A stretch of 64,000 nt of DNA from Mariniphaga sp. GTDB taxonomy: Bacteria > Bacteroidota > Bacteroidia > Bacteroidales > Prolixibacteraceae. The notes below the pieces were generated by a model. It was given only the letters and a program-made list of their open reading frames with translations. It did no database searches and was not told the DNA's origin. Position numbers and translations under genes: made by a program. The stretch covers positions 1 through 64,000 of the forward strand of contig JAHYIT010000008.1 in the NCBI GenBank assembly GCA_019429205.1, given 5' to 3'. Positions 1 to 64,000 of the stretch are shown here, one piece after another; position 1 is the stretch's first letter, and the number at the start of each line of letters is the position of its first letter.

Positions 1-2076
1 CAGCCACTTGTCGAGCCAGTTGAAAAACACCCGTTGCCACAAAATGCCGTTTTGAGGCTGCAGTACCCAGTGGTTTTCTTCAGGAAAATAGAGAAACTGT
101 GCCGGAATATCCCTCAAAACCGCAGCATTAAAAGCCGCCATTCCCTGGTCAGGCGGAACACGGAAGTCTTTTTCGCCGTGAATAACCAGAATTGGCGTAT
201 CCCAGTTTTGCACAAAATTATGTGGTGAAAATGTATAGGAACGTTGTGCCGCCGCGTTGTTTTTTTCCCAATACGGCCCGCCAATGTCCCAGTTTACAAA
301 CCACATTTCTTCGGTGGTCGTGTACATGTGTTCGAAATTAAACATTCCGTCATGTGAGATGAAGGCGTTGAACCGGCCATCGTGATTTCCCGCAAGGAAA
401 AATACAGAAAAACCCCCATAACTGGCGCCCACTGCACCAAGTCGGGTTTCGTCAACAAACGGTTCTTTGGCCAGTTCATCAATGGCTGTCAGGTAATCTT
501 TGATATTTTGACCGCCATAATCTTTGGAAATTTGTTCGTTCCATTCAATACCGAACCCCGGCAAACCGCGGCGGTTGGGCGCCACCACAATGTACCCGTT
601 GGCGGCCATCATCTGGAAATTCCAGCGGTACGACCAAAACTGACTTACGGTTCCCTGCGGACCTCCCTGACAGTACAAAAGCACCGGATACTTTTTGTTC
701 GGATCAAAATTGGGCGGATAAATCACCCAGGTGTGCATCTGTTTGCCATCGGTGGTTTCAAGCCAGCGTTCTTCCACTTTGCCCATGGTAAGCTGATCGA
801 GAATGCCTTTGTTCACAGTTGTCAGAGGCTGGTCTGTTCCGGTTTCCGGGTCAACCAGGTAAAGCTCTGCCGGCTGCGACATGGAAACCTTTTGTGCTAC
901 CAGTTTTGAACCGGCCGGTTCCACAGTCTGGTAATTATGAATGCCGTCTGTTAATCGTAAAATGGAACCGTCAGCTAATTTTAACCGGTATATTTCATCA
1001 GTTCCGTGAATGTTGCTGGTGAAATAAATGGCACTGCTTTCGGCATTCCAGTTCAAACCATGCACATTCTGGTCGAATTCATCTGTAAAATCTGTTTTTT
1101 TGCCGGTTTCAAGGTTGGCAACAAACAACCGGTTTTTATCTGATTCGTAGCCGTCGCGCTCCATACTTTCCCAGGCCAGGTATTTTCCGTTGGGCGAAAA
1201 CACAGGGTTTTGATCGTAACCCATCATTCCTTCTGTATAATTGATGGTTTCGCCGGTATCAAGATTGTATAAATAAATATCGGAATTCGTGGAAAGTGAA
1301 TATTCTTTCCCGGTTTTCTTTTTACAGGTGTAGGCCAGCGTTTTTCCATCGGGGCTCCAGGCAATTTGCTCAATTCCGCCAAACGGTTTCATGGGCGAAT
1401 CGAAGCGTTCACCTTTCATAATATCAGTTCCCTCTCCCACTTTTCCATCGGCATAATCAGCAATAAAAATATGCTGATAGGTGTAATCGTGCCACTGGTC
1501 CCAGTGCCGGTACATGATGTCGTTTTCGAGCCGGGCATTGGCTTTGGGCAAATCGGGGAACAGGTCGTGAATGTCATCGTCGAGTTTTACACTTTTAATG
1601 TAAAAGATTTTAGAACCGTCGGGCGAATAGTTGAATCCGGAGATTCCTCCATCGATATCCGAAACCTGCTTTGCTCTTGTTCCGTCAGGATTCATTTCCC
1701 ACAACTGCACGCTTCCCGTTTCAGGCGAAAGGTATCCGATTTTCTGTCCGTCGGGCCGCCAGATGGCATTGAACTCGTTGGTAGCCGAATTGGTCAGGTT
1801 TGTGGGCTCTCCTCCCGAAACCGGCACAGAATAAATATCGCGATAGGATTTGTTTTCTTCAATGTTGTAATACGTAACCGTGTACAAAACCGATTCTCTA
1901 TCGGGCGAAACCGTTGGACTGCCAAGCCTGCCGAACGACCAGAGCACTTCAGGAGTCATCAAACCAGATGAAAGCTGAGGTGTTTCAGGAATGTAATTTT
2001 GTTGTTGTGTTGATTCGGTTTGAGTAGTACAGGCAAAAAATGCCAGTAACGGAATAAAAAGCAGGTATTTTTTCAT
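1..2076 (-). CDS. S9 family prolyl oligopeptidase-like lipoprotein (3' end cut by window edge)
   Basis: Serine peptidase of the prolyl oligopeptidase/dipeptidyl peptidase clan (S9), predicted to trim peptides in the cell envelope. The frame is open from an ATG at 2076 to the first base of the window, giving 692 codons; only a short C-terminal tail should be missing. The start gives MKKYLL followed by a hydrophobic stretch and a lipobox (LAFFAC), so it is probably a lipoprotein. The N-terminal two thirds carry beta-propeller/WD40-like repeats (several SPDG or RPDG turns). The C-terminal hydrolase domain shows the full triad: Ser552 in GASYGG, Asp637 in HGEKDFRVP and His669 in ENHW. It stands alone, divergent from the thiol peroxidase. 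Substrate is not readable; S9B or S9C subfamily is possible. Confidence 0.92.
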   Translation of the reverse strand, partial: MKKYLLFIPLLAFFACTTQTESTQQQNYIPETPQLSSGLMTPEVLWSFGRLGSPTVSPDRESVLYTVTYYNIEENKSYRDIYSVPVSGGEPTNLTNSATNEFNAIWRPDGQKIGYLSPETGSVQLWEMNPDGTRAKQVSDIDGGISGFNYSPDGSKIFYIKSVKLDDDIHDLFPDLPKANARLENDIMYRHWDQWHDYTYQHIFIADYADGKVGEGTDIMKGERFDSPMKPFGGIEQIAWSPDGKTLAYTCKKKTGKEYSLSTNSDIYLYNLDTGETINYTEGMMGYDQNPVFSPNGKYLAWESMERDGYESDKNRLFVANLETGKKTDFTDEFDQNVHGLNWNAESSAIYFTSNIHGTDEIYRLKLADGSILRLTDGIHNYQTVEPAGSKLVAQKVSMSQPAELYLVDPETGTDQPLTTVNKGILDQLTMGKVEERWLETTDGKQMHTWVIYPPNFDPNKKYPVLLYCQGGPQGTVSQFWSYRWNFQMMAANGYIVVAPNRRGLPGFGIEWNEQISKDYGGQNIKDYLTAIDELAKEPFVDETRLGAVGASYGGFSVFFLAGNHDGRFNAFISHDGMFNFEHMYTTTEEMWFVNWDIGGPYWEKNNAAAQRSYTFSPHNFVQNWDTPILVIHGEKDFRVPPDQGMAAFNAAVLRDIPAQFLYFPEENHWVLQPQNGILWQRVFFNWLDKWL

Positions 2077-2235
2077 TCTCTTAACTTTTATGAACGATGG
2101 GGATAAAAATAGCAGGTTTTTACCGAACGGGAAAATAAAAACCCGGGCCTATGTTAATTTTTCAGAATTCCTGCAACAATCATGACTTATGTGTGTTTAA
2201 ACAGTAGTAATAAATCAAAAAAAAGCAAAAATAAA

Positions 2236-2736
2236 ATGGCAAAAATTACATTAAAAGGAAATCCAGTAAACACAGTAGGCGAACTCCCGGAATTAGGAGA
2301 AAAAGCAAAAGATTTTACCCTGGTCAAAGACGATTTGTCGCGTGTAAGTTTAGATGATTTTAAAGGACAGAAACTTGTTCTGAACATTTTCCCCAGCCTC
2401 GATACTGGTACTTGTGCAGCTTCGGTACGCCATTTCAACAAAGTTGCGGCTGATTTGAAAAACACCAAAGTGCTTTGCATTTCGCGCGACCTGCCGTTTG
2501 CGCAGGCTCGGTTTTGTGGCGCTGAAGACATTGAAAATGTAGTAACACTTTCGGATTATGCCACCGGCAAATTCGGGAAAAATTACGGTCTGGAAATAGC
2601 CGACGGACCGCTGGCTGGTTTACATTCACGGGTGGTAATTATCCTCGACGAAAATGGTAAAGTTACATATACACAACAAGTTCCTGAAATTGTGGACGAA
2701 CCCAACTACGAAGAAGCTTTGGCTGCGTTGAAGTAA
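2236..2736 (+). CDS. tpx: Thiol peroxidase (Tpx, atypical 2-Cys peroxiredoxin)
   Basis: Reduces hydrogen peroxide and alkyl hydroperoxides using thioredoxin. The start at 2236 (MAKITLKGNPV) is preferred to the in-frame ATG at 2182, because it gives 166 residues, the usual Tpx length, and matches the family N-terminus. The peroxidatic cysteine is Cys60 in PSLDTGTCAASVRHF and the resolving cysteine is Cys94 in ARFCGAED; both match the spacing known for E. coli Tpx. Cys81 is an additional cysteine. It is monocistronic: a clear hairpin terminator follows at 2763-2800 and the upstream gene is divergent. Confidence 0.95.
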   Translation: MAKITLKGNPVNTVGELPELGEKAKDFTLVKDDLSRVSLDDFKGQKLVLNIFPSLDTGTCAASVRHFNKVAADLKNTKVLCISRDLPFAQARFCGAEDIENVVTLSDYATGKFGKNYGLEIADGPLAGLHSRVVIILDENGKVTYTQQVPEIVDEPNYEEALAALK

Positions 2737-2762
2737 AAATATCCAAACAAATAAATAGTTTT

Positions 2763-2800
2763 AAAACCGTGTTTTGATTATTTTTCAGAACACGGTTTTT
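2763..2800 (+). terminator. Rho-independent terminator after tpx
   Basis: An 11-bp inverted repeat, AAAACCGTGTT with AACACGGTTTT, is separated by a 15-base loop and followed by T residues. It lies 26 bases after the tpx stop codon. Confidence 0.8.
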
Positions 2801-2868
2801 ACATTTCCTGATATTTTTTCGTAAATTACATACTCAAAAGTCTCTTTTTTTGTTAAAACGAAAAAATA

Positions 2869-4308
2869 ATGGAAACAAAATTTATTGATTTGCACATTCA
2901 CCCGGCCATCAAACCAATGGGGAAAAGTTTTAACACAAAGCCGGGCAGGAACAATCCGGATAAAAACCGTGTGGACAGCATCTGGCATTATGACGCAGCT
3001 ACTTTTACCGACAAAGTTTTAAACATTACAATGACACTAACCAAGTTTCGGCAATCTGATTTTACTTCGCTGGCAAAAGGCGGGGCCGAAATTGTTTTTG
3101 TTTCGCTTTGCGGACTGGAAAAAGGTTTTGTAATGACCAAACTTGGAACAGGACTGCCCGGAGATGCAGTTGCCAATCTGGTAACCGGCCTCAGCAAAAA
3201 ACGCATTGACCATGTTCAGAAAATGACCGACTATTTTACCGACCTGGAAATGGAATATGATTTTTACAAACAGCTTGACGGCCATAAAGTAAAAATCGAC
3301 GGTATTTGGCATCGATACAAAATTGTTTCAAGTTACAATGAAATAGAAGAAAATCAGGAAAGTGATATTCGTACCATTTTTGTAATTCTCACCATTGAGG
3401 GAACCCACGTTTTTAATGCAGGTTTGCAGATGATGGGTAAAACCGCCGACCCCGGGGAGATTCTTGCCAATGTTGAAAAGGTGAAAAACTGGGATAAACG
3501 ACTTTTTTTTATAGGCCTAACCCATCATTTTCACAACGAAATGGTTGGGCACGCTCAGAGTTTAAGCGGCATTGTGCGAAAAATGATAGACCAGACAGAA
3601 GGAATGGATACAGGGTTTAACGACCTGGGATGGAAAGTACTGCGTAAGTTGCTCGACAATACCAATGGGAAACGGATTTTGCCCGACCTGAAACACATGA
3701 GTGTTAAAGCACGCAACGAATATTACCGGTTTTTGGAAGAAGAACACCCGGGAGAAGTTATTCCGTTAATAGTAAGCCACGGAGCAGTTAACGGGTTCCG
3801 GTCGCCATTGGAAAAGGTGGAAGACGATCTGTTTAACTACGGAAAATTTCAGCCAACCGACATTAATTTTTTTGATGACGAAATTGTAAAAATTGCCCAA
3901 TCAGGCGGATTGTTTGGCATTCAGTTAGACGAACGGCGGCTGGCCAGCGAAATGGAACTAAAAAAAACCGGACCGGTTCTGGCACGCAGAAAAATGCTGT
4001 TTTATAAATCGAAACTCGTTTGGAACCAGATTCAGCACATTGCAGAAGTGCTGAACCGCCACAACCTGTTTGCCTGGGGAATCCAGTGCATCGGGTCAGA
4101 TTACGATGGAATGGTAAACCCGTTAAACGGTTTTTGGGGCGCCGAAGAAATGCCGCTTTTCGACAGTTATCTGGAAAAACATGCTTACAATTTTATTGCC
4201 TCCAGCCAATCTGATAACCTAAAAGATTACAATAAAATGAAGGCTTCTGATATTGTTGAACGGTTTATGCGGACAAACGCACTCGAATTTTTGAAAAAGA
4301 ACTTCTGA
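2869..4308 (+). CDS. Metal-dependent hydrolase, membrane dipeptidase (M19)-like amidohydrolase
   Basis: A 479-residue protein of the amidohydrolase superfamily, closest by eye to the M19 (renal dipeptidase) family. It opens with an HxH metal motif (DLHIHPA, His9 and His11), has a histidine-rich THHFHNE segment near residue 224, SHGAVNG near 306 and GSDYDG (Asp411) near the C-terminus. The last motif resembles the GSDFDG signature of M19 enzymes. It is longer than a typical dipeptidase (about 320-400 residues) and lacks a signal peptide, so a cytoplasmic role on a different amide substrate is possible. It is followed by its own hairpin and has no operon partner. Family assignment is moderately sure; substrate is unknown. 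Confidence 0.75.
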   Translation: METKFIDLHIHPAIKPMGKSFNTKPGRNNPDKNRVDSIWHYDAATFTDKVLNITMTLTKFRQSDFTSLAKGGAEIVFVSLCGLEKGFVMTKLGTGLPGDAVANLVTGLSKKRIDHVQKMTDYFTDLEMEYDFYKQLDGHKVKIDGIWHRYKIVSSYNEIEENQESDIRTIFVILTIEGTHVFNAGLQMMGKTADPGEILANVEKVKNWDKRLFFIGLTHHFHNEMVGHAQSLSGIVRKMIDQTEGMDTGFNDLGWKVLRKLLDNTNGKRILPDLKHMSVKARNEYYRFLEEEHPGEVIPLIVSHGAVNGFRSPLEKVEDDLFNYGKFQPTDINFFDDEIVKIAQSGGLFGIQLDERRLASEMELKKTGPVLARRKMLFYKSKLVWNQIQHIAEVLNRHNLFAWGIQCIGSDYDGMVNPLNGFWGAEEMPLFDSYLEKHAYNFIASSQSDNLKDYNKMKASDIVERFMRTNALEFLKKNF

Positions 4309-4312
4309 AAAG

Positions 4313-4342
4313 AAAGAGGGACGACCCGCGCCCCTCTTTTGA
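4313..4342 (+). terminator. Hairpin terminator after the M19-like gene
   Basis: AAAGAGGG pairs with CCCTCTTT across an 11-base GC-rich loop, directly after the stop codon at 4308. The T-tract is short, so termination may be modest. Confidence 0.6.
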
Positions 4343-4444
4343 AGGCAAAACCGAATTGATGGTAAAAAAATAAGTGGACAGATTCACGCCTTCATGGAAA
4401 CAAAACGACAAACCTTTTTTTTTATTATTTCTGTGGGAAAAAAA

Positions 4445-6886
4445 TCAGAAATGAATTCCAATGGACATAAAATAATTTCTTCCCGGCGCCACTATTCCGG
4501 AAGAATATGTGCGGTACCGTTTGTCCAGTATATTTTCAATTCCGCCGGCAAACGAAATGCTTTTACTTAATTGATAATTTCCTTTCAGGTTGAGAGTCCA
4601 CCAGCCTGGCGACCATGGATTCCCATCTTTATCTGTAGCATAAAGATGTGGCTTATCCTGCTCATCAGGAGCAAGTTGCTCATAATCAAACTTTCCGTTA
4701 AATTCTACAAAAAGGTCGAACAGCAGGGATTCTTTTTTAAATTGAAGATGAGAACGGCCAAATGCCGGAGGAACATGCCGGAGGGGCAAATTCTCTGAAT
4801 CTTTTCCAAATGTTAATGTCAACTCATTTACGGTACGCAATTCCGGTAATATCCGAAATTCCAACAAAATAGTGCCGCCATAAATATTCGCCGATTCGGC
4901 ATTGACCAGCGCTTCAACTTTACTTAAAATCCCATCGTAAACAATAGAATCCTGGCCATTAAAGCGAAAATCGCGTCGAACCATAGCATTTTTCAAATGG
5001 GTATAAAATGCAGAAACTTCAATTTTTCCCTTTCCCTGAAAATGACGCGTAATTCCGCTTTCAATGTTCCGTGCAAATTCTGGTTTCAATCCCGGATTTG
5101 GCACTACCACATTCCCCGGTTCCGAATCGAAAACCTTGGCTACATCGTCAATATTGGGTGAACGAAATCCGGTTGAGGCACTCAGGTTTATTTGCCAATC
5201 AATTGTTGGATGCCACGCCAGGCCAGCATTTCCATTGAGTGCAGAATTTTTCATATCGAAACTATCAAATGGAAATGCATAAAAAACAGGGTCAAACCCC
5301 CCGCGAAGAAATGTTTGAGTAAACCGTCCTCCGGTCTGAAAAATGAATTTTTCGTTCAATTTGAATTTCCAGGAAAGATATCCTGCCAGGCTTGAATATT
5401 CTGAGCCATCAGGATATCGGGGCGAAATATTCGTTGACTCACCGGATATTACATGAATTGCCTTTCCGGTAGAACCCACTTGGTTATATAAGGCCTCTGC
5501 GCCGTAAAAAAGTTCATTCCGGTTGTTCAGATTTTTCCCAAAATCAATATTCACGGAGTAAATCCAAAGGTTTTCAACCCGCTGATTTAAAATGGAATTG
5601 TACAATTTTCTTTCATTCCGGCTTTCAGCATAATTCTGAAACCCAGCAAGCAGATTAAACTTATCAAACAGAAAATGTTCCTTTTTATAATTGAGCTGCC
5701 CGGAAATGAGCGACCATTTTTGGGGACCATAGTACCACCGGGCATTTTGCAATGTTTCGTTACGATAAACTATCAACCTGTCGTAACGAGGAATGTCGGA
5801 TGTTTGCGAATGGTGAATTCCCAGTGTAAAGTCGAGAAACTCAGTTGGCCGGAACCTTAGTTTTCCCGTCAGGTTTAGCTGTCTGTACCCTGTCGGAGTC
5901 TGAATTTGAGGATTTTCATTTTTTATAACATGGTCATTTTCCGGTTTTTCTCCCGGTAAAATAAATTCTGGCCGTAGGTATTCATCCGGCCCGTGACTGC
6001 CCATCCTCAGGTCATCGAAATCAGAAAACGTGGCACTGAGCAATGCCGCCCATTTTTTATTTCCCAAAGAAAACTGTCCGTGTATCAATTTTTCTCTGTT
6101 TACGCCAGAGTAGCGCGATACTATTTTGCCTTTCTGTGTTGTTTCTTCTGAGGTGGACAAACGCGGTGTTACCGTTGAAAAGCTCATTACTCCGCCCAAA
6201 GCATCGCTTCCGTAAATTACTGTTCCCGGGCCGAAAATGACTTCAGTTTGTTCAAGACTGTTGGCATCGAGCGAAATCACGTTGTGTAAATTTCCACTGC
6301 GGTAAATGGCATTGTTCATACGAATTCCATCCACCACCAGTAATAGCCTGTTTGCCGAAAATCCCCGAATCATAGGACTTCCGCCACCCATCTGACTTTT
6401 CTGAATGAAAACACCTCCTTTGCTGCCCAGCATATCGGCTGTGGTTTGTGGCTGTGCATGTAAAATGTCGGAAGAACTTATATTTTGAATTTTAAAGGGA
6501 ATCTCAGATTTTACCTGTTCCCATCTGCTTGCAGAAATCACAACCTCATCAATTCTTATGGGAGCTTCGGTGAGTTCAACAATATTCCCCTGACCTTCAG
6601 TTTTTTCGAGTGTAGTAGTAACTTTTAAAAACGAAGAATGCTGAAATAAAAGTGGTTCGGTTTTTTCAATATTTTCAAGGCTAACCAATCCTTGGGCATT
6701 GGTTTGGGTTGTGTATTTTTTAGAAATAACCAGCACATTTTCAACAGGTTTTTTAGTTATTGCATTTACAACACGAATATTTTGTGCATTGGAATTTATA
6801 GAAAAAATAAATAGTAGAAAAAATAAAATCAGGTATCTCACAAAGCAATTTTTAAAAACTGTTTTTTTCAGGACGGAGTTCAACAA
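4445..6886 (-). CDS. TonB-dependent outer-membrane receptor
   Basis: An 813-residue outer-membrane importer. A hydrophobic signal (LILFFLLFIFSINSNAQ) precedes a carboxypeptidase-regulatory-like beta-sandwich of about 80 residues, common in Bacteroidota receptors. The plug domain follows with GGGSPMIRGFSANRLLLVVD and a GTVIYGSDALGG segment. This resembles plugs of the heme/hemoglobin receptor group. The rest is a 22-strand barrel ending in the expected aromatic C-terminus (YFMSIGIHF). There is no SusD partner next to it, which argues against a glycan-uptake pair. The ligand could be heme, a siderophore or a cobalamin-like molecule; the sequence alone does not say. The hairpin at 6931-6961 separates it from gdhA upstream. 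Confidence 0.9.
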   Translation of the reverse strand: MLNSVLKKTVFKNCFVRYLILFFLLFIFSINSNAQNIRVVNAITKKPVENVLVISKKYTTQTNAQGLVSLENIEKTEPLLFQHSSFLKVTTTLEKTEGQGNIVELTEAPIRIDEVVISASRWEQVKSEIPFKIQNISSSDILHAQPQTTADMLGSKGGVFIQKSQMGGGSPMIRGFSANRLLLVVDGIRMNNAIYRSGNLHNVISLDANSLEQTEVIFGPGTVIYGSDALGGVMSFSTVTPRLSTSEETTQKGKIVSRYSGVNREKLIHGQFSLGNKKWAALLSATFSDFDDLRMGSHGPDEYLRPEFILPGEKPENDHVIKNENPQIQTPTGYRQLNLTGKLRFRPTEFLDFTLGIHHSQTSDIPRYDRLIVYRNETLQNARWYYGPQKWSLISGQLNYKKEHFLFDKFNLLAGFQNYAESRNERKLYNSILNQRVENLWIYSVNIDFGKNLNNRNELFYGAEALYNQVGSTGKAIHVISGESTNISPRYPDGSEYSSLAGYLSWKFKLNEKFIFQTGGRFTQTFLRGGFDPVFYAFPFDSFDMKNSALNGNAGLAWHPTIDWQINLSASTGFRSPNIDDVAKVFDSEPGNVVVPNPGLKPEFARNIESGITRHFQGKGKIEVSAFYTHLKNAMVRRDFRFNGQDSIVYDGILSKVEALVNAESANIYGGTILLEFRILPELRTVNELTLTFGKDSENLPLRHVPPAFGRSHLQFKKESLLFDLFVEFNGKFDYEQLAPDEQDKPHLYATDKDGNPWSPGWWTLNLKGNYQLSKSISFAGGIENILDKRYRTYSSGIVAPGRNYFMSIGIHF

Positions 6887-6930
6887 AAATTATGCCCTGA
6901 AACTTTGGGAAAGCAGGTTATCTGGCAAAA

Positions 6931-6961
6931 AAATATCCTGACAAAAACTGCCAGGATATTT
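6931..6961 (-). terminator. Terminator between gdhA and the TonB-dependent receptor
   Basis: AAATATCCTG pairs with CAGGATATTT around an 11-base loop, with A-rich and T-rich sides. It lies just beyond the 3' end of gdhA and 45 bases before the receptor start, so it isolates the receptor from gdhA read-through. Confidence 0.75.
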
Positions 6962-6979
6962 TCGAAATTCTGAATGATT

Positions 6980-8661
<1,682 letters not shown>

Positions 8662-9408
8662 ATGAACTATATAACTCATGATCCCAATCTCGACAAAAAA
8701 GAGACAAAAACTGCCACCAAGCAAATCTTAACGCAAATTGGTGAATTTCAGTATTTAATGCACGCTGAAGAAAAACATAGTTTATTAATTATTTTGCAGG
8801 GACTGGATGCATCTGGTAAGGACGGACTAACACGCGGGTTGCTTAAATATTGTAACCCGGTGGGATATTCCATAAAGAGTTTTAAAAAACCTATGCCCGA
8901 AGAATATGCGCATGATTTTTTATGGCGTGTGCATAAACATTCGCCGGCAAAAGGAACCATTCAGGTTTTTATTCGCTCTCATTACGAAGACATTCTGGTT
9001 CCGACAGTTGAAAAAATTTTCCCTGAGGAAACCATTGAAGCCCGGTATGAATTGATTAACAACTTTGAAAAGCTTCTGGAGCACAACGGAACAAAAGTTT
9101 TAAAATTCTTTTTGAATGTTTCCAAAGAAGTACAGGAAAAACGGCTGAAAGAGCGGATTGAAATTGAAAGAAAGTTTTGGAAACATAACGATGGCGACTG
9201 GGAAACCCGAAAAAAATTTGATGCCTACCTGGCGGTTTATGAAAAAATTCTTACGCGGTGCAATACTATTCCCTGGCAGGTGGTACATGCTGATACCAAT
9301 TGGCAAAAGCTATATTTTGTTGCCAAAACCGTTTTAGAAACTTTTGAAAGTCTGGATATGAGCTGGCCACCGCTTGAAACAGAACTTTTTCAAAACAAAA
9401 CCCTTTGA
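8662..9408 (+). CDS. Polyphosphate kinase 2 family protein
   Basis: A PPK2-family phosphotransferase moving phosphate between polyphosphate and a nucleotide. Walker A is GLDASGKDG (residues 47-55). The lid-type segment KFWKHNDGDWETRKKFDAY and the Walker-B-like FIRSHYEDIL region follow the standard PPK2 order. At 248 residues it is one PPK2 domain with short ends. The family includes ADP-, GDP- and AMP-phosphorylating classes, and the class cannot be fixed by eye. The next gene starts 33 bases downstream on the same strand. Confidence 0.88.
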   Translation: MNYITHDPNLDKKETKTATKQILTQIGEFQYLMHAEEKHSLLIILQGLDASGKDGLTRGLLKYCNPVGYSIKSFKKPMPEEYAHDFLWRVHKHSPAKGTIQVFIRSHYEDILVPTVEKIFPEETIEARYELINNFEKLLEHNGTKVLKFFLNVSKEVQEKRLKERIEIERKFWKHNDGDWETRKKFDAYLAVYEKILTRCNTIPWQVVHADTNWQKLYFVAKTVLETFESLDMSWPPLETELFQNKTL

Positions 9409-9441
9409 GTATTTGATTTATCTCAATTAATATTTTGAACA

Positions 9442-10299
9442 ATGCGTTACAAAGGCAGAAGACAAAGTTCCAATGTTGAAGACAAGCGGGGAATGTCAAC
9501 CGGTAAAAAAGTTGGAATCAGGGGAGGTCTCTTTGCATTTGTTGCCCTGGTAATTTATGTACTTTTGGGAGGCGATCCTCAAATGGCATTAAACTTTTTG
9601 CAGTCGGGAACCGAAACTACTGAAACTGCTGCCATTTACGTTCCCTCTTTACACGAAGAGGAGTTGGCAGAGTTTGTTTCGGTTGTTCTGGCCGATACCG
9701 AAGATGTGTGGCACAAACTTTTTAATGAAATGGGGTTGCATTACCGCGAGCCCAAACTTGTTTTGTTTAGTGGACAGGTTCCATCGGCATGCGGTTTCAG
9801 CAGTGCAGCCACAGGCCCGTTTTATTGCCCGGGCGATGACCGGATTTATATTGATTTGCTTTTCCTGGAGCAACTTCAAAAAAAATTGGGTGCCGGAGGC
9901 GACTTTGCCATTGCATACATTGTTTCTCACGAAGTTGGGCACCATGTGCAAAAACAGTTTGGAATTTTGGGCGAAGTTCAGTCTATGCGGCAACAAATCA
10001 GTCAGAAACAATACAATGAACTAACCGTACGGTTGGAATTACAAGCCGATTTTTACGCCGGTGTTTGGGCACACCATGCACAAAAAATGAAAAACATTCT
10101 GGATGAAGGCGATGTGGAAGAAGCAATGAATGCTGCACAAGCGGTGGGCGATGACCGGCTTCAAATGCAATCACAGGGTTATGTAGTTCCCGATTCTTTT
10201 ACCCACGGAACTTCTGCCCAACGAATGAGCTGGTTCCGGAAAGGTTTCTCCACCGGAGATTTAAACGATGGAAATACTTTTGATTCGTCTGAAATTTAA
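9442..10299 (+). CDS. Neutral zinc metallopeptidase, YpfJ family
   Basis: A 285-residue membrane-anchored predicted zinc peptidase. The basic N-terminus (MRYKGRRQSSNVED) is followed by one membrane segment near residues 26-38, and then the conserved CGFSSAATGPFYCPGDDRIYID region. The zinc motif HEVGHH begins at His163 (HExxH), with a second ELQADFYAGVWAHH motif typical of the family downstream. All expected metal ligands appear intact. It sits 33 bases after the PPK2 gene and converges on the HerA-like gene, whose 3' end is only 2 bases away. The physiological substrate of this family is not established. Confidence 0.88.
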   Translation: MRYKGRRQSSNVEDKRGMSTGKKVGIRGGLFAFVALVIYVLLGGDPQMALNFLQSGTETTETAAIYVPSLHEEELAEFVSVVLADTEDVWHKLFNEMGLHYREPKLVLFSGQVPSACGFSSAATGPFYCPGDDRIYIDLLFLEQLQKKLGAGGDFAIAYIVSHEVGHHVQKQFGILGEVQSMRQQISQKQYNELTVRLELQADFYAGVWAHHAQKMKNILDEGDVEEAMNAAQAVGDDRLQMQSQGYVVPDSFTHGTSAQRMSWFRKGFSTGDLNDGNTFDSSEI

Positions 10300-10301
10300 T
10301 A

Positions 10302-11861
10302 TTATCGTCTTCTCCGGGTTGTTGCTTTTAATCCCAAAACCCCCAAAAGTCCTCGGGCAACTTCCCGCGCTATGGTAGTGGTAACCTGGCTTTTCAGAAC
10401 CTTTTCAAAAGTAGAGGTTGTTCTTGATGATCGAGTGGAAGTCCTTCTGGCAGATGTTCTCCCTGAAGTATTTTCCGGCGGTTCGGATCGGTAAGTTTCC
10501 CGCCTTGCTTTTTCTTCAATTCGCTCCAGTAAAATTTCATAGGCACTTTCGCGGTCGTAATCAACATTGTATTTTTTAATCAATTCCGATTTGCCCTGAA
10601 TTCGCTCTATCTCAGCCTCCGTTAAAACATCCATTCGCGAATAAGGGGGGCAGACTAGTGTATGAGCCAGTTCGGTTGGCCTTCCTTTTTCATCTAAAGT
10701 TGAAATAAAAGCTTCACCAATTCCCATCTGGGTAATCAATTCATCCACCTGATAAAAAGCTGAATAGGGATAATTTTCGGCAGCCATTTTAATTGCTTTC
10801 CGATCTTTGGCAGTAAAAGCGCGCAATGCATGTTGAATTTTGGTTCCCAACTGACCCAAAATGGAGGCTGGAATATCGTTAGGTGTTTGAGTAACGAAAA
10901 ATATCCCTACCCCTTTTGAACGTATAAGTTTGATGGTCATTTCCAACTGATCGAGAAGATCTTTGGAAGCATTCTTAAAAATCAAATGTGCTTCATCAAT
11001 AAAAATAACCAACTCAGGTTTTTTGGGATCGCCCAGTTCGGGCATTTTCTGAAAAACTTCGGCCAGCAAACAAAGCATAAATGTGCTGAACAGATTGGGT
11101 TTACTCTGCATATCGGTTAACCGCAATACACTTATTATTCCCTCTCCGGCAGGAGTTTGTCGCATTAAATCGAAAACATCGAACGAAGGTTCGCCGAACA
11201 ATTCATTGGCACTTTGTTGTTCCAGTTTTATAATGTTTCGCATGATTAATCCTACCGAAGAAGTATGTGCAAATCCATATTCGGTTTTAAACTCTTCTTT
11301 TCCATCATTCTGAATGTAATTCAACACGCTTTTCAAATCTTTAAAATCCAGAAGCGGCAGTCCTCTGTCGTCGCAGTATTTAAAAATCATAGACAGAATG
11401 CCACTTTGGCTGTCATTCAAACCCAGTATTTTCGCCAAAAGTACAGGACCATATTCCGAAACCGTGGCTCGCAATTTTGCACCAGGTTCTTCCGAGATGC
11501 TTAAAAACTCCAGCGGAAAAGCTTTTTCTTCCCAATTCATTCCAATGGCTTTTGCCCGCGATTCAATTATCAGATTCATACTACCCGGTGCACCCAGTCC
11601 GCTTAAATCGCCTTTAATGTCCATTACAAACACCGGAACTCCGGCCCTCGATAAGTTTTCGGCAACAACCTGCAACGTTTTGGTTTTCCCAGTTCCGGTT
11701 GCACCTGAAATCAATCCATGCCTGTTCATGGTTTTTAAAGGCAACCGAACCTGTGTATTACTCTGAAAACCATCTCTGCAAATTGCAGAACCCATTAAAA
11801 TTGAATCTCCTTTAAACTGATAAGAAGCACCTAAAACTTCCAAAAACTTTGCGTTACTCAT
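10302..11861 (-). CDS. HerA/FtsK-like P-loop ATPase (DUF853 family)
   Basis: A 519-residue ATPase of the helicase HerA-like/DUF853 family, with Walker A GATGTGKT (residues 53-60) and a Walker B region VIFIDEAHLIF. The arginine/serine/threonine-rich C-terminal tail (after about residue 455) includes an RTSARRTSTRSSRTTSTF stretch and ends in TTRRRR; it is low-complexity and may bind nucleic acid. Related proteins are linked to DNA translocation or are uncharacterised. There is no NurA-like partner nearby. It is divergent from the small DUF937-like gene at 11941. Confidence 0.82.
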   Translation of the reverse strand: MSNAKFLEVLGASYQFKGDSILMGSAICRDGFQSNTQVRLPLKTMNRHGLISGATGTGKTKTLQVVAENLSRAGVPVFVMDIKGDLSGLGAPGSMNLIIESRAKAIGMNWEEKAFPLEFLSISEEPGAKLRATVSEYGPVLLAKILGLNDSQSGILSMIFKYCDDRGLPLLDFKDLKSVLNYIQNDGKEEFKTEYGFAHTSSVGLIMRNIIKLEQQSANELFGEPSFDVFDLMRQTPAGEGIISVLRLTDMQSKPNLFSTFMLCLLAEVFQKMPELGDPKKPELVIFIDEAHLIFKNASKDLLDQLEMTIKLIRSKGVGIFFVTQTPNDIPASILGQLGTKIQHALRAFTAKDRKAIKMAAENYPYSAFYQVDELITQMGIGEAFISTLDEKGRPTELAHTLVCPPYSRMDVLTEAEIERIQGKSELIKKYNVDYDRESAYEILLERIEEKARRETYRSEPPENTSGRTSARRTSTRSSRTTSTFEKVLKSQVTTTIAREVARGLLGVLGLKATTRRRR

Positions 11862-11940
11862 ATTGTAATTCTTTTTGAACGGAAATTACATTAATTTTTA
11901 AAACTTTTAGTACCTTCAAAAAATTTTTAAAACAAACACA

Positions 11941-12384
11941 ATGCTCAATGATTTTTTAAATTCAATTAAAGGCGAGCTGACTAATCAAATAGCCGGCAAA
12001 ACCGATTTAAACCCGGAAAATGCAAAAAATGCATCCGGAGTGGTAGCCGAAACATTCAAAAATGGGTTGGCAGAAAAAGCAAAACAAGGCAAGTTTGACG
12101 ACATCCTTTCACTTTTTGGGGAAGGAAAAACCTCAACCGGTTTTGCCGGCAACCTCATTAACAACACAGTTGGCAACCTGGCAGCAAAGGTAGGGCTGCC
12201 AAAAGAAGTTGCAGCAAAAGTGGCCGGATTTGCTGTTCCATTTATCATAAGCAAACTTGGAAGTTTTGCTTCAGAAAAAGGCAAGAACAACAAGGAAGGA
12301 GTTCAGGATTTGTTCGGAGACTTAATTAAAGGATCAGTAAAAGACAAACTCCTGGGCGGTTTAGGGAAAAAATTTGGCTTTTAG
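11941..12384 (+). CDS. Small alanine/glycine/lysine-rich protein, DUF937-like
   Basis: A 147-residue protein with no signal peptide. It contains repeated amphipathic helices and glycine-rich turns (for example NLINNTVGNLAAKVGLPKE), with a helical segment VAGFAVPFIISKLGSFAS. The pattern resembles DUF937 proteins, whose function is unknown. It is followed 32 bases later by the DUF4332 protein on the same strand, so the two are probably co-transcribed and end at the strong hairpin at 12841. Confidence 0.6.
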   Translation: MLNDFLNSIKGELTNQIAGKTDLNPENAKNASGVVAETFKNGLAEKAKQGKFDDILSLFGEGKTSTGFAGNLINNTVGNLAAKVGLPKEVAAKVAGFAVPFIISKLGSFASEKGKNNKEGVQDLFGDLIKGSVKDKLLGGLGKKFGF

Positions 12385-12416
12385 CCGTTTATCATTAATT
12401 TAAAAAAACAAGTATT

Positions 12417-12824
12417 ATGGCAAAAAAAATCACAGACATCGAAGGAATTGGACCAGTGTTTAAAGAAAAATTAGCTGGCGCAGGAGTTAAAACAGTTGAA
12501 GGTTTACTGGAGGCAGGCGCTACCAAATCCGGAAGGAAAAAACTGGCTGCCGATTCAGGCATTGATGAAGGAAAAATTCTGGATTGGGTAAACATGGCTG
12601 ACCTTTTCCGCATTAAAGGAATCGCATCACAATTTGCAGAATTGCTTAAAGCTGCCGGGGTTGACACAGTTAAAGAGTTGAGAAACCGCAATGCAGGCAA
12701 CCTGCATACCAAATTGGTTGAGGTTCAGGAAGAAAAGAAAATTACCCGTACGGTTCCCGCTCTGAGCCAGGTAACCGACTTTGTTGAACAGGCCAAAGCT
12801 CTCGACCCGGTTGTAACGTATTAA
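12417..12824 (+). CDS. DUF4332 helix-hairpin-helix protein
   Basis: A 135-residue protein with two copies of a helix-hairpin-helix-like motif. The first is IEGIGPVFKEKLAGAGVKTV near residues 8-27, the second IKGIASQFAELLKAAGVDTV near residues 65-84. This is the arrangement of DUF4332 proteins, related to HhH modules in DNA-binding proteins. DNA or RNA binding is therefore a fair inference, but no function is established. It is the second gene of a short operon and is closed by a strong terminator. Confidence 0.75.
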   Translation: MAKKITDIEGIGPVFKEKLAGAGVKTVEGLLEAGATKSGRKKLAADSGIDEGKILDWVNMADLFRIKGIASQFAELLKAAGVDTVKELRNRNAGNLHTKLVEVQEEKKITRTVPALSQVTDFVEQAKALDPVVTY

Positions 12825-12840
12825 AAACTTCAAACTTAAA

Positions 12841-12870
12841 GAAAGCGCTTTTCGAAGCGCTTTCTTTTTT
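12841..12870 (+). terminator. Strong terminator after the DUF4332 gene
   Basis: GAAAGCGCTT and AAGCGCTTTC form a perfect 10-bp stem with a four-base TTCG loop, followed by six T residues. It is the best-formed terminator in the window. Confidence 0.92.
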
Positions 12871-12907
12871 GCAGTTTATTTTCCCCTTTCGCCATGAATC
12901 ATTTTTT

Positions 12908-12915
12908 TATCTTTG
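12908..12915 (+). promoter_or_regulatory. leuS promoter, Bacteroidota minus-7 box
   Basis: TATCTTTG matches the TAnnTTTG consensus and lies 29 bases before the leuS ATG. A T-rich stretch stands upstream, but a clean TTG minus-33 was not picked out. Confidence 0.6.
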
Positions 12916-12944
12916 CGGCTTAAAAATCAGATTTATCAAAACAA

Positions 12945-15596
12945 ATGGAATACAATTTCGCGGAAATAGAACCCAGGTGGCAAAAATACTGGGAAAAAAA
13001 CAAAACGTTTAAAACACCTGACGATTTTTCAAAACCGAAATATTACATCCTCGACATGTTTCCCTATCCGTCGGGAGCCGGACTGCATGTTGGGCATCCC
13101 GAAGGATATACGGCAACGGACATTATGAGCAGGTACAAACGGATGAAAGGTTTTAACGTGCTTCACCCTATGGGATACGATGCGTTTGGGCTGCCAGCTG
13201 AGCAGTATGCCATGCAAACCGGTACGCATCCGGCCGTTACTACCAACAGAAACTGCGACAATTTCCGCCGGCAAATTAAAGCCATAGGTTTGAGCTACGA
13301 CTGGGACCGCGAAATCAACACAACCGACCAGCACTATTTTAAATGGACTCAGTGGATTTTTAAACAACTCTACAACACGTGGTTCGATAAAGAAAACCAA
13401 AAAGGAAGGCCTATTTCAGAACTTCCCATTCCTGAGGAAATAAAAGGAGATGGGGAAAAAGCGATTAACGAATACATCTCTGAAAAACGACTGGCCTATT
13501 ACGATAACGCCCAGGTTTGGTGGTGTGACTCGTGCAAAACGGTGTGCGCCAACGAGGAGGTGTTAACTGACGGTTCACATGAAAAATGCGGAAATCAAGT
13601 AGTCCGTAAAAACCTCAAACAATGGCTGCTGCGAATTCCGCACTATGCAGAACGCTTATTGCAGGGTTTGAATGGCCTCGACTGGCCTGCCGGAGTTATC
13701 GACATGCAGAAAAACTGGATTGGCAAATCTACCGGCGCTGAAATTGATTTTCAGGTTGAAGGGCTGAACAAAAACCTGCGCGTTTACACTACCCGTCCCG
13801 ATACGTTGTTTGGCGCAACTTATATGGTCATTGCACCCGAACACGAACTGGCAGAAGAAATTACGATTCCGGAGAAAAAAACAGAGGTTGAAAAATACAT
13901 AAAAGCTGCTGCATTAAAATCGGATTTGGACCGAACTGACCTGGCCAAGGAAAAAACCGGTGTGTTTTCAGGACGCTACGCCATCAATCCGGTGAACAAC
14001 CAACCCATTCCCATCTGGATTGCCGATTATGTATTAATGGGTTACGGTACCGGCGCCATTATGGCTGTTCCGGCTCACGACACCCGCGACTTTGAATTTG
14101 CCAAAGAATTTGATATTCCGGTTGTTTGCATCCTCGACCCAAAAGAGGTAGATGAACGTAAAAATATTCTGGCCGGCGACAAATGCTGGACCGAAGACGG
14201 TGAATACATCAACTCGGCCAGCGAAGAAACCGGGCTGAACATTAACGGACTGAACAAAGAAGCCGGAATCAAAAAAACCATTGAATGGCTGGAAGAACGC
14301 GGTTTGGGAACAGCTACCGTAAACTTTAAAATGCGCGACTGGCTGTTCAGCCGCCAGCGTTACTGGGGCGAGCCGTTCCCGGTTATTCACTGGGAAGACG
14401 GCGAAGTTTCGCTGCTCGACGATGAGGATTTACCTTTGTTGTTGCCCGATCTGGAAAAATATTCCCCCGGAGAATCAGGCGAATCGCCGCTGGCCAATGC
14501 CGAAGAATGGCTGCACGTAACCGACAAAAACGGTCGTAAAGGCCGCCGCGAAACCAATACCATGCCTCAGTGGGCAGGTTCATGCTGGTATTACCTGCGC
14601 TACATAGACCCCAACAACAACGAACGCATTTTCGACCCCGAAAAAGAAAAATACTGGATGCCGGTTGACCTCTACATTGGCGGCGCGGAACATGCCGTTC
14701 TGCACTTGCTCTATTCACGATTCTGGCACAAGGTACTTTTCGATTTGGGCATTGTTTCCACCGATGAACCTTTCCAAAAACTGTTCAACCAGGGAATGAT
14801 TCTGGCATTTGCCTACGAAACTTCAACCGGCGCCAAGGTTTCCTCCGATTTGGTGGAAGAACGCGACGGCAAATATTTTCACACCGAAACCGGCGATGAG
14901 TTGAAGCAAATTGTGGCCAAAATGTCGAAATCACTGAAAAACGTAGTGAACCCGGACGATGTGATTGAACGTTATGGCGCCGATTCATTAAGGTTGTATG
15001 AAATGTTTATGGGACCGCTGGACGAACGCAAACCCTGGGCCGAAAACGGGGTGAAAGGTGTGTTCAATTTCCTGAACCGCGCCCACCGCTTTTTTGCTGA
15101 TACAAATAATATTTTTGAAGGCGAAGAAGACAAGGAAGTGGCCAAACTGCTGCATCAAACCATCCAAAAAGTGGCGAATGACATTGAAAATCTGAAGTTC
15201 AACACAGCCATTTCGGCATTGATGGTTTTTAACAACCTGGCCATTAAAAAGGGAAAGGTGACCAAGCAAACCGCTGAAACTTTCGCAAAAATTCTGTCAC
15301 CGGTTGCACCGCATTTGGGTGAAGAACTATGGTCCATTTACGGAAACAAAGAAACGCTGGCGTACGAGCCCTGGCCCGAGGTGGACGAAAGCCTTTTGCA
15401 GGAGGATAGTTTCGAATATCCGGTTTCGTTTAACGGAAAAATGCGATTTAAGATTGAAATTCCTGTGGATATGCCACAACCGGAAATCGAAAAAGTAGTT
15501 CTGTCCGATCCCAAAGCGCAGAAGTGGCTGGAAGGCAAAACAGTGCGCAAGTTTATTTTTGTACCGAAGAAAATAATCAATGTGGTGGTAGGCTGA
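12945..15596 (+). CDS. leuS: Leucyl-tRNA synthetase
   Basis: Charges tRNA-Leu. The 883-residue length is normal. The class I HIGH motif appears as HVGH (residues 48-51) and the KMSKS loop is exact (659-663). Between them lie the CP1 editing domain, including [19 protein letters not shown], and zinc-type cysteines ([15 protein letters not shown]). The C-terminal anticodon-binding and tail regions are complete, ending KIINVVVG. The gene follows a terminator and a good minus-7 box, so it is independently transcribed. A coding-like fragment with no start codon follows its stop directly. Confidence 0.98.
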
Positions 15597-15745
15597 AAGT
15601 AGATAAGCTCATCTCTGCCCTCGCCGGCGTTTTTCAGATTACAGAACCTTACTCCACCGAGGTTGCCGGATACGGAATTCACAACACCAGTTCAGCAAAG
15701 AAAAATATTAAGGTGACGGTTTCGGCAGAGTTTATGTTGAAGTAA
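15596..15745 (+). pseudogene. Unidentified C-terminal gene fragment abutting leuS
   Basis: Directly after the leuS stop, in another frame, 49 codons read like protein (VDKLISALAGVFQITEP to VTVSAEFMLK) and end at TAA. No start codon lies between the leuS stop and the fragment; the frame only stays open because it overlaps leuS. Codon choice resembles neighbouring genes. I do not recognise the family. It could be the tail of a deleted gene or, less likely, chance. Confidence 0.35.
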
Positions 15746-15777
15746 AGCGGACTTTTGGAGAGTTTTTTTGGATCGTG

Positions 15778-16179
15778 TCAAAAATTATCAATCCAATTTT
15801 CAATTATGATATTTTCCATTCTTTCAAACTCCCTAACATTTTGGGTTACCAGCGTCATTCCATTAAATATTGCTGTTGCACCAATAAATAAATCCAAATC
15901 ACTGATTATTGTTCCTTTTGTTTTCAATCTTGCTTTTTCTTTTCCATAAATGTTAATTGATTCAAAAATGGGAATTATTGTAATTTTTTCTGAGAAATCT
16001 TTTACTACTGCAATATTTTTATTCCGTTTCAGACTTTTTTCAGCGCCATAAATCAATTCAGCAAGAGTTATCTCAGAAATAGCAAATTTTTCATAACCAA
16101 TTTGCTCAATCTTTTCTTTAACCTCGAATTGACCCTTAAAGTAGTAAATACAAATATTCGTATCTAACAAGTAATCCAT
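15778..16179 (-). CDS. PIN-domain ribonuclease toxin, VapC type
   Basis: A 133-residue PIN-domain protein, the usual length of VapC toxins, which cut tRNA or rRNA. The acidic metal-binding set is present: Asp6 in LLDTNI, Glu41 in TLAELIYG, and Asp94/Asp96 in SDLDLFIGA, with TQN at 112-114 near the C-terminus. Its ATG overlaps the stop of the upstream antitoxin gene in a TAATG, so the two are translationally coupled. The pair is AT-rich compared with leuS, which suggests horizontal acquisition. Confidence 0.9.
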   Translation of the reverse strand: MDYLLDTNICIYYFKGQFEVKEKIEQIGYEKFAISEITLAELIYGAEKSLKRNKNIAVVKDFSEKITIIPIFESINIYGKEKARLKTKGTIISDLDLFIGATAIFNGMTLVTQNVREFERMENIIIENWIDNF

Positions 16180-16418
16180 TAGAAATCTTCTATTTCTCTG
16201 TTATTCACTCTGGAGTTCCTTATTTCTTTAATGATTTCATCTGCACTTCTACCATCATCCCAGGCGCCAAAACAAGAAGAAAAATCATATTTGGCTTCAT
16301 TCCTATCATTAATGGATTTTGTTAATTTTATAATTAAATCCTTTTTTGACTCCGTATCCCAGTTTTTCATTAATCTGAAATAACTGTTTATTTTTCTATT
16401 TCTGTAAGCTATACTCAT
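16179..16418 (-). CDS. Putative VapB-like antitoxin
   Basis: A 79-residue protein in the antitoxin position immediately before the PIN toxin. Its C-terminal half (WDDGRSADEIIKEIRNSR...EIEDF) matches the acidic toxin-binding tail seen in Bacteroidota antitoxins paired with PIN toxins. The N-terminus has no obvious AbrB or ribbon-helix-helix motif, so its DNA-binding fold is uncertain. Function is inferred mainly from coupling (TAATG) and size. Confidence 0.7.
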   Translation of the reverse strand: MSIAYRNRKINSYFRLMKNWDTESKKDLIIKLTKSINDRNEAKYDFSSCFGAWDDGRSADEIIKEIRNSRVNNREIEDF

Positions 16419-16501
16419 TCAAAATCATTTTTTTCAAAGATACAATTTTTCAAAATGGGTTAAATTATCTGATTATTACTTTTTCGCATCTCATCTCATG
16501 T

Positions 16502-16509
16502 TATCTTTA
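16502..16509 (+). promoter_or_regulatory. Candidate minus-7 box for the ATP-grasp/GCL/ABC operon
   Basis: TATCTTTA is one base off TAnnTTTG and lies about 95 bases before the chosen start at 16605, between the divergent antitoxin gene and the operon. No convincing minus-33 partner was found. Confidence 0.35.
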
Positions 16510-16604
16510 AATTGTTAGTTCTTTTCATCAATCCGGAGAACTATTCTCACTGGAATATGTTATTTTCAACCAAAACAAATTCTCTCCATGAAAGGAGTAT
16601 CAAT

Positions 16605-17606
16605 ATGAAAACCAGCAACTATAATTTTACACCGCTGCCCTGCTACGAAAATTTTGAAGCCACCACGCAAATCATTATTGCCGAAATATTGCGCCGTAAA
16701 TTACCATTTGAAATAATTGATGCCGACAACAACCTGATTGCGGTAACGCACAACAACAAAGAATACATCATTCATGAAGGCACCATTTCGGACGCCAACA
16801 GCCTGATTGCCTTCTGGATATCCAACGACAAATGGATGACCCGGCAATTCCTTCAGCGAAGCGGCATCAGCCATGCAAAAGGGATTTTACTGAATTCCGG
16901 CTATAAACCAGAAATCCTCGGTTCAGTTCAGTTACCTGCTGTGGTTAAACCCGTAAACACCGACCATGGAATTGCAGTGAGCACCAACATCCAAAGTCGC
17001 CAGGAACTCGTTTATGCCATTGAAAATGCATTTAATTTTGCCAAAAAAGTTATTGTGGAAGAATTCGTTCCCGGACAGGAATACCGGTTTCTGGTAATTG
17101 ACTACGTAGTACGTGCCATCGCCTTTCGCGAGCCGGCAAATGTTACCGGCGATGGAAAATCAATCATCAGGCAACTCATCGACAATAAAAATGTGGGGCG
17201 CGGAAACGATTACCGGCATCCGTTGTTAAAAATTGTAGTTGACAAAGAAGTTAACAGACATCTGAAAGTTTTATCTTTATCCACCGATTCGATTTTAAAA
17301 AAAGGAGAAAAGATTTATCTGCGAAAAAACTCGAATTTGAGCACCGGGGGCGACAGCATTGATGTAACCGATGAAATGCCTGATTTTTATAAAGTAGTAG
17401 CCGTTAAAGCGGCACAGGCAGCCGGATTGAAAATTGCCGGAATTGATGTTATCATAAAAGACATTAATGGCGCTCCATCGCCGGAAAATTACATTGTGGT
17501 TGAACTGAATGCCCCGGCCATGCTGTCGATGCATAATTATCCCTACATTGGGAAAAACCGCCACGTAGAAAAATATGTTCTGGACTCTATTCTGAACTCC
17601 AAATAA
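16605..17606 (+). CDS. ATP-grasp ligase, GshF/cyanophycin-synthetase type (probable glutathione synthase)
   Basis: A 333-residue ATP-grasp enzyme. The start at 16605 is chosen over the in-frame ATG/TTG upstream because a Shine-Dalgarno-like AAAGGAGT stands 6 bases before it; such sites are uncommon in this phylum. The core includes PAVVKPVNTDHGIAVS, a VIVEEFVPGQEYRFLV hinge strand, a NLSTGGDSIDVTDE loop and AGIDVIIKD followed by VELNAPAML metal ligands. These match the ATP-grasp half of bifunctional GshF and of cyanophycin synthetase. Because the next gene (33 bases on) is a glutamate-cysteine ligase, the likely reaction is gamma-glutamylcysteine plus glycine to glutathione. Another gamma-glutamyl product cannot be excluded. 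Confidence 0.82.
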   Translation: MKTSNYNFTPLPCYENFEATTQIIIAEILRRKLPFEIIDADNNLIAVTHNNKEYIIHEGTISDANSLIAFWISNDKWMTRQFLQRSGISHAKGILLNSGYKPEILGSVQLPAVVKPVNTDHGIAVSTNIQSRQELVYAIENAFNFAKKVIVEEFVPGQEYRFLVIDYVVRAIAFREPANVTGDGKSIIRQLIDNKNVGRGNDYRHPLLKIVVDKEVNRHLKVLSLSTDSILKKGEKIYLRKNSNLSTGGDSIDVTDEMPDFYKVVAVKAAQAAGLKIAGIDVIIKDINGAPSPENYIVVELNAPAMLSMHNYPYIGKNRHVEKYVLDSILNSK

Positions 17607-17639
17607 CGAAATCCTGATTTCAGAAAAATTAAATAACGC

Positions 17640-19010
17640 ATGACAAAAACAGAAGATAAAATAGCGATTGAGCACAAAGCGCAACTGGTTGAATACTTTG
17701 AGCAGGGAAGCAAACCCCGCGAAAAATGGGGCATTGGCACCGAACACGAAAAATTTCTCTACCGGAAAAAGAATTACAAACGACTTGTTTACGGATCGGA
17801 TTCCGGAATAAATACCATTTTTATACAAATGCAGCTTAACGGCTGGCAACCTTTAAAAGAAGCAGGAAAAACCATTGGACTTCAAAAAAACGGCGCTTCA
17901 ATTACACTTGAACCCGGAGGTCAATTTGAGCTATCAGGAGGGAATTTCAGAACAGTTCATGAAACATTTCGTGAAACCCGAAAACATTTTGAAGAGTTGA
18001 ATACCATTTGTAATGAATACGGGTTTTTCAGTCTTCCCATGGGTGTTGACCCGCTAACCCGCCTTGAGGATGTGCCCTGGATGCCAAAAGAACGGTACCG
18101 GTTTATGAGAAAACACATGCCCACAAGAGGAGAACTCGGGCTGGAGATGATGACTAACACGGCATCTATTCAGGTTAATCTGGACTATTTCAATGAAGCA
18201 GATATGATAAAGAAAATGCGGGTTGCCCAGGCATTGCAACCGGTATCCACTGCCATTTTCGCCAATTCCCCTTTTTCTAACGGAAAACCAAACGGTTTTT
18301 TAAGCTACCGGGCCCATATCTGGGACCATACCGACCCTGACCGCTGCGGTTTTCTCCCTTTCATTTTCGATGAAGGTTTTGGATTTGAGCGCTGGGTGGA
18401 TTACCTGCTGGATGTTCCCATGTATTTTATTTATCGCGAAGAGAATTATCTGCCGGCAAACAAAATCACTTTCAGGGAATTTTTAACGGGAAAACATTCA
18501 CAAAAACCGACCATGAAAGACTGGAACATTCACGTTTCAACCGTCTTTCCAGATGTGCGGTTGAAGCAGTTTATTGAGATGCGTGGAGCCGATGCCGGTT
18601 GTGCATCGTATATTGCATCGCTCTCAGCGTTATGGGTTGGTTTGCTGTATGACAACCAAAGCCTGGAAGAAGCTTATGAACTCATTTCCGGCTGGGATGT
18701 TAAAACCATGCAGGAACTACGTTCAGAAGTACCAAAAAAGGGATTGAACGCAGAGGCCGGTCCAATACACGCCGGAGCAATTTCCAAAGAAATGTACCGT
18801 ATGGCAGCAGAGGGTCTTACCCGGCGTGCCAAACTCCTGGGTATTGAAAATGAAGGCCGTTTTCTGGAACCTGTGCGTGAAATTACCGAAACCGGAGTTA
18901 CTCAGGCCGAAAAACTGCTTCAGCAATACCAGGGTAATTTCAGGGAAAATTTGCCTGGACTGGTTTACAACTGGCAAAGGGAACAAATGGAAAATTGTCC
19001 GAAAGAATAA
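17640..19010 (+). CDS. gshA: Glutamate-cysteine ligase, plant/alphaproteobacterial type (GCS2)
   Basis: Joins glutamate and cysteine, the first step of glutathione synthesis. The 456-residue length and the motifs fit the plant-type family rather than the E. coli type: GIGTEHEKF near the N-terminus, ITLEPGGQFELSGG in the active site, MMTNTASIQVNLDY and FIEMRGADAGC. Sequence and order appear complete. It lies between the ATP-grasp gene and the ABC exporter pair with gaps of 33 and 22 bases. EgtA-like enzymes share the fold, but no ergothioneine genes are visible. Confidence 0.9.
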   Translation: MTKTEDKIAIEHKAQLVEYFEQGSKPREKWGIGTEHEKFLYRKKNYKRLVYGSDSGINTIFIQMQLNGWQPLKEAGKTIGLQKNGASITLEPGGQFELSGGNFRTVHETFRETRKHFEELNTICNEYGFFSLPMGVDPLTRLEDVPWMPKERYRFMRKHMPTRGELGLEMMTNTASIQVNLDYFNEADMIKKMRVAQALQPVSTAIFANSPFSNGKPNGFLSYRAHIWDHTDPDRCGFLPFIFDEGFGFERWVDYLLDVPMYFIYREENYLPANKITFREFLTGKHSQKPTMKDWNIHVSTVFPDVRLKQFIEMRGADAGCASYIASLSALWVGLLYDNQSLEEAYELISGWDVKTMQELRSEVPKKGLNAEAGPIHAGAISKEMYRMAAEGLTRRAKLLGIENEGRFLEPVREITETGVTQAEKLLQQYQGNFRENLPGLVYNWQREQMENCPKE

Positions 19011-19032
19011 AATGTAAACAGCACACCGAAAT

Positions 19033-20793
19033 ATGTTTTCGAAACTTAAATTTTTATTGAAGTACATGCACCGGTACCGTTGGTGGTACACCGGAGGTAT
19101 TGTTTTTCTGGTGCTTACGGTGTGGGTTTCGGTAACTATTCCGGGTTTTATCCAAAAAACCATCGACCTGATTACGCTGGGCCGCGATGGGAATATGCCT
19201 GAATTTCAGAAAAATGTATTGATTATTATGGGTTTGGCATTGGGTCTGATCCTGATTCGAACCTTGTCGCGGGTATTGATTTTTTTCCCGGCCCGGCTGA
19301 TTGAGCGGCAACTCAAAGGGGAGATGTTTAAAAAGCTTTCTTCTTTCGGCAAGGATTATTACGATGAAAACTCCACGGGCAACATCATTTCGCGGGTGAA
19401 CAACGACATTAACGGAGTTCGAATGATAACCGGCTTTGGATTTCTGCAAATCGGAAACATTTTGTTATCGCTGTCGCTTACGCCCTATAAAATGTGGCAA
19501 CTTTCGCCCATGCTCACGCTTTATTGTGTAATTCCGATGGTTTTTGTTTTTGTAGTGGTGCGGTTCGGCATGGTGGTGATGGTCAGAAACACACGGCTCA
19601 GAATGAATACCCTGCAAAAACTTTCAGGGAAAATTATCTCCTTTCTTTCGGGAAACAGCGTGATAAAAAGCTACAATATTTACGAACACGCTGAAAATGA
19701 AGTTCAAAAAGAGAACCTTTCGTATTACCATGCAAACCTGAAAATTGCCTGGGTTCGGTCCTTTGTTATGCCGTTGCTCGCCAACCTCGGACAGATATTA
19801 AAAATTGTAGTTCTGTTTGTGGGTGGAATGTATGTCATAAACGGAACATTTACCATTGGCGAGCTTACTGAATACATTGCCTACGCCGCACTTTTAAGTC
19901 AGCCGATTATGGGACTTGGTTGGGTGCTCACCGTTTTTCAGGAAGGTTTTGTGGGAATCAGCAGCATCCAAACCATTATGGACCGAAAGGGAACCGATGA
20001 CGATAAAACGCCACTTCCCGAAAATGAAAAAGAAGAACTGTTTAGAAACGGCATCGAAGTTAAAAACCTCACCTACACCTATCATAACGGCGATAAACCG
20101 GCGCTGCACAACATTTCATTTTCGATAAAACCCGGCCAGGTTGTAGGAATTACCGGGAAAGTGGGTTCCGGGAAAACTACGTTGGTTAACTGTTTGAATG
20201 GATGGCTGCGTCCGGAAAAAGGGCAGGTTTACTTTGGCGAAAATGATGCCGCCAGCCTGAAAAGTGAAGATATCCGGGATGTTGTAAAAACCGTGAGCCA
20301 GGAAGTTTTTCTTTTTTCCGACACCATTGAAAACAATGTGGCTTTCGGATCGGAAAATGGAATAGAAACAGATCGTTTTAAAGATGTGATTTACAAAAGT
20401 GCCTTTGCCGATGAACTGCAGCGTTTTCCCATACACGAAAAAACAATGGTGGGCGAAAAAGGCATCATGCTCTCTGGCGGACAAAAGCAACGGATTAGTT
20501 TGGCCCGGGCACTTTATACACCGGGCGAACTGCTTATTCTGGACGATGTTTTTTCGGCGGTGGATATTGATACCGAACGCTTTCTGATAAAACAAATTTT
20601 TGACAACCAGGCCGTTAAAAGCCTGGTGGTTATTTCGAACCGGATAAGCGTGCTGGAAAAAACCGATTTTACCATTGTGCTTGAAGACGGACGAATGGCT
20701 GCTATCGGTACCCATCAGGAATTGCTGAAACAATCGGAATTTTACCTCGATGTGCTGAAATTGCAGCAGGAAAATTATCAAAAGGAGAAGTAG
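19033..20793 (+). CDS. ABC exporter half-transporter with degenerate ATP site
   Basis: A 586-residue fused permease-ATPase: six membrane helices in about residues 15-300, then the nucleotide-binding domain. Walker A is GKVGSGKT (375-382) and the signature LSGGQ (480-484) is canonical. The Walker B partner is Asp505 instead of the catalytic Glu, and the H-loop His is Asn536 (ISNRIS). Its own ATP site is therefore predicted to be non-hydrolytic. It forms a heterodimer with the next gene, which starts 8 bases later. Operon position suggests export of the product of the two upstream ligases, as CydDC exports cysteine and glutathione, but this is inference. Confidence 0.9.
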   Translation: MFSKLKFLLKYMHRYRWWYTGGIVFLVLTVWVSVTIPGFIQKTIDLITLGRDGNMPEFQKNVLIIMGLALGLILIRTLSRVLIFFPARLIERQLKGEMFKKLSSFGKDYYDENSTGNIISRVNNDINGVRMITGFGFLQIGNILLSLSLTPYKMWQLSPMLTLYCVIPMVFVFVVVRFGMVVMVRNTRLRMNTLQKLSGKIISFLSGNSVIKSYNIYEHAENEVQKENLSYYHANLKIAWVRSFVMPLLANLGQILKIVVLFVGGMYVINGTFTIGELTEYIAYAALLSQPIMGLGWVLTVFQEGFVGISSIQTIMDRKGTDDDKTPLPENEKEELFRNGIEVKNLTYTYHNGDKPALHNISFSIKPGQVVGITGKVGSGKTTLVNCLNGWLRPEKGQVYFGENDAASLKSEDIRDVVKTVSQEVFLFSDTIENNVAFGSENGIETDRFKDVIYKSAFADELQRFPIHEKTMVGEKGIMLSGGQKQRISLARALYTPGELLILDDVFSAVDIDTERFLIKQIFDNQAVKSLVVISNRISVLEKTDFTIVLEDGRMAAIGTHQELLKQSEFYLDVLKLQQENYQKEK

Positions 20794-20801
20794 CGCAAAT
20801 A

Positions 20802-22580
20802 ATGAAAGGAATCAAAAAAATACTGGAACATCAGGACTGGCAACTGCTCCGAAAATATGCCGGCTATTTTAGGCCGCACAAAAAATGGTTTTTCTTTAGC
20901 ATTGCCTCCATTCCGGTTACCACTGCGGCCGGCATCCTTTTCCTCTGGCTGGTGGAAAACATTGTGGATAATTACATTCTTCCCGGCAATGTTGACGGGT
21001 TAATCCGGCAGGTTATTTTCCTTGCACTGGTGCTGTTTCTCAATATTCTTTTCGACGGATTTTACAGCTATTCCTTTTCCAAAGCCGGCAACCTGGCCAT
21101 TGTTGATCTCCGGAAACAGATGTTTGACAAATCGTTGCGGTTTCCTTTAAGTTATTTCGATAAAAAACCGATTGGTGTAACCTTGTCGCGCCTTACCAGC
21201 GATATGGAATCGGTTTCGGAATCGTTTGCCGCAGGAATTCTTGGTTTACTGGCCGACAGCATTAAAACGCTTGCGCTGGTGGGCTACCTTTTTTACCTGA
21301 ACTGGCGACTGACGCTGGTGTTGCTGTTTGTTGTCCCGCTTATTATTCTGGCCATCAGTTACCTGCGAAAAAAAATAAGGAAAGCGTACGATATTTCGCG
21401 CACCAGCCTGGCCAAATCGGCAGCCTACCTGCAGGAAGCACTGAACGGGATGAAAACGGTGCAGTTGTATTCAGCAGAAGAAAAAGTGTTCAACAAGTAC
21501 GATGGGCTGAACAAGGAGTTTTCCGACGCGCAAAACAAATCGAACATTTACGATTCGTTTCTTTACTCCATTGTGGAGGGAATTACTTCTGTGGCCACGG
21601 CACTGGTGATTTGGTACGGCGCCATTCAGATTTGGGATTACGGTTACACCATGGGCGTGCTCATTGTTTTTGTTACCACGCTGGAACGGCTGTTTGTTCC
21701 GGTGAAACAGTTTGCCCAGCAAATATCCACCATTCAGCGGGCATTGTCAGCGCTGGAGCACATCAGTGAATTATTTCGGCAGAAGGTGGAAGACCCCTCT
21801 GCAAAACCGGAAGGTTACGTGCCTGAACCAATTGCCCTTCAGGAAATTGAATTCAAAAATGTTTATTTCAGTTATTCCGAAGACGGACCCGATGTGTTGA
21901 AAAATGTGTCATTCAAACTGCATAAAGGCGACCGCCTGGCGTTGGTGGGCACCACAGGCTCCGGGAAATCGACCATCATCAGGTTACTGGCAAAAACCTA
22001 CACCGGCTACCGGGGCTCCATTAAAATTAACGGAACAGAACTGTCTGAAATTCCCATCGCTCAGGTCAGGGAAACCATTTCGGTGATGCATCAGGACATT
22101 TTCATGTTTAATGACACCGTGGAATTCAACATTGCACTGGGGCGAAAAAACATTTCCCAAGCCGATGTGGAGCAGGCGGCCTCCTTTGTTTATGCCAGCC
22201 GGTTTATTGAACAACTTCCCGGTGGATACCGGTTTATGGTTCAGGATAACGGCGATAACCTTTCGAAAGGTCAGGCCCAGTTGATTTCTTTTGCGCGAGC
22301 CATTTCCGGAAACAGCGAGCTGATAATTCTCGATGAAGCTACAAGCGCGGTCGATTCCATAACCGAGCAATACATTCAGCAGGCCATAGCCAATATTTTT
22401 TCGCTGAAAACCGTAATTGCTGTGGCTCACCGGCTTAGTACCATAAAAAATTCCGATATGATTCTTGTGTTGGAAGACGGGCAAATTATTGAGCGCGGAA
22501 CCCACACCGAATTGCTGAAATACGGCGGCAAATATGCCCGGTTGCTGCATCAGTTTGAGGAGGAACACAAACAGGATTAA
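20802..22580 (+). CDS. ABC exporter half-transporter with intact catalytic residues
   Basis: The 592-residue partner of the preceding gene. The membrane domain covers about residues 20-320. Walker A is GTTGSGKST (383-391), Walker B has Asp511 and the catalytic Glu512 (IILDEATSAVD), and the H-loop His543 is present. Its signature is non-canonical, LSKGQ (487-491). Because signature motifs pair with the Walker site of the opposite subunit, the pair has one consensus site (this Walker set with LSGGQ) and one degenerate site. It is the last gene of the operon that starts at 16605. Confidence 0.92.
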   Translation: MKGIKKILEHQDWQLLRKYAGYFRPHKKWFFFSIASIPVTTAAGILFLWLVENIVDNYILPGNVDGLIRQVIFLALVLFLNILFDGFYSYSFSKAGNLAIVDLRKQMFDKSLRFPLSYFDKKPIGVTLSRLTSDMESVSESFAAGILGLLADSIKTLALVGYLFYLNWRLTLVLLFVVPLIILAISYLRKKIRKAYDISRTSLAKSAAYLQEALNGMKTVQLYSAEEKVFNKYDGLNKEFSDAQNKSNIYDSFLYSIVEGITSVATALVIWYGAIQIWDYGYTMGVLIVFVTTLERLFVPVKQFAQQISTIQRALSALEHISELFRQKVEDPSAKPEGYVPEPIALQEIEFKNVYFSYSEDGPDVLKNVSFKLHKGDRLALVGTTGSGKSTIIRLLAKTYTGYRGSIKINGTELSEIPIAQVRETISVMHQDIFMFNDTVEFNIALGRKNISQADVEQAASFVYASRFIEQLPGGYRFMVQDNGDNLSKGQAQLISFARAISGNSELIILDEATSAVDSITEQYIQQAIANIFSLKTVIAVAHRLSTIKNSDMILVLEDGQIIERGTHTELLKYGGKYARLLHQFEEEHKQD

Positions 22581-22830
22581 AGTGGCAGATAAATCAAAAA
22601 TCATTACCCACCCCAATAAATGGATTCAGTTTCTATTGTGGATTATCAGGCTGGGTGAAAGAGGTTCTGTCTCAGAAAAAATGGGCAAATTAAAGGCTTT
22701 CAATCCAACTATGAATGAAACTTCTTAGTTTATTGATTTACATTTTGTACTGTTTCAACTTAAAAAAGTTCAATCGAAAATTTTCGAGAATCGTTTAAGC
22801 CGGATTCAGCAATGTACTGTTTGAAAGCAG
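22581..22830. other. Intergenic region after the ABC operon
   Basis: A 250-base gap between convergent units. A short GTG-initiated frame (22582-22728, 48 codons) follows the stop codon but shows no recognisable motif. No clear hairpin terminator was found. Confidence 0.4.
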
Positions 22831-24516
22831 TTAAATATTTTCTTTCGTTTTAATCTTTAACTTTTGCCCAATGGAAAGCTTTGAATTGCTGGTAAGGTTA
22901 TTTAATTTTAAAATTTCATTGGGTGAAATTCCGGCATATCTTTTGGCAATATCCCAAATCGTATCTCCACTTCTTACGGTGTAATATTCGTAATTCGAAT
23001 CTAAAGAAGCTGTGGTTTGGGTACTAACCGGGCTGACCGCTTTTCCGACAGATGCCTGTTTTTGCGCAAAAGACATTGTATTTACCCGTTCGTACTTTCC
23101 TTTTTGCTCCTTCGGTACATAAACAACCAGTTTTTGGCCTACCCGGATAAGATCGCGGTTAATATTGTTCCAGTACCTTAAATCGGACGCACGCACATTA
23201 AACCACGATGAAATGAAGCCCACATTGTCGCCGGATTTTACAGTATAAACCACTCTCTCCTTACCTTCCACATCGGCAGGCGTAAAGTAAGTTGCCGTCG
23301 GACTGGCTGGATTCACAAGTTTGTTGTCGGGAAAATATTTTTCACGTTCGTGGGCAAAAACTGCAGTATCCAAATCAATAAAAGCCATAATTTTTTCATT
23401 TGGAAGAACGATTGGATAGGGTTTACCGGGTTTGGCCGGAATCACATCACGACGGTACATCGGGTTTAATGAACGCAACTGTTCTTTATCGATACCGAGC
23501 GTAGTTTCAAGCTGGTTGAAATGCAGGTAGTCGTGCACAAAAACCGTATCGGTTTGCAGGGAAATGTCCGGAAAACGGGGCTGGAGATTGTGTTCCTTGT
23601 AATAATTCATTACGTAGGCAGCAGATATGAAAGCAGGCACATAACCACGGGTTTCGCGGGGCAGCCTGTAATAAATTTCCCAGTAATTCTTTTTACCACC
23701 CGACCTACGGATTGCACGATTTACGTTGCCCGGACCGCAATTGTATGCGGCAATAGCCAGAAACCAGTCGTCGTATGTATTATAAAGCTGATTTAAATAC
23801 CTGACAGCCGCCTCGGTGGATTTAACAGGATCGCGGCGTTCATCCACAAAACTGGTAATTTCGAGGCCCATTTGCCTGCCTGTGCCGTACATAAATTGCC
23901 ACAAACCGTTAGCTCCAACCCTCGACATCGCTTTTGGATTTAAAGCCGATTCGATAACCGGAAGGTATTTCAACTCCAGTGGCATATTGTAGCGGTCGAG
24001 GGTTTCCTCAAACATGGGGAAATAATAAGCGGAAAGGCCCAGCATTGCCTCAACCAAATCGCGCCGCCTTTCGGTATAAAGTATTATAAAGTTTTTAACC
24101 ACATTGTTGTATGGCAGATCAATTACCTGCTTAATCTCCTGCAACCGGTCAATATAAACCGAATCGGGCAGGTTGGTCGGGAAATAGTCTGTCAGGTCAA
24201 CTTCTTGCCTGTCAAGATGAAACAGGTTTCTGATATACCAGGAATTTTGCAGACTGTCCATCTTCTCTGAAAAAATATCATTTAAGTCCTCATCGGGCAC
24301 AGGCCCGGCCCCGAACAACAGAGAATCAGCCATTTCGCCTGAAAAAACAGAATCTTCCGCTGCAATGTAAAGCGAATCGGGATTAATCACGCCTGCTTTG
24401 ATGGTCTGCATCGCCGGCATATCAATTTTTTGCCTTCCCGGCTCCTGTGCAGTTGCGTTCAAAACTGAAATTATTAAAATAAGACTCGCTGTAAACGTTG
24501 CAAACTTCATCTGCAT
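22831..24516 (-). CDS. LysM-containing lytic transglycosylase, MltD-like
   Basis: A 561-residue exported murein transglycosylase. The signal peptide is about MQMKFATFTASLILIISVLNATAQ; the ATG two codons in (24510) is an alternative start. The SLT domain covers about residues 170-320, with the catalytic Glu189 in LPVIESALNPKAMS followed by GANGLWQFM and AYNCGPGNVNRA. Two LysM domains follow near 423-467 and 512-556 (YTVRSGDTIWDIAKRY). It is the last gene of the parA-parB-DUF5683 series, 3 bases after the DUF5683 stop. This gene order is common in the phylum. Confidence 0.92.
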   Translation of the reverse strand: MQMKFATFTASLILIISVLNATAQEPGRQKIDMPAMQTIKAGVINPDSLYIAAEDSVFSGEMADSLLFGAGPVPDEDLNDIFSEKMDSLQNSWYIRNLFHLDRQEVDLTDYFPTNLPDSVYIDRLQEIKQVIDLPYNNVVKNFIILYTERRRDLVEAMLGLSAYYFPMFEETLDRYNMPLELKYLPVIESALNPKAMSRVGANGLWQFMYGTGRQMGLEITSFVDERRDPVKSTEAAVRYLNQLYNTYDDWFLAIAAYNCGPGNVNRAIRRSGGKKNYWEIYYRLPRETRGYVPAFISAAYVMNYYKEHNLQPRFPDISLQTDTVFVHDYLHFNQLETTLGIDKEQLRSLNPMYRRDVIPAKPGKPYPIVLPNEKIMAFIDLDTAVFAHEREKYFPDNKLVNPASPTATYFTPADVEGKERVVYTVKSGDNVGFISSWFNVRASDLRYWNNINRDLIRVGQKLVVYVPKEQKGKYERVNTMSFAQKQASVGKAVSPVSTQTTASLDSNYEYYTVRSGDTIWDIAKRYAGISPNEILKLNNLTSNSKLSIGQKLKIKTKENI

Positions 24517-24519
24517 ACT

Positions 24520-25152
24520 TCAAAAATTAATTCTAAAATTTAAGCAATAAACAAAATTATTATCAAAATTCATCATTGATGGCTCCCATTTCAATGTAAG
24601 GTCGTCGCTGATATCGAAGTCAAAAAGATGAGCATCAACACTGGCATCAATAATATTCAGCCCGTAAAAACCGACAAAACTGATAATAAGCAAATCCCGG
24701 TTCCGCCGGTAATAATCCTGTTGCCTTGAAAGTGCAGTTTTCAGGTTATTAAATTCCGTTGGATTATCCAGATTGTAATTATTTCGCCGCACAGCTTCTA
24801 TTTTCAGGTAGTCCTGTGTTTCCGGATTTTTGTCTGTAAGGTGGTCATAACCGATTCTGAATAGCTGGTAGTTTTCATTGTTCCAGTTCATAAAATAACC
24901 TATGGTTCCGAAACCAATATAGATGAGCGGAACTTTCCAATACTTTTTGTTGTAAACCTGCCCCAGGCCCGGTAGTATTGCAGAGTAAATGGTAGCTTTC
25001 CTGGGAGAATGAATTTCTTCCTCCTCTGTTTCAGAAAGTTGCTGTACGGACTGAATTGTATCGGCTTCAATGAGTTGAGCCTGGAGATTAAAAACCACAA
25101 GCAACTGAACAAAAATCAAAAAATATTTTAAAGTTGAACCTCTGCTAATCAC
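24520..25152 (-). CDS. DUF5683 domain protein
   Basis: A 210-residue envelope protein with an N-terminal signal (YFLIFVQLLVVFNLQAQ). The diagnostic segment is KATIYSAILPGLGQVYNKKY with WKVPLIYIGFGTIGYFMNW after it, which forms hydrophobic helices. DUF5683 proteins have no established function. In Bacteroidota they typically lie between parB and a LysM transglycosylase, as here, so a role at the envelope during growth or division is plausible. Confidence 0.85.
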   Translation of the reverse strand: MISRGSTLKYFLIFVQLLVVFNLQAQLIEADTIQSVQQLSETEEEEIHSPRKATIYSAILPGLGQVYNKKYWKVPLIYIGFGTIGYFMNWNNENYQLFRIGYDHLTDKNPETQDYLKIEAVRRNNYNLDNPTEFNNLKTALSRQQDYYRRNRDLLIISFVGFYGLNIIDASVDAHLFDFDISDDLTLKWEPSMMNFDNNFVYCLNFRINF

Positions 25153-25213
25153 ACTTCACAAATTTTGCCCAAAAATAGAAGTTTCATTTCACAGAGAGCC
25201 AGGCATGTTGTAA

Positions 25214-26080
25214 TTATTTGCCGTTTTCAATTATTTTAACAATTCGTTCAAGGTCGTGCGCTGATTTAAAGGGAATTACTACTTTACCCTTTCCTTTCCC
25301 ATTAACAGAAATGCCGATTCGGGAGCCAAGCAGTTTGCCGAGATGACCTTTATAATCTTTGTATTCTTTGGGCAGTTCTTTTTGTTTGGGTTGAATTAAA
25401 GCATCTCCCTCCTCACTCAGGCTGCGCACAATTTCTTCCACTTTTCGCACCGAAAAACCGTATTTCAAAATCTGGTTGTAAATCATTTCCTGAACATCGG
25501 CATCCTCAATATTAATGAGTGCCCGTGCATGACCCATGGAAATTTCTTTTTCCCGCAACGCTTTTTGGATTATTGCCGGCAGTTTTAAAAGCCGCAGGTA
25601 ATTGGCAATGGTTGAACGTTTTTTTCCCACACGGCTGCTCATTTCTTCCTGTGTAAAATCCAGTTCTTCCATCAGGCGTTGGTAGCTGAGCGCAATTTCA
25701 ATGGCATCCAAATCTTCGCGCTGAATGTTTTCCACCAGGGCCATTTCCAGCATGGCATCGTCTTTGGCATGGCGAATATAAGAAGGAATGGATTCAAGCC
25801 CGGCCTTTTGTGCTGCACGAAAACGGCGTTCACCAGCAATAATCTGAAAACTGTCAGGTCCGGTTTTCCGAAGTGTTATAGGTTGAATCAAACCAATTTC
25901 GCGGATGGACGCTGCCAGTTCTTCCAATGCTTCCTCATCAAATTTTGAGCGGGGCTGAAAAGGATTCGCTTCAATTTTACTCAATTCCACTTCGCTGATA
26001 GCAGCCTGTTTCATTTTATCGGCATCGTCTATCAGTGCTCCCAATCCTCTTCCAAGTACATTCCTCTTAACCATAGTCAA
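25214..26080 (-). CDS. parB: ParB chromosome-partitioning protein
   Basis: A 288-residue DNA-binding CTPase of chromosome segregation. The N-terminus contains RGLGALI, the CTP-binding region includes the GERRFRAAQ motif (IIAGERRFRAAQKAGLE) and the helix-turn-helix follows (QEEMSSRVGKKRSTIANYLR). The C-terminal dimerisation region is present. It starts 4 bases after the parA stop, so the two are co-translated. No parS palindrome was recognised in this window. Confidence 0.95.
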   Translation of the reverse strand: MTMVKRNVLGRGLGALIDDADKMKQAAISEVELSKIEANPFQPRSKFDEEALEELAASIREIGLIQPITLRKTGPDSFQIIAGERRFRAAQKAGLESIPSYIRHAKDDAMLEMALVENIQREDLDAIEIALSYQRLMEELDFTQEEMSSRVGKKRSTIANYLRLLKLPAIIQKALREKEISMGHARALINIEDADVQEMIYNQILKYGFSVRKVEEIVRSLSEEGDALIQPKQKELPKEYKDYKGHLGKLLGSRIGISVNGKGKGKVVIPFKSAHDLERIVKIIENGK

Positions 26081-26084
26081 AATT

Positions 26085-26888
26085 TTAACTGTTAATGATT
26101 TTACTTTCCTGTGCCATGCGCGTCATTCCGTTTCGCTGCAGTATTTCGCGGGCCAGGTTCATGTGGTTAATGGCGCCGCGCGAACTTGCATCGTAATGGA
26201 TAACCGGTTTTCCGTAACTGGGCGCTTCACTCAGTTTTACATTTCGCTGGATTACGGTTTCGAAGACCATATCCTGAAAATGGTGCTTCACCTCTTCGTA
26301 AACCTGATTGGAAAGGTTCAGACGCGAATCGAACATGGTAAGCAGAAAACCTTCAATTTCCAGCGCCGGGTTTAGCCGGTTCTGAATAATCTTGATGGTA
26401 TTCAGCAGTTTCCCCAAACCTTCAAGCGCAAAATATTCGCATTGCACCGGAATAATAACCGAATCGGCTGCAGTTAAAGCATTTACTGTAATCAACCCTA
26501 AAGACGGTGAACAATCTATAAAAATAAAATCGTAAATATCTTTCAGTTTTACAATGGTACTGCGCAGCACTTTTTCGCGGTTAGGCAAATTAAGCATCTC
26601 AATTTCAGCACCAACCAAATCAATGTGGGATGGAATAATATCGAGGTTTGGCACTTCGGTTTTCAGAATTACTTTTTCCGGATCGATTTCATCCACAATA
26701 CATTCGTAAATGCTCGACTGCACATTTTTCACATCGAACCCAAATCCGGAAGTGGCATTCGCCTGCGGATCCGCATCGATAATCAGTACTTTTTGCTCTA
26801 AAACTGCAAGGCTGGCAGCCAGGTTAATTGTTGTGGTTGTTTTTCCAACTCCACCTTTCTGGTTTGCCAGTGATATGATTTTTCCCAT
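26085..26888 (-). CDS. parA: ParA chromosome-partitioning ATPase
   Basis: A 267-residue Walker-type ATPase that moves ParB-parS complexes. The deviant Walker A motif KGGVGKTT is at residues 11-18, with the signature lysine. DADPQANATSGFG and FIFIDCSPSLGL follow in the proper order. It heads the parA-parB-DUF5683-transglycosylase set. No strong promoter box was picked out in the 123-base gap to the heptose kinase gene. Confidence 0.96.
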   Translation of the reverse strand: MGKIISLANQKGGVGKTTTTINLAASLAVLEQKVLIIDADPQANATSGFGFDVKNVQSSIYECIVDEIDPEKVILKTEVPNLDIIPSHIDLVGAEIEMLNLPNREKVLRSTIVKLKDIYDFIFIDCSPSLGLITVNALTAADSVIIPVQCEYFALEGLGKLLNTIKIIQNRLNPALEIEGFLLTMFDSRLNLSNQVYEEVKHHFQDMVFETVIQRNVKLSEAPSYGKPVIHYDASSRGAINHMNLAREILQRNGMTRMAQESKIINS

Positions 26889-27011
26889 CAGATCTTTATT
26901 TTTTTTTGAACGGGTTCAAATTTAATAATTTAGCTTTAACTGCCTCAAGGTATTTTTCGACATCGACCGTTAGTAACTGGTTAAAAAGCTGGAATTGAGG
27001 AGATAAAAAGT

Positions 27012-28007
27012 TTATATTTTCTCCAATTCCAGCATCTTTTTCAACCTTTTTTTTTCAATTGGCATCACTCCGGGACTTTCACAAACCAATCCGCCGGCCA
27101 GGTTGGCGATTAATGCAATTTGCCAGGGCGGCAAACCTGCTGCCAATGCCAGACTCGCCGCACTTAGCACTGTATCACCAGCTCCAGAAACATCTGCAAT
27201 TTCACGAATTACTGCCGGAAAATACTGTTTTTTTGTTCCGTTGCTGATAAAAACGCCCAACTCGGAAAGGGTAATAAAAATGAGCTTCAGGTTTTGCTGA
27301 TTTTTAAATGCAGCAACAGCATTGCTCAATCCCTCCAAATCTCCTTTTTTCAGTTGTTCGCCGGTTCCGTCTAAAAATTCATAAAAATTAGGCTTAAAAA
27401 GATCGACATTTTTGTACAAGTTGAAGTTTCGTTTTTTAGGGTCTACCGAAACAGGAATTCCCTTCTTTTGGGCCATTTCATTCACATTCTCAAACAACTT
27501 GCGGGTAATCATCCCTTTGTCGTAATCCACAAAAATAATGACATCAACATCACTGTTTTCAATTTCATTAAAAACCTTTTCTGTTAACTTCCTTTCCAAT
27601 TCAATATCGATGGGCTGGGTAGATTCCTCATCCACCCGGGCAATGTGCTGGCCTTTTCCAATAATCCGGCTTTTTACCGTTGTTGGCCGATTGGGATCTT
27701 CAAAAATACCGTGCCCGGGCAAATTTTTTTCTGCAATCAATTTTTTAAATTCTATGCCGGCTATATCGCTGCCAACCACCGAAAACAACACCGGTTTTGC
27801 ACCAAGAGCCAACAAATTAAGTGCAACATTTGCAGCGCCACCGAGCCTGCTTTCGCGTTTATTAACTAAAATTACGGGAATTGGTGCTTCGGGTGAAATT
27901 CGCTCCACGTTTCCCCAAAGGTAGGTGTCAACCATGGCATCGCCAATCACAATGGCACGCATTTGGCTAAATTTTTCAAAAATCTGTTTTATTTCTCTTT
28001 CCTCCAC
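27012..28007 (-). CDS. PfkB-family kinase, RfaE1/HldE kinase-domain type
   Basis: A 331-residue sugar kinase. The pattern RLGGAANVALNLLALGA near residue 55, IFVDYDKGMIT and the C-terminal VSGAGDTVLSA anion-hole motif match D-glycero-beta-D-manno-heptose-7-phosphate kinases (RfaE domain I). This enzyme would act in ADP-heptose synthesis for lipopolysaccharide. The cytidylyl- or adenylyltransferase domain of HldE is absent, so a separate partner would be needed elsewhere. Other PfkB substrates remain possible. Confidence 0.82.
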   Translation of the reverse strand: MEEREIKQIFEKFSQMRAIVIGDAMVDTYLWGNVERISPEAPIPVILVNKRESRLGGAANVALNLLALGAKPVLFSVVGSDIAGIEFKKLIAEKNLPGHGIFEDPNRPTTVKSRIIGKGQHIARVDEESTQPIDIELERKLTEKVFNEIENSDVDVIIFVDYDKGMITRKLFENVNEMAQKKGIPVSVDPKKRNFNLYKNVDLFKPNFYEFLDGTGEQLKKGDLEGLSNAVAAFKNQQNLKLIFITLSELGVFISNGTKKQYFPAVIREIADVSGAGDTVLSAASLALAAGLPPWQIALIANLAGGLVCESPGVMPIEKKRLKKMLELEKI

Positions 28008-28102
28008 CCGATTTTATTAAAAACGCAAATCTAACAAAAAACATGAACCAGTAAAAGAACACACAGCAACTGTAAACCTTAAAATCAGAAATTTCAAACA
28101 GA

Positions 28103-30574
28103 CTATGCCGGGTCAACATCTATATTTACCACACAACTGCTGTTTTCCGGCTGGTTGCGCACCCATTCAATGTTTTCAAGAATAAACTTTTTTACCTCTG
28201 GCAGCGGAAGTTTCGGATGTATTTTCAGCCAGATTTCCTTGTGGTACCAAAGCTGAATGCGGCTGACAAGCGGGAATTCGGGTCCCAAAACCACCAGCGA
28301 ACTGTTTTTTCTGAGACTGTCGGCCAGTCGTCCGGCAACACGGTTTACATTTTCCGGGTTTTTGTGCTTCACCACCAGTTTTATCAGTCTGAAATAGGGC
28401 GGATATTTGAACAGTTTCCGTTCTGCCATTTGTGCTTCAAAAGCAGTCATGTAATCCTGCCGGCGAATAAGATCAATCAGCGGATGCTCAGGCTGAGCAG
28501 TTTGTACCACCACTTTCCCCCTGCTATGTTTTCTTCCGGCACGGCCGCTCACCTGCGACACCAATTGGTAAGCCCGTTCATGCGCTCTGAAATCAGAAAA
28601 ATTTATCAGGTTATCGGCGTTTAAAATTCCCACTACACTCACATGCTCAAAATCGAGCCCTTTGGTTACCATTTGAGTGCCAATGAGAATATCAGTTTTA
28701 CGCGATTCCAGGTTATGTATAATTTTCCCGAAGGCATTTTTCGAACGGGTGGTATCCAAATCCATTCGTTCTATTCGTTTTCCAGGAAACAACGGTTTTA
28801 GTTCATCCTCTATTTTTTCAGTACCAAATCCGCGCGATTTAATTTCCGGTGAACCACATTCCGGGCATTCGGGAGGCATAGCAATGCTGAAACCACAATA
28901 ATGGCAGGTTAGCCGACTTTTGTACTTGTGGTAAGTCAGACTCACATCACAGTTTTTGCATTTGGGAATCCATCCACAGGTAAAACATTGTACAAAAGGT
29001 GAATATCCGCGCCGGTTCTGAAAAAGAATAACCTGTTCGTGGTTGTTGAGTGCATCTTCCATCCGGCTAAAAAGTTCGGGTGTGAGCACCGATTTCATTT
29101 GTTTTTTCTTCCATGCACGTTTTAAATCGGCCACAATAATTTCGGGAAGTTCCATGTTGGAGTGCCGTTTCGTGAGATTCACCAGCCCGTATTTTCCGGC
29201 AAGTGCATTGTAAAAGCTCTCATACGAAGGCGTTGCTGAACCAAGCAAAACACCGGCATTGTTTTGTTTGCCCAATACTACGGCCATATCGCGTGCATGG
29301 TAGCGCGGCGCCGGGTCGAACTGTTTAAAGGAGTTTTCGTGTTCCTCATCAACAATTACCAGCCCCAAATTTGAAAAAGGCATAAACAGGGCAGATCGGG
29401 CTCCCAAAATAACCTGGTAACCTTCTTTCGGATTGGTTTGAAACTGTAAAACCTTTTTCCAGATTTCCACCCGCTCCTGGCTGTTCAGGCGCGAATGGTA
29501 AATGCCCACTTTTGTTCCAAAAACATTTTTGAGGCGTTCAATAATTTGGGTGGTGAGTGCAATTTCAGGCAGCAAATACAGGGCCTGTTTCCCTTGTTTC
29601 AAAACCTCATCAATCAGATGGATATAAATTTCTGTTTTGCCGCTGGCAGTAATTCCATGAATTAAAGTAACCTGATTCTTTTCGAAACAGATGTTAATTT
29701 CGTCCAGTGCCAGCTTCTGGTGTTTGTTCAGCAAGTTTAAATCTGCCTGTTTCGAAATTTTATCTTCAATACGCGAAATCTGCTTTTGAAATAATTTCAA
29801 AATATTCTTTGACACCAGTTCATTTAAAATGGCAGAACTGAATTCAGTTCCCTTCAGCAACATTTTTTTTTGAATTTGAAAAACTTGTTCAGCTTGAAAA
29901 ATATGGGTTTTTTCAATAAAATGAAATAATAAAGCCTGCTGTTTTTTGGCGCGTTGAAGGGTTTCGGCTGCCGTCAGCAAATCTGTTTCAGTTTTTGTCT
30001 GAGGATGCAATTTTACCCACGTTTCGGTTTTAGCTTTGTATTTGGCATTTATTTTTTCTTCAACCTGAATGATATTTTTATCGAGGAGTGATTTTAAGGC
30101 AGTGTATGAAAACTCACGGCCAAGTTTTTTCTGCAAAGCATCAAGCGTAGAAACATCCTTTTTTACCAGATCTAAAATCCGAAATTCCTTTTCAGTAATT
30201 TCCTGTTCTTCATCATCCCCTGCCAATATGATTTTCGATTTACTTTCCAGTTTTAATCCGGTTGGAATGGCTGCCCTAAAAACGTCACCAAGTGTGCAGC
30301 AATAGTAATCTGCCATCCATTTCCAAAGCTCCAGGTTTTGGGGAAAAACTACCGGTTCTTCATCCAAAAGCTGGACGATATCTTTTAATTCAATGTTTTC
30401 AGGGGGAGTTTCCGAGAGGGATAAAACAAGGGCGGCATAAAACTTTTTGGCCCCAAACTGCACCACTACCCTTTGCCCCGGTTTAATGGCAGCATGCCAC
30501 TTTTCAGGCACCCGATACGAATAAGCATCGTGCAAGGAAAGGGGTAAAATAACCTGTGCAAATTTTTCGGGCAT
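28103..30574 (-). CDS. priA: Primosomal protein N' (PriA helicase)
   Basis: An 823-residue replication-restart helicase. The N-terminal DNA-binding part begins FAQVILPLSLHDAYSYRVP. Helicase motifs include Walker A GITASGKTEIY and the DEEH box VIVDEEHENSFKQ. Eight zinc-binding cysteines are visible in CFTCGWIPKCKNCD, CHYCGF and CPECGS. The late motifs DILIGTQMVTKGLDFEHV and QVSGRAGR are intact. It lies 12 bases after the methyltransferase gene, on the same strand, but the two differ clearly in composition. Confidence 0.97.
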   Translation of the reverse strand: MPEKFAQVILPLSLHDAYSYRVPEKWHAAIKPGQRVVVQFGAKKFYAALVLSLSETPPENIELKDIVQLLDEEPVVFPQNLELWKWMADYYCCTLGDVFRAAIPTGLKLESKSKIILAGDDEEQEITEKEFRILDLVKKDVSTLDALQKKLGREFSYTALKSLLDKNIIQVEEKINAKYKAKTETWVKLHPQTKTETDLLTAAETLQRAKKQQALLFHFIEKTHIFQAEQVFQIQKKMLLKGTEFSSAILNELVSKNILKLFQKQISRIEDKISKQADLNLLNKHQKLALDEINICFEKNQVTLIHGITASGKTEIYIHLIDEVLKQGKQALYLLPEIALTTQIIERLKNVFGTKVGIYHSRLNSQERVEIWKKVLQFQTNPKEGYQVILGARSALFMPFSNLGLVIVDEEHENSFKQFDPAPRYHARDMAVVLGKQNNAGVLLGSATPSYESFYNALAGKYGLVNLTKRHSNMELPEIIVADLKRAWKKKQMKSVLTPELFSRMEDALNNHEQVILFQNRRGYSPFVQCFTCGWIPKCKNCDVSLTYHKYKSRLTCHYCGFSIAMPPECPECGSPEIKSRGFGTEKIEDELKPLFPGKRIERMDLDTTRSKNAFGKIIHNLESRKTDILIGTQMVTKGLDFEHVSVVGILNADNLINFSDFRAHERAYQLVSQVSGRAGRKHSRGKVVVQTAQPEHPLIDLIRRQDYMTAFEAQMAERKLFKYPPYFRLIKLVVKHKNPENVNRVAGRLADSLRKNSSLVVLGPEFPLVSRIQLWYHKEIWLKIHPKLPLPEVKKFILENIEWVRNQPENSSCVVNIDVDPA

Positions 30575-30586
30575 GGATACTACATC

Positions 30587-31522
30587 TCAAACATCTGTTT
30601 CAAAATTATCATCGTCAAAATTAAATTCCACTTTACTCTGAATTATAATTTCTGATAAAATATCATTTAAATAACTTTCAAATAAAGTTTGTTGTTGGAA
30701 ATTTTTTACTTCATATATTTTGGGTTCTCTATTCAATTTTTCACCATTTAGTTCCGATAATTCTTGCACCCGCCTTAATCCTATTTTGGTAAATTCCTCA
30801 TCTATTTCTATTCCTATCGATTTTCTGCCAAGCTTCTTCGCAACGTATGAAGTAGTAAATGTTCCAGAGAATGGGTCGAGGACAATGTCATTAGGATTTG
30901 AACTGGCTTTTATTATTCTTTCAAGTAATGCTATCGGCTTTTGAGTAGGATGATTTTCATATTCAGCCATTCGATAGCGAACTCTCGGGAAATTCCAGAC
31001 GTTACCAGGTACCTTCTCATTGTTATAAGGTTGAGGTGGATCCTTCCTGTAATCGATCAGTTTTCTTTTTGCTCCGGTTTTTGCTTCAACTTTTATATCA
31101 TCAGAGTTGAAAGTATAATTTTTTTTGTCTTTAACACAAAACAGTATAGGTTCATACATCGAGCCATAAAAACTCCTGGCTTGAACGCCTGAACTATCAT
31201 AAGACCATACAATTCTTGAAAGTATTTCTATTTTTGAACGTAAGTAAATATCAAAAAATGGCATGTACTGGGTTGAAGTCATTATATAAAAACTGCCGGA
31301 AGGTTTTAATTTATTGACACATAAATCCATCCATTTATAACACCATTTCAAATAGTCTTCATCTGTTGCCCACTTATCTTTTAATCCATTAAAATTTTTA
31401 CCAATATTATATGGTGGATCAGCAAAAATTAAATCTATGCTACCATCTTTTATTTCATTTTCTAAAACATCTATTGCATCACCCTGGTAGATCAAATGTT
31501 CATTATGTGAATGTTCAACCAT
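30587..31522 (-). CDS. DNA (adenine-N6 or cytosine-N4) methyltransferase, beta class, YhdJ-like
   Basis: A 311-residue DNA methyltransferase. Motif IV (DLIFADPPYNIGKNF, near residue 30) precedes motif I (VLDPFSGTFTTSYVAKKLGR, near residue 217), the order that defines beta-class enzymes. The GRKSIGIEID segment and the DPPYNIGK plus FSGTFTT combination resemble E. coli YhdJ, which methylates ATGCAT, but specificity cannot be read here. No restriction enzyme is adjacent, so it looks like an orphan methylase. It is more AT-rich than priA downstream, suggesting acquisition by transfer. Confidence 0.9.
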   Translation of the reverse strand: MVEHSHNEHLIYQGDAIDVLENEIKDGSIDLIFADPPYNIGKNFNGLKDKWATDEDYLKWCYKWMDLCVNKLKPSGSFYIMTSTQYMPFFDIYLRSKIEILSRIVWSYDSSGVQARSFYGSMYEPILFCVKDKKNYTFNSDDIKVEAKTGAKRKLIDYRKDPPQPYNNEKVPGNVWNFPRVRYRMAEYENHPTQKPIALLERIIKASSNPNDIVLDPFSGTFTTSYVAKKLGRKSIGIEIDEEFTKIGLRRVQELSELNGEKLNREPKIYEVKNFQQQTLFESYLNDILSEIIIQSKVEFNFDDDNFETDV

Positions 31523-31755
31523 AGCTTTTTGTTATTTATTAATTCTTTTCCCGGCAATTTTAAGTTACCTTTTCCATAATGCCTGTTCATCATGCTTTAT
31601 GAATAATTTAAAGGATAGTCAACCAACAATTAAAATTAGTCAACATCCTGTAATTGACAAAAAAATCTATTAAAAGTTGTTATTAAAATTTTAACAGCGG
31701 GTTATTAACAATTTTCTGTATTGTATTGTATCGTCAGTCTGGAAATATGCGAGAC
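31523..31755. other. AT-rich gap upstream of the methyltransferase gene
   Basis: A 233-base AT-rich stretch between the methyltransferase start and the ispH stop. No open frame with protein-like content, no hairpin and no repeat was seen. Confidence 0.4.
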
Positions 31756-32622
31756 TCACTGATTAAACCGTTCTTTTATCCACGAAGCCACATCTTCCAT
31801 GACCCAGTTGGGCGTTGAGGTAGCTCCACAGATTCCTACCGACTCTGCACCCTCGATCCAAACCGGATCAATTTCTGAAATTCTGGAAATATGATATGTT
31901 CGGGGATTTTCCTCTTTGCAAACCGTAAAAAGATAACGCCCGTTGGAACTTTTATGGCCGGCCACAAATAAAATCACATCAAAATTTTTGGCAAACTGTT
32001 TTAAGTTGGGAACCCTTTTTGAAACCTGCCGGCAGATGGAATCCTTTATTTCAATTGGCACTCCTGGTTTCATACTGGATTTTACCTTGTCGGCAATGGC
32101 ATAAAAATCTTCTACCCGTTTTGTGGTTTGCGAATAAAGTGAAACCGGACGTGAAAAGTCGATGAGATTAACGTCATTAATGCTTTCCAAAATAATGGCC
32201 TTCTTATCAACCTGCCCGTCGAGGCCAACAATTTCTGCATGTCCTTTTTTACCGTAAATTACAATCTGCCCATTTTGATTTTTTGTTTTTTCGTAAGATC
32301 CTTTCACTTTTTCCTGCAAGGTTAAAACTACCGGACAGGTGGCGTCTATCAATTCGATATTATTATTTTTTGCGTGTTCATAAGTTTCCGGCGGTTCACC
32401 ATGTGCACGAATAAGTACCCTGCAATCTTTCATTTGCATGTATTCCTCCCGGCTAATGGAATGTAAACCCATTTTTTCCAAACGTTCCACTTCCATTCCG
32501 TTGTGCACAATATCACCCAAACAGTATAATTTATCAGCCGTTTTCAATTCGCTTTCGGCTGATTTTATTGTTTTAATTACGCCAAAACAAAAACCTGAAC
32601 GTTTATCGATTTCAACTCTCAT
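31756..32622 (-). CDS. ispH: 4-Hydroxy-3-methylbut-2-enyl diphosphate reductase
   Basis: Last step of the MEP isoprenoid pathway, making IPP and DMAPP with a 4Fe-4S cluster. The start at 32622 (MRVEIDKRSGFCFGV) is chosen because it matches the family N-terminus; the longer frame from 32679 only runs into the cmk gene. The three cluster cysteines are in SGFCFGV, DATCPVV and GICGATSTP. At 288 residues it has the normal single-domain length. Its start overlaps the cmk 3' end by 11 bases, so translation is coupled. Confidence 0.96.
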   Translation of the reverse strand: MRVEIDKRSGFCFGVIKTIKSAESELKTADKLYCLGDIVHNGMEVERLEKMGLHSISREEYMQMKDCRVLIRAHGEPPETYEHAKNNNIELIDATCPVVLTLQEKVKGSYEKTKNQNGQIVIYGKKGHAEIVGLDGQVDKKAIILESINDVNLIDFSRPVSLYSQTTKRVEDFYAIADKVKSSMKPGVPIEIKDSICRQVSKRVPNLKQFAKNFDVILFVAGHKSSNGRYLFTVCKEENPRTYHISRISEIDPVWIEGAESVGICGATSTPNWVMEDVASWIKERFNQ

Positions 32623-33319
32623 TTTCTTCCTCCATTTTTTCTTTTGCCCTTTCCAAACTCCACTGCAACTGTTGTTCACGCGTTAAATAACTGTTATCCA
32701 AAACAATGGCATCATCCGCTTTTTTCAGTGGACTAACTTCCCGGCCCGAGTCGATGGTATCGCGGTCTTCCACATTTTTCAGAATTTCATCAAACTCTAC
32801 TTCCTGGCCTTTTTCTTTTAGTTCCAGGTAGCGGCGCTGTGCCCTGATTTCGGGCGATGCCGTCATAAAAATTTTCAGTTCAGCACGGGGGAAAACCACG
32901 GTTCCAATATCGCGGCCATCCATTACGATGCCTTTGTTTTTGCCGTTTTCCCGTTGTTGTTTCACCATTTGGTGGCGCACTTCGGCAATGGTACTAATCG
33001 GGCTCACATTTTGGGAAACTTCCAGTTGCCTGATTTCATCTTCCACATTTTCACCATTCAGAAAGGTTGTGTTTTTTTCTGTGTTTTCATCCCAGTGAAA
33101 AGTGATTTTAATGTCTTTCATTCCTTCAATTACCTTTTCCCGGTCGGGCTGACCATTTTTAATCCATCCGTTACGCAGGGCGTGCAAAGTCACCACGCGG
33201 TACATAGCGCCGCTGTCGATATAAATGTAGCCCAACTCGCGGGCCAGTGATTTGGCCAGTGTACTTTTTCCACACGATGAATGCCCGTCAATGGCTATTA
33301 TTATCTTTTTTTTGATCAT
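32612..33319 (-). CDS. cmk: Cytidylate kinase
   Basis: Phosphorylates CMP and dCMP. The 235-residue protein has the P-loop GHSSCGKST near residue 12, IDSGAMYR, MDGRDIGTVVFP and the LID region with RAQRRYLELKEKG. All are typical of bacterial Cmk. It lies between porQ (59-base gap) and ispH (11-base overlap), and the three genes probably form one operon. Confidence 0.96.
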   Translation of the reverse strand: MIKKKIIIAIDGHSSCGKSTLAKSLARELGYIYIDSGAMYRVVTLHALRNGWIKNGQPDREKVIEGMKDIKITFHWDENTEKNTTFLNGENVEDEIRQLEVSQNVSPISTIAEVRHQMVKQQRENGKNKGIVMDGRDIGTVVFPRAELKIFMTASPEIRAQRRYLELKEKGQEVEFDEILKNVEDRDTIDSGREVSPLKKADDAIVLDNSYLTREQQLQWSLERAKEKMEEENES

Positions 33320-33378
33320 TTTCCAAGGATTTACGCAAATATAAAGGATTTTTCAAATCAGACCCAATTGTCTTTTAA

Positions 33379-34407
33379 TTAAAACCGCTCGTTTAAATTA
33401 ATGGCAAGGGAGAAAAGGTTGGAGGAGCCGGCCAAATGGAAACGGGAAGTGGCAAAATCGAGCCGGAAGCGTTTGACTTTTAACCCAAATCCCATTGAAA
33501 ACCCCACTGTGGAAAGACGTTCGTCATATTTCAGTTCCTGCCGGCGCTGGTAATTGTATCCTGCACGAAGAGTGAAATTTTGAGAAGGAAGAATTTCCAC
33601 CCCCAAAACCGCATGACGCATAATTTGTTTTGCAAAACTTTCACGGCGCTCGTACCAGTTTTCGAGGGTTTGCTGGTTTTCTTCCTCCGACCAGCCCAAA
33701 TCCCAGTTGGTGAGGTGTTGCATAGTGAGCGAAAGCATAACGGGTGCATATTTCAACTTTGTACTAATTCCGGCCTGCAGGTTAAACGGAATGGGTTCGC
33801 GGCTCCCATCTTCGTAATAAGTTGTAATTTGTCCGCCAATATTCCGGGCTACAAGCGCCACATGGGTCAGGCTGTCTTTAGCGCTGAAACTCATACCTAA
33901 ATCGGCAGCCAGACCAAACGAACGGTAGCTTTCAAAAACCGAAAAAACCGGTTTGAGATTTGCTCCGTAACTAAGCCGTTTATATTTGTTGGAATAAATC
34001 ATATTCAGGGCATATTCGGCTGCATTGAAAAAATTTCCTGTGAGCTCGCCCAGTTCAGTTGCTTCTTTAAATTCGCCGTAGTTGATATAGTGCATTCCGA
34101 GGGCAAAATTCCCAATTCCGTTATAACTGCGGGCATACGATGCATAGCCGTAATTGATGTCTATAAAATAATTTACGTAGTTCACCAAAACCATATTATT
34201 CATTCCCTGGTGCAACAAGGCCGGATTGTGAAATGGCAGGTTCAAATCGGAAGTATCGGAAAGCGCGACCTGGTTTCCACCAAGCGCCGCCATCCGGGCC
34301 GAGTTAGTCAGCTCCAGAAACTGGTAGGTGGTTTCGCCGCCAATCTGGGCTTTCCCTGTAAAAAAAGAAAGTATAAAAAGCAGTATAAGGTAAAATTTAC
34401 GGTTCAT
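33379..34407 (-). CDS. porQ: Type IX secretion system protein PorQ
   Basis: A 342-residue outer-membrane beta-barrel of the PorV/PorQ group. A signal peptide (LILLFILSFFTGKAQ) is followed by the characteristic opening TTYQFLELTNSARMAALGG and NPALLHQGMN, and the barrel ends in a C-terminal Phe (INLNERF). PorQ is associated with the attachment/shuttle complex of type IX secretion in Bacteroidota. Its first position in an operon with cmk and ispH is a housekeeping-like arrangement. No protein with an obvious T9SS C-terminal sorting domain was found in the window. Confidence 0.9.
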   Translation of the reverse strand: MNRKFYLILLFILSFFTGKAQIGGETTYQFLELTNSARMAALGGNQVALSDTSDLNLPFHNPALLHQGMNNMVLVNYVNYFIDINYGYASYARSYNGIGNFALGMHYINYGEFKEATELGELTGNFFNAAEYALNMIYSNKYKRLSYGANLKPVFSVFESYRSFGLAADLGMSFSAKDSLTHVALVARNIGGQITTYYEDGSREPIPFNLQAGISTKLKYAPVMLSLTMQHLTNWDLGWSEEENQQTLENWYERRESFAKQIMRHAVLGVEILPSQNFTLRAGYNYQRRQELKYDERLSTVGFSMGFGLKVKRFRLDFATSRFHLAGSSNLFSLAINLNERF

Positions 34408-34484
34408 TCACTTTTTGTATATCCGATAAAACGCCAAAAGTAGGGAAATATTACGTGTTCCGTATGCTAACATTTAAGAGTTGG

Positions 34485-35525
34485 TTATTTCAGCTTTTTC
34501 ATCTTTAATTTTTCTCTTTCCAGTTCTATCACATTATGTAATTTCTTTTGCAGCAACTCTTTTGGTGGCAATTCCATCCAATATTCCGCTACTCGAATTT
34601 CAGAATTATCAAGTTGTAACAGCTCAATTTGTTCTTTTGAACCTTCTGAACATAGAATTAATCCGATAGGCGAATTCTCCCCACTCTCCAATTCGTATTT
34701 TTCAAGGTAGCGCAGGTACAATTCCATTTGACCTTTGTATCGGGCTTTAAAACGACTCAGCTTTAAGTCAATTGCAACAAGCCGTTTCAGTTTTCGATGA
34801 TAAAACAATAAATCAAGTTTAAAACTGTCGCCGTCGATTAACATTCTTTTTTGTCGTTCAACAAATGTAAAGCCTTGTCCCAATTCCAAAATGAATTTTT
34901 CAAGCTCCCGCAAAATGGCATCTTCCAAAGATTTTTCGCTGAAATTGTTCTCTAAACCAAGAAAATTAAGAAAGTATGGATCTCTAAATACCAAATCAGG
35001 TGTAAGTTTGTTCTCTTCCCTTAATCCTTTTAATTCATGTTTTATGAGTTCTTCAGGCTTTTTTGAGATTGCTGTCCGTTCATAAAGCATTGAATCAATC
35101 TTTTGGTTAAGTGTTCTGGTATCCCAATTTTCCAGTTTTATCATCTCAATGTAAAATTCACGTCTGAGTTCATCTTTTAAGTACATTATTGTTCGGAGAT
35201 GTGTCCAATTCAATTTTCTACTCAATGCGTAGAGAATTTCTTTATCGGGAAAAGTCTCCGCAATGCGTAGACAATGTCTGATTTGCTGTTCGCTCCAACC
35301 TTTTCCAAATTCCTGAGTTAATTTTTGAGAAAGTGTTTTTACGACTTCTTTCCCATATTCCGCACGTTTGTTTTCAAGTATTTCATTATTAACTCGTTGA
35401 CCAATATTCCAGTATAGAATTGTGGTCGCTGCATTAACAGCAACCGCAACGTTTTGCCTTGCTTCTTCAACCAGGTGTTTGATTTCTGAAAACAGATTGT
35501 TGATATTTTTGGGCGAATTGCTCAT
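34485..35525 (-). CDS. DUF1016 / PDDEXK nuclease-domain protein (YhcG-like)
   Basis: A two-domain protein: an N-terminal DUF1016 winged-helix-like region (TTILYWNIGQRV, YGKEVVKTLSQKLTQEFGKG, LRIAETFPDK) and a C-terminal PDDEXK nuclease-like domain (FKLDLLFYHRKLKRLVAIDLKL). In the nuclease core the usual E-x-K is D-x-K (IDLKL). The start at 35525 (MSNSPKNINN) matches the usual family N-terminus; an ATG at 35597 would add 24 residues. These proteins often accompany restriction-modification genes, but none is adjacent here. It is AT-rich relative to neighbours, suggesting transfer. Confidence 0.85.
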   Translation of the reverse strand: MSNSPKNINNLFSEIKHLVEEARQNVAVAVNAATTILYWNIGQRVNNEILENKRAEYGKEVVKTLSQKLTQEFGKGWSEQQIRHCLRIAETFPDKEILYALSRKLNWTHLRTIMYLKDELRREFYIEMIKLENWDTRTLNQKIDSMLYERTAISKKPEELIKHELKGLREENKLTPDLVFRDPYFLNFLGLENNFSEKSLEDAILRELEKFILELGQGFTFVERQKRMLIDGDSFKLDLLFYHRKLKRLVAIDLKLSRFKARYKGQMELYLRYLEKYELESGENSPIGLILCSEGSKEQIELLQLDNSEIRVAEYWMELPPKELLQKKLHNVIELEREKLKMKKLK

Positions 35526-35656
35526 GATAAGATTTATTAGATGCTTGCCTGATATATTATTTCGTTTTGAATCTGGATTTACATCGTTTAGTTTCAATTT
35601 TTTTCAACTTGTATTTATTTGTTTTTCAAAAATATAAAATTGTTTTTCAAAATTGC

Positions 35657-36160
35657 CTATGGAATGGTCTTTTTCAGACTTTCAAAAACCTCATACACCA
35701 CCGGACAGGTTTCGCAATTTTTATGTGACAAATTCAGGATTTGGACAAACCTTTTGCGGTTGGTGTGCGGATATTCGCGGCAGGCTTTGGAACGGTTTTC
35801 GTAAACCACACAGTAATTATCGGGAAGTAAAAACGGGCAGGGTCGGGAGTTGAAAACAAAATCACCGACTTCGTCGGTTTTTACGTATTGTTCCAGAAGG
35901 GCGGAAGGTTTCATCTTTAAATGTTTGGCCAGCCGGTCAATGTCTTTGTCTGTCAGCCTTGGCCCGATGGTTTTGCAACAGTTGGCACAATCGAGGCAAC
36001 TGAATGATTCGAAAGCTTCGTGATGCAGACTGTGAACCTCATCGTCCAGGTTTTTGGGCTTTTTCTTTTTGAGTTTCTTAATGAATGCACCCGTTTCCTG
36101 CCTGTTTTTATCGGTAAGCAGTTTTAATTCTTCGGGCGATTTGTATTCTGCCTTTTTCAT
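35657..36160 (-). CDS. YkgJ-family cysteine-cluster protein
   Basis: A 167-residue protein with the cysteine pattern CLDCANCCKTIGPRLTDKD, followed by CPFLLPDNYCVVYENRSKAC and CETCPVV. This matches the zinc- or iron-chelating YkgJ family, whose exact function is not established. Its start overlaps the stop of the upstream EamA gene in a TAATG (base 36160 shared), so the pair is co-translated. Confidence 0.88.
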   Translation of the reverse strand: MKKAEYKSPEELKLLTDKNRQETGAFIKKLKKKKPKNLDDEVHSLHHEAFESFSCLDCANCCKTIGPRLTDKDIDRLAKHLKMKPSALLEQYVKTDEVGDFVFNSRPCPFLLPDNYCVVYENRSKACREYPHTNRKRFVQILNLSHKNCETCPVVYEVFESLKKTIP

Positions 36161-37083
36161 TACGAAATGGTATGCACTTCAATAATCTTTTGTTTTGGCG
36201 GCCTTCTTCTTCGGGCCTGGGCGAGAAACAATCCGGCAATTACCACCAGAATACCGAGAATTTTCTGAATTCCGAGTTCTTCCTTCAAAATAAAAAAGGA
36301 AAGAATGGCTACAAAAACCGGAATAAGGTTCACAAATGTATTGGAGCGGTTTACCCCGATTTGCCGGATACTTTGGGTGAAAAACACGAAGGCCAGTGTG
36401 GAAGCAAAAACAGCCAGCAAAATGATGGCCCTGAAAGCCTGCGGATGAAAGGGTGTGGCTAAAAAATCATTCATATCAACCACCAGCCAAACAGGCAGAA
36501 ACAGCCCTATTCCAATGAGGTTCTGGTAGGCAATAATGGTAAGGGTATTGTAACGCGCAACCACGTGTCGCAAAACAATGGAATAACCAATGGCGGCAAA
36601 AACCGCCAAAAACTCCAGTCCTACTCCAATGGGTGCTGCATCGAAACGGAAAGAACTGTCGAGCACAACCAATGCAATGCCCATGAATGAAAGCGCAAAT
36701 CCCGCAATGTTTTTCCACGTTACTTTTTCGCGAAAAAAATACCAGGCTGCAATGGGTGATAAAAGCGGAATGGTTCCCACAATAACTGAAGCAACGGTAG
36801 AAGAAACGTAGGTTAACCCGTAACTTTCGCCTAAAAAATAGAGAAACGGCTCGAAAAAAGCCATCAGAAAAAACAACTTAAAATCTTTTTTGGTAGGTTT
36901 TTGCAACCGCTTCAGCGCCCATGCAATAACCAGAATGAGTGCGGCAGAAATGATTAGCCGGAACAATACAACAGTGATGGGCTTGTAGGCCAGAAATGCA
37001 ATTTTGAACCATACAAACGAAAATCCCCAAAAAAAGGCTGCTCCGAGCGCTGTAAAGTAAGCCAGTAAATCTTTATTTTTCAT
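36160..37083 (-). CDS. EamA/DMT-family transporter
   Basis: A 307-residue inner-membrane protein with about ten hydrophobic helices in two repeated EamA halves. The first half opens with LLAYFTALGAAFFWGFSFVW, the second with IGVGLEFLAVFAAIGYSIVL. Members move small metabolites, and direction and substrate cannot be read. It is the first gene of a two-gene unit with the YkgJ-family gene. Confidence 0.88.
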   Translation of the reverse strand: MKNKDLLAYFTALGAAFFWGFSFVWFKIAFLAYKPITVVLFRLIISAALILVIAWALKRLQKPTKKDFKLFFLMAFFEPFLYFLGESYGLTYVSSTVASVIVGTIPLLSPIAAWYFFREKVTWKNIAGFALSFMGIALVVLDSSFRFDAAPIGVGLEFLAVFAAIGYSIVLRHVVARYNTLTIIAYQNLIGIGLFLPVWLVVDMNDFLATPFHPQAFRAIILLAVFASTLAFVFFTQSIRQIGVNRSNTFVNLIPVFVAILSFFILKEELGIQKILGILVVIAGLFLAQARRRRPPKQKIIEVHTIS

Positions 37084-37256
37084 GGATTAAAAAACTGGCA
37101 GCAAAAATAAACTTTTATGCCGATTTGGAAATAACCTCTCTTTCAGCACATTTTACAGGTATAAATCATGAAAATGAACAAACATCCCTGTAAATTTGAA
37201 AGAAATCCATAAATTTGAAAGTCGAAATTCAAATAATAAACTATAAATACCAGGAA

Positions 37257-38135
37257 ATGATGATTAAAAAAATGACTTTCAAAATTTTGTTTTTTGCAGG
37301 AGTTGTTGCCTTTGCGGCACAGACTTTTATGGGTTGCAGCCCGGCTCCGGGGGAGAAATTTTTAGGTTTGCAACTTTACTCTGTTCGGGATGACATGAAA
37401 AAAGATGTAAGCGGCACTGTTGCCAAAGTGGGCGAAATGGGTTATAAATTTGTTGAAGCCGCCGGCTACAGCGACGGGAAATTTTATGGCATGTCGCCAA
37501 CTGAATTTAAAACATTGTGCGAAAGCAACGGTTTGCAGTTTCTCGGTTCGCATACAGGACGACACTTGCCCGACTCGGCAAACTGGGATGAAACAATGGC
37601 CTGGTGGGATGAATGCATTGATGCACACGCGGCCGCCGGAGTTGTTTGGATTGTAAAACCTTCGATGGGACAAACCGGCTATAACAGCCTCGAAGGGCTT
37701 AAACGTACCTGCGAATATTTTAATTTAATTGGCGAAAAATGCAATGCAAGAGGTATTCGTTTTGGTTATCACAATCATGCCAAAGAATTTACAACAGAAC
37801 TCGAAGGTAAGCCGGTTTACGACTGGATGCTTGAACTCACCGACCCGCAAAAAGTAATGTTCCAATTAGATCTTTACTGGATTGTTGAAGGCGGCAAAGA
37901 CCCCCTGGATTATTTCGACCACTACCCCGGCAGGTTTGAAGTATGGCACATTAAAGATAAAGAAGAGCTTGGAGCCAGCGGCATGATGGATTTTGAAAGC
38001 ATGTTTGCAGCCCGGCAAAAATCAGGTGCACAATATGGTGTTGTAGAAGTTGAAAGATATAATTTTGAACCGCTGGTGAGTTGTGAAAAAAGCCTCGAAT
38101 TTTTGAAAGAAGCGGATTATGTAGATTTTTATTAG
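37257..38135 (+). CDS. Sugar phosphate isomerase/epimerase-like lipoprotein (TIM barrel)
   Basis: A member of the xylose-isomerase-like TIM-barrel family. The start at 37257 (MMIKKMTFKIL) follows an AGGAA and gives a lipoprotein signal with lipobox FMGCSP; an ATG at 37215 would place 14 extra residues before it. Barrel motifs include FLGLQLYSVRDDM, a GYHNHAKEF metal-ligand segment and QLDLYWIVEGG. Secreted forms of this family are frequent in Bacteroidota and are usually linked to carbohydrate turnover, but the substrate is unknown. A terminator follows directly. Confidence 0.85.
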   Translation: MMIKKMTFKILFFAGVVAFAAQTFMGCSPAPGEKFLGLQLYSVRDDMKKDVSGTVAKVGEMGYKFVEAAGYSDGKFYGMSPTEFKTLCESNGLQFLGSHTGRHLPDSANWDETMAWWDECIDAHAAAGVVWIVKPSMGQTGYNSLEGLKRTCEYFNLIGEKCNARGIRFGYHNHAKEFTTELEGKPVYDWMLELTDPQKVMFQLDLYWIVEGGKDPLDYFDHYPGRFEVWHIKDKEELGASGMMDFESMFAARQKSGAQYGVVEVERYNFEPLVSCEKSLEFLKEADYVDFY

Positions 38136-38154
38136 GCAGGGAATTTTAATTCTG

Positions 38155-38193
38155 AAAAACCCGTGGTGCAATTTAGTTTACCACGGGTTTTTT
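38155..38193 (+). terminator. Terminator between convergent genes
   Basis: AAAACCCGTGGT and ACCACGGGTTTT form a 12-bp stem with a 12-base loop followed by Ts. It can serve the isomerase-like gene and, by its A-rich 5' side, the convergent small outer-membrane gene. Confidence 0.85.
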
Positions 38194-38197
38194 ATTT

Positions 38198-38830
38198 TCA
38201 AAACTTTCCAAATTTAAAAGTCAGCCCAAAATGCAATCCATTCAAAACATTTTCGTTCATTCCGGTTAATTCAATATTTGATGTGTAACGGTAACTTAGC
38301 GTTGCCGCTGTACGGAAAAATCTTGCCAGGTTAAATTCCAGTTCCACTGCAGGTTCCACTATAAAAAAGAAATCACCTTCTGCAGAATCGTACCGGGGAT
38401 GATCCCAGAAACCGGGAGCATAATGCCTGACCAGTCCGGCACCGCCTACGCCAAACAAAACAGGGAAAGCCACATGCACCGGCTTTAACCCGCCTAAAAT
38501 AGGCTCAATAAAAATTCCGCCATATCCACCTGCAAGTGAGTGCCTTACTTCAGTTTCATCCATCCATCTGTAAGTATCAAAATCATTTACAAAACCATAA
38601 CCGGCAATACCAACGGCTGTAGCATGGTTAAAAATAAGTGCCATCCGACCACCTGTAACCAGGGCATCTTTCCCGTCAATTTGCGAATAACCCATTGAAA
38701 AGCCTCCATAAAAGCCTAAACTTTTAGATTGTGAAAATAAAGTCTGAATTTCGTTTGGATTTTGATCATTCTGTGCATAAACAAAGGTGCATACCAATGT
38801 CAGCACAATCGACATTGTTAATTTTCTCAT
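38198..38830 (-). CDS. Small outer-membrane beta-barrel protein (unknown)
   Basis: A 210-residue exported protein. The start at 38830 (MRKLTMSIVLTLVCTFVYAQ) gives a clean signal peptide; the frame extends upstream to 38983 but that part overlaps the next gene. After the signal come alternating hydrophobic strands (SLGFYGGFSMGYSQ, GIAGYGFVND, GGYGGIFIEP), ending in FGLTFKFGKF, a typical barrel C-terminus. The family is not recognised by eye. The 55-base gap from the similar small barrel gene upstream suggests co-transcription. Confidence 0.7.
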   Translation of the reverse strand: MRKLTMSIVLTLVCTFVYAQNDQNPNEIQTLFSQSKSLGFYGGFSMGYSQIDGKDALVTGGRMALIFNHATAVGIAGYGFVNDFDTYRWMDETEVRHSLAGGYGGIFIEPILGGLKPVHVAFPVLFGVGGAGLVRHYAPGFWDHPRYDSAEGDFFFIVEPAVELEFNLARFFRTAATLSYRYTSNIELTGMNENVLNGLHFGLTFKFGKF

Positions 38831-38885
38831 AGCAATAAAATTTTTGTGATAAATAAAATTATAAATTCTGTTTCCTGTTTTAAGA

Positions 38886-39383
38886 TCAAAAAAGGTATTT
38901 AACAGTAAGTGCAAAATCGAGCAAACGGACATCGAACCCATGCCTGCCAAATACATCAAAAAAAGGTTTTGCTTCGAAGCCAACTTTTACGGGCGCTTCG
39001 TAAAAAAGATATTCAACTCCAATCAATCCGTCCAATCCGGCGAGTAAGGAACGCTGTGTGGCAAACCTCCTGATATTTCCCTCAACAACGGGTTCATCCC
39101 AGCTTTCGAAACCAAAATGAACACCGGCGCCGTAAAAAAACACCAGTTGATAAGAAAACGGAAATAAGTCGTATTGGTAGAATTCGGTTAAAGCATGTAA
39201 CTGAACACCACGGCTACGGACTGAAAGCAGGGCTCTTAGTGAGTGCATTTCGCTGGTGTAGTAACGGTATTCAATTCCCGGACTTATCCAACCTGCACGA
39301 ATTCCAGTCGCATGTTTAAAACCCTGGGCACTTGCACCTGTAATTGTTAAAATGAAAACTGCCACAAACAAAATCCGTTTCAT
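38886..39383 (-). CDS. Small outer-membrane protein (unknown)
   Basis: A 165-residue exported protein with signal MKRILFVAVFILTITGASAQ and strand-like segments (GIEYRYYTSE, LVFFYGAGVHFGFE, GLIGVEYLFYEAP) ending in aromatic FALTVKYLF. This suggests an eight-stranded barrel. It resembles generic Bacteroidota outer-membrane proteins of unknown role and precedes the second small barrel gene on the same strand. Confidence 0.7.
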   Translation of the reverse strand: MKRILFVAVFILTITGASAQGFKHATGIRAGWISPGIEYRYYTSEMHSLRALLSVRSRGVQLHALTEFYQYDLFPFSYQLVFFYGAGVHFGFESWDEPVVEGNIRRFATQRSLLAGLDGLIGVEYLFYEAPVKVGFEAKPFFDVFGRHGFDVRLLDFALTVKYLF

Positions 39384-39410
39384 GAAAGCATGTTTTTGGG
39401 TCTAATTTAC

Positions 39411-39884
39411 CTAATTTTTATGAATTACGCTTCCCGAACCCGAAACTTGTGATTCCACAACCGGGTTTCCCCCGTAAAATACATTCCCACTTCCTGAAAT
39501 TATGGCCTTCAACCAACGTTCAACATAAACCCAAACTTCTCCGGAACCGGAAACTTTTGCATTACAATCCCGAACATCCAGATCCCAGGCATCAATTTCG
39601 CCCGGACCGCTAACTATCATGTCAGCAACCCGCGAAGTGCCTGAAATATACAAAAGTCCTGACCCGGAAACCACCGCATCAGTTAAAAGTGCATCCACAG
39701 AAGTTTCGATGGAACCAGAGCCCGAAACCACAAAACGGAATTCTTCACCCCCAAAAAAACCGGTTGTAATACTACCCGAACCACTTTGAACAATTCCATC
39801 AATATAAGGAATCGTAACAAAAACTTCCACAGGCATACAGTTTCTCAAACTCGTCAGGCCCCGGGTATGAATTTTTAAATTGTT
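39411..39884 (-). pseudogene. 5'-truncated GIN-domain (DUF2807) gene
   Basis: The frame encodes the C-terminal part of a GIN/DUF2807 putative adhesin-head domain, with the repeated VSGSGS strands and the PYIDGIVQSGSG entry motif. It lacks a signal peptide and the first part of the domain. Recognisable sequence (NNLKIHTRGLTSLRN) begins directly after the tldE stop at 39887, with no ATG until MPVEVF at 39836; a TTG at 39848 is the other option. A normal family member is exported and longer. Truncation by deletion is the simplest reading. Confidence 0.7.
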
Positions 39885-39886
39885 CC

Positions 39887-41203
39887 TTATGCGCCGCTAA
39901 AATCAACCCCTTCGAACAGAATAGACGGAGTCAGCCACGATGAGTTTTCATTTACATCGTTTCCAACCTCCCCAATATTCGACCAGAGTTCCTGCATATT
40001 TCCGGTAATGTTCATTTCAGAAACCGGTTGAACAATTTTTCCTTTTTCAATAAGAAAACCTTCAATACCGTATGAAAAATCGCCTGTTGAACCGTTGCTG
40101 TTTCCGCCATTAAAGCCGGTTACCAAAATACCCCGGTCAACTGTGGCAACCAAACCGTCCAGATTTTTATCTCCCAATTTAAAAACCAGGTTGGTATTGC
40201 TGCCTGAAGTAGGCTCCATTTCAAGCTTTTTGCCATAATAGGTATCGATAAAATAATTTTTCAGTACTCCGTTTTCAAAAACCGGGCGTTTTTTGGTTGC
40301 CAGCCCTTCACTATCGAACAATCTGCTGCCACGGCCTGACATAATAAACGGATCATCCATTACCGAAAGTTTTTCTGAAAATACTTTTTCACCCAGCTTA
40401 TCAATCAGGAATGAATTTTTCTGTTGAATGGCCGAACCGTTCATTGCCGAAATTAGCGGTCCAAACAACCTCGAAACCGTTCGGTTCTCAACAATCATAG
40501 GCATTTTACCCGATTCCAGCTTTTTCTGCCCTATTTTTTGCAAGGCACGTTCAAGCGCTTTTTGGCCAATATCTTTTTTCTTCAGTTCATTGTAAAAAAT
40601 GGCCGATTCACTCCAGTGTGACTCCGGACGGGCATCGCCGCCTTTCACTGAAACCTGAGCATTCAGCCCGTAATATGAATTGGATGTGTCGCCTTCAAAA
40701 CCATTGCTGGTAACCATTACCCGCTCATTCAAACCGTCGTAATAACTTGCAGATACCGAAATAATGCGATCATCTTTTCCCAAAACTTCTTTTTCAGCCT
40801 CAAATGCAAGATTTATTTTTTCCTGTGGATCGTGATTGTCAAAACTTTTATCCAAAGTATTCAAATCCTGCCCGCCGCCTTTGTAATAAAGCTCCGGATT
40901 GGGCATTGTTCTGAATTCATCTTCAGAAAGATAACGGGTGCCTGCAATGGCTTCCTCAATAAACCGTACCAGTTCTTCCTTTTTCAGCCGGTTGGTGGAA
41001 TGAGCCGAATACCGGTTGTCCACAAAAAGCCGGATGGAAAGGTTGCTTTGAATCGCCTGTTCCAGTTTGTCTATTTTTTCTTCGCGCACTTCCACACTGC
41101 TACTCCGGCTGTTCGAAATGGAAACGCTTGCATGCTGAGCCCCGTTTTCCAGGGCATGGTTCATGGCCCATTTGGCCAGATCATATTTTTCCTGTTTTGT
41201 CAT
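39887..41203 (-). CDS. TldE/PmbA-like metalloprotease subunit
   Basis: A 438-residue TldD/PmbA-family protein lacking the HExxxH motif, so it is the PmbA/TldE-type partner that completes the heterodimeric protease with TldD. It shows the NSRSSSVEVREEKIDKLEQA N-terminal strand region and the C-terminal GFLIEKGKIVQPVSEMNITG segment of the family. It has no export signal, unlike its TldD neighbour upstream (29-base gap). In E. coli the pair processes microcin and CcdA-type peptides; the substrate here is unknown. Confidence 0.9.
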   Translation of the reverse strand: MTKQEKYDLAKWAMNHALENGAQHASVSISNSRSSSVEVREEKIDKLEQAIQSNLSIRLFVDNRYSAHSTNRLKKEELVRFIEEAIAGTRYLSEDEFRTMPNPELYYKGGGQDLNTLDKSFDNHDPQEKINLAFEAEKEVLGKDDRIISVSASYYDGLNERVMVTSNGFEGDTSNSYYGLNAQVSVKGGDARPESHWSESAIFYNELKKKDIGQKALERALQKIGQKKLESGKMPMIVENRTVSRLFGPLISAMNGSAIQQKNSFLIDKLGEKVFSEKLSVMDDPFIMSGRGSRLFDSEGLATKKRPVFENGVLKNYFIDTYYGKKLEMEPTSGSNTNLVFKLGDKNLDGLVATVDRGILVTGFNGGNSNGSTGDFSYGIEGFLIEKGKIVQPVSEMNITGNMQELWSNIGEVGNDVNENSSWLTPSILFEGVDFSGA

Positions 41204-41232
41204 TTTAGAAAATCTTTTGGATTATACATCAT

Positions 41233-42756
41233 TTAAACTGAACCACCAACTGTTAATTTTTTCACCAAAACGGTAGGCAACCCGCAGGTAACCGGAACCG
41301 ACTGGCCGCCTTTCCCGCAGGTCCACGTTCCGTTGTCTATCAAATAGTCGTTGGCCACCATGGTAATATCGGCCAGCACCTGTGGCCCGTTGCCAATAAT
41401 ATTAATGTCTTTAATGGGTTGGGTAAGTTTTCCTTTTTCAATAAGACACCCCGATTTTACAAAAAAGGTAAAGTCGCCGGCGCCAATTTTTACTTCGCCA
41501 TTACTGAAATTGTCCACATAAACACCGTAATCCACATTGGATATGATATCGTCTTTTGAATGAGGACCGGTTTCCATATAAGTAGCCCGCATACGTGGCA
41601 GAGGAATATTCCGGAATGATTCGCGCCTTCCGTTTCCGGTGGGTTCAACCCCATAATATTTTGAACTGATGCGGTCGTGAATGTAGCTGTTTAACATGCC
41701 ATCCTTAACCAGGTAAGTTTTCTGAACGGTATTCCCTTCATCGTCCACATTTATCGAACCGCGGTTATTTTCCAGCGTTCCGTCGTCGATAATGTTCACA
41801 AAACTTTCGGCCACTTTTTTGCCCATTTTATCGCTGAAAATGGAAGTTCCTTTCCGGTTGAAATCGGCTTCAAAAGTATGGCCAATGGCTTCGTGCAGTA
41901 AAATACCTGACCCTCCGGCTCCCATAACAACAGGCATTTCGCCGGCTTTAGGTTTGGTGGCTTCAAAAAGCAGGTTGGTGCGATCTACAGCTTCATGCGC
42001 CAGTTCATCCACCAAATTTTCAGTAAGCCATTCAAAACCTTTTCTGAATGAACGGGCAGCATAGGCATTTTCAATTTTACCATCCTTTTGCATAATGCAG
42101 ACTGCACCAAAATTAATCATTGGACGGTAATCGTAAGTAAGGCGGCCTTCAGAATTGTAAAACAGCATATATGATGTTTCGTCGCTCATAAAAGCATTCA
42201 CTTTTATTACTTTTTCATCGAGTGAAAAAACTTTATCGTTAATTTTCTGAACGAACGGAACTTTATCTTCTACAGAAACTTCCTCCCATTTGCGGGAAAT
42301 ATTGTAATAACTGGCTGGTACTTTTTCATTTATTTCTGCCGGAGCAAAACTGCTGCTACTATTTGCAATATTGGCAGCCATTTTGGCTGCATTCAGCATG
42401 GCATCAAGTGTTATGGTTTCTGAATAGGCAAAACCCGTTTGGTCGCCCTTAAGAACCCTGATGCCCACACCAAAACCAATATTGGAAAAAGCCCGGTTCA
42501 CTTTTCCGTCTTCAAGTCCCAGACTGTTGGATTTTTTGTGTTCAAAAAACAAATCGGCATAATCGCCGCCTTTACTCATGGCTGCAGCAATTACTTTTTG
42601 CAGCATTTCGGCCGAAACCTCAAAATGGTCTAAATAATTTTTCACGTTTCCTGATATTTGAACGTTTTGAAATGACTGCAAAAATGGTGGCAATAAAATG
42701 CATCCGGCTGCCGTCACTCCGGTTGTTTTAATAAAATTTCGTCTGTTTGTTCTCAT
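41233..42756 (-). CDS. TldD-like metalloprotease with twin-arginine signal
   Basis: A 507-residue TldD-family protease. The zinc motif HEAIGH starts at His288 (HExxxH, with Glu289 and His292). The N-terminus is a twin-arginine signal: RTNRRNFIKTTGVTAAG followed by a hydrophobic stretch, so it is predicted to be folded and then exported by Tat. It pairs with the TldE-like gene 29 bases downstream, which has no signal of its own. Cytoplasmic TldD of Proteobacteria lacks such a signal. Confidence 0.92.
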   Translation of the reverse strand: MRTNRRNFIKTTGVTAAGCILLPPFLQSFQNVQISGNVKNYLDHFEVSAEMLQKVIAAAMSKGGDYADLFFEHKKSNSLGLEDGKVNRAFSNIGFGVGIRVLKGDQTGFAYSETITLDAMLNAAKMAANIANSSSSFAPAEINEKVPASYYNISRKWEEVSVEDKVPFVQKINDKVFSLDEKVIKVNAFMSDETSYMLFYNSEGRLTYDYRPMINFGAVCIMQKDGKIENAYAARSFRKGFEWLTENLVDELAHEAVDRTNLLFEATKPKAGEMPVVMGAGGSGILLHEAIGHTFEADFNRKGTSIFSDKMGKKVAESFVNIIDDGTLENNRGSINVDDEGNTVQKTYLVKDGMLNSYIHDRISSKYYGVEPTGNGRRESFRNIPLPRMRATYMETGPHSKDDIISNVDYGVYVDNFSNGEVKIGAGDFTFFVKSGCLIEKGKLTQPIKDINIIGNGPQVLADITMVANDYLIDNGTWTCGKGGQSVPVTCGLPTVLVKKLTVGGSV

Positions 42757-43117
42757 CTCCTGTTAAAAATTTTGAAGGTAAAAATAATCAAATGCAAATA
42801 ATGTGGATAATTTATTTCGATAAGAATTAGACAGAACTAACAACTGAATATTACAATCCGTTCAACATTTTTGTTTTGCATGCAAAATTTATCCCCCAAA
42901 AATATTCCATAAATACTTTTAGAAATTAAAATTAACTTACCCCTAAAATATCATACCCTAAAATCAAAATATTACATTTTTTTGGAAGATTCATTCTATT
43001 TTTTGCGGGTTTGTTAAAAAAATATCAACTTTTTTGAAAATTTACCCTGCTTTTTAATAGGGTGATTGTGAAAAACACCTATTTTTGGTTCAGAAATAAT
43101 TTTTAAATTTTTTAGCT
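42757..43117. promoter_or_regulatory. Long AT-rich region upstream of glnN
   Basis: A 361-base gap between divergent tldD and glnN, strongly AT-rich. Near its glnN end lies the promoter described separately at 43056-43087. A repeated run of A/T tracts is visible, but no further gene or structured RNA was recognised. Confidence 0.5.
43056..43087 (+). promoter_or_regulatory. glnN promoter
   Basis: TATTTTTG (43080-43087) fits TAnnTTTG exactly. A TTG at 43056-43058 stands 21 bases before it, suiting the minus-33 element. The ATG is 30 bases after the box. Confidence 0.65.
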
Positions 43118-45307
43118 ATGGCACAGTTCAGATTAAAAGCATTGGAAGAAGTTCTCAACCGTGAACCAAAAGATTTTGTGAGAGAGGACAACCTGGTATC
43201 CGACTATTACGGGAAATTGGTATTTGATCAGCCCAAAATGAAAAAATACCTTTCAAAAGAAGCATTCAGTGCCGTAATGGATGCCATTGACAATGGAACG
43301 ACCATTGACAGAAAGATGTCCAATCAGATTGCACAGGGAATGAAATCGTGGGCGCTTGAAAACGGTGCAACGCACTACACTCACTGGTTTCAGCCACTTA
43401 CCGACTCAACAGCAGAAAAGCATGATGCATTTATTGACCACAGCGAAAAAGGTGGTGTTATTGAAGGATTTTCAGGAACATTGCTTGCACAGCAGGAACC
43501 CGATGCTTCTTCTTTTCCGAGCGGTGGTATAAGGCAAACTTTTGAAGCCCGCGGTTATACAGCCTGGGACCCGTCTTCGCCGGCATTTATCAGCGAAACT
43601 ACCTTATCCATTCCTACTGTATTCATTTCGTACACCGGGGAAGCACTTGATTATAAAACCCCGCTTTTAAGAGCATTGCACTCCATTGACAAATCGGCAA
43701 CGGCAGTTTGTCAGTATTTCGATAAAAATGTAAGTTCGGTGAAGGCTAACCTGGGTTGGGAACAGGAATATTTTTTAATTGATGAAGCTTTGTTTATGGC
43801 CCGGCCCGACCTGATGCTTACCGGAAGAACTTTAATGGGACATGCCTCATCAAAAGACCAGCAACTGGATGACCACTATTTTTCTTCCATACCAACCCGC
43901 GTTAACCGGTTTATGCAGGATGTGGAAAACGAAGCTTACAAACTGGGCATTCCGGTAAAAACCCGACACAACGAGGTTGCACCAAACCAGTTTGAGCTTG
44001 CACCTATTTACGAAGAAGCCAACCTGGCCAACGACCACAACCAATTAATAATGGATATTATGCTGAAAATTGCCCGCAGGCACAAATTCCGCATTCTTTA
44101 CCACGAAAAACCGTTTGCCGGAATTAACGGATCGGGTAAGCACAACAACTGGTCGCTGTCAACCAATACCGGCGTAAACCTTTATTCACCCGGAAAAAAT
44201 CCAAAATCGAACCTACTGTTCCTGACTTTTGTAATCAACACATTAAAAGCAGTTTACGACAATCAGGATTTACTACGCGCCAGCATTTACCATGCAGGAA
44301 ACCAGCACAGGCTGGGAGCAAACGAAGCACCGCCTTCAATTATATCCGCATTTTTAGGCACCGAAGTTTCCAAAATGCTCGATTTAATGGAAGAATCGGT
44401 AGTTGACCGTAAAATGACCCCGGATGAAAAAACCGCCCTTAAGTTAAATATTGGACGTATTCCCGAAATTATTCTCGACAATACCGACCGAAACCGTACT
44501 TCGCCTTTTGCTTTCACCGGAAACCGGTTCGAATTCCGTGCCGTTGGTTCATCGGCTAACTGTGCTTCGGCATTGATTGCCTTGAATACTGTTGTGTCCA
44601 ACCAACTTCAAAAGTTTAAAACTGAAGTTGATGAATTAATTGAAAAAGGAACCAAAAAAGATGAAGCCATCTTCCAGGTGCTCAAAGAGCTGATTATCGC
44701 GTCAAAACTCATCCGTTTTAATGGTGACGGTTATAGTGCCGAGTGGGTTGAAGAAGCTGCAAAACGGGGGTTAACCAACGTAAACAGCGTACCCGAAGCT
44801 CTTTCGGTATATGCCCGCCCTGACGTTATTGAAATGTTTGAAAATATGGGAATTCTTAACCAGTCAGAACTGCATGGAAGGGTTGAAGTAGAATTTGAAA
44901 AATTTATTATGAAAATTCAGATTGAAGCACGCGTTTTGGGCGACCTTGCCATCAATCATATTGTTCCGGTGGCTGTTGCATACCAGACTACACTTCTGAA
45001 AAATGTTAAAAACATTAAAGAAGTATTTCCTGCCGATGAGTTTGAACAACTGGCCGGCGCCCGCTTGGATCTTATCAGGGAAATTGGCGGACATATTTCA
45101 GCCATCAAAGCCAAAAGAAAAGAGATGATTGATGCCAGGAAAAGAGCGAATGTGATTGAGGAGGTTATTGAAAAAGCAAAAGCTTACGATGAAACGGTTC
45201 GTCCTTACCTTTCAGATATCCGCTACCACATTGATAAGCTGGAACTGATTGTTGACAATGAACTCTGGCCACTTCCAAAATACCGTGAATTACTCTTTGT
45301 CAGATAA
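43118..45307 (+). CDS. glnN: Glutamine synthetase type III
   Basis: Makes glutamine from glutamate, ATP and ammonium. The 729-residue length is diagnostic of the GlnN (GSIII) family found in Bacteroidota. Family motifs include THYTHWFQPLTDSTAEKHDA, KTRHNEVAPNQFELAP and GINGSGKHNNWSLSTNTG, all intact. It is transcribed alone, with its own promoter and a strong terminator at 45333. It pairs functionally with gdhA at 6980. Confidence 0.97.
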   Translation: MAQFRLKALEEVLNREPKDFVREDNLVSDYYGKLVFDQPKMKKYLSKEAFSAVMDAIDNGTTIDRKMSNQIAQGMKSWALENGATHYTHWFQPLTDSTAEKHDAFIDHSEKGGVIEGFSGTLLAQQEPDASSFPSGGIRQTFEARGYTAWDPSSPAFISETTLSIPTVFISYTGEALDYKTPLLRALHSIDKSATAVCQYFDKNVSSVKANLGWEQEYFLIDEALFMARPDLMLTGRTLMGHASSKDQQLDDHYFSSIPTRVNRFMQDVENEAYKLGIPVKTRHNEVAPNQFELAPIYEEANLANDHNQLIMDIMLKIARRHKFRILYHEKPFAGINGSGKHNNWSLSTNTGVNLYSPGKNPKSNLLFLTFVINTLKAVYDNQDLLRASIYHAGNQHRLGANEAPPSIISAFLGTEVSKMLDLMEESVVDRKMTPDEKTALKLNIGRIPEIILDNTDRNRTSPFAFTGNRFEFRAVGSSANCASALIALNTVVSNQLQKFKTEVDELIEKGTKKDEAIFQVLKELIIASKLIRFNGDGYSAEWVEEAAKRGLTNVNSVPEALSVYARPDVIEMFENMGILNQSELHGRVEVEFEKFIMKIQIEARVLGDLAINHIVPVAVAYQTTLLKNVKNIKEVFPADEFEQLAGARLDLIREIGGHISAIKAKRKEMIDARKRANVIEEVIEKAKAYDETVRPYLSDIRYHIDKLELIVDNELWPLPKYRELLFVR

Positions 45308-45332
45308 TTAACAACATTTTAATCTCAAATAT

Positions 45333-45369
45333 AAAGAGGCTCGGCAATTGCGATGAGCCTCTTTTTTTT
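45333..45369 (+). terminator. Terminator after glnN
   Basis: AAAGAGGCTC and GAGCCTCTTT form a 10-bp stem with a 12-base loop and an eight-T run. Confidence 0.9.
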
Positions 45370-45452
45370 CATTCTATACTTAAAATGCTATAAAGCCGTT
45401 ATTTTTACAACCAATAAAAAAAATAATTTACTTTTACTTTCCGAAAGTTGAA

Positions 45453-47453
45453 ATGGGAATGAATAAATACGTCAGGTTAATCATTTTTTCGATAATAGCT
45501 GTTTTTTTGGCGTCGTGTGGTGCAAGCAGATTAGGACGCGATGCATTGCTATCACATCAAATTGGAGAATATTACAAAGCCATTGAAAAATACCGTAAAG
45601 CAAGCCGAAAAGAAAAAGACCGGGTAAAACGAAGGGAATATGCCTATTCCATTGCCGAGTGTTACCATTACATTGGCGATTACGAGCGGGCTGCGTTGTA
45701 TTACCAAAATGCAATTCGCAGGGGTTACGAAAACCCGGAAGCACTTTTTCATTTGGCAGAAATGTTTCGGTTCACCCAAAAATACGAAGACGCAATAGAA
45801 ACATACCGGATTTTTCTCGATTCCGTTCCGGGCCACGACCGGGCACGGGCAGGCTTGGAAGCCATTCGTAAAACCCAGGAATGGATTGCCAAACCAACCC
45901 GACACATCATTAATCCCATTAAAGAAATAAATTCACGGGAAAGCGACTATTCGCCGGTTTTTGTTGGTGGCCGGGATAATGAAGTGATTTTTACCTCCTC
46001 CAGGCAGGCAGCAACCGGAAAACGGAAAAGCATGATTACCGGCCAGGATTATACCGATCTGTTCAGGGCAACATTCAGTGTACAGCGCCAAAAGTGGGAA
46101 CAACCCCAATTGCTCGATGAAAACCTGATTATCAATTCCAGTGATGAAGATGGTGCAGCAACGCTTTCTTCAACGGGCGAACAAATGATTTTTACCCGTG
46201 CCCGCTACGATAAAGCACAATCATTGGGTGCAGAACTTTATTCCACTTCGCAATCACGTGGCTCCTGGTCTGAGCCCATCAAACTGCAGGTGGTTGGCGA
46301 CAGCCTGATTGCTGCCCACCCCTCATTAAGTGCCGATGGTTCGGTGCTTTATTTTGTTTCTGATATGCCGGGCGGAATGGGTGGTAAAGATATCTGGCGA
46401 GCCGAAAAAAGTGGCGGCACATTTGTTAATCCTGAAAATCTGGGCGAACCCGTAAATACCCCCGGCGACGAAATGTTCCCTTTTATCAGGGATAATGGCG
46501 AACTCTATTTTTCATCGAATTATCACATGGGTATGGGCGGTCTCGATATTTTTAAAGCAGTTGAAGATGAAGATGGCAACTGGACCATAGAAAACATGGG
46601 ATACCCGATGAATTCTCCTTCCGACGATTTCGGAATTGCATTCGTTGAAGGAAAAAACAAAGGCATGTTTTCTTCAAACCGGAAAGGTTCAAGGAGTGAC
46701 GATCTTTATGAATTTGTTGTTCCGCCAAAAATTTTCAGGGTTGAAGGTGAAGTTTTTGATAAGGAAAACGGATCAAGAATCGATGGAGCCAATGTCCGGA
46801 TTATTGGAACCGACGGAACCAGCCTCCGGTTACGTACCCAAAATGGAAGATTCCAAATGACTCTTAAACCTGAAACAGAATACATTTTTGCTGCGTTTAA
46901 AGACGGATATCTGCGCGACAAAGCTTCGGCAAATACCATCGGACTCGAAGACAGTAAAAATTTCAGGTTTGAATTGTACCTCACACCAACCGATGCGCCG
47001 GTAAATCTGGAAAACATCAACTACGAATTTGGAAGCTGGGAACTTTTACCCGAATCGAAAACAGCCCTCGATACGCTTGTGGCTACACTCATGTTCAATC
47101 CAACCATTATCATTGAAATTATGTCGCATACCGACCATGTGGGCAGTGACCAGTTTAATTTTGAACTTTCGCAAAAACGCGCGCAAAGTGTAGTGGATTA
47201 CCTCATTGAAAAAGGAATTAGCCCGCAGCGACTTGTGGCCAAAGGTTATGGAGAAACATGGCCAAAAGAGGTAACCCGCAGCCTGGCCAGGCAATACGAT
47301 TTCCTCAAAAGAGGGGACGAACTCACCGAAGAATTTATATTGAATTTGCCGGAAGACCAAAGAGAAGCAGCACAGGCCATAAACCGCCGCACGGAATTCA
47401 GAGTACTTTCAACCGATTTCATCGAGAGGTTTAACGCAGAACCGGAACAGTAA
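45453..47453 (+). CDS. PorE-like lipoprotein: TPR, beta-propeller, carboxypeptidase-regulatory and OmpA domains
   Basis: A 666-residue lipoprotein (lipobox FLASC, Cys22). In order it has TPR helices (about 30-150), a PD40/WD40-like propeller with FTSSR, FVSDMPGG and FSSNYHMG repeats (about 165-420), a regulatory beta-sandwich (about 425-510) and an OmpA-like peptidoglycan-binding domain (about 520-650). The last contains IMSHTDHVGSDQFNFELSQK and INRRTEFRV. This domain order matches PorE of the type IX secretion system; related OmpA proteins of gliding and T9SS clusters share it. The start at 45453 gives a normal signal. A truncated M23 gene follows two bases after its stop. Confidence 0.85.
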   Translation: MGMNKYVRLIIFSIIAVFLASCGASRLGRDALLSHQIGEYYKAIEKYRKASRKEKDRVKRREYAYSIAECYHYIGDYERAALYYQNAIRRGYENPEALFHLAEMFRFTQKYEDAIETYRIFLDSVPGHDRARAGLEAIRKTQEWIAKPTRHIINPIKEINSRESDYSPVFVGGRDNEVIFTSSRQAATGKRKSMITGQDYTDLFRATFSVQRQKWEQPQLLDENLIINSSDEDGAATLSSTGEQMIFTRARYDKAQSLGAELYSTSQSRGSWSEPIKLQVVGDSLIAAHPSLSADGSVLYFVSDMPGGMGGKDIWRAEKSGGTFVNPENLGEPVNTPGDEMFPFIRDNGELYFSSNYHMGMGGLDIFKAVEDEDGNWTIENMGYPMNSPSDDFGIAFVEGKNKGMFSSNRKGSRSDDLYEFVVPPKIFRVEGEVFDKENGSRIDGANVRIIGTDGTSLRLRTQNGRFQMTLKPETEYIFAAFKDGYLRDKASANTIGLEDSKNFRFELYLTPTDAPVNLENINYEFGSWELLPESKTALDTLVATLMFNPTIIIEIMSHTDHVGSDQFNFELSQKRAQSVVDYLIEKGISPQRLVAKGYGETWPKEVTRSLARQYDFLKRGDELTEEFILNLPEDQREAAQAINRRTEFRVLSTDFIERFNAEPEQ

Positions 47454-47454
47454 A

Positions 47455-47907
47455 AAAGGCAAAATGGTGGTGGTCGATCACGGCAACAGCCTTGAAACAA
47501 GTTATGCACATCTTTCTGATTTTTTAGTTGATGTGGACGATTTTGTGGTAAAAGGCCAGCCTGTTGGGTTAGCCGGAAGTACGGGACGGGCAACAACCAA
47601 TCATCTGCACTTTGAAATACGTGAGGGAAACAGGCCTTTCGACCCGGAACTGCTTTTCGATTTTGAAAACGGAATAATTCGGTCGGAAGTGCAAAATGCT
47701 TATAATCTGACAGAACTTCATAATACACTAAAACCTTCCGGATATTCTGTAAACGAACCGGTTCCCGAAAGTTATATTGTAAAGAACGGCGATTCTCTTT
47801 GGAAAATATCACGAAAGTTCCGTACTCCTTTAAAAACTTTGTATTTACTGAATGGCTTGAGCGAAAATTCTGTTTTGCAGACAGGTATGGTTTTAAAAAT
47901 ATATTGA
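47455..47907 (+). pseudogene. 5'-truncated M23 (LytM)/LysM peptidoglycan hydrolase
   Basis: Coding begins abruptly with GKMVVVDHGNSLETSYAHLS, which is the middle of an M23 peptidase domain, one base after the PorE-like stop. It continues through the HLHFEIREG active-site strand and a C-terminal LysM domain (SYIVKNGDSLWKISRKF). The signal peptide, linker and first zinc ligand (the H of HxxxD) are missing. The ATG at 47464 gives an open frame but not a functional peptidase. The rest of the gene was probably deleted. Confidence 0.8.
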
Positions 47908-47966
47908 AAAAAAGTAAACAAGTTTTGTATAAACTCGTTGAAATAAACAAATCTTATCTTATAGTT

Positions 47967-48170
47967 ATGAGAAAAATTGGTCTTTTGATAGTTTTGGTTG
48001 GCCTTGTCGGCCTCATTTTTTTTGGATACCAGGCCATGCAGGATTCTGAGAGTTTCAGCGTTTTGGGAATTGATGTGGCAGTAAGCAGTGCCAACTGGAC
48101 TCCTGTAATTATTAGCGGTGTGGTGTTTGTAGCCGGGTTAATTCTGGCAGCAGTGGGGAACAAAAAATAA
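47967..48170 (+). CDS. Small two-helix membrane protein (DUF3185-like)
   Basis: A 67-residue protein from an ATG at 47967 (MRKIGLLIVLVGLVGLIFFG), in frame with a longer upstream reading frame that belongs to the M23 remnant region. It has two membrane helices (about 4-20 and 47-63) separated by a short loop (QDSESFSVLGID). Length and helix layout resemble DUF3185 proteins of unknown function. It sits 59 bases after the M23 fragment. Confidence 0.6.
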   Translation: MRKIGLLIVLVGLVGLIFFGYQAMQDSESFSVLGIDVAVSSANWTPVIISGVVFVAGLILAAVGNKK

Positions 48171-48181
48171 GTTTTTACCTG

Positions 48182-48766
48182 CTATTTTATTCTTTTTATC
48201 CGGTTGATAGTACCTTGCATTTTCTCTTTTAAAAGCTTTTCAATTTTGTTGGCGAGGGTTTCTGCTGTGTCTTCTTTTTCCATTTCAATGGTTTCAAGAA
48301 GACCAGCCAACTCATCCATTTTGGCATTGAGGAAGTCCATTTTTTTCTTCAGAAGGTCTGCATCGTCAGTCTCCCAGTAACTGCCTTCGTCGGTAACTTT
48401 CAGGTTTTCAATATATTTTTACTGAAGGTATTTCATCAGTTTAATGATGGCAATATGGACATCAATTGGTGCAAATTGTGTTTTGGTGTGGTTGTACCAG
48501 GTTAAATCAGGTTCTTCGCCCAAAAATTGCATCATAAAAGCATTTCGCAAATTGCCTTCGGGGTCGAACATAAAAACCAGCGGCTCCGACTTTTCGTGCG
48601 GCGAAATGACTATGCCTTTTACCGGAAACGGTTTCGAATCCGGATCGTCGTTAATCACGTTGTATTTCCAGTCCATCGTCCTGGCAATGTCCTCCAGCTC
48701 TTCGCAAAACTCATCAGCCATATCCGTCCGGTTCAGTTTTCGTTGTTTTACCCAATATGGATGCAA
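48182..48766 (-). pseudogene. Gene interrupted by an in-frame stop codon (unknown family)
   Basis: The frame from 48766 (a TTG; an ATG lies at 48721, MADEFCEELEDIART) encodes 115 residues to a TAA at 48419-48421. After the stop the same frame continues 78 more codons of clearly coding, acidic, coiled-coil-like sequence (KYIENLKVTDEGSYWETDD, KMDFLNAKMDELAGLLETIE) to a TAG at 48182. The whole is 194 codons with one stop. Upstream the frame stays open only to 48784, and no ATG precedes 48721, so the 5' end may also be lost. The family is not recognised with certainty; a nonsense mutation is the simplest reading. Confidence 0.65.
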
Positions 48767-48841
48767 CTGGCTTAAATTGTGTTTTTATTAAATTAAATTG
48801 TATCTTTAACTGAATATTTTATAAGTTATAACATATTTATT

Positions 48842-49252
48842 ATGAGCAATATAATTATTAACAGACTGGATTATGCGCGGATAAAAAGATGCATTAATGA
48901 TGCCAAACAAATTAAATCAATCAGCAATGCGGAGGCTGAAAAACTAATGCAAGAACTGGATTCTGCCAAAATTGTTACGCCTGAAGACATACCCTCCAAT
49001 GTTGTTACAATGAATTCAATTGTAAGGTTGAGTTTTTTAAACAGCAATAAGCAAGTGCAATTTCAGATAGTGTATCCGGACCAGGCTAATTTTAAAGAGA
49101 ATAAAATTTCAATATTTTCACCCATCGCAACAGCATTAATTGGATATAAAGTTGCTGATGAAATAGAATGGCTTGTTCCGGCAGGTCCTACAAATATCAG
49201 GATTGATGAAATCATTTATCAGCCGGAAGCATCTGGTGATTATTCTTTATAA
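48842..49252 (+). CDS. GreA/GreB-family nucleoside diphosphate kinase regulator (Rnk-like)
   Basis: A 136-residue protein with an N-terminal helical region and a GreA/GreB C-terminal-like beta domain (VRLSFLNSNKQVQFQIVYP, KISIFSPIATALIGYKVADE). It ends EIIYQPEASGDYSL, the normal end of this family. Rnk-type proteins bind RNA polymerase near the secondary channel. The stop codon is followed at once by the R-M remnant, whose first recognisable residues overlap the last base of the stop. Confidence 0.85.
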   Translation: MSNIIINRLDYARIKRCINDAKQIKSISNAEAEKLMQELDSAKIVTPEDIPSNVVTMNSIVRLSFLNSNKQVQFQIVYPDQANFKENKISIFSPIATALIGYKVADEIEWLVPAGPTNIRIDEIIYQPEASGDYSL

Positions 49253-50591
49253 AATCGTGATTGGAAATCCGCCCTACATCACTTTTAAAGGAAAAGAGTT
49301 TGTAAACATTAGCGATTATGAAGTTAAAAAATTGATTGAATTATATCCAAACTCAGCTGAATATAAAGTAAATAGTTTTGCCCTTTTTACGGATAGAAGC
49401 GTAAATCTTCTTACAAATAATGGCATACTGAGTTTCATAATTCCCAGTACAATTTTACAAAACGAATACTTAAAGAAAATCAGAGGATATCTAATTACTA
49501 ATTATCATATCTCACAAATAGTTTCATTCGCAAATAAAGTATTTGAAGCTGTAACCGATTCAATAATATTTTTCGTCAAGAACAGCTATTCTAAAGTATT
49601 AGAAACAACAGCAATAAGAAAATATAATTTAGATTTCTCGATAATTGAAGAATTTAAAATTTATACTCAAGCCAAATGGGATGATAAAAAAAATGGTTAC
49701 GTAATTAATTTAAAAACAACTAATCAGGAGGATAAATTTCTTGACCAAATACAATATCAATGTGATTTTATTGATGATTATCTTGAAGTGTATGTCGGGA
49801 TTGTTGCAAATGGAATAAAAAAATTCCTTTCAACCTCTAAACTTGATGCAAAGCACAAAAAGTATCTACAAGGCAAACACATTGACAATTTTGAAATTAA
49901 GCCGGATAGTCTATTTATTAATTTTTTAAAAGAACAATTACATAGTAATACAGATGAAACCGTATATCTTCAAAAAGAAAAAATTCTTGTTCGAAAAACT
50001 GGCAACAGATTAATTGCGGCACTTGATAATGAACAATATTACACTGACCAAAGTATCTATAATCTGTATCCTAGAAAAACTAATCATGCAAATCTTAAAA
50101 TCATTACGGGGCTATTGAATTCGAAATTGTTGGAATATTACTTCAATAAAAAAATGATTACAAATCCTGATGTTTTTCCTTATATAAAAGGGATACATTT
50201 AAAAAAACTACCATTAAAGTTTCCTAAATGTAAAGCTGATGAATTGAAGTTTGAAACAATTGTTAATTACATTTTATTCTTAAAATCACAAAGACTAATA
50301 GAACTTAATGACCTATTAATGCATACCTATATTGAACAACTCATAAATGGTATGGTGTACGAAATATATTTCCCGGAATTATTAAAAAAACACAACCGTG
50401 AAATTATTAAGCATCTGGGCGAGTTGCCAAAGTTTACCGATGGCATGAGTGGTGAGCAAAAAATGAAGATTTGCAAAAAGGTGTTTGGCAGGTTGAATGA
50501 TAAAGAGCATCCTGTAAGGATTAACCTTGAAAAAATGAAGCAAGAGATACCTGAAATAAAGATAATAGAAGGAGGTAGTGATGGGAAATAA
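49251..50591 (+). pseudogene. 5'-truncated type IIG restriction-modification enzyme
   Basis: Coding begins at motif IV of an N6-adenine methyltransferase (KIVIGNPPYITFKGKEFVN), overlapping the stop of the upstream gene. It continues through the C-terminal methyltransferase part and a TaqI/Eco57I-like target-recognition region (LLNSKLLEYYFNKKM, FPYIKGIHLKKLPLKFPK). The N-terminal nuclease domain and methyltransferase motif I (SAM binding) are absent, so it should be inactive. A normal type IIG protein has about 1000 residues; 446 codons remain. The region is strongly AT-rich, as expected for acquired DNA. Confidence 0.8.
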
Positions 50592-51582
50592 TCAATCATC
50601 CTTTATTTTATTTAAAACTGAAGATGATAAAATATCGGTAGATGTTCGCTTTGAAGATGAAACAGTATGGCTTACACAGGACCAAATGGCTGACTTGTTC
50701 GGGAAAGGCAGAAGCACCATTGCCGAACATATTGGAAATGTGTTTAATGAATGCGAGCTGGAACAAAATCGAACTTGTCGGAAATTCCGACAAGTTCGGC
50801 AAGAGGGTAACAGGCTTGTAGAGCGTGAGCTCGACTACTACAATTTAGATGTTATAATTTCAGTTGGCTACAGGGTAAAATCACAACGTGGTACTCAGTT
50901 TCGTATTTGGGCAACTAAGCGGCTTAACGAATATATCCGCAAAGGTTTTACCATGGACGATGAACGCCTTAAAAACCTGGGTGGTGGCGGTTATTGGAAA
51001 GAACTGTTGCAACGCATTCGCGATATTCGCGCATCCGAAAAAGTATTCTACCGTCAGGTTCTGGATATTTACGCAACCAGCATCGATTATGACCCAAAAG
51101 CTGAAGTTTCAATCGCATTTTTCAGGAAAGTGCAAAATAAAATTCATTATGCAGTTCATGGTCAAACAGCAGCCGAAGTTATATATACCCGTGCAGATGC
51201 CGAAAAAGATTTTATGGGTTTGATGACTTTCCCCAGCAGTCGTCCGTACATCAAAGATGTAGTAGTGGCAAAAAATTATTTAAACGAAAAAGAGCTTCGT
51301 TCACTTGGTCAAATAGTTTCGGGGTATTTAGATTTTGCAGAGCGTCAGGCTGAACGTGAACAGGCAATGACCATGAAAGATTGGGCAGAGCATTTGGATA
51401 AAATACTGACCATGAGCGGTGAACAATTACTACAGGGTGCAGGCTCTGTTAGTCACGAAATTGCTGTTGAAAAGGCTACCGGAGAATATAAAAAGTACCA
51501 ACAAAAAACATTGAGCGAAGTAGAAAAAAATTATTTGGAAAGTTTGAAAATCATTGAAAATAAAGTAAAAAAGAAAAAATGA
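50581..51582 (+). CDS. RhuM-family protein
   Basis: A 333-residue protein of the RhuM family, often found near restriction-modification genes and once named a virulence protein. The start at 50581 follows a strong GGAGG Shine-Dalgarno (50571-50575), unusual for this phylum; a GTG at 50578 is one codon earlier. Visible motifs are VWLTQDQMADLFGKGRSTI, a winged-helix-like N-terminus, and LDVIISVGYRVKSQRGTQFR. It overlaps the R-M remnant by 11 bases, so it was acquired with it. The molecular function is not established. Confidence 0.88.
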   Translation: MGNNQSSFILFKTEDDKISVDVRFEDETVWLTQDQMADLFGKGRSTIAEHIGNVFNECELEQNRTCRKFRQVRQEGNRLVERELDYYNLDVIISVGYRVKSQRGTQFRIWATKRLNEYIRKGFTMDDERLKNLGGGGYWKELLQRIRDIRASEKVFYRQVLDIYATSIDYDPKAEVSIAFFRKVQNKIHYAVHGQTAAEVIYTRADAEKDFMGLMTFPSSRPYIKDVVVAKNYLNEKELRSLGQIVSGYLDFAERQAEREQAMTMKDWAEHLDKILTMSGEQLLQGAGSVSHEIAVEKATGEYKKYQQKTLSEVEKNYLESLKIIENKVKKKK

Positions 51583-51893
51583 AGTCCACCCTTTTATAAG
51601 CCAAAAGGGAAAAGTCCTTTTCTGATGATTTGTGGAAACAGGTATCGGGTTACCGGAGGAACACAAATTTTAATCCCAATTCTTCACGCAAAATGTTTTC
51701 CTTTGAATAAACAGTTTATAGCATATGAACCAGCGTATGAGAGAATAAGAAATTACTTCTGAATATCTCAAATGAGAAAAATGAAAAATTGTCCACAACA
51801 ATTCAGAAATTTAGGAACAGTTGAGTCCCAAAAAAAAAGGCAGTAGGTTTGTTTACCTGCTGCCTTTTTTTGTGGCCACCAAAAGGTGATATA
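51583..51893. other. Intergenic region between RhuM and the E1 gene
   Basis: A 311-base gap between convergent genes. No protein-like frame was seen. The terminator at 51830-51872 is its only clear structure. Confidence 0.5.
51830..51872. terminator. Bidirectional terminator
   Basis: GGCAGTAGGT and ACCTGCTGCC form a 10-bp stem with one mismatch (T/G side) and a six-base loop, flanked by A8 on the left and T7 on the right. It ends both the RhuM transcript and the E1 gene. Confidence 0.85.
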
Positions 51894-54362
51894 TTAAATC
51901 CCCCGCGCATTCCTGTCCAACTGCTCCTCTTCCGTAAAATCGTTTTTCGGGGTGTGGCCGGGCAATGGCAGAATACGTTCGTGAATGGCATCTACAATCC
52001 ACTCCGGTTGCGGAAAGAGATAGTCTTCAAGTTCGTGGGCCGGAATGATCCAGTTGCGCGAACCCACTACCACCGGCGGAGCATCTAAGTAATCGAATGC
52101 CAGTTCAGTAATGTTCGAGGCCATATCGCGCATAAACGAACCGCGCCCAGCAGCATCGCCGGTAATTACAATCCGCCCTGTTTTTTTGATGGAATCAATC
52201 ACCAAATCGTAATTAAACGGCACCAGCGATCGGGCGTCGATAACTTCTGCCGATAAATCATATTTTTCTTCCAGAATTTTTGCGGCATCCAGCGCCCGGT
52301 AAAGCGTGGCGCCAATGGAAAGGATGGTTACGTCGTCGCCTTCTTTTTTCACATCGGGTTCGCCCAGCGGAATTTCGTAATACCCTTCGGGAACGCCTTC
52401 TTTATGGAACATTTCGCCAATGTCGTAAATGCGCTGGCTTTCAAAGAACACCACCGGGTCGGTTCCTTGCAGTGCTGCATTCATCAACCCTTTGGCATCG
52501 TAGGGTGTAGCCGGGAAAACCACTTTCAATCCCGGAATGTGGGCCGCCAGTGCGGTCCAGTCCTGCGAGTGCTGAGCGCCGTATTTGGAACCCACCGAAA
52601 CGCGTATGACCACAGGCATTTTAATCACGTTGCCGCTCATGGCCTGCCATTTGGGAAGCTGGTTGAACACCTCGTCGCCGGCACGTCCCAGGAAGTCGCA
52701 GTACATGATTTCCGGAATTACCCGGCCGCCACACATGGCGTAACCAATGGCCGTTCCCACAATGGCGCCTTCTGAAATAGGCGAGTTAAACAGGCGGTGG
52801 TATGGCAGCGCCTCGGTAAGTCCGCGGTAAACGGCAAATGCGCCGCCCCAGTCGCGGTTTTCTTCGCCATAGGCAATCAGTGTCGGGTCTTTGTAAAACC
52901 GGTCGATGATTGCTTCGAAGATTCCGTCGCGCAAAGCATAGGTTTTTATTTTTGAATGAGGTTTGCCATTCTCATCGAACATAAACCGTTCTTTGTTGAC
53001 CAATTGTTTTACCCGCGGGTTTTCTTCCATCGGGTGGTTGACCTCCGGTTCACGGTCTTCCATTTTGTCAACGCTCTGGTTGCTGAACATCATTTCGCCA
53101 ATCAGGTTCGGATATTTTTTCATATCCATGTGAGGCGAAACTTCATCGTCGATGGCCAGCTTCAGCGTGGAACTTACAATATTTTCAGTTTCGGTTTTAA
53201 TTTGTTCCAGTTCCTCTTTGGTTGCAATTCCGGCTTTCACCAGTTCGTTGCCAAACCAAACAATGGAATCCTGGCTTTCCCATGCTTCCACTTCCTCTTT
53301 TGAGCGGTACGATGACGCGTCGGAAGGAGAGTGTCCGCTGTAACGGTAAGTCAGTACATCGAGCAGCACCGGCCCGCGCTTTTCCTCCAGTATTTTCATT
53401 TTGCGGCGGTAGGCATCGATTACCGCCAGCGGATTGTAACCGTCCACCCGTTCGGCGTGCATCTGGTCTTTGTTCAGTCCGGCACCGATACGGGCTGCTA
53501 CTTCATACCCCATGGTTTCGCCGCATGTTTGGCCACCCATACCGTACTGGTTATTCATAATATTGATGATGAGCGGAAGCCCGCCTTTCATGTCGCCTTC
53601 CCACAATTCGGTAAACTGGTCCATGGTGGCAAATGCCAGGCCTTCCCAAACGGGTCCGCAGGCCATGGAAGCATCTCCAATGTTGGCCACCACAATTCCT
53701 TTTTTGCGGTTCACCTTTTTGTAAAGTGCCGCACCTACCGAAATGTCGCCTGAACCACCCACAATGGCATTATTCGGATAGACACCAAACGGTGTAAAAA
53801 ACGCGTGCATGGAACCGCCAAGCCCTTTGTTGAAACCCGTTTCGCGGGCAAAAATCTCGGCCAGCGTTCCGTAAAGTAAAAATTTTACCGCCAGTTCTTT
53901 GGTGGTCCCGGTGTGACCTGCTTTAACAGGAGCCAGTGTAACTCCGTCGAAATGTTTTTCCATGATTTTTTCCAGCGTTTCATCATCGAGTTTGGCGATG
54001 GCCGACAGCCCCTTGGCCAGAATTTCGCCATGACTGCGGTGCGAACCGAAGATAAAATCTTCTACATCCAGATTGTAGGCCATTCCAACTGCCGCCGCTT
54101 CCTGCCCAATGGAAAGGTGGGCCGGGCCGGGATGATTGTATGGAATCCCGTTGTATTCGCCCCGGGTTTTGATGAGGTTCAGCATGGTTTCGAACTCGCG
54201 AATAACCACCATGTCATTAAAAATACGCAGAAAATCTTCTTTGGAGAAGTTCTCTTTTTCGTCTTCAACCGTTTTGTTGTACTGATTGATTGGAACAGGT
54301 TTGAATTCCAGTTGTCTGGGTTTCCTTACTTCGTCGGGATTTATGAATTGTACTTTTGGCAT
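51894..54362 (-). CDS. 2-Oxoacid dehydrogenase E1, fused alpha and beta subunits
   Basis: An 822-residue fusion of the alpha and beta E1 chains, which normally are separate. The alpha part (about residues 30-420) has the thiamine-diphosphate motif [20 protein letters not shown] and later [13 protein letters not shown]. The beta part (about 480-822) has [20 protein letters not shown] and [19 protein letters not shown]. It decarboxylates a 2-oxoacid such as pyruvate or a branched-chain ketoacid and passes the acyl group to E2. The E2 gene is upstream on the same strand but separated by an inserted helix-bundle gene. The substrate cannot be read. Confidence 0.93.
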
Positions 54363-54912
54363 CTCTTTGAGTTTAAAGTTTTAAATTTAAAGTTTAAAGT
54401 TGTGTCTAAGGTTTGATGTCTCATTTTCAATTATTTGTACTTTGTTCCTTTAATATCACTTGAATTTAAATGATTTATCAGACCGCTATCCAATTTGCCA
54501 ACTTCTTCTGCCAATTGGTAAGCTGTTTTGAATTCTTCTTCGGTTATATATCCATTATCCAGAGCCCGGTATAGTTGAGAACGGGTCTCTCCCGCAGAGC
54601 CTTTCGAGATGAACAAAAACTGAATAAATTCCTTATTTCCTCCCCGCTCAAAACCTTCGGCAATGTTATCCATCGCCGATCCTGAAGACCCCTTTATCTG
54701 GCTAACCAGCTTAAAGTCTTTAAAAAATGGTTCTTTTAATGTAAAACCATGAATGATTTTACACATTATCCTTGCCTTTTGCCAGGCTATTATATCTTCA
54801 AATCTGTTAATTGTTGCCATAACTTTATTCTTAAACATTCAATATAAAACTTTCAACTTTTGCTGACTGGTATCTCATCGGAGAACTTTAAACTTTAAAC
54901 CTTGAACTTTAA
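54363..54912. mobile_element. TTTAAA-repeat-flanked cassette carrying a four-helix-bundle gene
   Basis: A 550-base block between the E2 and E1 genes. Its left end (54363-54403) and right end (54885-54912) are runs of the ACTTTAAAC unit in opposite orientation. The E2 stop codon lies inside the right-hand repeat. The only gene inside is the S23/IVP-type four-helix-bundle gene. The arrangement looks like a small inserted unit with inverted ends, but no target-site duplication or transposase is visible. Confidence 0.55.
54431..54820 (-). CDS. Four-helix-bundle protein (S23 rRNA-intervening-sequence/IVP type)
   Basis: The start at 54820 (MATINRFEDIIAWQKAR) gives 129 residues and is the family's standard opening; a TTG-like extension to 54838 is less likely. 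The protein is all helical with the family core LVSQIKGSSGSAMDNIAEGF and a following SKGSAGETRSQLYRALD segment. Homologues occur in insertions of 23S rRNA genes, as avd-like accessory genes and as stand-alone genes. Function is unknown in the stand-alone form. It lies between the E2 and E1 genes in the same direction, framed by TTTAAA repeats. Confidence 0.9.
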   Translation of the reverse strand: MATINRFEDIIAWQKARIMCKIIHGFTLKEPFFKDFKLVSQIKGSSGSAMDNIAEGFERGGNKEFIQFLFISKGSAGETRSQLYRALDNGYITEEEFKTAYQLAEEVGKLDSGLINHLNSSDIKGTKYK

Positions 54913-56180
54913 ACTAATAGGTTCTCTATCTGTTCTTTCACCTCCGCCAGGAACCGCGTTGCTTCACCACCATCGAGGGCCTGGTGGTTGTAAGTGAGCG
55001 ACAGGCCAATCATGGGCACAAAACCGTAAACGCCTTCTTCGATTTCCTTTGGGCGCGGCACAATGGTGCAAACGCCCAAAATGGCTGTTTGCGGCAGGTT
55101 GATGACCGGTGTAAACATTTCCACGCCGTAATTTCCCAGGTTGGAAACTGTAAAAGTGGCAGCTTCCGGGTTCAGCAAATCGGGATTTACATTTCCGCTG
55201 CGGGCCTGCTTGGCCAGTTGTTGCAATTGATTTGAAAGTCCTGTAACGGAGAGGTCGTCGGCATTTTGCAGCGCCGGTACCATAAGTCCGCGGTCGGTGT
55301 CCACAGCCAGTCCAAGGTGCACTTTTTTGAACCACTTCATTGTGTCGCCAAGGTAGTGGGTATTTACCTGCGGAAATTTTTCAAGCGCACGGATAACGGC
55401 AAAACAAACCAAATCGTTGATGGTTACATTTTGCTGAATTTTTCCTTCGGAATATTCTGCTTTGTATTTTTTACGCAGTTTCAGCAGTTGTCGTGCATCG
55501 GCGCTGAGGTGGTGCGTGAGCTGAGCCGAGTTTTGCAGCGACTGGTGCATGGCGGTGGCAATCAGCTTGCGAATATTCGGAATGGATTTGATTTCGAAAT
55601 CAGTTCCGCTTTGCAACACCTGTGCTTTTTGTACAGGCGCAGGTTTTGCTACCGCTTCTGGCTTTGCCACTGGTTTTTGAACCGTTTTTGCCGCTTCCTC
55701 CAAATCGCGGGCAATGATTCTGCCGCGGGGACCTGTTCCTTTGAGCGATTGGATTTCAACACCCATTTTTTCGGCCATGTTTTTGGCCAGCGGCGAAATG
55801 CGGATGCGTTTTCCGGTTTCGTTTTCTTCTACATCAAATTCAATCACCTTGGGAGAATCTTCCTCTTTTTCTTCTGTTTCCGGCTCTTTTTCAACAGAAG
55901 AAACTTTTCCACTGCCGGGAGCAAATTCCTCCACCGGTTCGCCTTTGTTACCAATTACGGCTACGTTGGTGAGCACCGGTACTTCATCGCCTTCATCGAA
56001 AAAAACAGCCAACAGAATTCCATCGGCTTTTGCTTCTTCCTCAAAGGAAGCCTTGTCGGTTTCGTAGGAAAACAGCAGGTCGCCCTCCTTCACTTCGTCG
56101 CCCACCGACTTGTACCATTGTCCCATGATGCAGGATTCAACAGACTGGCCCTGGCGGGGCATCATTACAGGTATTGCCAT
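54909..56180 (-). CDS. 2-Oxoacid dehydrogenase E2 (dihydrolipoamide acyltransferase)
   Basis: A 423-residue core enzyme. The single N-terminal lipoyl domain (residues 1-80) has the lipoylated lysine in SYETDKASFE. An acidic linker rich in Glu follows, then a peripheral-subunit-binding domain (RISPLAKNMAEKMGVEI) and an Ala/Pro/Lys linker. The catalytic domain closes with the HxxxDG motif YNHQALDGGEATRF. It transfers the acyl group from E1 to CoA. Its stop codon lies within the repeat of the downstream insertion. No E3 gene is in the window. Confidence 0.93.
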   Translation of the reverse strand: MAIPVMMPRQGQSVESCIMGQWYKSVGDEVKEGDLLFSYETDKASFEEEAKADGILLAVFFDEGDEVPVLTNVAVIGNKGEPVEEFAPGSGKVSSVEKEPETEEKEEDSPKVIEFDVEENETGKRIRISPLAKNMAEKMGVEIQSLKGTGPRGRIIARDLEEAAKTVQKPVAKPEAVAKPAPVQKAQVLQSGTDFEIKSIPNIRKLIATAMHQSLQNSAQLTHHLSADARQLLKLRKKYKAEYSEGKIQQNVTINDLVCFAVIRALEKFPQVNTHYLGDTMKWFKKVHLGLAVDTDRGLMVPALQNADDLSVTGLSNQLQQLAKQARSGNVNPDLLNPEAATFTVSNLGNYGVEMFTPVINLPQTAILGVCTIVPRPKEIEEGVYGFVPMIGLSLTYNHQALDGGEATRFLAEVKEQIENLLV

Positions 56181-56307
56181 TTTTTCTTTTTAATTATTTT
56201 ATTTGACTTGTTATTACAAATTTACAATTGAACTAATTGTTGTTATTCACCAATTAGCTAATAAAATATATGCCTATGCAAATTGACGGCGTAAAAATAA
56301 AAAGAAT

Positions 56308-56325
56308 AACTTGTAAATACAAGTT
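56308..56325. promoter_or_regulatory. Predicted GntR operator palindrome
   Basis: AACTTGTAAATACAAGTT is an 18-base inverted repeat with 8-bp arms and a two-base centre. It lies between the divergent E2 and gntR genes and next to the gntR minus-33 position. Operators of GntR/HutC proteins often have such form, so autoregulation and control of the E2-E1 genes are plausible. Confidence 0.6.
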
Positions 56326-56356
56326 GTATTGTTTATTTAAAATATTTTTAACTTTG
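56324..56356 (+). promoter_or_regulatory. gntR promoter, near-leaderless
   Basis: TAACTTTG (56349-56356) fits TAnnTTTG and ends four bases before the ATG at 56361. TTG at 56324 or 56329 may be the minus-33. Transcription would begin at or very close to the start codon. Confidence 0.55.
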
Positions 56357-56360
56357 GGGC

Positions 56361-57071
56361 ATGGTAAACAAAGAGCCACAATACCGTAAATTATATGAAA
56401 TGCTTCGTAAGCATATCCTTTCGGGAGTTTATGAAGAAGGAAGTTTGTTGCCGTCGGAAAACGAATTGTGTACCTTGCATGGAATGACCCGTCCAACAGT
56501 ACGTCATGCGTTGGATACCTTGGTAAAGGACGGCCTCATACTGAAAAAACAGGGAAAAGGGAGTATTGTACGAAAACCGCCTCAGAACATCGGTATTTTG
56601 TCCATTTCCGGAACTGCCTCTGCTGTTGGGGTTCGGTACCTTAAAACCGATATTCTGCAAAAACCGGAAATCAGAAAGTGGCCGAATAAATTTGCTTTCG
56701 AACTTTCAGAACTGGAAAAAGAATCAGGGTGCATTTATTTGGAACGTTTGCGGTATGTGGCCGACCAACCGGTTTTTTACGATATTAACCACCTGCCAAA
56801 TATCAGGTTACCAAGATTTACCAGCCGGTCGCTGGAGAATAAATCGCTTTTTGAAGTTTTGCGCAGCAATTACCAGGTAAATATTTTGGGAGGAGAGCAG
56901 CAACTGAAAGCTATAGTTCCCGGCGAAAAAATAAAAAAGCTGCTTCAGTTAAAAAAAGGCCAGCCGGTGCTTTACATCGAACGAAAACTTACTACAAACA
57001 AAGAAGGATTCAATATTTATTCCACCATTTTCTTTAATTCTGAGAAGCACACTATTTTCGGTTCGTTTTAA
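56361..57071 (+). CDS. GntR-family transcriptional regulator (UTRA/HutC type)
   Basis: A 236-residue regulator. The winged-helix DNA-binding domain comes first (YRKLYEMLRKHILSGVYEEG, LLPSENELCTLHGMTRPTV, residues 8-66) and a UTRA-type ligand-binding domain follows (about 85-232, ESGCIYLERLRYVADQPVF). The ligand is unknown. It is divergent from the E2 gene with a shared 180-base region that holds an 18-base palindrome, so it probably regulates itself and perhaps the 2-oxoacid dehydrogenase genes. The ATG sits only four bases from a minus-7 box. Confidence 0.92.
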   Translation: MVNKEPQYRKLYEMLRKHILSGVYEEGSLLPSENELCTLHGMTRPTVRHALDTLVKDGLILKKQGKGSIVRKPPQNIGILSISGTASAVGVRYLKTDILQKPEIRKWPNKFAFELSELEKESGCIYLERLRYVADQPVFYDINHLPNIRLPRFTSRSLENKSLFEVLRSNYQVNILGGEQQLKAIVPGEKIKKLLQLKKGQPVLYIERKLTTNKEGFNIYSTIFFNSEKHTIFGSF

Positions 57072-57217
57072 TTTTTTCGTTAAAAATTTTTGTCTCTTTT
57101 TATTAAATCCTACTTTTGCCCAATTTTTATTTCTGAATGGAATAAAGGAACAAATTGAATAAGCGAATGGCGCATTGGAAATGAGCGTCATTTATTGTAA
57201 AATGAAACAGTTATATT

Positions 57218-58123
57218 TTGGAAAACAGCGTTGAATTGACAGAAATCCGGGAACCTGTAAATATCAGGGGAGAATGGGCCACTTTTAAAAACGAAAAATA
57301 CGGCAACCATCCTCGCAACACTTTCGATATCTGGCTGGCAAAGTCGGAAACGCCCACACCAATTGTAGTTTATATACATGGCGGCGGTTTTACTGGCGGC
57401 GATAAATCAAAGTATTTTGATTCGGAAGATTTGGTGCGTTTTCTGGACGCCGGTGTTTCAGTGGCCACCATCAACTACCGGTTTATGACGGAGCCTCCTT
57501 ACGGTATTAAAGCCAGTTTTAAAGACTCCAAAAGGTGTTTGCAATACATTCGGTATAACGCCAAAAAATACAACATCGATAAAACCCGGATTGCCTGCTC
57601 GGGAGGTTCTGCAGGAGCCGGAATTGCCCTTTGGCTGGCTTTTTCCGACGATATGGCCGATCTGCTAAACGAGGATCCGGTTTTGCGGGAATCAACGCGG
57701 TTAACCTGTGCCGGGGCATTTGCCACACAATCGACTTACGATATTTTTCAGTGGGAAAAAATCATCGGTGTTCCCATGTCTGACACGCCCGAACAGCTTC
57801 AGGCCATTGCCATAGCGTTCGGAACTAAAAATATAAATGGTGTTGATTTGTTCGGCCAGAAAGAAATCAGGGACGAACTTGATTTTCTGAGTAAAATGGA
57901 TAAAAACGATCCGCCCGTATTCGTTTTCAACAAACATAAAAACGGAATTCCAACCAATGAGGACGAACTGAACCACCACCCATTACATGCAAAAGCCATC
58001 AAGGAAAAAGCCGGTGAGGTTGGTCTGGAAGCCATCGTTTATGCCCCCGAAATCGGTATTTTAGATCCTTCAGGGAAAAATTTGGTTGAATTCTTTCTGG
58101 AAAAGTTTTTTGAAAAAAATTAA
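57218..58123 (+). CDS. Alpha/beta hydrolase, HSL/esterase type
   Basis: A 301-residue alpha/beta-hydrolase of the hormone-sensitive-lipase-like group. The oxyanion motif HGGGF is at residues 54-58 and the nucleophile Ser131 lies in CSGGSAG, the GxSAG variant. The Asp and His of the triad cannot be placed with confidence in the C-terminal part. The start is a TTG at 57218, with no ATG in frame before the domain; an out-of-frame ATG at 57202 ends after 10 codons. It lies 42 bases before lysC and may be co-transcribed. The substrate is unknown. Confidence 0.82.
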   Translation: MENSVELTEIREPVNIRGEWATFKNEKYGNHPRNTFDIWLAKSETPTPIVVYIHGGGFTGGDKSKYFDSEDLVRFLDAGVSVATINYRFMTEPPYGIKASFKDSKRCLQYIRYNAKKYNIDKTRIACSGGSAGAGIALWLAFSDDMADLLNEDPVLRESTRLTCAGAFATQSTYDIFQWEKIIGVPMSDTPEQLQAIAIAFGTKNINGVDLFGQKEIRDELDFLSKMDKNDPPVFVFNKHKNGIPTNEDELNHHPLHAKAIKEKAGEVGLEAIVYAPEIGILDPSGKNLVEFFLEKFFEKN

Positions 58124-58165
58124 ACATCTTTGTACCCGAAATAACAGATAAAAAGCATTTTCAAC

Positions 58166-59488
58166 ATGAAAGTTTTAAAATTTGGTGGAACATCAGTTGG
58201 CTCGCCGGAAAATATGCGGGCTGTAATGAAAATTATTACCGACGGGGAGCAGAAAATTGTGGTACTTTCGGCCATGTCGGGAACGACAAATGCACTGGTT
58301 GAGATTTCCGGTTTTTTAAGGAAGAAAAACCGGGATACTGCCGGGATGCTTATCAACAAACTACAATCAGGGTATAAGGAGGTTGTAAACAACCTTTTCA
58401 AAACAGAAGAAAATAAAAAGAAAGGCCAGAAGATTGTTAAAACTTCATTTAACACTATAAAATCGTTTACATCAGGGAAATTTACACAGGCTGGCGAAAA
58501 TACCATCCTGGCCCAGGGCGAGCTCATTTCTACCCAGCTTTTTACCTTACTGATGGTTGAAGAAGGATACGATTGCAAATTACTTCCGGCGCTTGATTTT
58601 ATGCGAATTGATGAAGATAAAATGGCTGATTCACAATATATCCGTAACCATGCCGAACGGATAATAAATGAGGTTGGAAAGGCAACTTACTATATTACGC
58701 AAGGTTACATTTGCCAGAATGCCACAGGTGAAATCGATAATCTTCAACGCGGGGGAAGCGATTACACTGCTTCGCTTATCGGAGCTGCCATTGATGCCGA
58801 AGAAATTCAGATTTGGACCGATATTGACGGTTTTCACAACAACGACCCGCGGTTTGTGGAAAACACCCAAAAAATTGAACAACTTTCGTTTTACGAAGCG
58901 GCAGAGCTGGCTTATTTCGGGGCAAAAATTTTGCACCCGCAAACCGTTTTCCCGGCAAGAGTGCAGGACATTCCGGTAAGGCTGAAAAATACGATGAACC
59001 CAACCGACAGCGGAACGCTGATTACTTCCGAATCATCGGGTGCAGGAATAAAAGCCGTGGCTGCTAAAGACGGAATTACCGCCATAAAAATCCGGTCGGA
59101 CAGGATGTTGATGGCCTATGGTTTCCTTAAAAACGTATTTAAAATTTTTGAAGAATTCAAAACGCCAATCGATATGATTTCAACCTCAGAGGTTGCGGTT
59201 TCGCTTACCATCGACAATACCGAAAACCTGAAGAAAATTGTGGGTGAACTGGACAAATACGGAACAGTTGAAATTGACCGGAACATGACCATTATTTGTA
59301 TTGTAGGTGATATTATTGGCGAGGAACGGGGGTTTGCCTCCAAAGTGTTCAGTGCGCTTGACGGAATTCCAATCCGAATGATTTCTTACGGTGGCAGCCG
59401 CTATAATATTTCGGTACTGGTGCCCAATTCACATAAGAAAAATACATTGCAGGCGTTGAGCAAAAATCTGCTGAGTAACGGAGATTAG
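58166..59488 (+). CDS. lysC: Aspartate kinase
   Basis: First step of the aspartate family amino-acid pathway. The 440-residue monofunctional enzyme opens with KFGGTSVGSPENM and has the active-site loop RGGSDYTASLIGAAI. Two C-terminal ACT domains follow from about residue 300 (TAIKIRSDRMLMAYGFLKNV). These normally bind lysine or threonine for feedback inhibition. No other amino-acid gene is nearby. Confidence 0.96.
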   Translation: MKVLKFGGTSVGSPENMRAVMKIITDGEQKIVVLSAMSGTTNALVEISGFLRKKNRDTAGMLINKLQSGYKEVVNNLFKTEENKKKGQKIVKTSFNTIKSFTSGKFTQAGENTILAQGELISTQLFTLLMVEEGYDCKLLPALDFMRIDEDKMADSQYIRNHAERIINEVGKATYYITQGYICQNATGEIDNLQRGGSDYTASLIGAAIDAEEIQIWTDIDGFHNNDPRFVENTQKIEQLSFYEAAELAYFGAKILHPQTVFPARVQDIPVRLKNTMNPTDSGTLITSESSGAGIKAVAAKDGITAIKIRSDRMLMAYGFLKNVFKIFEEFKTPIDMISTSEVAVSLTIDNTENLKKIVGELDKYGTVEIDRNMTIICIVGDIIGEERGFASKVFSALDGIPIRMISYGGSRYNISVLVPNSHKKNTLQALSKNLLSNGD

Positions 59489-59622
59489 TTCGGTAAACTT
59501 TTTTTCGATTCAGGAGTAACTGGAGTTCTCTGTGAAAAAAAGTTCAAATAATTTTTTTTATTTTTTTCAATGCAGGACGCAACCAAAAGCTGAAAAAATC
59601 ATCTACCATAAAAAATCCTGCC

Positions 59623-60567
59623 ATGAAAAATTTTAAAATTTCTTTAATTTTTGGACTAATGTTTGGTTTTCTCCTGTTCTCATGCGAAAAATCAGACGAA
59701 GGCCCCGCTGTTGTAATAGATGGTTTAACAGCCGAAAACTATCCCAAAGTTGACTGTTCCACCTCGGCGGGGCCGTTGCAGACCATTATTTACTGCGAAT
59801 TATTAGGGCTGGATTACAGTTGGAGAAGGAATATGGCCCTTGATAATGTTTTTTATGTACATCCCGATATCGATGATTATTCCAGCTTTTCAGAAAAGAC
59901 AAGCGTGTCGGGCACCCACGGGGCTTATATGAGCCTGATAAACAAAGAATCTGATTTGATCCTTGTTGCCCGGGAGCCGTCCGGTGACGAACTGGATGCC
60001 GCAGGTTTGGAGGGTGTGGAACTGGAAATTACACCGGTAGCCCTCGATGCTTTTATTTTTATCGTAAACACGAACAATCCCGTAAAGTCATTGACCACCA
60101 GCCAGATTAAAGATATTTATAAAAACAACATTACCAACTGGAAGGAAGTAGGAGGTAACGACAGCCCAATAAATCCTTATGTAAGAAACGCCAACTCGGG
60201 CAGCCAGGAACTGATGGAAACACTGGTGATGAAAGGGGAACCAATGGCCGACTGGACAGAAGCGATATTGTCGGGAATGTCAGGTCCGTTTTCGACTTTA
60301 CGTTTTGATGAAAACGGCTTGTGTTACACTGTATATTATTACAAGGAACAAATGGTCAGGGACCAGATTGTTAAGCATCTTTCAGTGGATGGCGTTTATC
60401 CCGATAAAAAAACCATAAAGAACCAGTCGTATCCATACACAACGTTTGTTTATGCTGTTGTCCGGCAGGATTTGAACCGAACTTCCATGGCTTTTAAAGT
60501 TTATGAAGCCCTTCAGACCAAAGGAGGAAAACGCATGATTGAAAAAAGCGGGTACATTGCGAACTGA
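59623..60567 (+). CDS. PstS-like phosphate-binding lipoprotein
   Basis: A 314-residue periplasmic binding protein. The signal has a lipobox ending FLLFSC, so it is lipid-anchored. The PstS family segments are recognisable, including SLTTSQIKDIYKNNITNWKEVGG and NANSGSQELMETLVM. No PstA, PstB or PstC gene lies next to it. It could bind phosphate, or be a solitary sensor or scavenger. A terminator follows 40 bases after the stop. Confidence 0.85.
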   Translation: MKNFKISLIFGLMFGFLLFSCEKSDEGPAVVIDGLTAENYPKVDCSTSAGPLQTIIYCELLGLDYSWRRNMALDNVFYVHPDIDDYSSFSEKTSVSGTHGAYMSLINKESDLILVAREPSGDELDAAGLEGVELEITPVALDAFIFIVNTNNPVKSLTTSQIKDIYKNNITNWKEVGGNDSPINPYVRNANSGSQELMETLVMKGEPMADWTEAILSGMSGPFSTLRFDENGLCYTVYYYKEQMVRDQIVKHLSVDGVYPDKKTIKNQSYPYTTFVYAVVRQDLNRTSMAFKVYEALQTKGGKRMIEKSGYIAN

Positions 60568-60611
60568 AAGGGGGTTTTTCCTGAAGGAAAATGCGGGCTA
60601 AACTTAAACCC

Positions 60612-60701
60612 AAAAGAGGTTGCTTTTAAAGCAACCTCTCTTTTTGGGTGGTAGATCCCGACTAAGTCGGGACGACCCTTTCCTACCACTGTAAGGATGC
60701 T
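60612..60701 (-). pseudogene. Decayed tRNA-like sequence plus terminator (copy of the tRNA-His 3' region)
   Basis: Reading the minus strand, this segment runs from a D-arm-like AGTTCTGGTGGTTAGAGC (which holds the GIY-YIG stop codon) to a CTACCACCC 3' end and then a terminator. Over the last part it closely matches the tRNA-His copy at 60973-61040, including the hairpin AGAGGTTGCTTTTAAAGCAA (mirror AGAGGCTGC at the other copy). The T-arm is replaced by the palindrome TCCCGACTTAGTCGGGA and lacks TTC, so it cannot be a working tRNA. Confidence 0.6.
60613..60646. terminator. Terminator of the pstS-like/GIY-YIG junction (repeat copy A)
   Basis: AAAGAGGTTGCTTT pairs with AAAGCAACCTCTCTTT (perfect GAGGTTGC/GCAACCTC core). 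It can end the PstS-like gene and, on the other strand, the GIY-YIG gene. The same hairpin, slightly changed, recurs at 60973-61005. Confidence 0.85.
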
Positions 60702-60965
60702 CTAACCACCAGAACTTTTATTGCGATTAATCCATTCGTAAATTCGTTGAGTGTTTTTGAATCCTTTGAGTTTTCTTTCCATATGTATTGCTTCAGTCCG
60801 TGTTGAAAATTCCATTAAAAAAATAAGCTTCCAGGGGCCTTTCCCACGGGTATAAGGACTTCCGCCGGAATTATGTCTTTCAACCCGTTTCATCAGGTTT
60901 GAAGTTTGCCCGATGTAAAGTTTTCCCGAATTTTGCGATTCTAAAATGTAGGTGAAATATTTCAT
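60702..60965 (-). CDS. GIY-YIG nuclease-family protein
   Basis: An 87-residue single GIY-YIG domain: the YTYIL/YIG pair (FTYILESQNSGKLYIGQTSN) is followed by the catalytic arginine region MKRVERHNSGGSPYTRGKGP and a C-terminal LKGFKNTQRIYEWI helix. Such proteins in Bacteroidota are often called YhbQ/Slx1-like; their function is unproven. The stop codon lies inside a tRNA-like decayed sequence and the promoter side abuts the terminator of tRNA-His. It is therefore flanked by two copies of the tRNA 3' end plus terminator. Confidence 0.88.
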   Translation of the reverse strand: MKYFTYILESQNSGKLYIGQTSNLMKRVERHNSGGSPYTRGKGPWKLIFLMEFSTRTEAIHMERKLKGFKNTQRIYEWINRNKSSGG

Positions 60966-60972
60966 AAAAGCA

Positions 60973-61005
60973 AAAAGAGGCTGCTTTTAAGGCAGCCTCT
61001 GGTTT
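60973..61005 (-). terminator. Terminator of tRNA-His (repeat copy B)
   Basis: AGAGGCTGC pairs with GCAGCCTCT around TTTTAAG, followed by a T-run in the sense of the tRNA (A-run on the minus strand's 5' side). It repeats the hairpin at 60613 with compensating differences (GTTGC/GCAAC versus GCTGC/GCAGC). Confidence 0.75.
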
Positions 61006-61010
61006 TTTTG

Positions 61011-61084
61011 GGTGGTAGACCGGACTTGAACCGGCGACCTCTGGAACCACAATCCAGCGTTCTAACCAACTGAACTACAACCAC
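61011..61084 (-). tRNA. tRNA-His (GTG anticodon)
   Basis: A complete cloverleaf on the minus strand, from 61084 to 61011. The acceptor GTGGTTG pairs with CTACCAC, with a single T-T mismatch at positions 6 and 67. D-stem GTTC/GAAC, anticodon stem CTGGA/TCCAG with loop TTGTGGT (anticodon GTG) and T-stem GCCGG/CCGGT with TTCAAGT are normal. An extra G-1 (61085) opposite C73 is present as expected for histidine tRNA. CCA is not encoded. Confidence 0.9.
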
Positions 61085-61201
61085 CATTTATTTGAGGCTG
61101 CAAATATAATATTTTATTCGTTTTTGTTTCTTAAAAAAAGGAAAAATTTCTGCTCCAAAATGTGCCTGAAAAACCTATTTTTATCGGAAACTAAAAGGGA
61201 A

Positions 61202-62095
61202 ATGGATAATAAAGGTTTGCAAACGGTTGTTTGTTTTGGAGAAGTACTTTGGGACATGTTGCCCGGTGGCGCCAAACCCGGTGGTGCACCCATGAATGTG
61301 GGCATTCATTTGAAAAGGCAGGGCATACATCCCTGGCTTGTAAGCAGAATTGGAAACGACAGGGAAGGGGAGAAACTTCGTCGGTTTTTGCAGGAATCGG
61401 AAATGGATTTGCGCTTTTTGCAGACCGATGCTACTTTGCCTACCAGCCAGGTTTTGGTGCATCTCGATGAGAATAAAAATGCGACTTATGAAATTTGTGA
61501 ACCCGTGGCATGGGACAACATTCAGCCTGAAAAAGAGTTGAATAACCTGGCGAAAAAGGCCGATCTTGTGGTGTTTGGTTCGCTCGCTTCGCGAAATGCA
61601 ACCACTAGAAACACCCTGATGCAGTTTCTGGATAACTCTCGGGCAACCCGTTTGCTCGACGTAAATCTTCGTCCGCCGTTCGATTCCCGTGAAGTGGTTG
61701 AAAAGCTGCTTTCTCTGGCCGGTTTTGTAAAGCTGAACAATGATGAATTGTTTGAAATTGCCCGGTGGAACGGTCGGAAGGGTACCGAGGCAGAGTTGAT
61801 AAACTGGCTGGCCGAATTTTTTAACTGCCCGGCGGTTTGTGTTACACGGGGCGCTAACGGAGCTGCTTTGTTCATCGAAAACCGGTTGATCGAACACCCC
61901 GGTTATAAAGTAAAAGCCGTTGACACGGTTGGCGCCGGCGATTCCTTTCTGGCCGGACTGATTGCAAGGCTTTTTTCCGATGGGCCTGCTGAAGATGCGT
62001 TGAAATTTGCCTGTGCCACAGGCGCTTTTGTGGCCTCACAGCCTGGAGCCGTGCCGGAATATTCCATGCACGATATTGAAACGTTATTCGGGTGA
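61202..62095 (+). CDS. PfkB-family carbohydrate kinase (fructokinase-like)
   Basis: A sugar kinase of 297 residues from the ATG at 61202 (MDNKGLQTVVCFGEVLWDML); a longer frame from 61124 is less natural. Signatures are GGAPMNVGIHLKRQG near residue 30 and the anion-hole VDTVGAGDSFLAGLIA near 238. Fructose is the usual substrate of this group but other hexoses are possible. No sugar-uptake gene is adjacent. Confidence 0.9.
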   Translation: MDNKGLQTVVCFGEVLWDMLPGGAKPGGAPMNVGIHLKRQGIHPWLVSRIGNDREGEKLRRFLQESEMDLRFLQTDATLPTSQVLVHLDENKNATYEICEPVAWDNIQPEKELNNLAKKADLVVFGSLASRNATTRNTLMQFLDNSRATRLLDVNLRPPFDSREVVEKLLSLAGFVKLNNDELFEIARWNGRKGTEAELINWLAEFFNCPAVCVTRGANGAALFIENRLIEHPGYKVKAVDTVGAGDSFLAGLIARLFSDGPAEDALKFACATGAFVASQPGAVPEYSMHDIETLFG

Positions 62096-62113
62096 ATTTT
62101 CTTCGGAAAAATT

Positions 62114-62785
62114 TTACCTTTTCATTTGATAAAGTTTCCACCAGGGCGTGGTGGGCGATTCGTGGTGTTCCCAGTGGTAGCCAAAAAAATAGCAGGAAAG
62201 CATGGCGATGAAATGGTTTTTTGGAAGTGTGCGCGAATTGTGCGGTTTCATTTGTTCAGATACCGGCCGTTTGTGGGGTAAATAAGTACCAAAAAAGAAT
62301 AACTGAAAAGTAGCCAATATGGCCGGGAAAACCCAGAATGAAATCAGTTGAAGCTCAGAAAACCAAAGGAGTAAAACATTGAACATGACCGCCATAAGCA
62401 AAATCTGCCACCAGGTGGTGTAAGTTTTCATAAAAATGAACCACCATACAAAAAAGTTGTTGCTGCGGGGCGAAAAGTCGGGGTCTTTTTCTGTGCCCGG
62501 ATAAAGGTGGTGCTGGTAGTGCTTTTTTGTCAGTACTTTGAAAGATAGAAATGCAAAAAGGGTAGTGGCCATATGCCCGAAAAAGTTGTTCAGTTTCCGG
62601 TTTTTGGCAACTGTTCCGTGCATGGCATCGTGTCCGGTGATAAACAAGCCGGTATATAAATAGGCCTGAATGAGAACATGTAAATAAAATACGGGTGATA
62701 AAAAATCGGGTTCAACATAGAACAAAGCGTAGAGCAAATGCCCCAGCCACAAAACGATAACGATGATTGCCATAAAAATTCCCAT
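62114..62785 (-). CDS. Beta-carotene ketolase-like membrane oxygenase (CrtW family)
   Basis: A 223-residue integral-membrane di-iron oxygenase. The three histidine boxes are HDAMHG (His52-His56), KHYQHH (near 88-93) and HWEHH (near 206), and GTYLPHKRP before the last box is typical of CrtW ketolases rather than fatty-acid desaturases. It would add keto groups to carotenoids such as zeaxanthin or beta-carotene. The ATG at 62785 is the start, but the frame stays open upstream (CRKQITG) to the response-regulator stop without another start. It is 35 bases after that gene. Confidence 0.82.
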   Translation of the reverse strand: MGIFMAIIVIVLWLGHLLYALFYVEPDFLSPVFYLHVLIQAYLYTGLFITGHDAMHGTVAKNRKLNNFFGHMATTLFAFLSFKVLTKKHYQHHLYPGTEKDPDFSPRSNNFFVWWFIFMKTYTTWWQILLMAVMFNVLLLWFSELQLISFWVFPAILATFQLFFFGTYLPHKRPVSEQMKPHNSRTLPKNHFIAMLSCYFFGYHWEHHESPTTPWWKLYQMKR

Positions 62786-62820
62786 GCCTGTAATTTGTTT
62801 GCGGCAAGGTAACTGTTTTT

Positions 62821-63570
62821 TCAGAAATTCAGAATGTCTTTCAGATTTTTATATCCTGTTTTGCTCACTTTCAGTTTGGTCTTGTCGTGCAGGATTACAA
62901 TGTACGATTCCTTTTCGTATTGCTGAATTTCGTTGATTTCCTCCACTTTAACAATGTAAGAGCGATGAATGCGAACAAAATTTTTAGGATTAAGGGCCCC
63001 TTCCAGGTATTTCATGGTTTTTTGTTTCATGTAGCGGCCTTCGTGGGTGTAAATCATCACATAATCGTCCATCGACTCAATGTACCGTATCTGGTCAACC
63101 GGAATGATGTGAATTTTGTGGCGGTCTTTAACAACTATTCGATCGAGAAAATCTTCCTTCGGGTAATCACTTACTTTTTCTGCAATATCCGACGCCGGGC
63201 CTTCTTCTTTAATACGGCTGGCAACTTTTTCTATCGCTTCCATTAACCTGTCTCTGGAATAGGGTTTCAGCAGGTAATCGGCAGCGTTGTATTCAAAAGC
63301 TTTTAGTGCATACTGATCATAAGCCGTGGCAAAAATAATGTGTGGTTTGTGATCCAACAGTTCCAGCAATTCAAATCCGGTAATTTTTGGCATCTGAATG
63401 TCGAGAAAAACCAGGTCGGGTTTCAATTCGTTAATCATTTTTACACCTTCAAAGCCGTTTTCGCACTCGGCAATCAGTTCAATGTTTTCGGAATCGCTCA
63501 AAAACGATTTCAGCAGTTTACGTGCAAGTTCCTCGTCTTCAACAATAATGGTTCGTATTTTTTCGGTCAT
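62821..63570 (-). CDS. LytTR-family response regulator
   Basis: A 249-residue two-domain regulator. The receiver domain (residues 1-125) has the phosphoacceptor Asp57 in PDLVFLDIQMP and the acidic pocket VEDEE. The C-terminal LytTR domain (about 145-245) contains NFVRIHRSYIVKVEEIN, the typical DNA-binding beta fold. It starts 6 bases after the stop of its sensor kinase, so the two form a two-component system. Targets cannot be read. Confidence 0.94.
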   Translation of the reverse strand: MTEKIRTIIVEDEELARKLLKSFLSDSENIELIAECENGFEGVKMINELKPDLVFLDIQMPKITGFELLELLDHKPHIIFATAYDQYALKAFEYNAADYLLKPYSRDRLMEAIEKVASRIKEEGPASDIAEKVSDYPKEDFLDRIVVKDRHKIHIIPVDQIRYIESMDDYVMIYTHEGRYMKQKTMKYLEGALNPKNFVRIHRSYIVKVEEINEIQQYEKESYIVILHDKTKLKVSKTGYKNLKDILNF

Positions 63571-63576
63571 AGCAGC

Positions 63577-64000
63577 TTATTTTTGTGGAATAGCCAAAGT
63601 TACTTTAAATTCTTTTTTGTTGTCCTCAACTTTCATGAGTAAAGGATTATTGTATATAATCTGAAGCCGGTCGCGAATGTTGCGCAAACCAATTCCTTCT
63701 CCTTTTTTGCTGATGGAGTTTGGGTCGTAATTATTGGTGATGTTAATTTCAAGCACGTCATTTTGGAAAGTAGCACGGGTCATTATAGAAACTGGTTCTG
63801 TTGCTTCATAAACCCCATACTTAATAGCATTTTCATAAAGCGGTTGTAAAATCATGTTGGGAATAAGGGCATCCAGGCAATTCTCATCAATGTCGAAAAC
63901 CGGGTTCAGTTTTTTACCAAATCTTACTTTTTCAATTTGAAGATAGAGTTTATTGTTGTTCAATTCTTCACTAAACGGTACTTTGTCTTTCTGGTCGTGT
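63577..64000 (-). CDS. LytS/YehU-type sensor histidine kinase (5' part cut by window edge)
   Basis: The C-terminal part of a histidine kinase, open to the window edge; the phosphoacceptor histidine and membrane segments lie outside. Visible are the N-box-like NAIKYG and the G-box GEGIGLRNIRDRL, with LEKVRF-like QIEKVRFGKKL before them. These mark the LytS/YehU (HPK8) group. It is directly upstream of, and partner to, the LytTR regulator. Confidence 0.93.
   Translation of the reverse strand, partial: HDQKDKVPFSEELNNNKLYLQIEKVRFGKKLNPVFDIDENCLDALIPNMILQPLYENAIKYGVYEATEPVSIMTRATFQNDVLEINITNNYDPNSISKKGEGIGLRNIRDRLQIIYNNPLLMKVEDNKKEFKVTLAIPQK

Follow-up and report, generated by a model that had tools for sequence, protein, structure and literature searches.

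Organization of the tRNA-His locus

The window, by which we mean the whole 64,000-nucleotide stretch analysed here, carries an intact tRNA-His gene and, behind it, an altered copy of the same tRNA. In minus-strand order, the locus consists of tRNA-His, a terminator, a GIY-YIG gene, the altered tRNA-His copy and a second terminator. The features are the following.

61010–61084, minus strand: intact tRNA-His(gtg), the host tRNA gene (ARAGORN; Rfam, 65.7 bits)
60967–61009, minus strand: terminator hairpin 1, between tRNA-His and the GIY-YIG gene (direct and inverted repeat)
60702–60965, minus strand: stand-alone GIY-YIG open reading frame, 87 aa, with a UPF0213/SLX1-like fold (open reading frame list; PF01541; fold comparison)
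60646–60716, minus strand: altered tRNA-His copy with a D-arm-like part, a degraded anticodon part, a hairpin in place of the T-arm and the 3' acceptor strand TCTACCACC retained (repeats, reading, fold)
60656–60672, no strand: palindrome TCCCGACTTAGTCGGGA, occupying the place of the T-arm (genome pattern count; reading in context)
60646–60655, minus strand: duplicated tRNA-His 3' end TCTACCACCC (direct repeat)
60606–60645, minus strand: terminator hairpin 2, the duplicated copy (direct and inverted repeat; fold)

A preliminary description of this DNA had proposed that the hairpin and the tRNA-His end are duplicated, and the comparison bears this out. The two terminators (60606–60645 and 60967–61006) share 83% identity across 40 nt; TTTTTGGGTGGTAGA, which comprises the end of the tRNA and its T-run, is an exact 15-nt repeat (60641–60655 and 61005–61019). 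The likeness of both terminators at one locus may reflect local duplication or gene conversion. As also described, the D-arm-like stretch of the second copy (approximately 60699–60716) contains the GIY-YIG stop codon, TAG at 60702–60704, and the T-arm is replaced by the palindrome. The GIY-YIG gene is the sole sizeable open reading frame between both tRNA-His copies.

Neither ARAGORN nor Rfam calls the altered copy a tRNA, and a low-threshold Rfam search of it returned 11 matches, each far under its gathering score. The palindrome is present on one side of the GIY-YIG gene only, has no clear CGTC tag next to its stem, and has a loop that is single in the genome; its core, CCCGACTNAGTCGGG, occurs once in 5.12 Mb. 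The fold of the second terminator copy (z = −6.5), together with similar layouts at many tRNA genes, places the window layout beyond chance.

Empty sites in related genomes

The orthologous place was located via the neighbouring sugar-kinase gene, for which 40 genomes were searched, 35 gave a match and 30 loci were fetched. In six of the 30 fetched loci, the window and five others, tRNA-His adjoins the sugar-kinase gene; the five others include two of the same genus (G108 and G110). All five show, by eye, one tRNA-His and one terminator, and none of them has a match to the window GIY-YIG protein. Empty sites already containing both tRNA ends would have spoken against the preliminary description; these five have one end each. 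The unit was therefore gained in the lineage of the window or lost in the others.

The next gene in G108 and G110 is the aspartokinase gene (window 58166–59488; protein identity 80% and 83%). Between this gene and the element, the window has a gene at 59623–60567, which by eye we name substrate-binding-protein-like and which has no match in the stretches fetched from these two genomes.

The GIY-YIG enzyme

Domain, residues and fold all place the window protein in the GIY-YIG superfamily. PF01541 is its only Pfam match (66.2 bits, cut-off 22.6); the Pfam search found no HUH/Y1 tyrosine transposase domain (PF01797) in it, and an ncbifam search gave one weak partial match. The catalytic residues of GIY-YIG enzymes are two tyrosines, an arginine, a histidine and a glutamate. 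Among the tRNA-adjacent genes described below, the GIY tyrosine is present in 58/60, the YIG tyrosine in 59/60, the arginine in 59/60, the histidine in 60/60 and the glutamate in 56/60, the four glutamate exceptions all being gaps. The median dN/dS of the tRNA-adjacent genes is 0.23 (123 pairs, dS 0.1–1.5), which shows that they are under purifying selection.

The enzyme fold was predicted with a pLDDT of 90.6 and is closest to UPF0213 and SLX1, with I-TevI more distant. SLX1 is a structure-specific endonuclease of branched DNA. The proximity of the predicted fold to UPF0213/SLX1 suggests that hairpin or junction DNA may be the favoured substrate.

GIY-YIG genes recur beside tRNA genes

A PF01541 profile search of 140 genomes of the family gave matches in 134, up to 17 per genome, UvrC included. 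The sample of 90 loci comes from the first 150 rows of these matches, 30 loci being supplied by the search and 60 picked by hand from the top. The rows passed over in the chosen range were mainly long UvrC-looking open reading frames and matches at contig ends, and weaker rows lie outside the sample. The second small GIY-YIG gene of the window genome (L001) and eight loci from named genomes were added. L002 and L004 (the window) and L022 and L033 (duplicates of L046 and L049) were left out before counting, and the UvrC-like L003 was not kept by the profile.

With the window and duplicates excluded, a same-strand ARAGORN tRNA call lies within 500 nt of 59 of the 115 GIY-YIG genes, and an opposite-strand call in 1/115. 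Within the family alone, the same-strand figure is 53/106. The 59 include calls of tRNA-??? and tRNA-Stop, which are altered copies, and fall to 55 without them; among those 55, a few named tRNA-Lys or tRNA-Cys are altered copies too. As a control, using fixed gene bounds, 70 Y1/RAYT transposase loci were taken from 20 of the genomes, and none of them has a tRNA within 500 nt. At the GIY-YIG loci, tRNAs of one type often neighbour each other.

The association extends beyond the family. Dokdonia (L012) has the complete layout; here it is the anticodon arm that is exchanged. In Maribacter (L006) and in a Flavobacteriales MAG (L005 and, from the same MAG, L011), the 3' end of one and the same tRNA flanks the gene on either side, and a hairpin lies on the far side. 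The GIY-YIG gene adjoins a tRNA in a Bacteroidia MAG (L007) and in Neomarinimicrobiota (L008, L009), with hairpins around the gene in L009; a second tRNA copy was looked for in L008 and not found. No such layout of tRNA and hairpin was seen in L010. The earlier proposal linked a nuclease-bearing unit to tRNA genes and to a duplication of the tRNA end and terminator. These many further occurrences uphold it, and the condition that would have spoken against it, the lack of a second occurrence in any genome, does not apply.

Altered tRNA copies with exchanged arms

In 55 testable cases, the same tRNA was sought on the other side of the GIY-YIG gene by alignment score. A score of at least 24 was obtained in 46 of these, compared with one for reversed sequence and a mean of 9.8 for other tRNA types; nine cases stayed below 24. 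For a score of 40, the corresponding figures are 27, 0 and a mean of 1.4. Many of the second copies are 3' parts only. In 33 cases that have a tRNA upstream and a copy downstream, the stop codon of the GIY-YIG gene is usually found at the beginning of the copy or slightly within it, and it is often the TAG of TTAGCTC. Some altered copies are still called by ARAGORN as tRNA-??? or tRNA-Stop, and the one in L012 has a fold z of −2.3.

Exchange of one arm is common, and different copies have different arms exchanged. The anticodon arm is swapped in Val copies (L012, L030 and L083), whereas in Asp copies it is the T-arm (L017, L039 and L094) or the D-loop (L041 and L081). Hairpins armed with TCCCGA replace arms in Met, Pro, Tyr, Val and Asp tRNA copies, and the swapped-in hairpins of other clades have other sequences. 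Tandem arrays are also found, with three units at a 470-nt period in L046 and three at 358 nt in L083, as are solo altered copies without a gene (L030 and L077).

TCCCGA palindromes in the window genome

The pattern TCCCGA-N3..7-TCGGGA gives 51 palindromes in the window genome, compared with one for the backwards pattern; same-genus genomes have 2, 4 and 9. Fifty listed places and the Asp one were read in context. Five of the palindromes are located in copies derived from a tRNA whose intact gene lies alongside, namely His, Asp, Tyr, Pro and Met. Both small GIY-YIG genes of this genome are located behind a tRNA, His in the window and Asp in L001; at L001, another two tRNA-Asp 3' ends have TCCCGA..TCGGGA or a variant in the T-arm. 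The expectation that a hairpin copy always comes with a GIY-YIG gene holds for these two of the five tRNAs but not for Tyr, Pro and Met, whose copies lack the nuclease. The altered Tyr (L223, anticodon arm), Pro (L316, anticodon arm) and Met (L327, D-loop) copies directly precede the intact gene. The palindrome does replace the T-arm in the window, as first described, but it is not a unique by-product: the class recurs and may replace the D-, anticodon or T-arm.

Thirteen TCCCGA doublets lie exactly 45 nt apart (L226–L237 and L309–L328), in a short element with AGTTGGCAAAA / TTTTGCCAACT inverted repeats, which makes the TCCCGA class heterogeneous. The dispersed TCCCGA doublets differ in the loop from the window palindrome, and some copies of the T3 palindrome described below fit the TCCCGA pattern too. 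At L196, L333 and L346, the loop of a terminator-like stem apparently contains a TCCCGA hairpin, the surrounding stems measuring 10, 10 and 6 bp. Nesting in larger stems is only modestly enriched overall: of the 82 sites left after deduplication, 9 have a stem of at least 6, where permutation gave a mean of 2.3 and a maximum of 7. At L253 (G020), TCCCGATGAAAATCGGGA stands on either side of a Y1/RAYT-type transposase, so that some TCCCGA palindromes may belong to RAYTs.

Two halves of the GIY-YIG tree

A tree of 116 proteins (78 columns) separates into halves of 69 and 47 rows with an SH-aLRT of 96. All tRNA-adjacent rows fall in the 69-row half, in which not every row has a tRNA in its locus, and none in the 47-row half. 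When 16 proteins from plasmid records, 15 of them from other phyla, are added, tRNA adjacency requires 8 changes on the tree, compared with 43.6 after shuffling. Within the 69-row half, clades correspond for the most part to Asp, Val(tac), Pro, Arg/Leu and Val(gac)/Met, and each has a hairpin type of its own. The window protein has no close relative in the tree (end branch 0.59); resolution is limited by the few columns and by long branches, that of the window included.

Many Asp loci share the upstream flank and most Val loci share both flanks, so the match of clade to tRNA owes much to descent at one tRNA locus. The preliminary description had suggested tRNA targeting or a homing-like unit. 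The tie to tRNA genes stands, but frequent homing between tRNA genes is unsupported, since many units of the family keep one tRNA locus by descent, with arrays growing and shrinking.

Palindrome-bracketed genes in the sister branch

In the tRNA-free half, other palindromes stand on both sides of many GIY-YIG genes, frequently at about −40 and +77. Any of nine palindrome types is found near 86 of the 115 genes and near 1/115 in reversed sequence, and 29 genes have none; because the types were defined on these same loci, further tests were made. A loose pattern, CYGAANNNNNTTCRG, had a high background and was exchanged for a tighter one.

The T3 palindrome (CYGAAYTYRTTTCRG) reaches 118 copies per genome, with 0–2 for reversed-pattern controls. 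The T2 palindrome (ATTCCCRCNNNNGYGGGAAT) occurs in 22 of the 140 genomes, with a control of 0. Among the matches listed, T3 copies often form inverted doublets 36–41 nt apart. In the sister branch, T3 palindromes are thus dispersed as inverted doublets and also lie around the gene, the arrangement that characterizes RAYT/REP systems.

Palindrome content follows the cognate GIY-YIG clade. The median number of T3 copies is 40 in the 25 genomes with a T3-clade GIY-YIG protein (at least 120 bits) and 2 in the 115 without (p = 4.4e-12, the genomes not being independent). T2 palindromes are present in 10/11 genomes with a T2-clade protein (at least 129 bits) compared with 12/129 without (p = 2.3e-13, with the same dependence among genomes). 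Within one genus, matched pairs of clade and palindrome gave p = 2e-5 and 1.8e-4, crossed pairs 0.24 and 0.26. Fourteen genomes have at least 20 T3 palindromes and no T3 GIY-YIG gene.

At the T3 loci, a T3-like palindrome lies within 260 nt downstream in 25/25 and on both sides in 21/25, some of these loci having also served to define the type. The tags are oriented, with GTC outward in 11 of the 13 nearest upstream palindromes and GAC outward in 12 of the 13 nearest downstream. Of the T2 palindromes of Bacteroidota, 19/20 have no CGTC tag. The T4-clade genes L054 and L055 (G056) are flanked by repeats of the CGTCATTGCGAG type. No case of movement was observed: common flanks are found for most T3 GIY-YIG genes of one genus and for the one of G110.

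Y1/RAYT genes are present in all 20 genomes searched for them, and many RAYTs there have their own palindromes. None of the 70 RAYT/Y1 loci has a T2 or T3 palindrome within 300 nt.

Bracketed GIY-YIG genes in other phyla

A T4-clade protein query matched 33 plasmid records, of which 16 were examined, near-duplicates being omitted. One and the same palindrome family lies on both sides of the GIY-YIG gene in 13 of the 16 loci; in L355 and L362 the palindrome is downstream only, and L352 is ambiguous. The hosts of the 13 are Sinorhizobium, Azospirillum, Neorhizobium, Shinella, Rhizobium, Novosphingobium, Sphingobium, Aeromonas, Neisseria and the cyanobacterium Planktothrix. In 8 of these 13 loci, the nearest copies have CGTC outward on both sides. 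Azospirillum has doublets, Sinorhizobium has no tag, and the nearest tags in Neisseria point inward. In three 49.9-kb stretches, 3/3 GIY-YIG genes are bracketed, compared with one of 124 other annotated genes, an IS4 transposase gene beside the GIY-YIG gene.

Some of the settings are worth recording. The GIY-YIG gene lies inside a suf operon, between sufB and sufC, in Azospirillum (L351, annotated) and Shinella (L357, by eye). On a Planktothrix plasmid (L348), its neighbours on either side are a gene for an MmeI-type restriction enzyme and drmA, part of a DISARM defence locus. A Neisseria gonorrhoeae record filed as a plasmid (L366) has eleven ATTCCC-N8-GGGAAT repeats, which we take to be dRS3-like, within 1.26 kb around an unannotated GIY-YIG gene.

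Discussion

The window unit is probably a tRNA-invading form of an element made of a nuclease and a palindrome, working like RAYT/REPIN systems with an unrelated, SLX1-like enzyme. The steps of cleavage, repair and mobility that we infer would be as follows. The tRNA arms and the palindromes could both form stem-loops in DNA, and the nuclease would recognize and cut hairpin or cruciform DNA arising from tRNA arms and from its own palindromes. Repair from an element-bearing copy would then insert a segment consisting of the tRNA 3' part, the terminator, the GIY-YIG gene, the tRNA 5' part and the hairpin into the cut arm. On one side, this would restore a complete tRNA; on the other, it would leave an arm-swapped, presumably uncleavable copy, followed by the old 3' end and terminator, so that the terminator is doubled. 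Repeated rounds would give tandem arrays, and loss of the gene would leave solo arm-swapped copies. In the sister branch, the same type of enzyme would act with dispersed, often CGTC-tagged palindromes, and the product would be a dispersed palindrome doublet.

Several observations speak against this mechanism. The intact tRNA beside the gene should remain a target and yet is spared; of the five tRNAs that have a hairpin copy in the window genome, Tyr, Pro and Met have no GIY-YIG gene; and the TCCCGA palindromes are heterogeneous, the loop of the window palindrome being single. To these come the shared flanks, with descent accounting for much of the match of clade to tRNA, the 14 genomes rich in T3 palindromes that have no T3 GIY-YIG gene, the nine cases with a second-copy score below 24, and the 29 genes near which none of the nine palindrome types lies.

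The fold itself recalls free-standing GIY-YIG homing endonucleases, such as I-TevI and SegA. Such an enzyme would cut the empty tRNA locus of another cell and be copied by allelic gene conversion, with the hairpin and the duplication as scars. Clades largely specific to one tRNA type, the existence of empty allelic sites beside a presumed target and an orthologous tRNA locus shared by related genomes agree with this. We nevertheless regard it as unlikely, because an intact, apparently cleavable tRNA persists beside the gene, hairpins with the same arms occur in copies of different tRNAs, also where the gene is missing, and the palindrome-bracketed sister branch is left unaccounted for. In contrast to homing endonucleases, moreover, the window gene lies outside any intron, intein or target gene, behind a tRNA terminator and between tRNA copies; its nearest folds are UPF0213/SLX1, not I-TevI, and it has a palindrome as partner and leaves an arm-swapped tRNA.

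It is rather less likely still that a RAYT or another enzyme moves the palindromes, which would land in tRNA copies and near GIY-YIG genes by chance or preference, the GIY-YIG gene being a passenger. The presence of Y1/RAYT genes in every genome searched, the bracketing of one RAYT by TCCCGATGAAAATCGGGA and the palindrome-rich genomes that have no cognate GIY-YIG gene would fit such a mover. Against it stand the 70 RAYT/Y1 loci, at which neither T2 or T3 palindromes (within 300 nt) nor tRNAs (within 500 nt) are found, and the bracketing of GIY-YIG genes, which is clade-specific and has outward tags at most T3 loci. A 2013 survey also reports that no tyrosine transposase gene with flanking CGTC repeats was found (PMC3733652). 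The RAYTs are on these counts disfavoured as movers of T2 and T3.

A role at the RNA level, in which the arm-swapped copies are putative expressed tRNA-like RNAs (processing signals or decoys) that the hairpin would protect or mark, appears improbable. Some altered copies do look tRNA-like to ARAGORN, that of L012 has a fold z of −2.3, and the GIY-YIG stop codon is often at or in the copy; the many copies that are 3' parts only, and hairpin arms that hold one sequence across different tRNAs, argue against it. Ordinary decay of a duplicated tRNA and terminator, with a GIY-YIG gene between them by chance, is very improbable: the second copy in the window is degraded outside its 3' end and same-type tRNA neighbours are frequent at these loci, but the same TCCCGA arms appear in Met, Pro, Tyr, Val and Asp copies and GIY-YIG genes lie beside such copies far more often than in controls.

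The locus shares with tRNA-targeting integrative elements a duplicated tRNA 3' end around a gene. It differs in being a one-gene unit without an integrase, with an exact repeat of 15 nt and ends that are unequal through the arm swap; on these grounds we set aside an element of this kind.

The nuclease-plus-palindrome reading that we favour has its closest parallel in the RAYT/REP/REPIN systems. As described in PMC3116915, these have, like the sister branch, a single gene bracketed by palindromes and mostly held at one orthologous place, dispersed inverted doublets, and a copy number tied to the cognate gene. The differences are that the enzyme here is GIY-YIG and not HUH/Y1, that no T2 or T3 palindrome was found within 300 nt of the 70 RAYT/Y1 loci sampled, one of which has a TCCCGA type on both sides, and that the window form occupies tRNA arms. 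CGTC-tagged REPs are, according to the 2013 survey (PMC3733652), a large super-family in five phyla, Bacteroidetes among the hosts, and they "apparently lack a dedicated transposase". In our data, CGTC likewise lies outside the stem in most T3 palindromes and in many of those from Proteobacteria; unlike in the survey, GIY-YIG genes are bracketed by them. The repetitive and double hairpin elements of mitochondria (PMC2800124) are similar in that short hairpins, conserved in the stem and free in the loop, spread through a genome; they differ in being organellar, and no partner enzyme is named in the passages that describe them.

Among the literature matches listed, which cover neither preprints nor most subscription journals, none describes GIY-YIG genes together with REPs or in tRNA cassettes; one paper on Moraxella mentions both GIY-YIG and RAYT and gives them as separate genes (PMC9465073). 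What may be new is the combination of enzyme family, target and product, the principle resembling RAYT/REPIN; an earlier description may exist elsewhere.

The wider reading is that small stand-alone GIY-YIG proteins are the missing mobilizing enzymes of CGTC-tagged and related palindromes across phyla. They would form a second, unrelated REPIN machinery, one branch of which turned to tRNA stem-loops, swapping arms for its own hairpin and regenerating the tRNA. We hold the chances of this to be evenly balanced. A GIY-YIG partner makes the question of what moves the CGTC repeats, left open in the survey (PMC3733652), testable with one small protein. If the wider reading is true, the tRNA branch would represent a new way for selfish DNA to inhabit essential genes, by entering an arm, rebuilding the tRNA and leaving a swapped copy. 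It would also explain the duplicated tRNA ends and the small GIY-YIG genes beside tRNAs in Bacteroidota.
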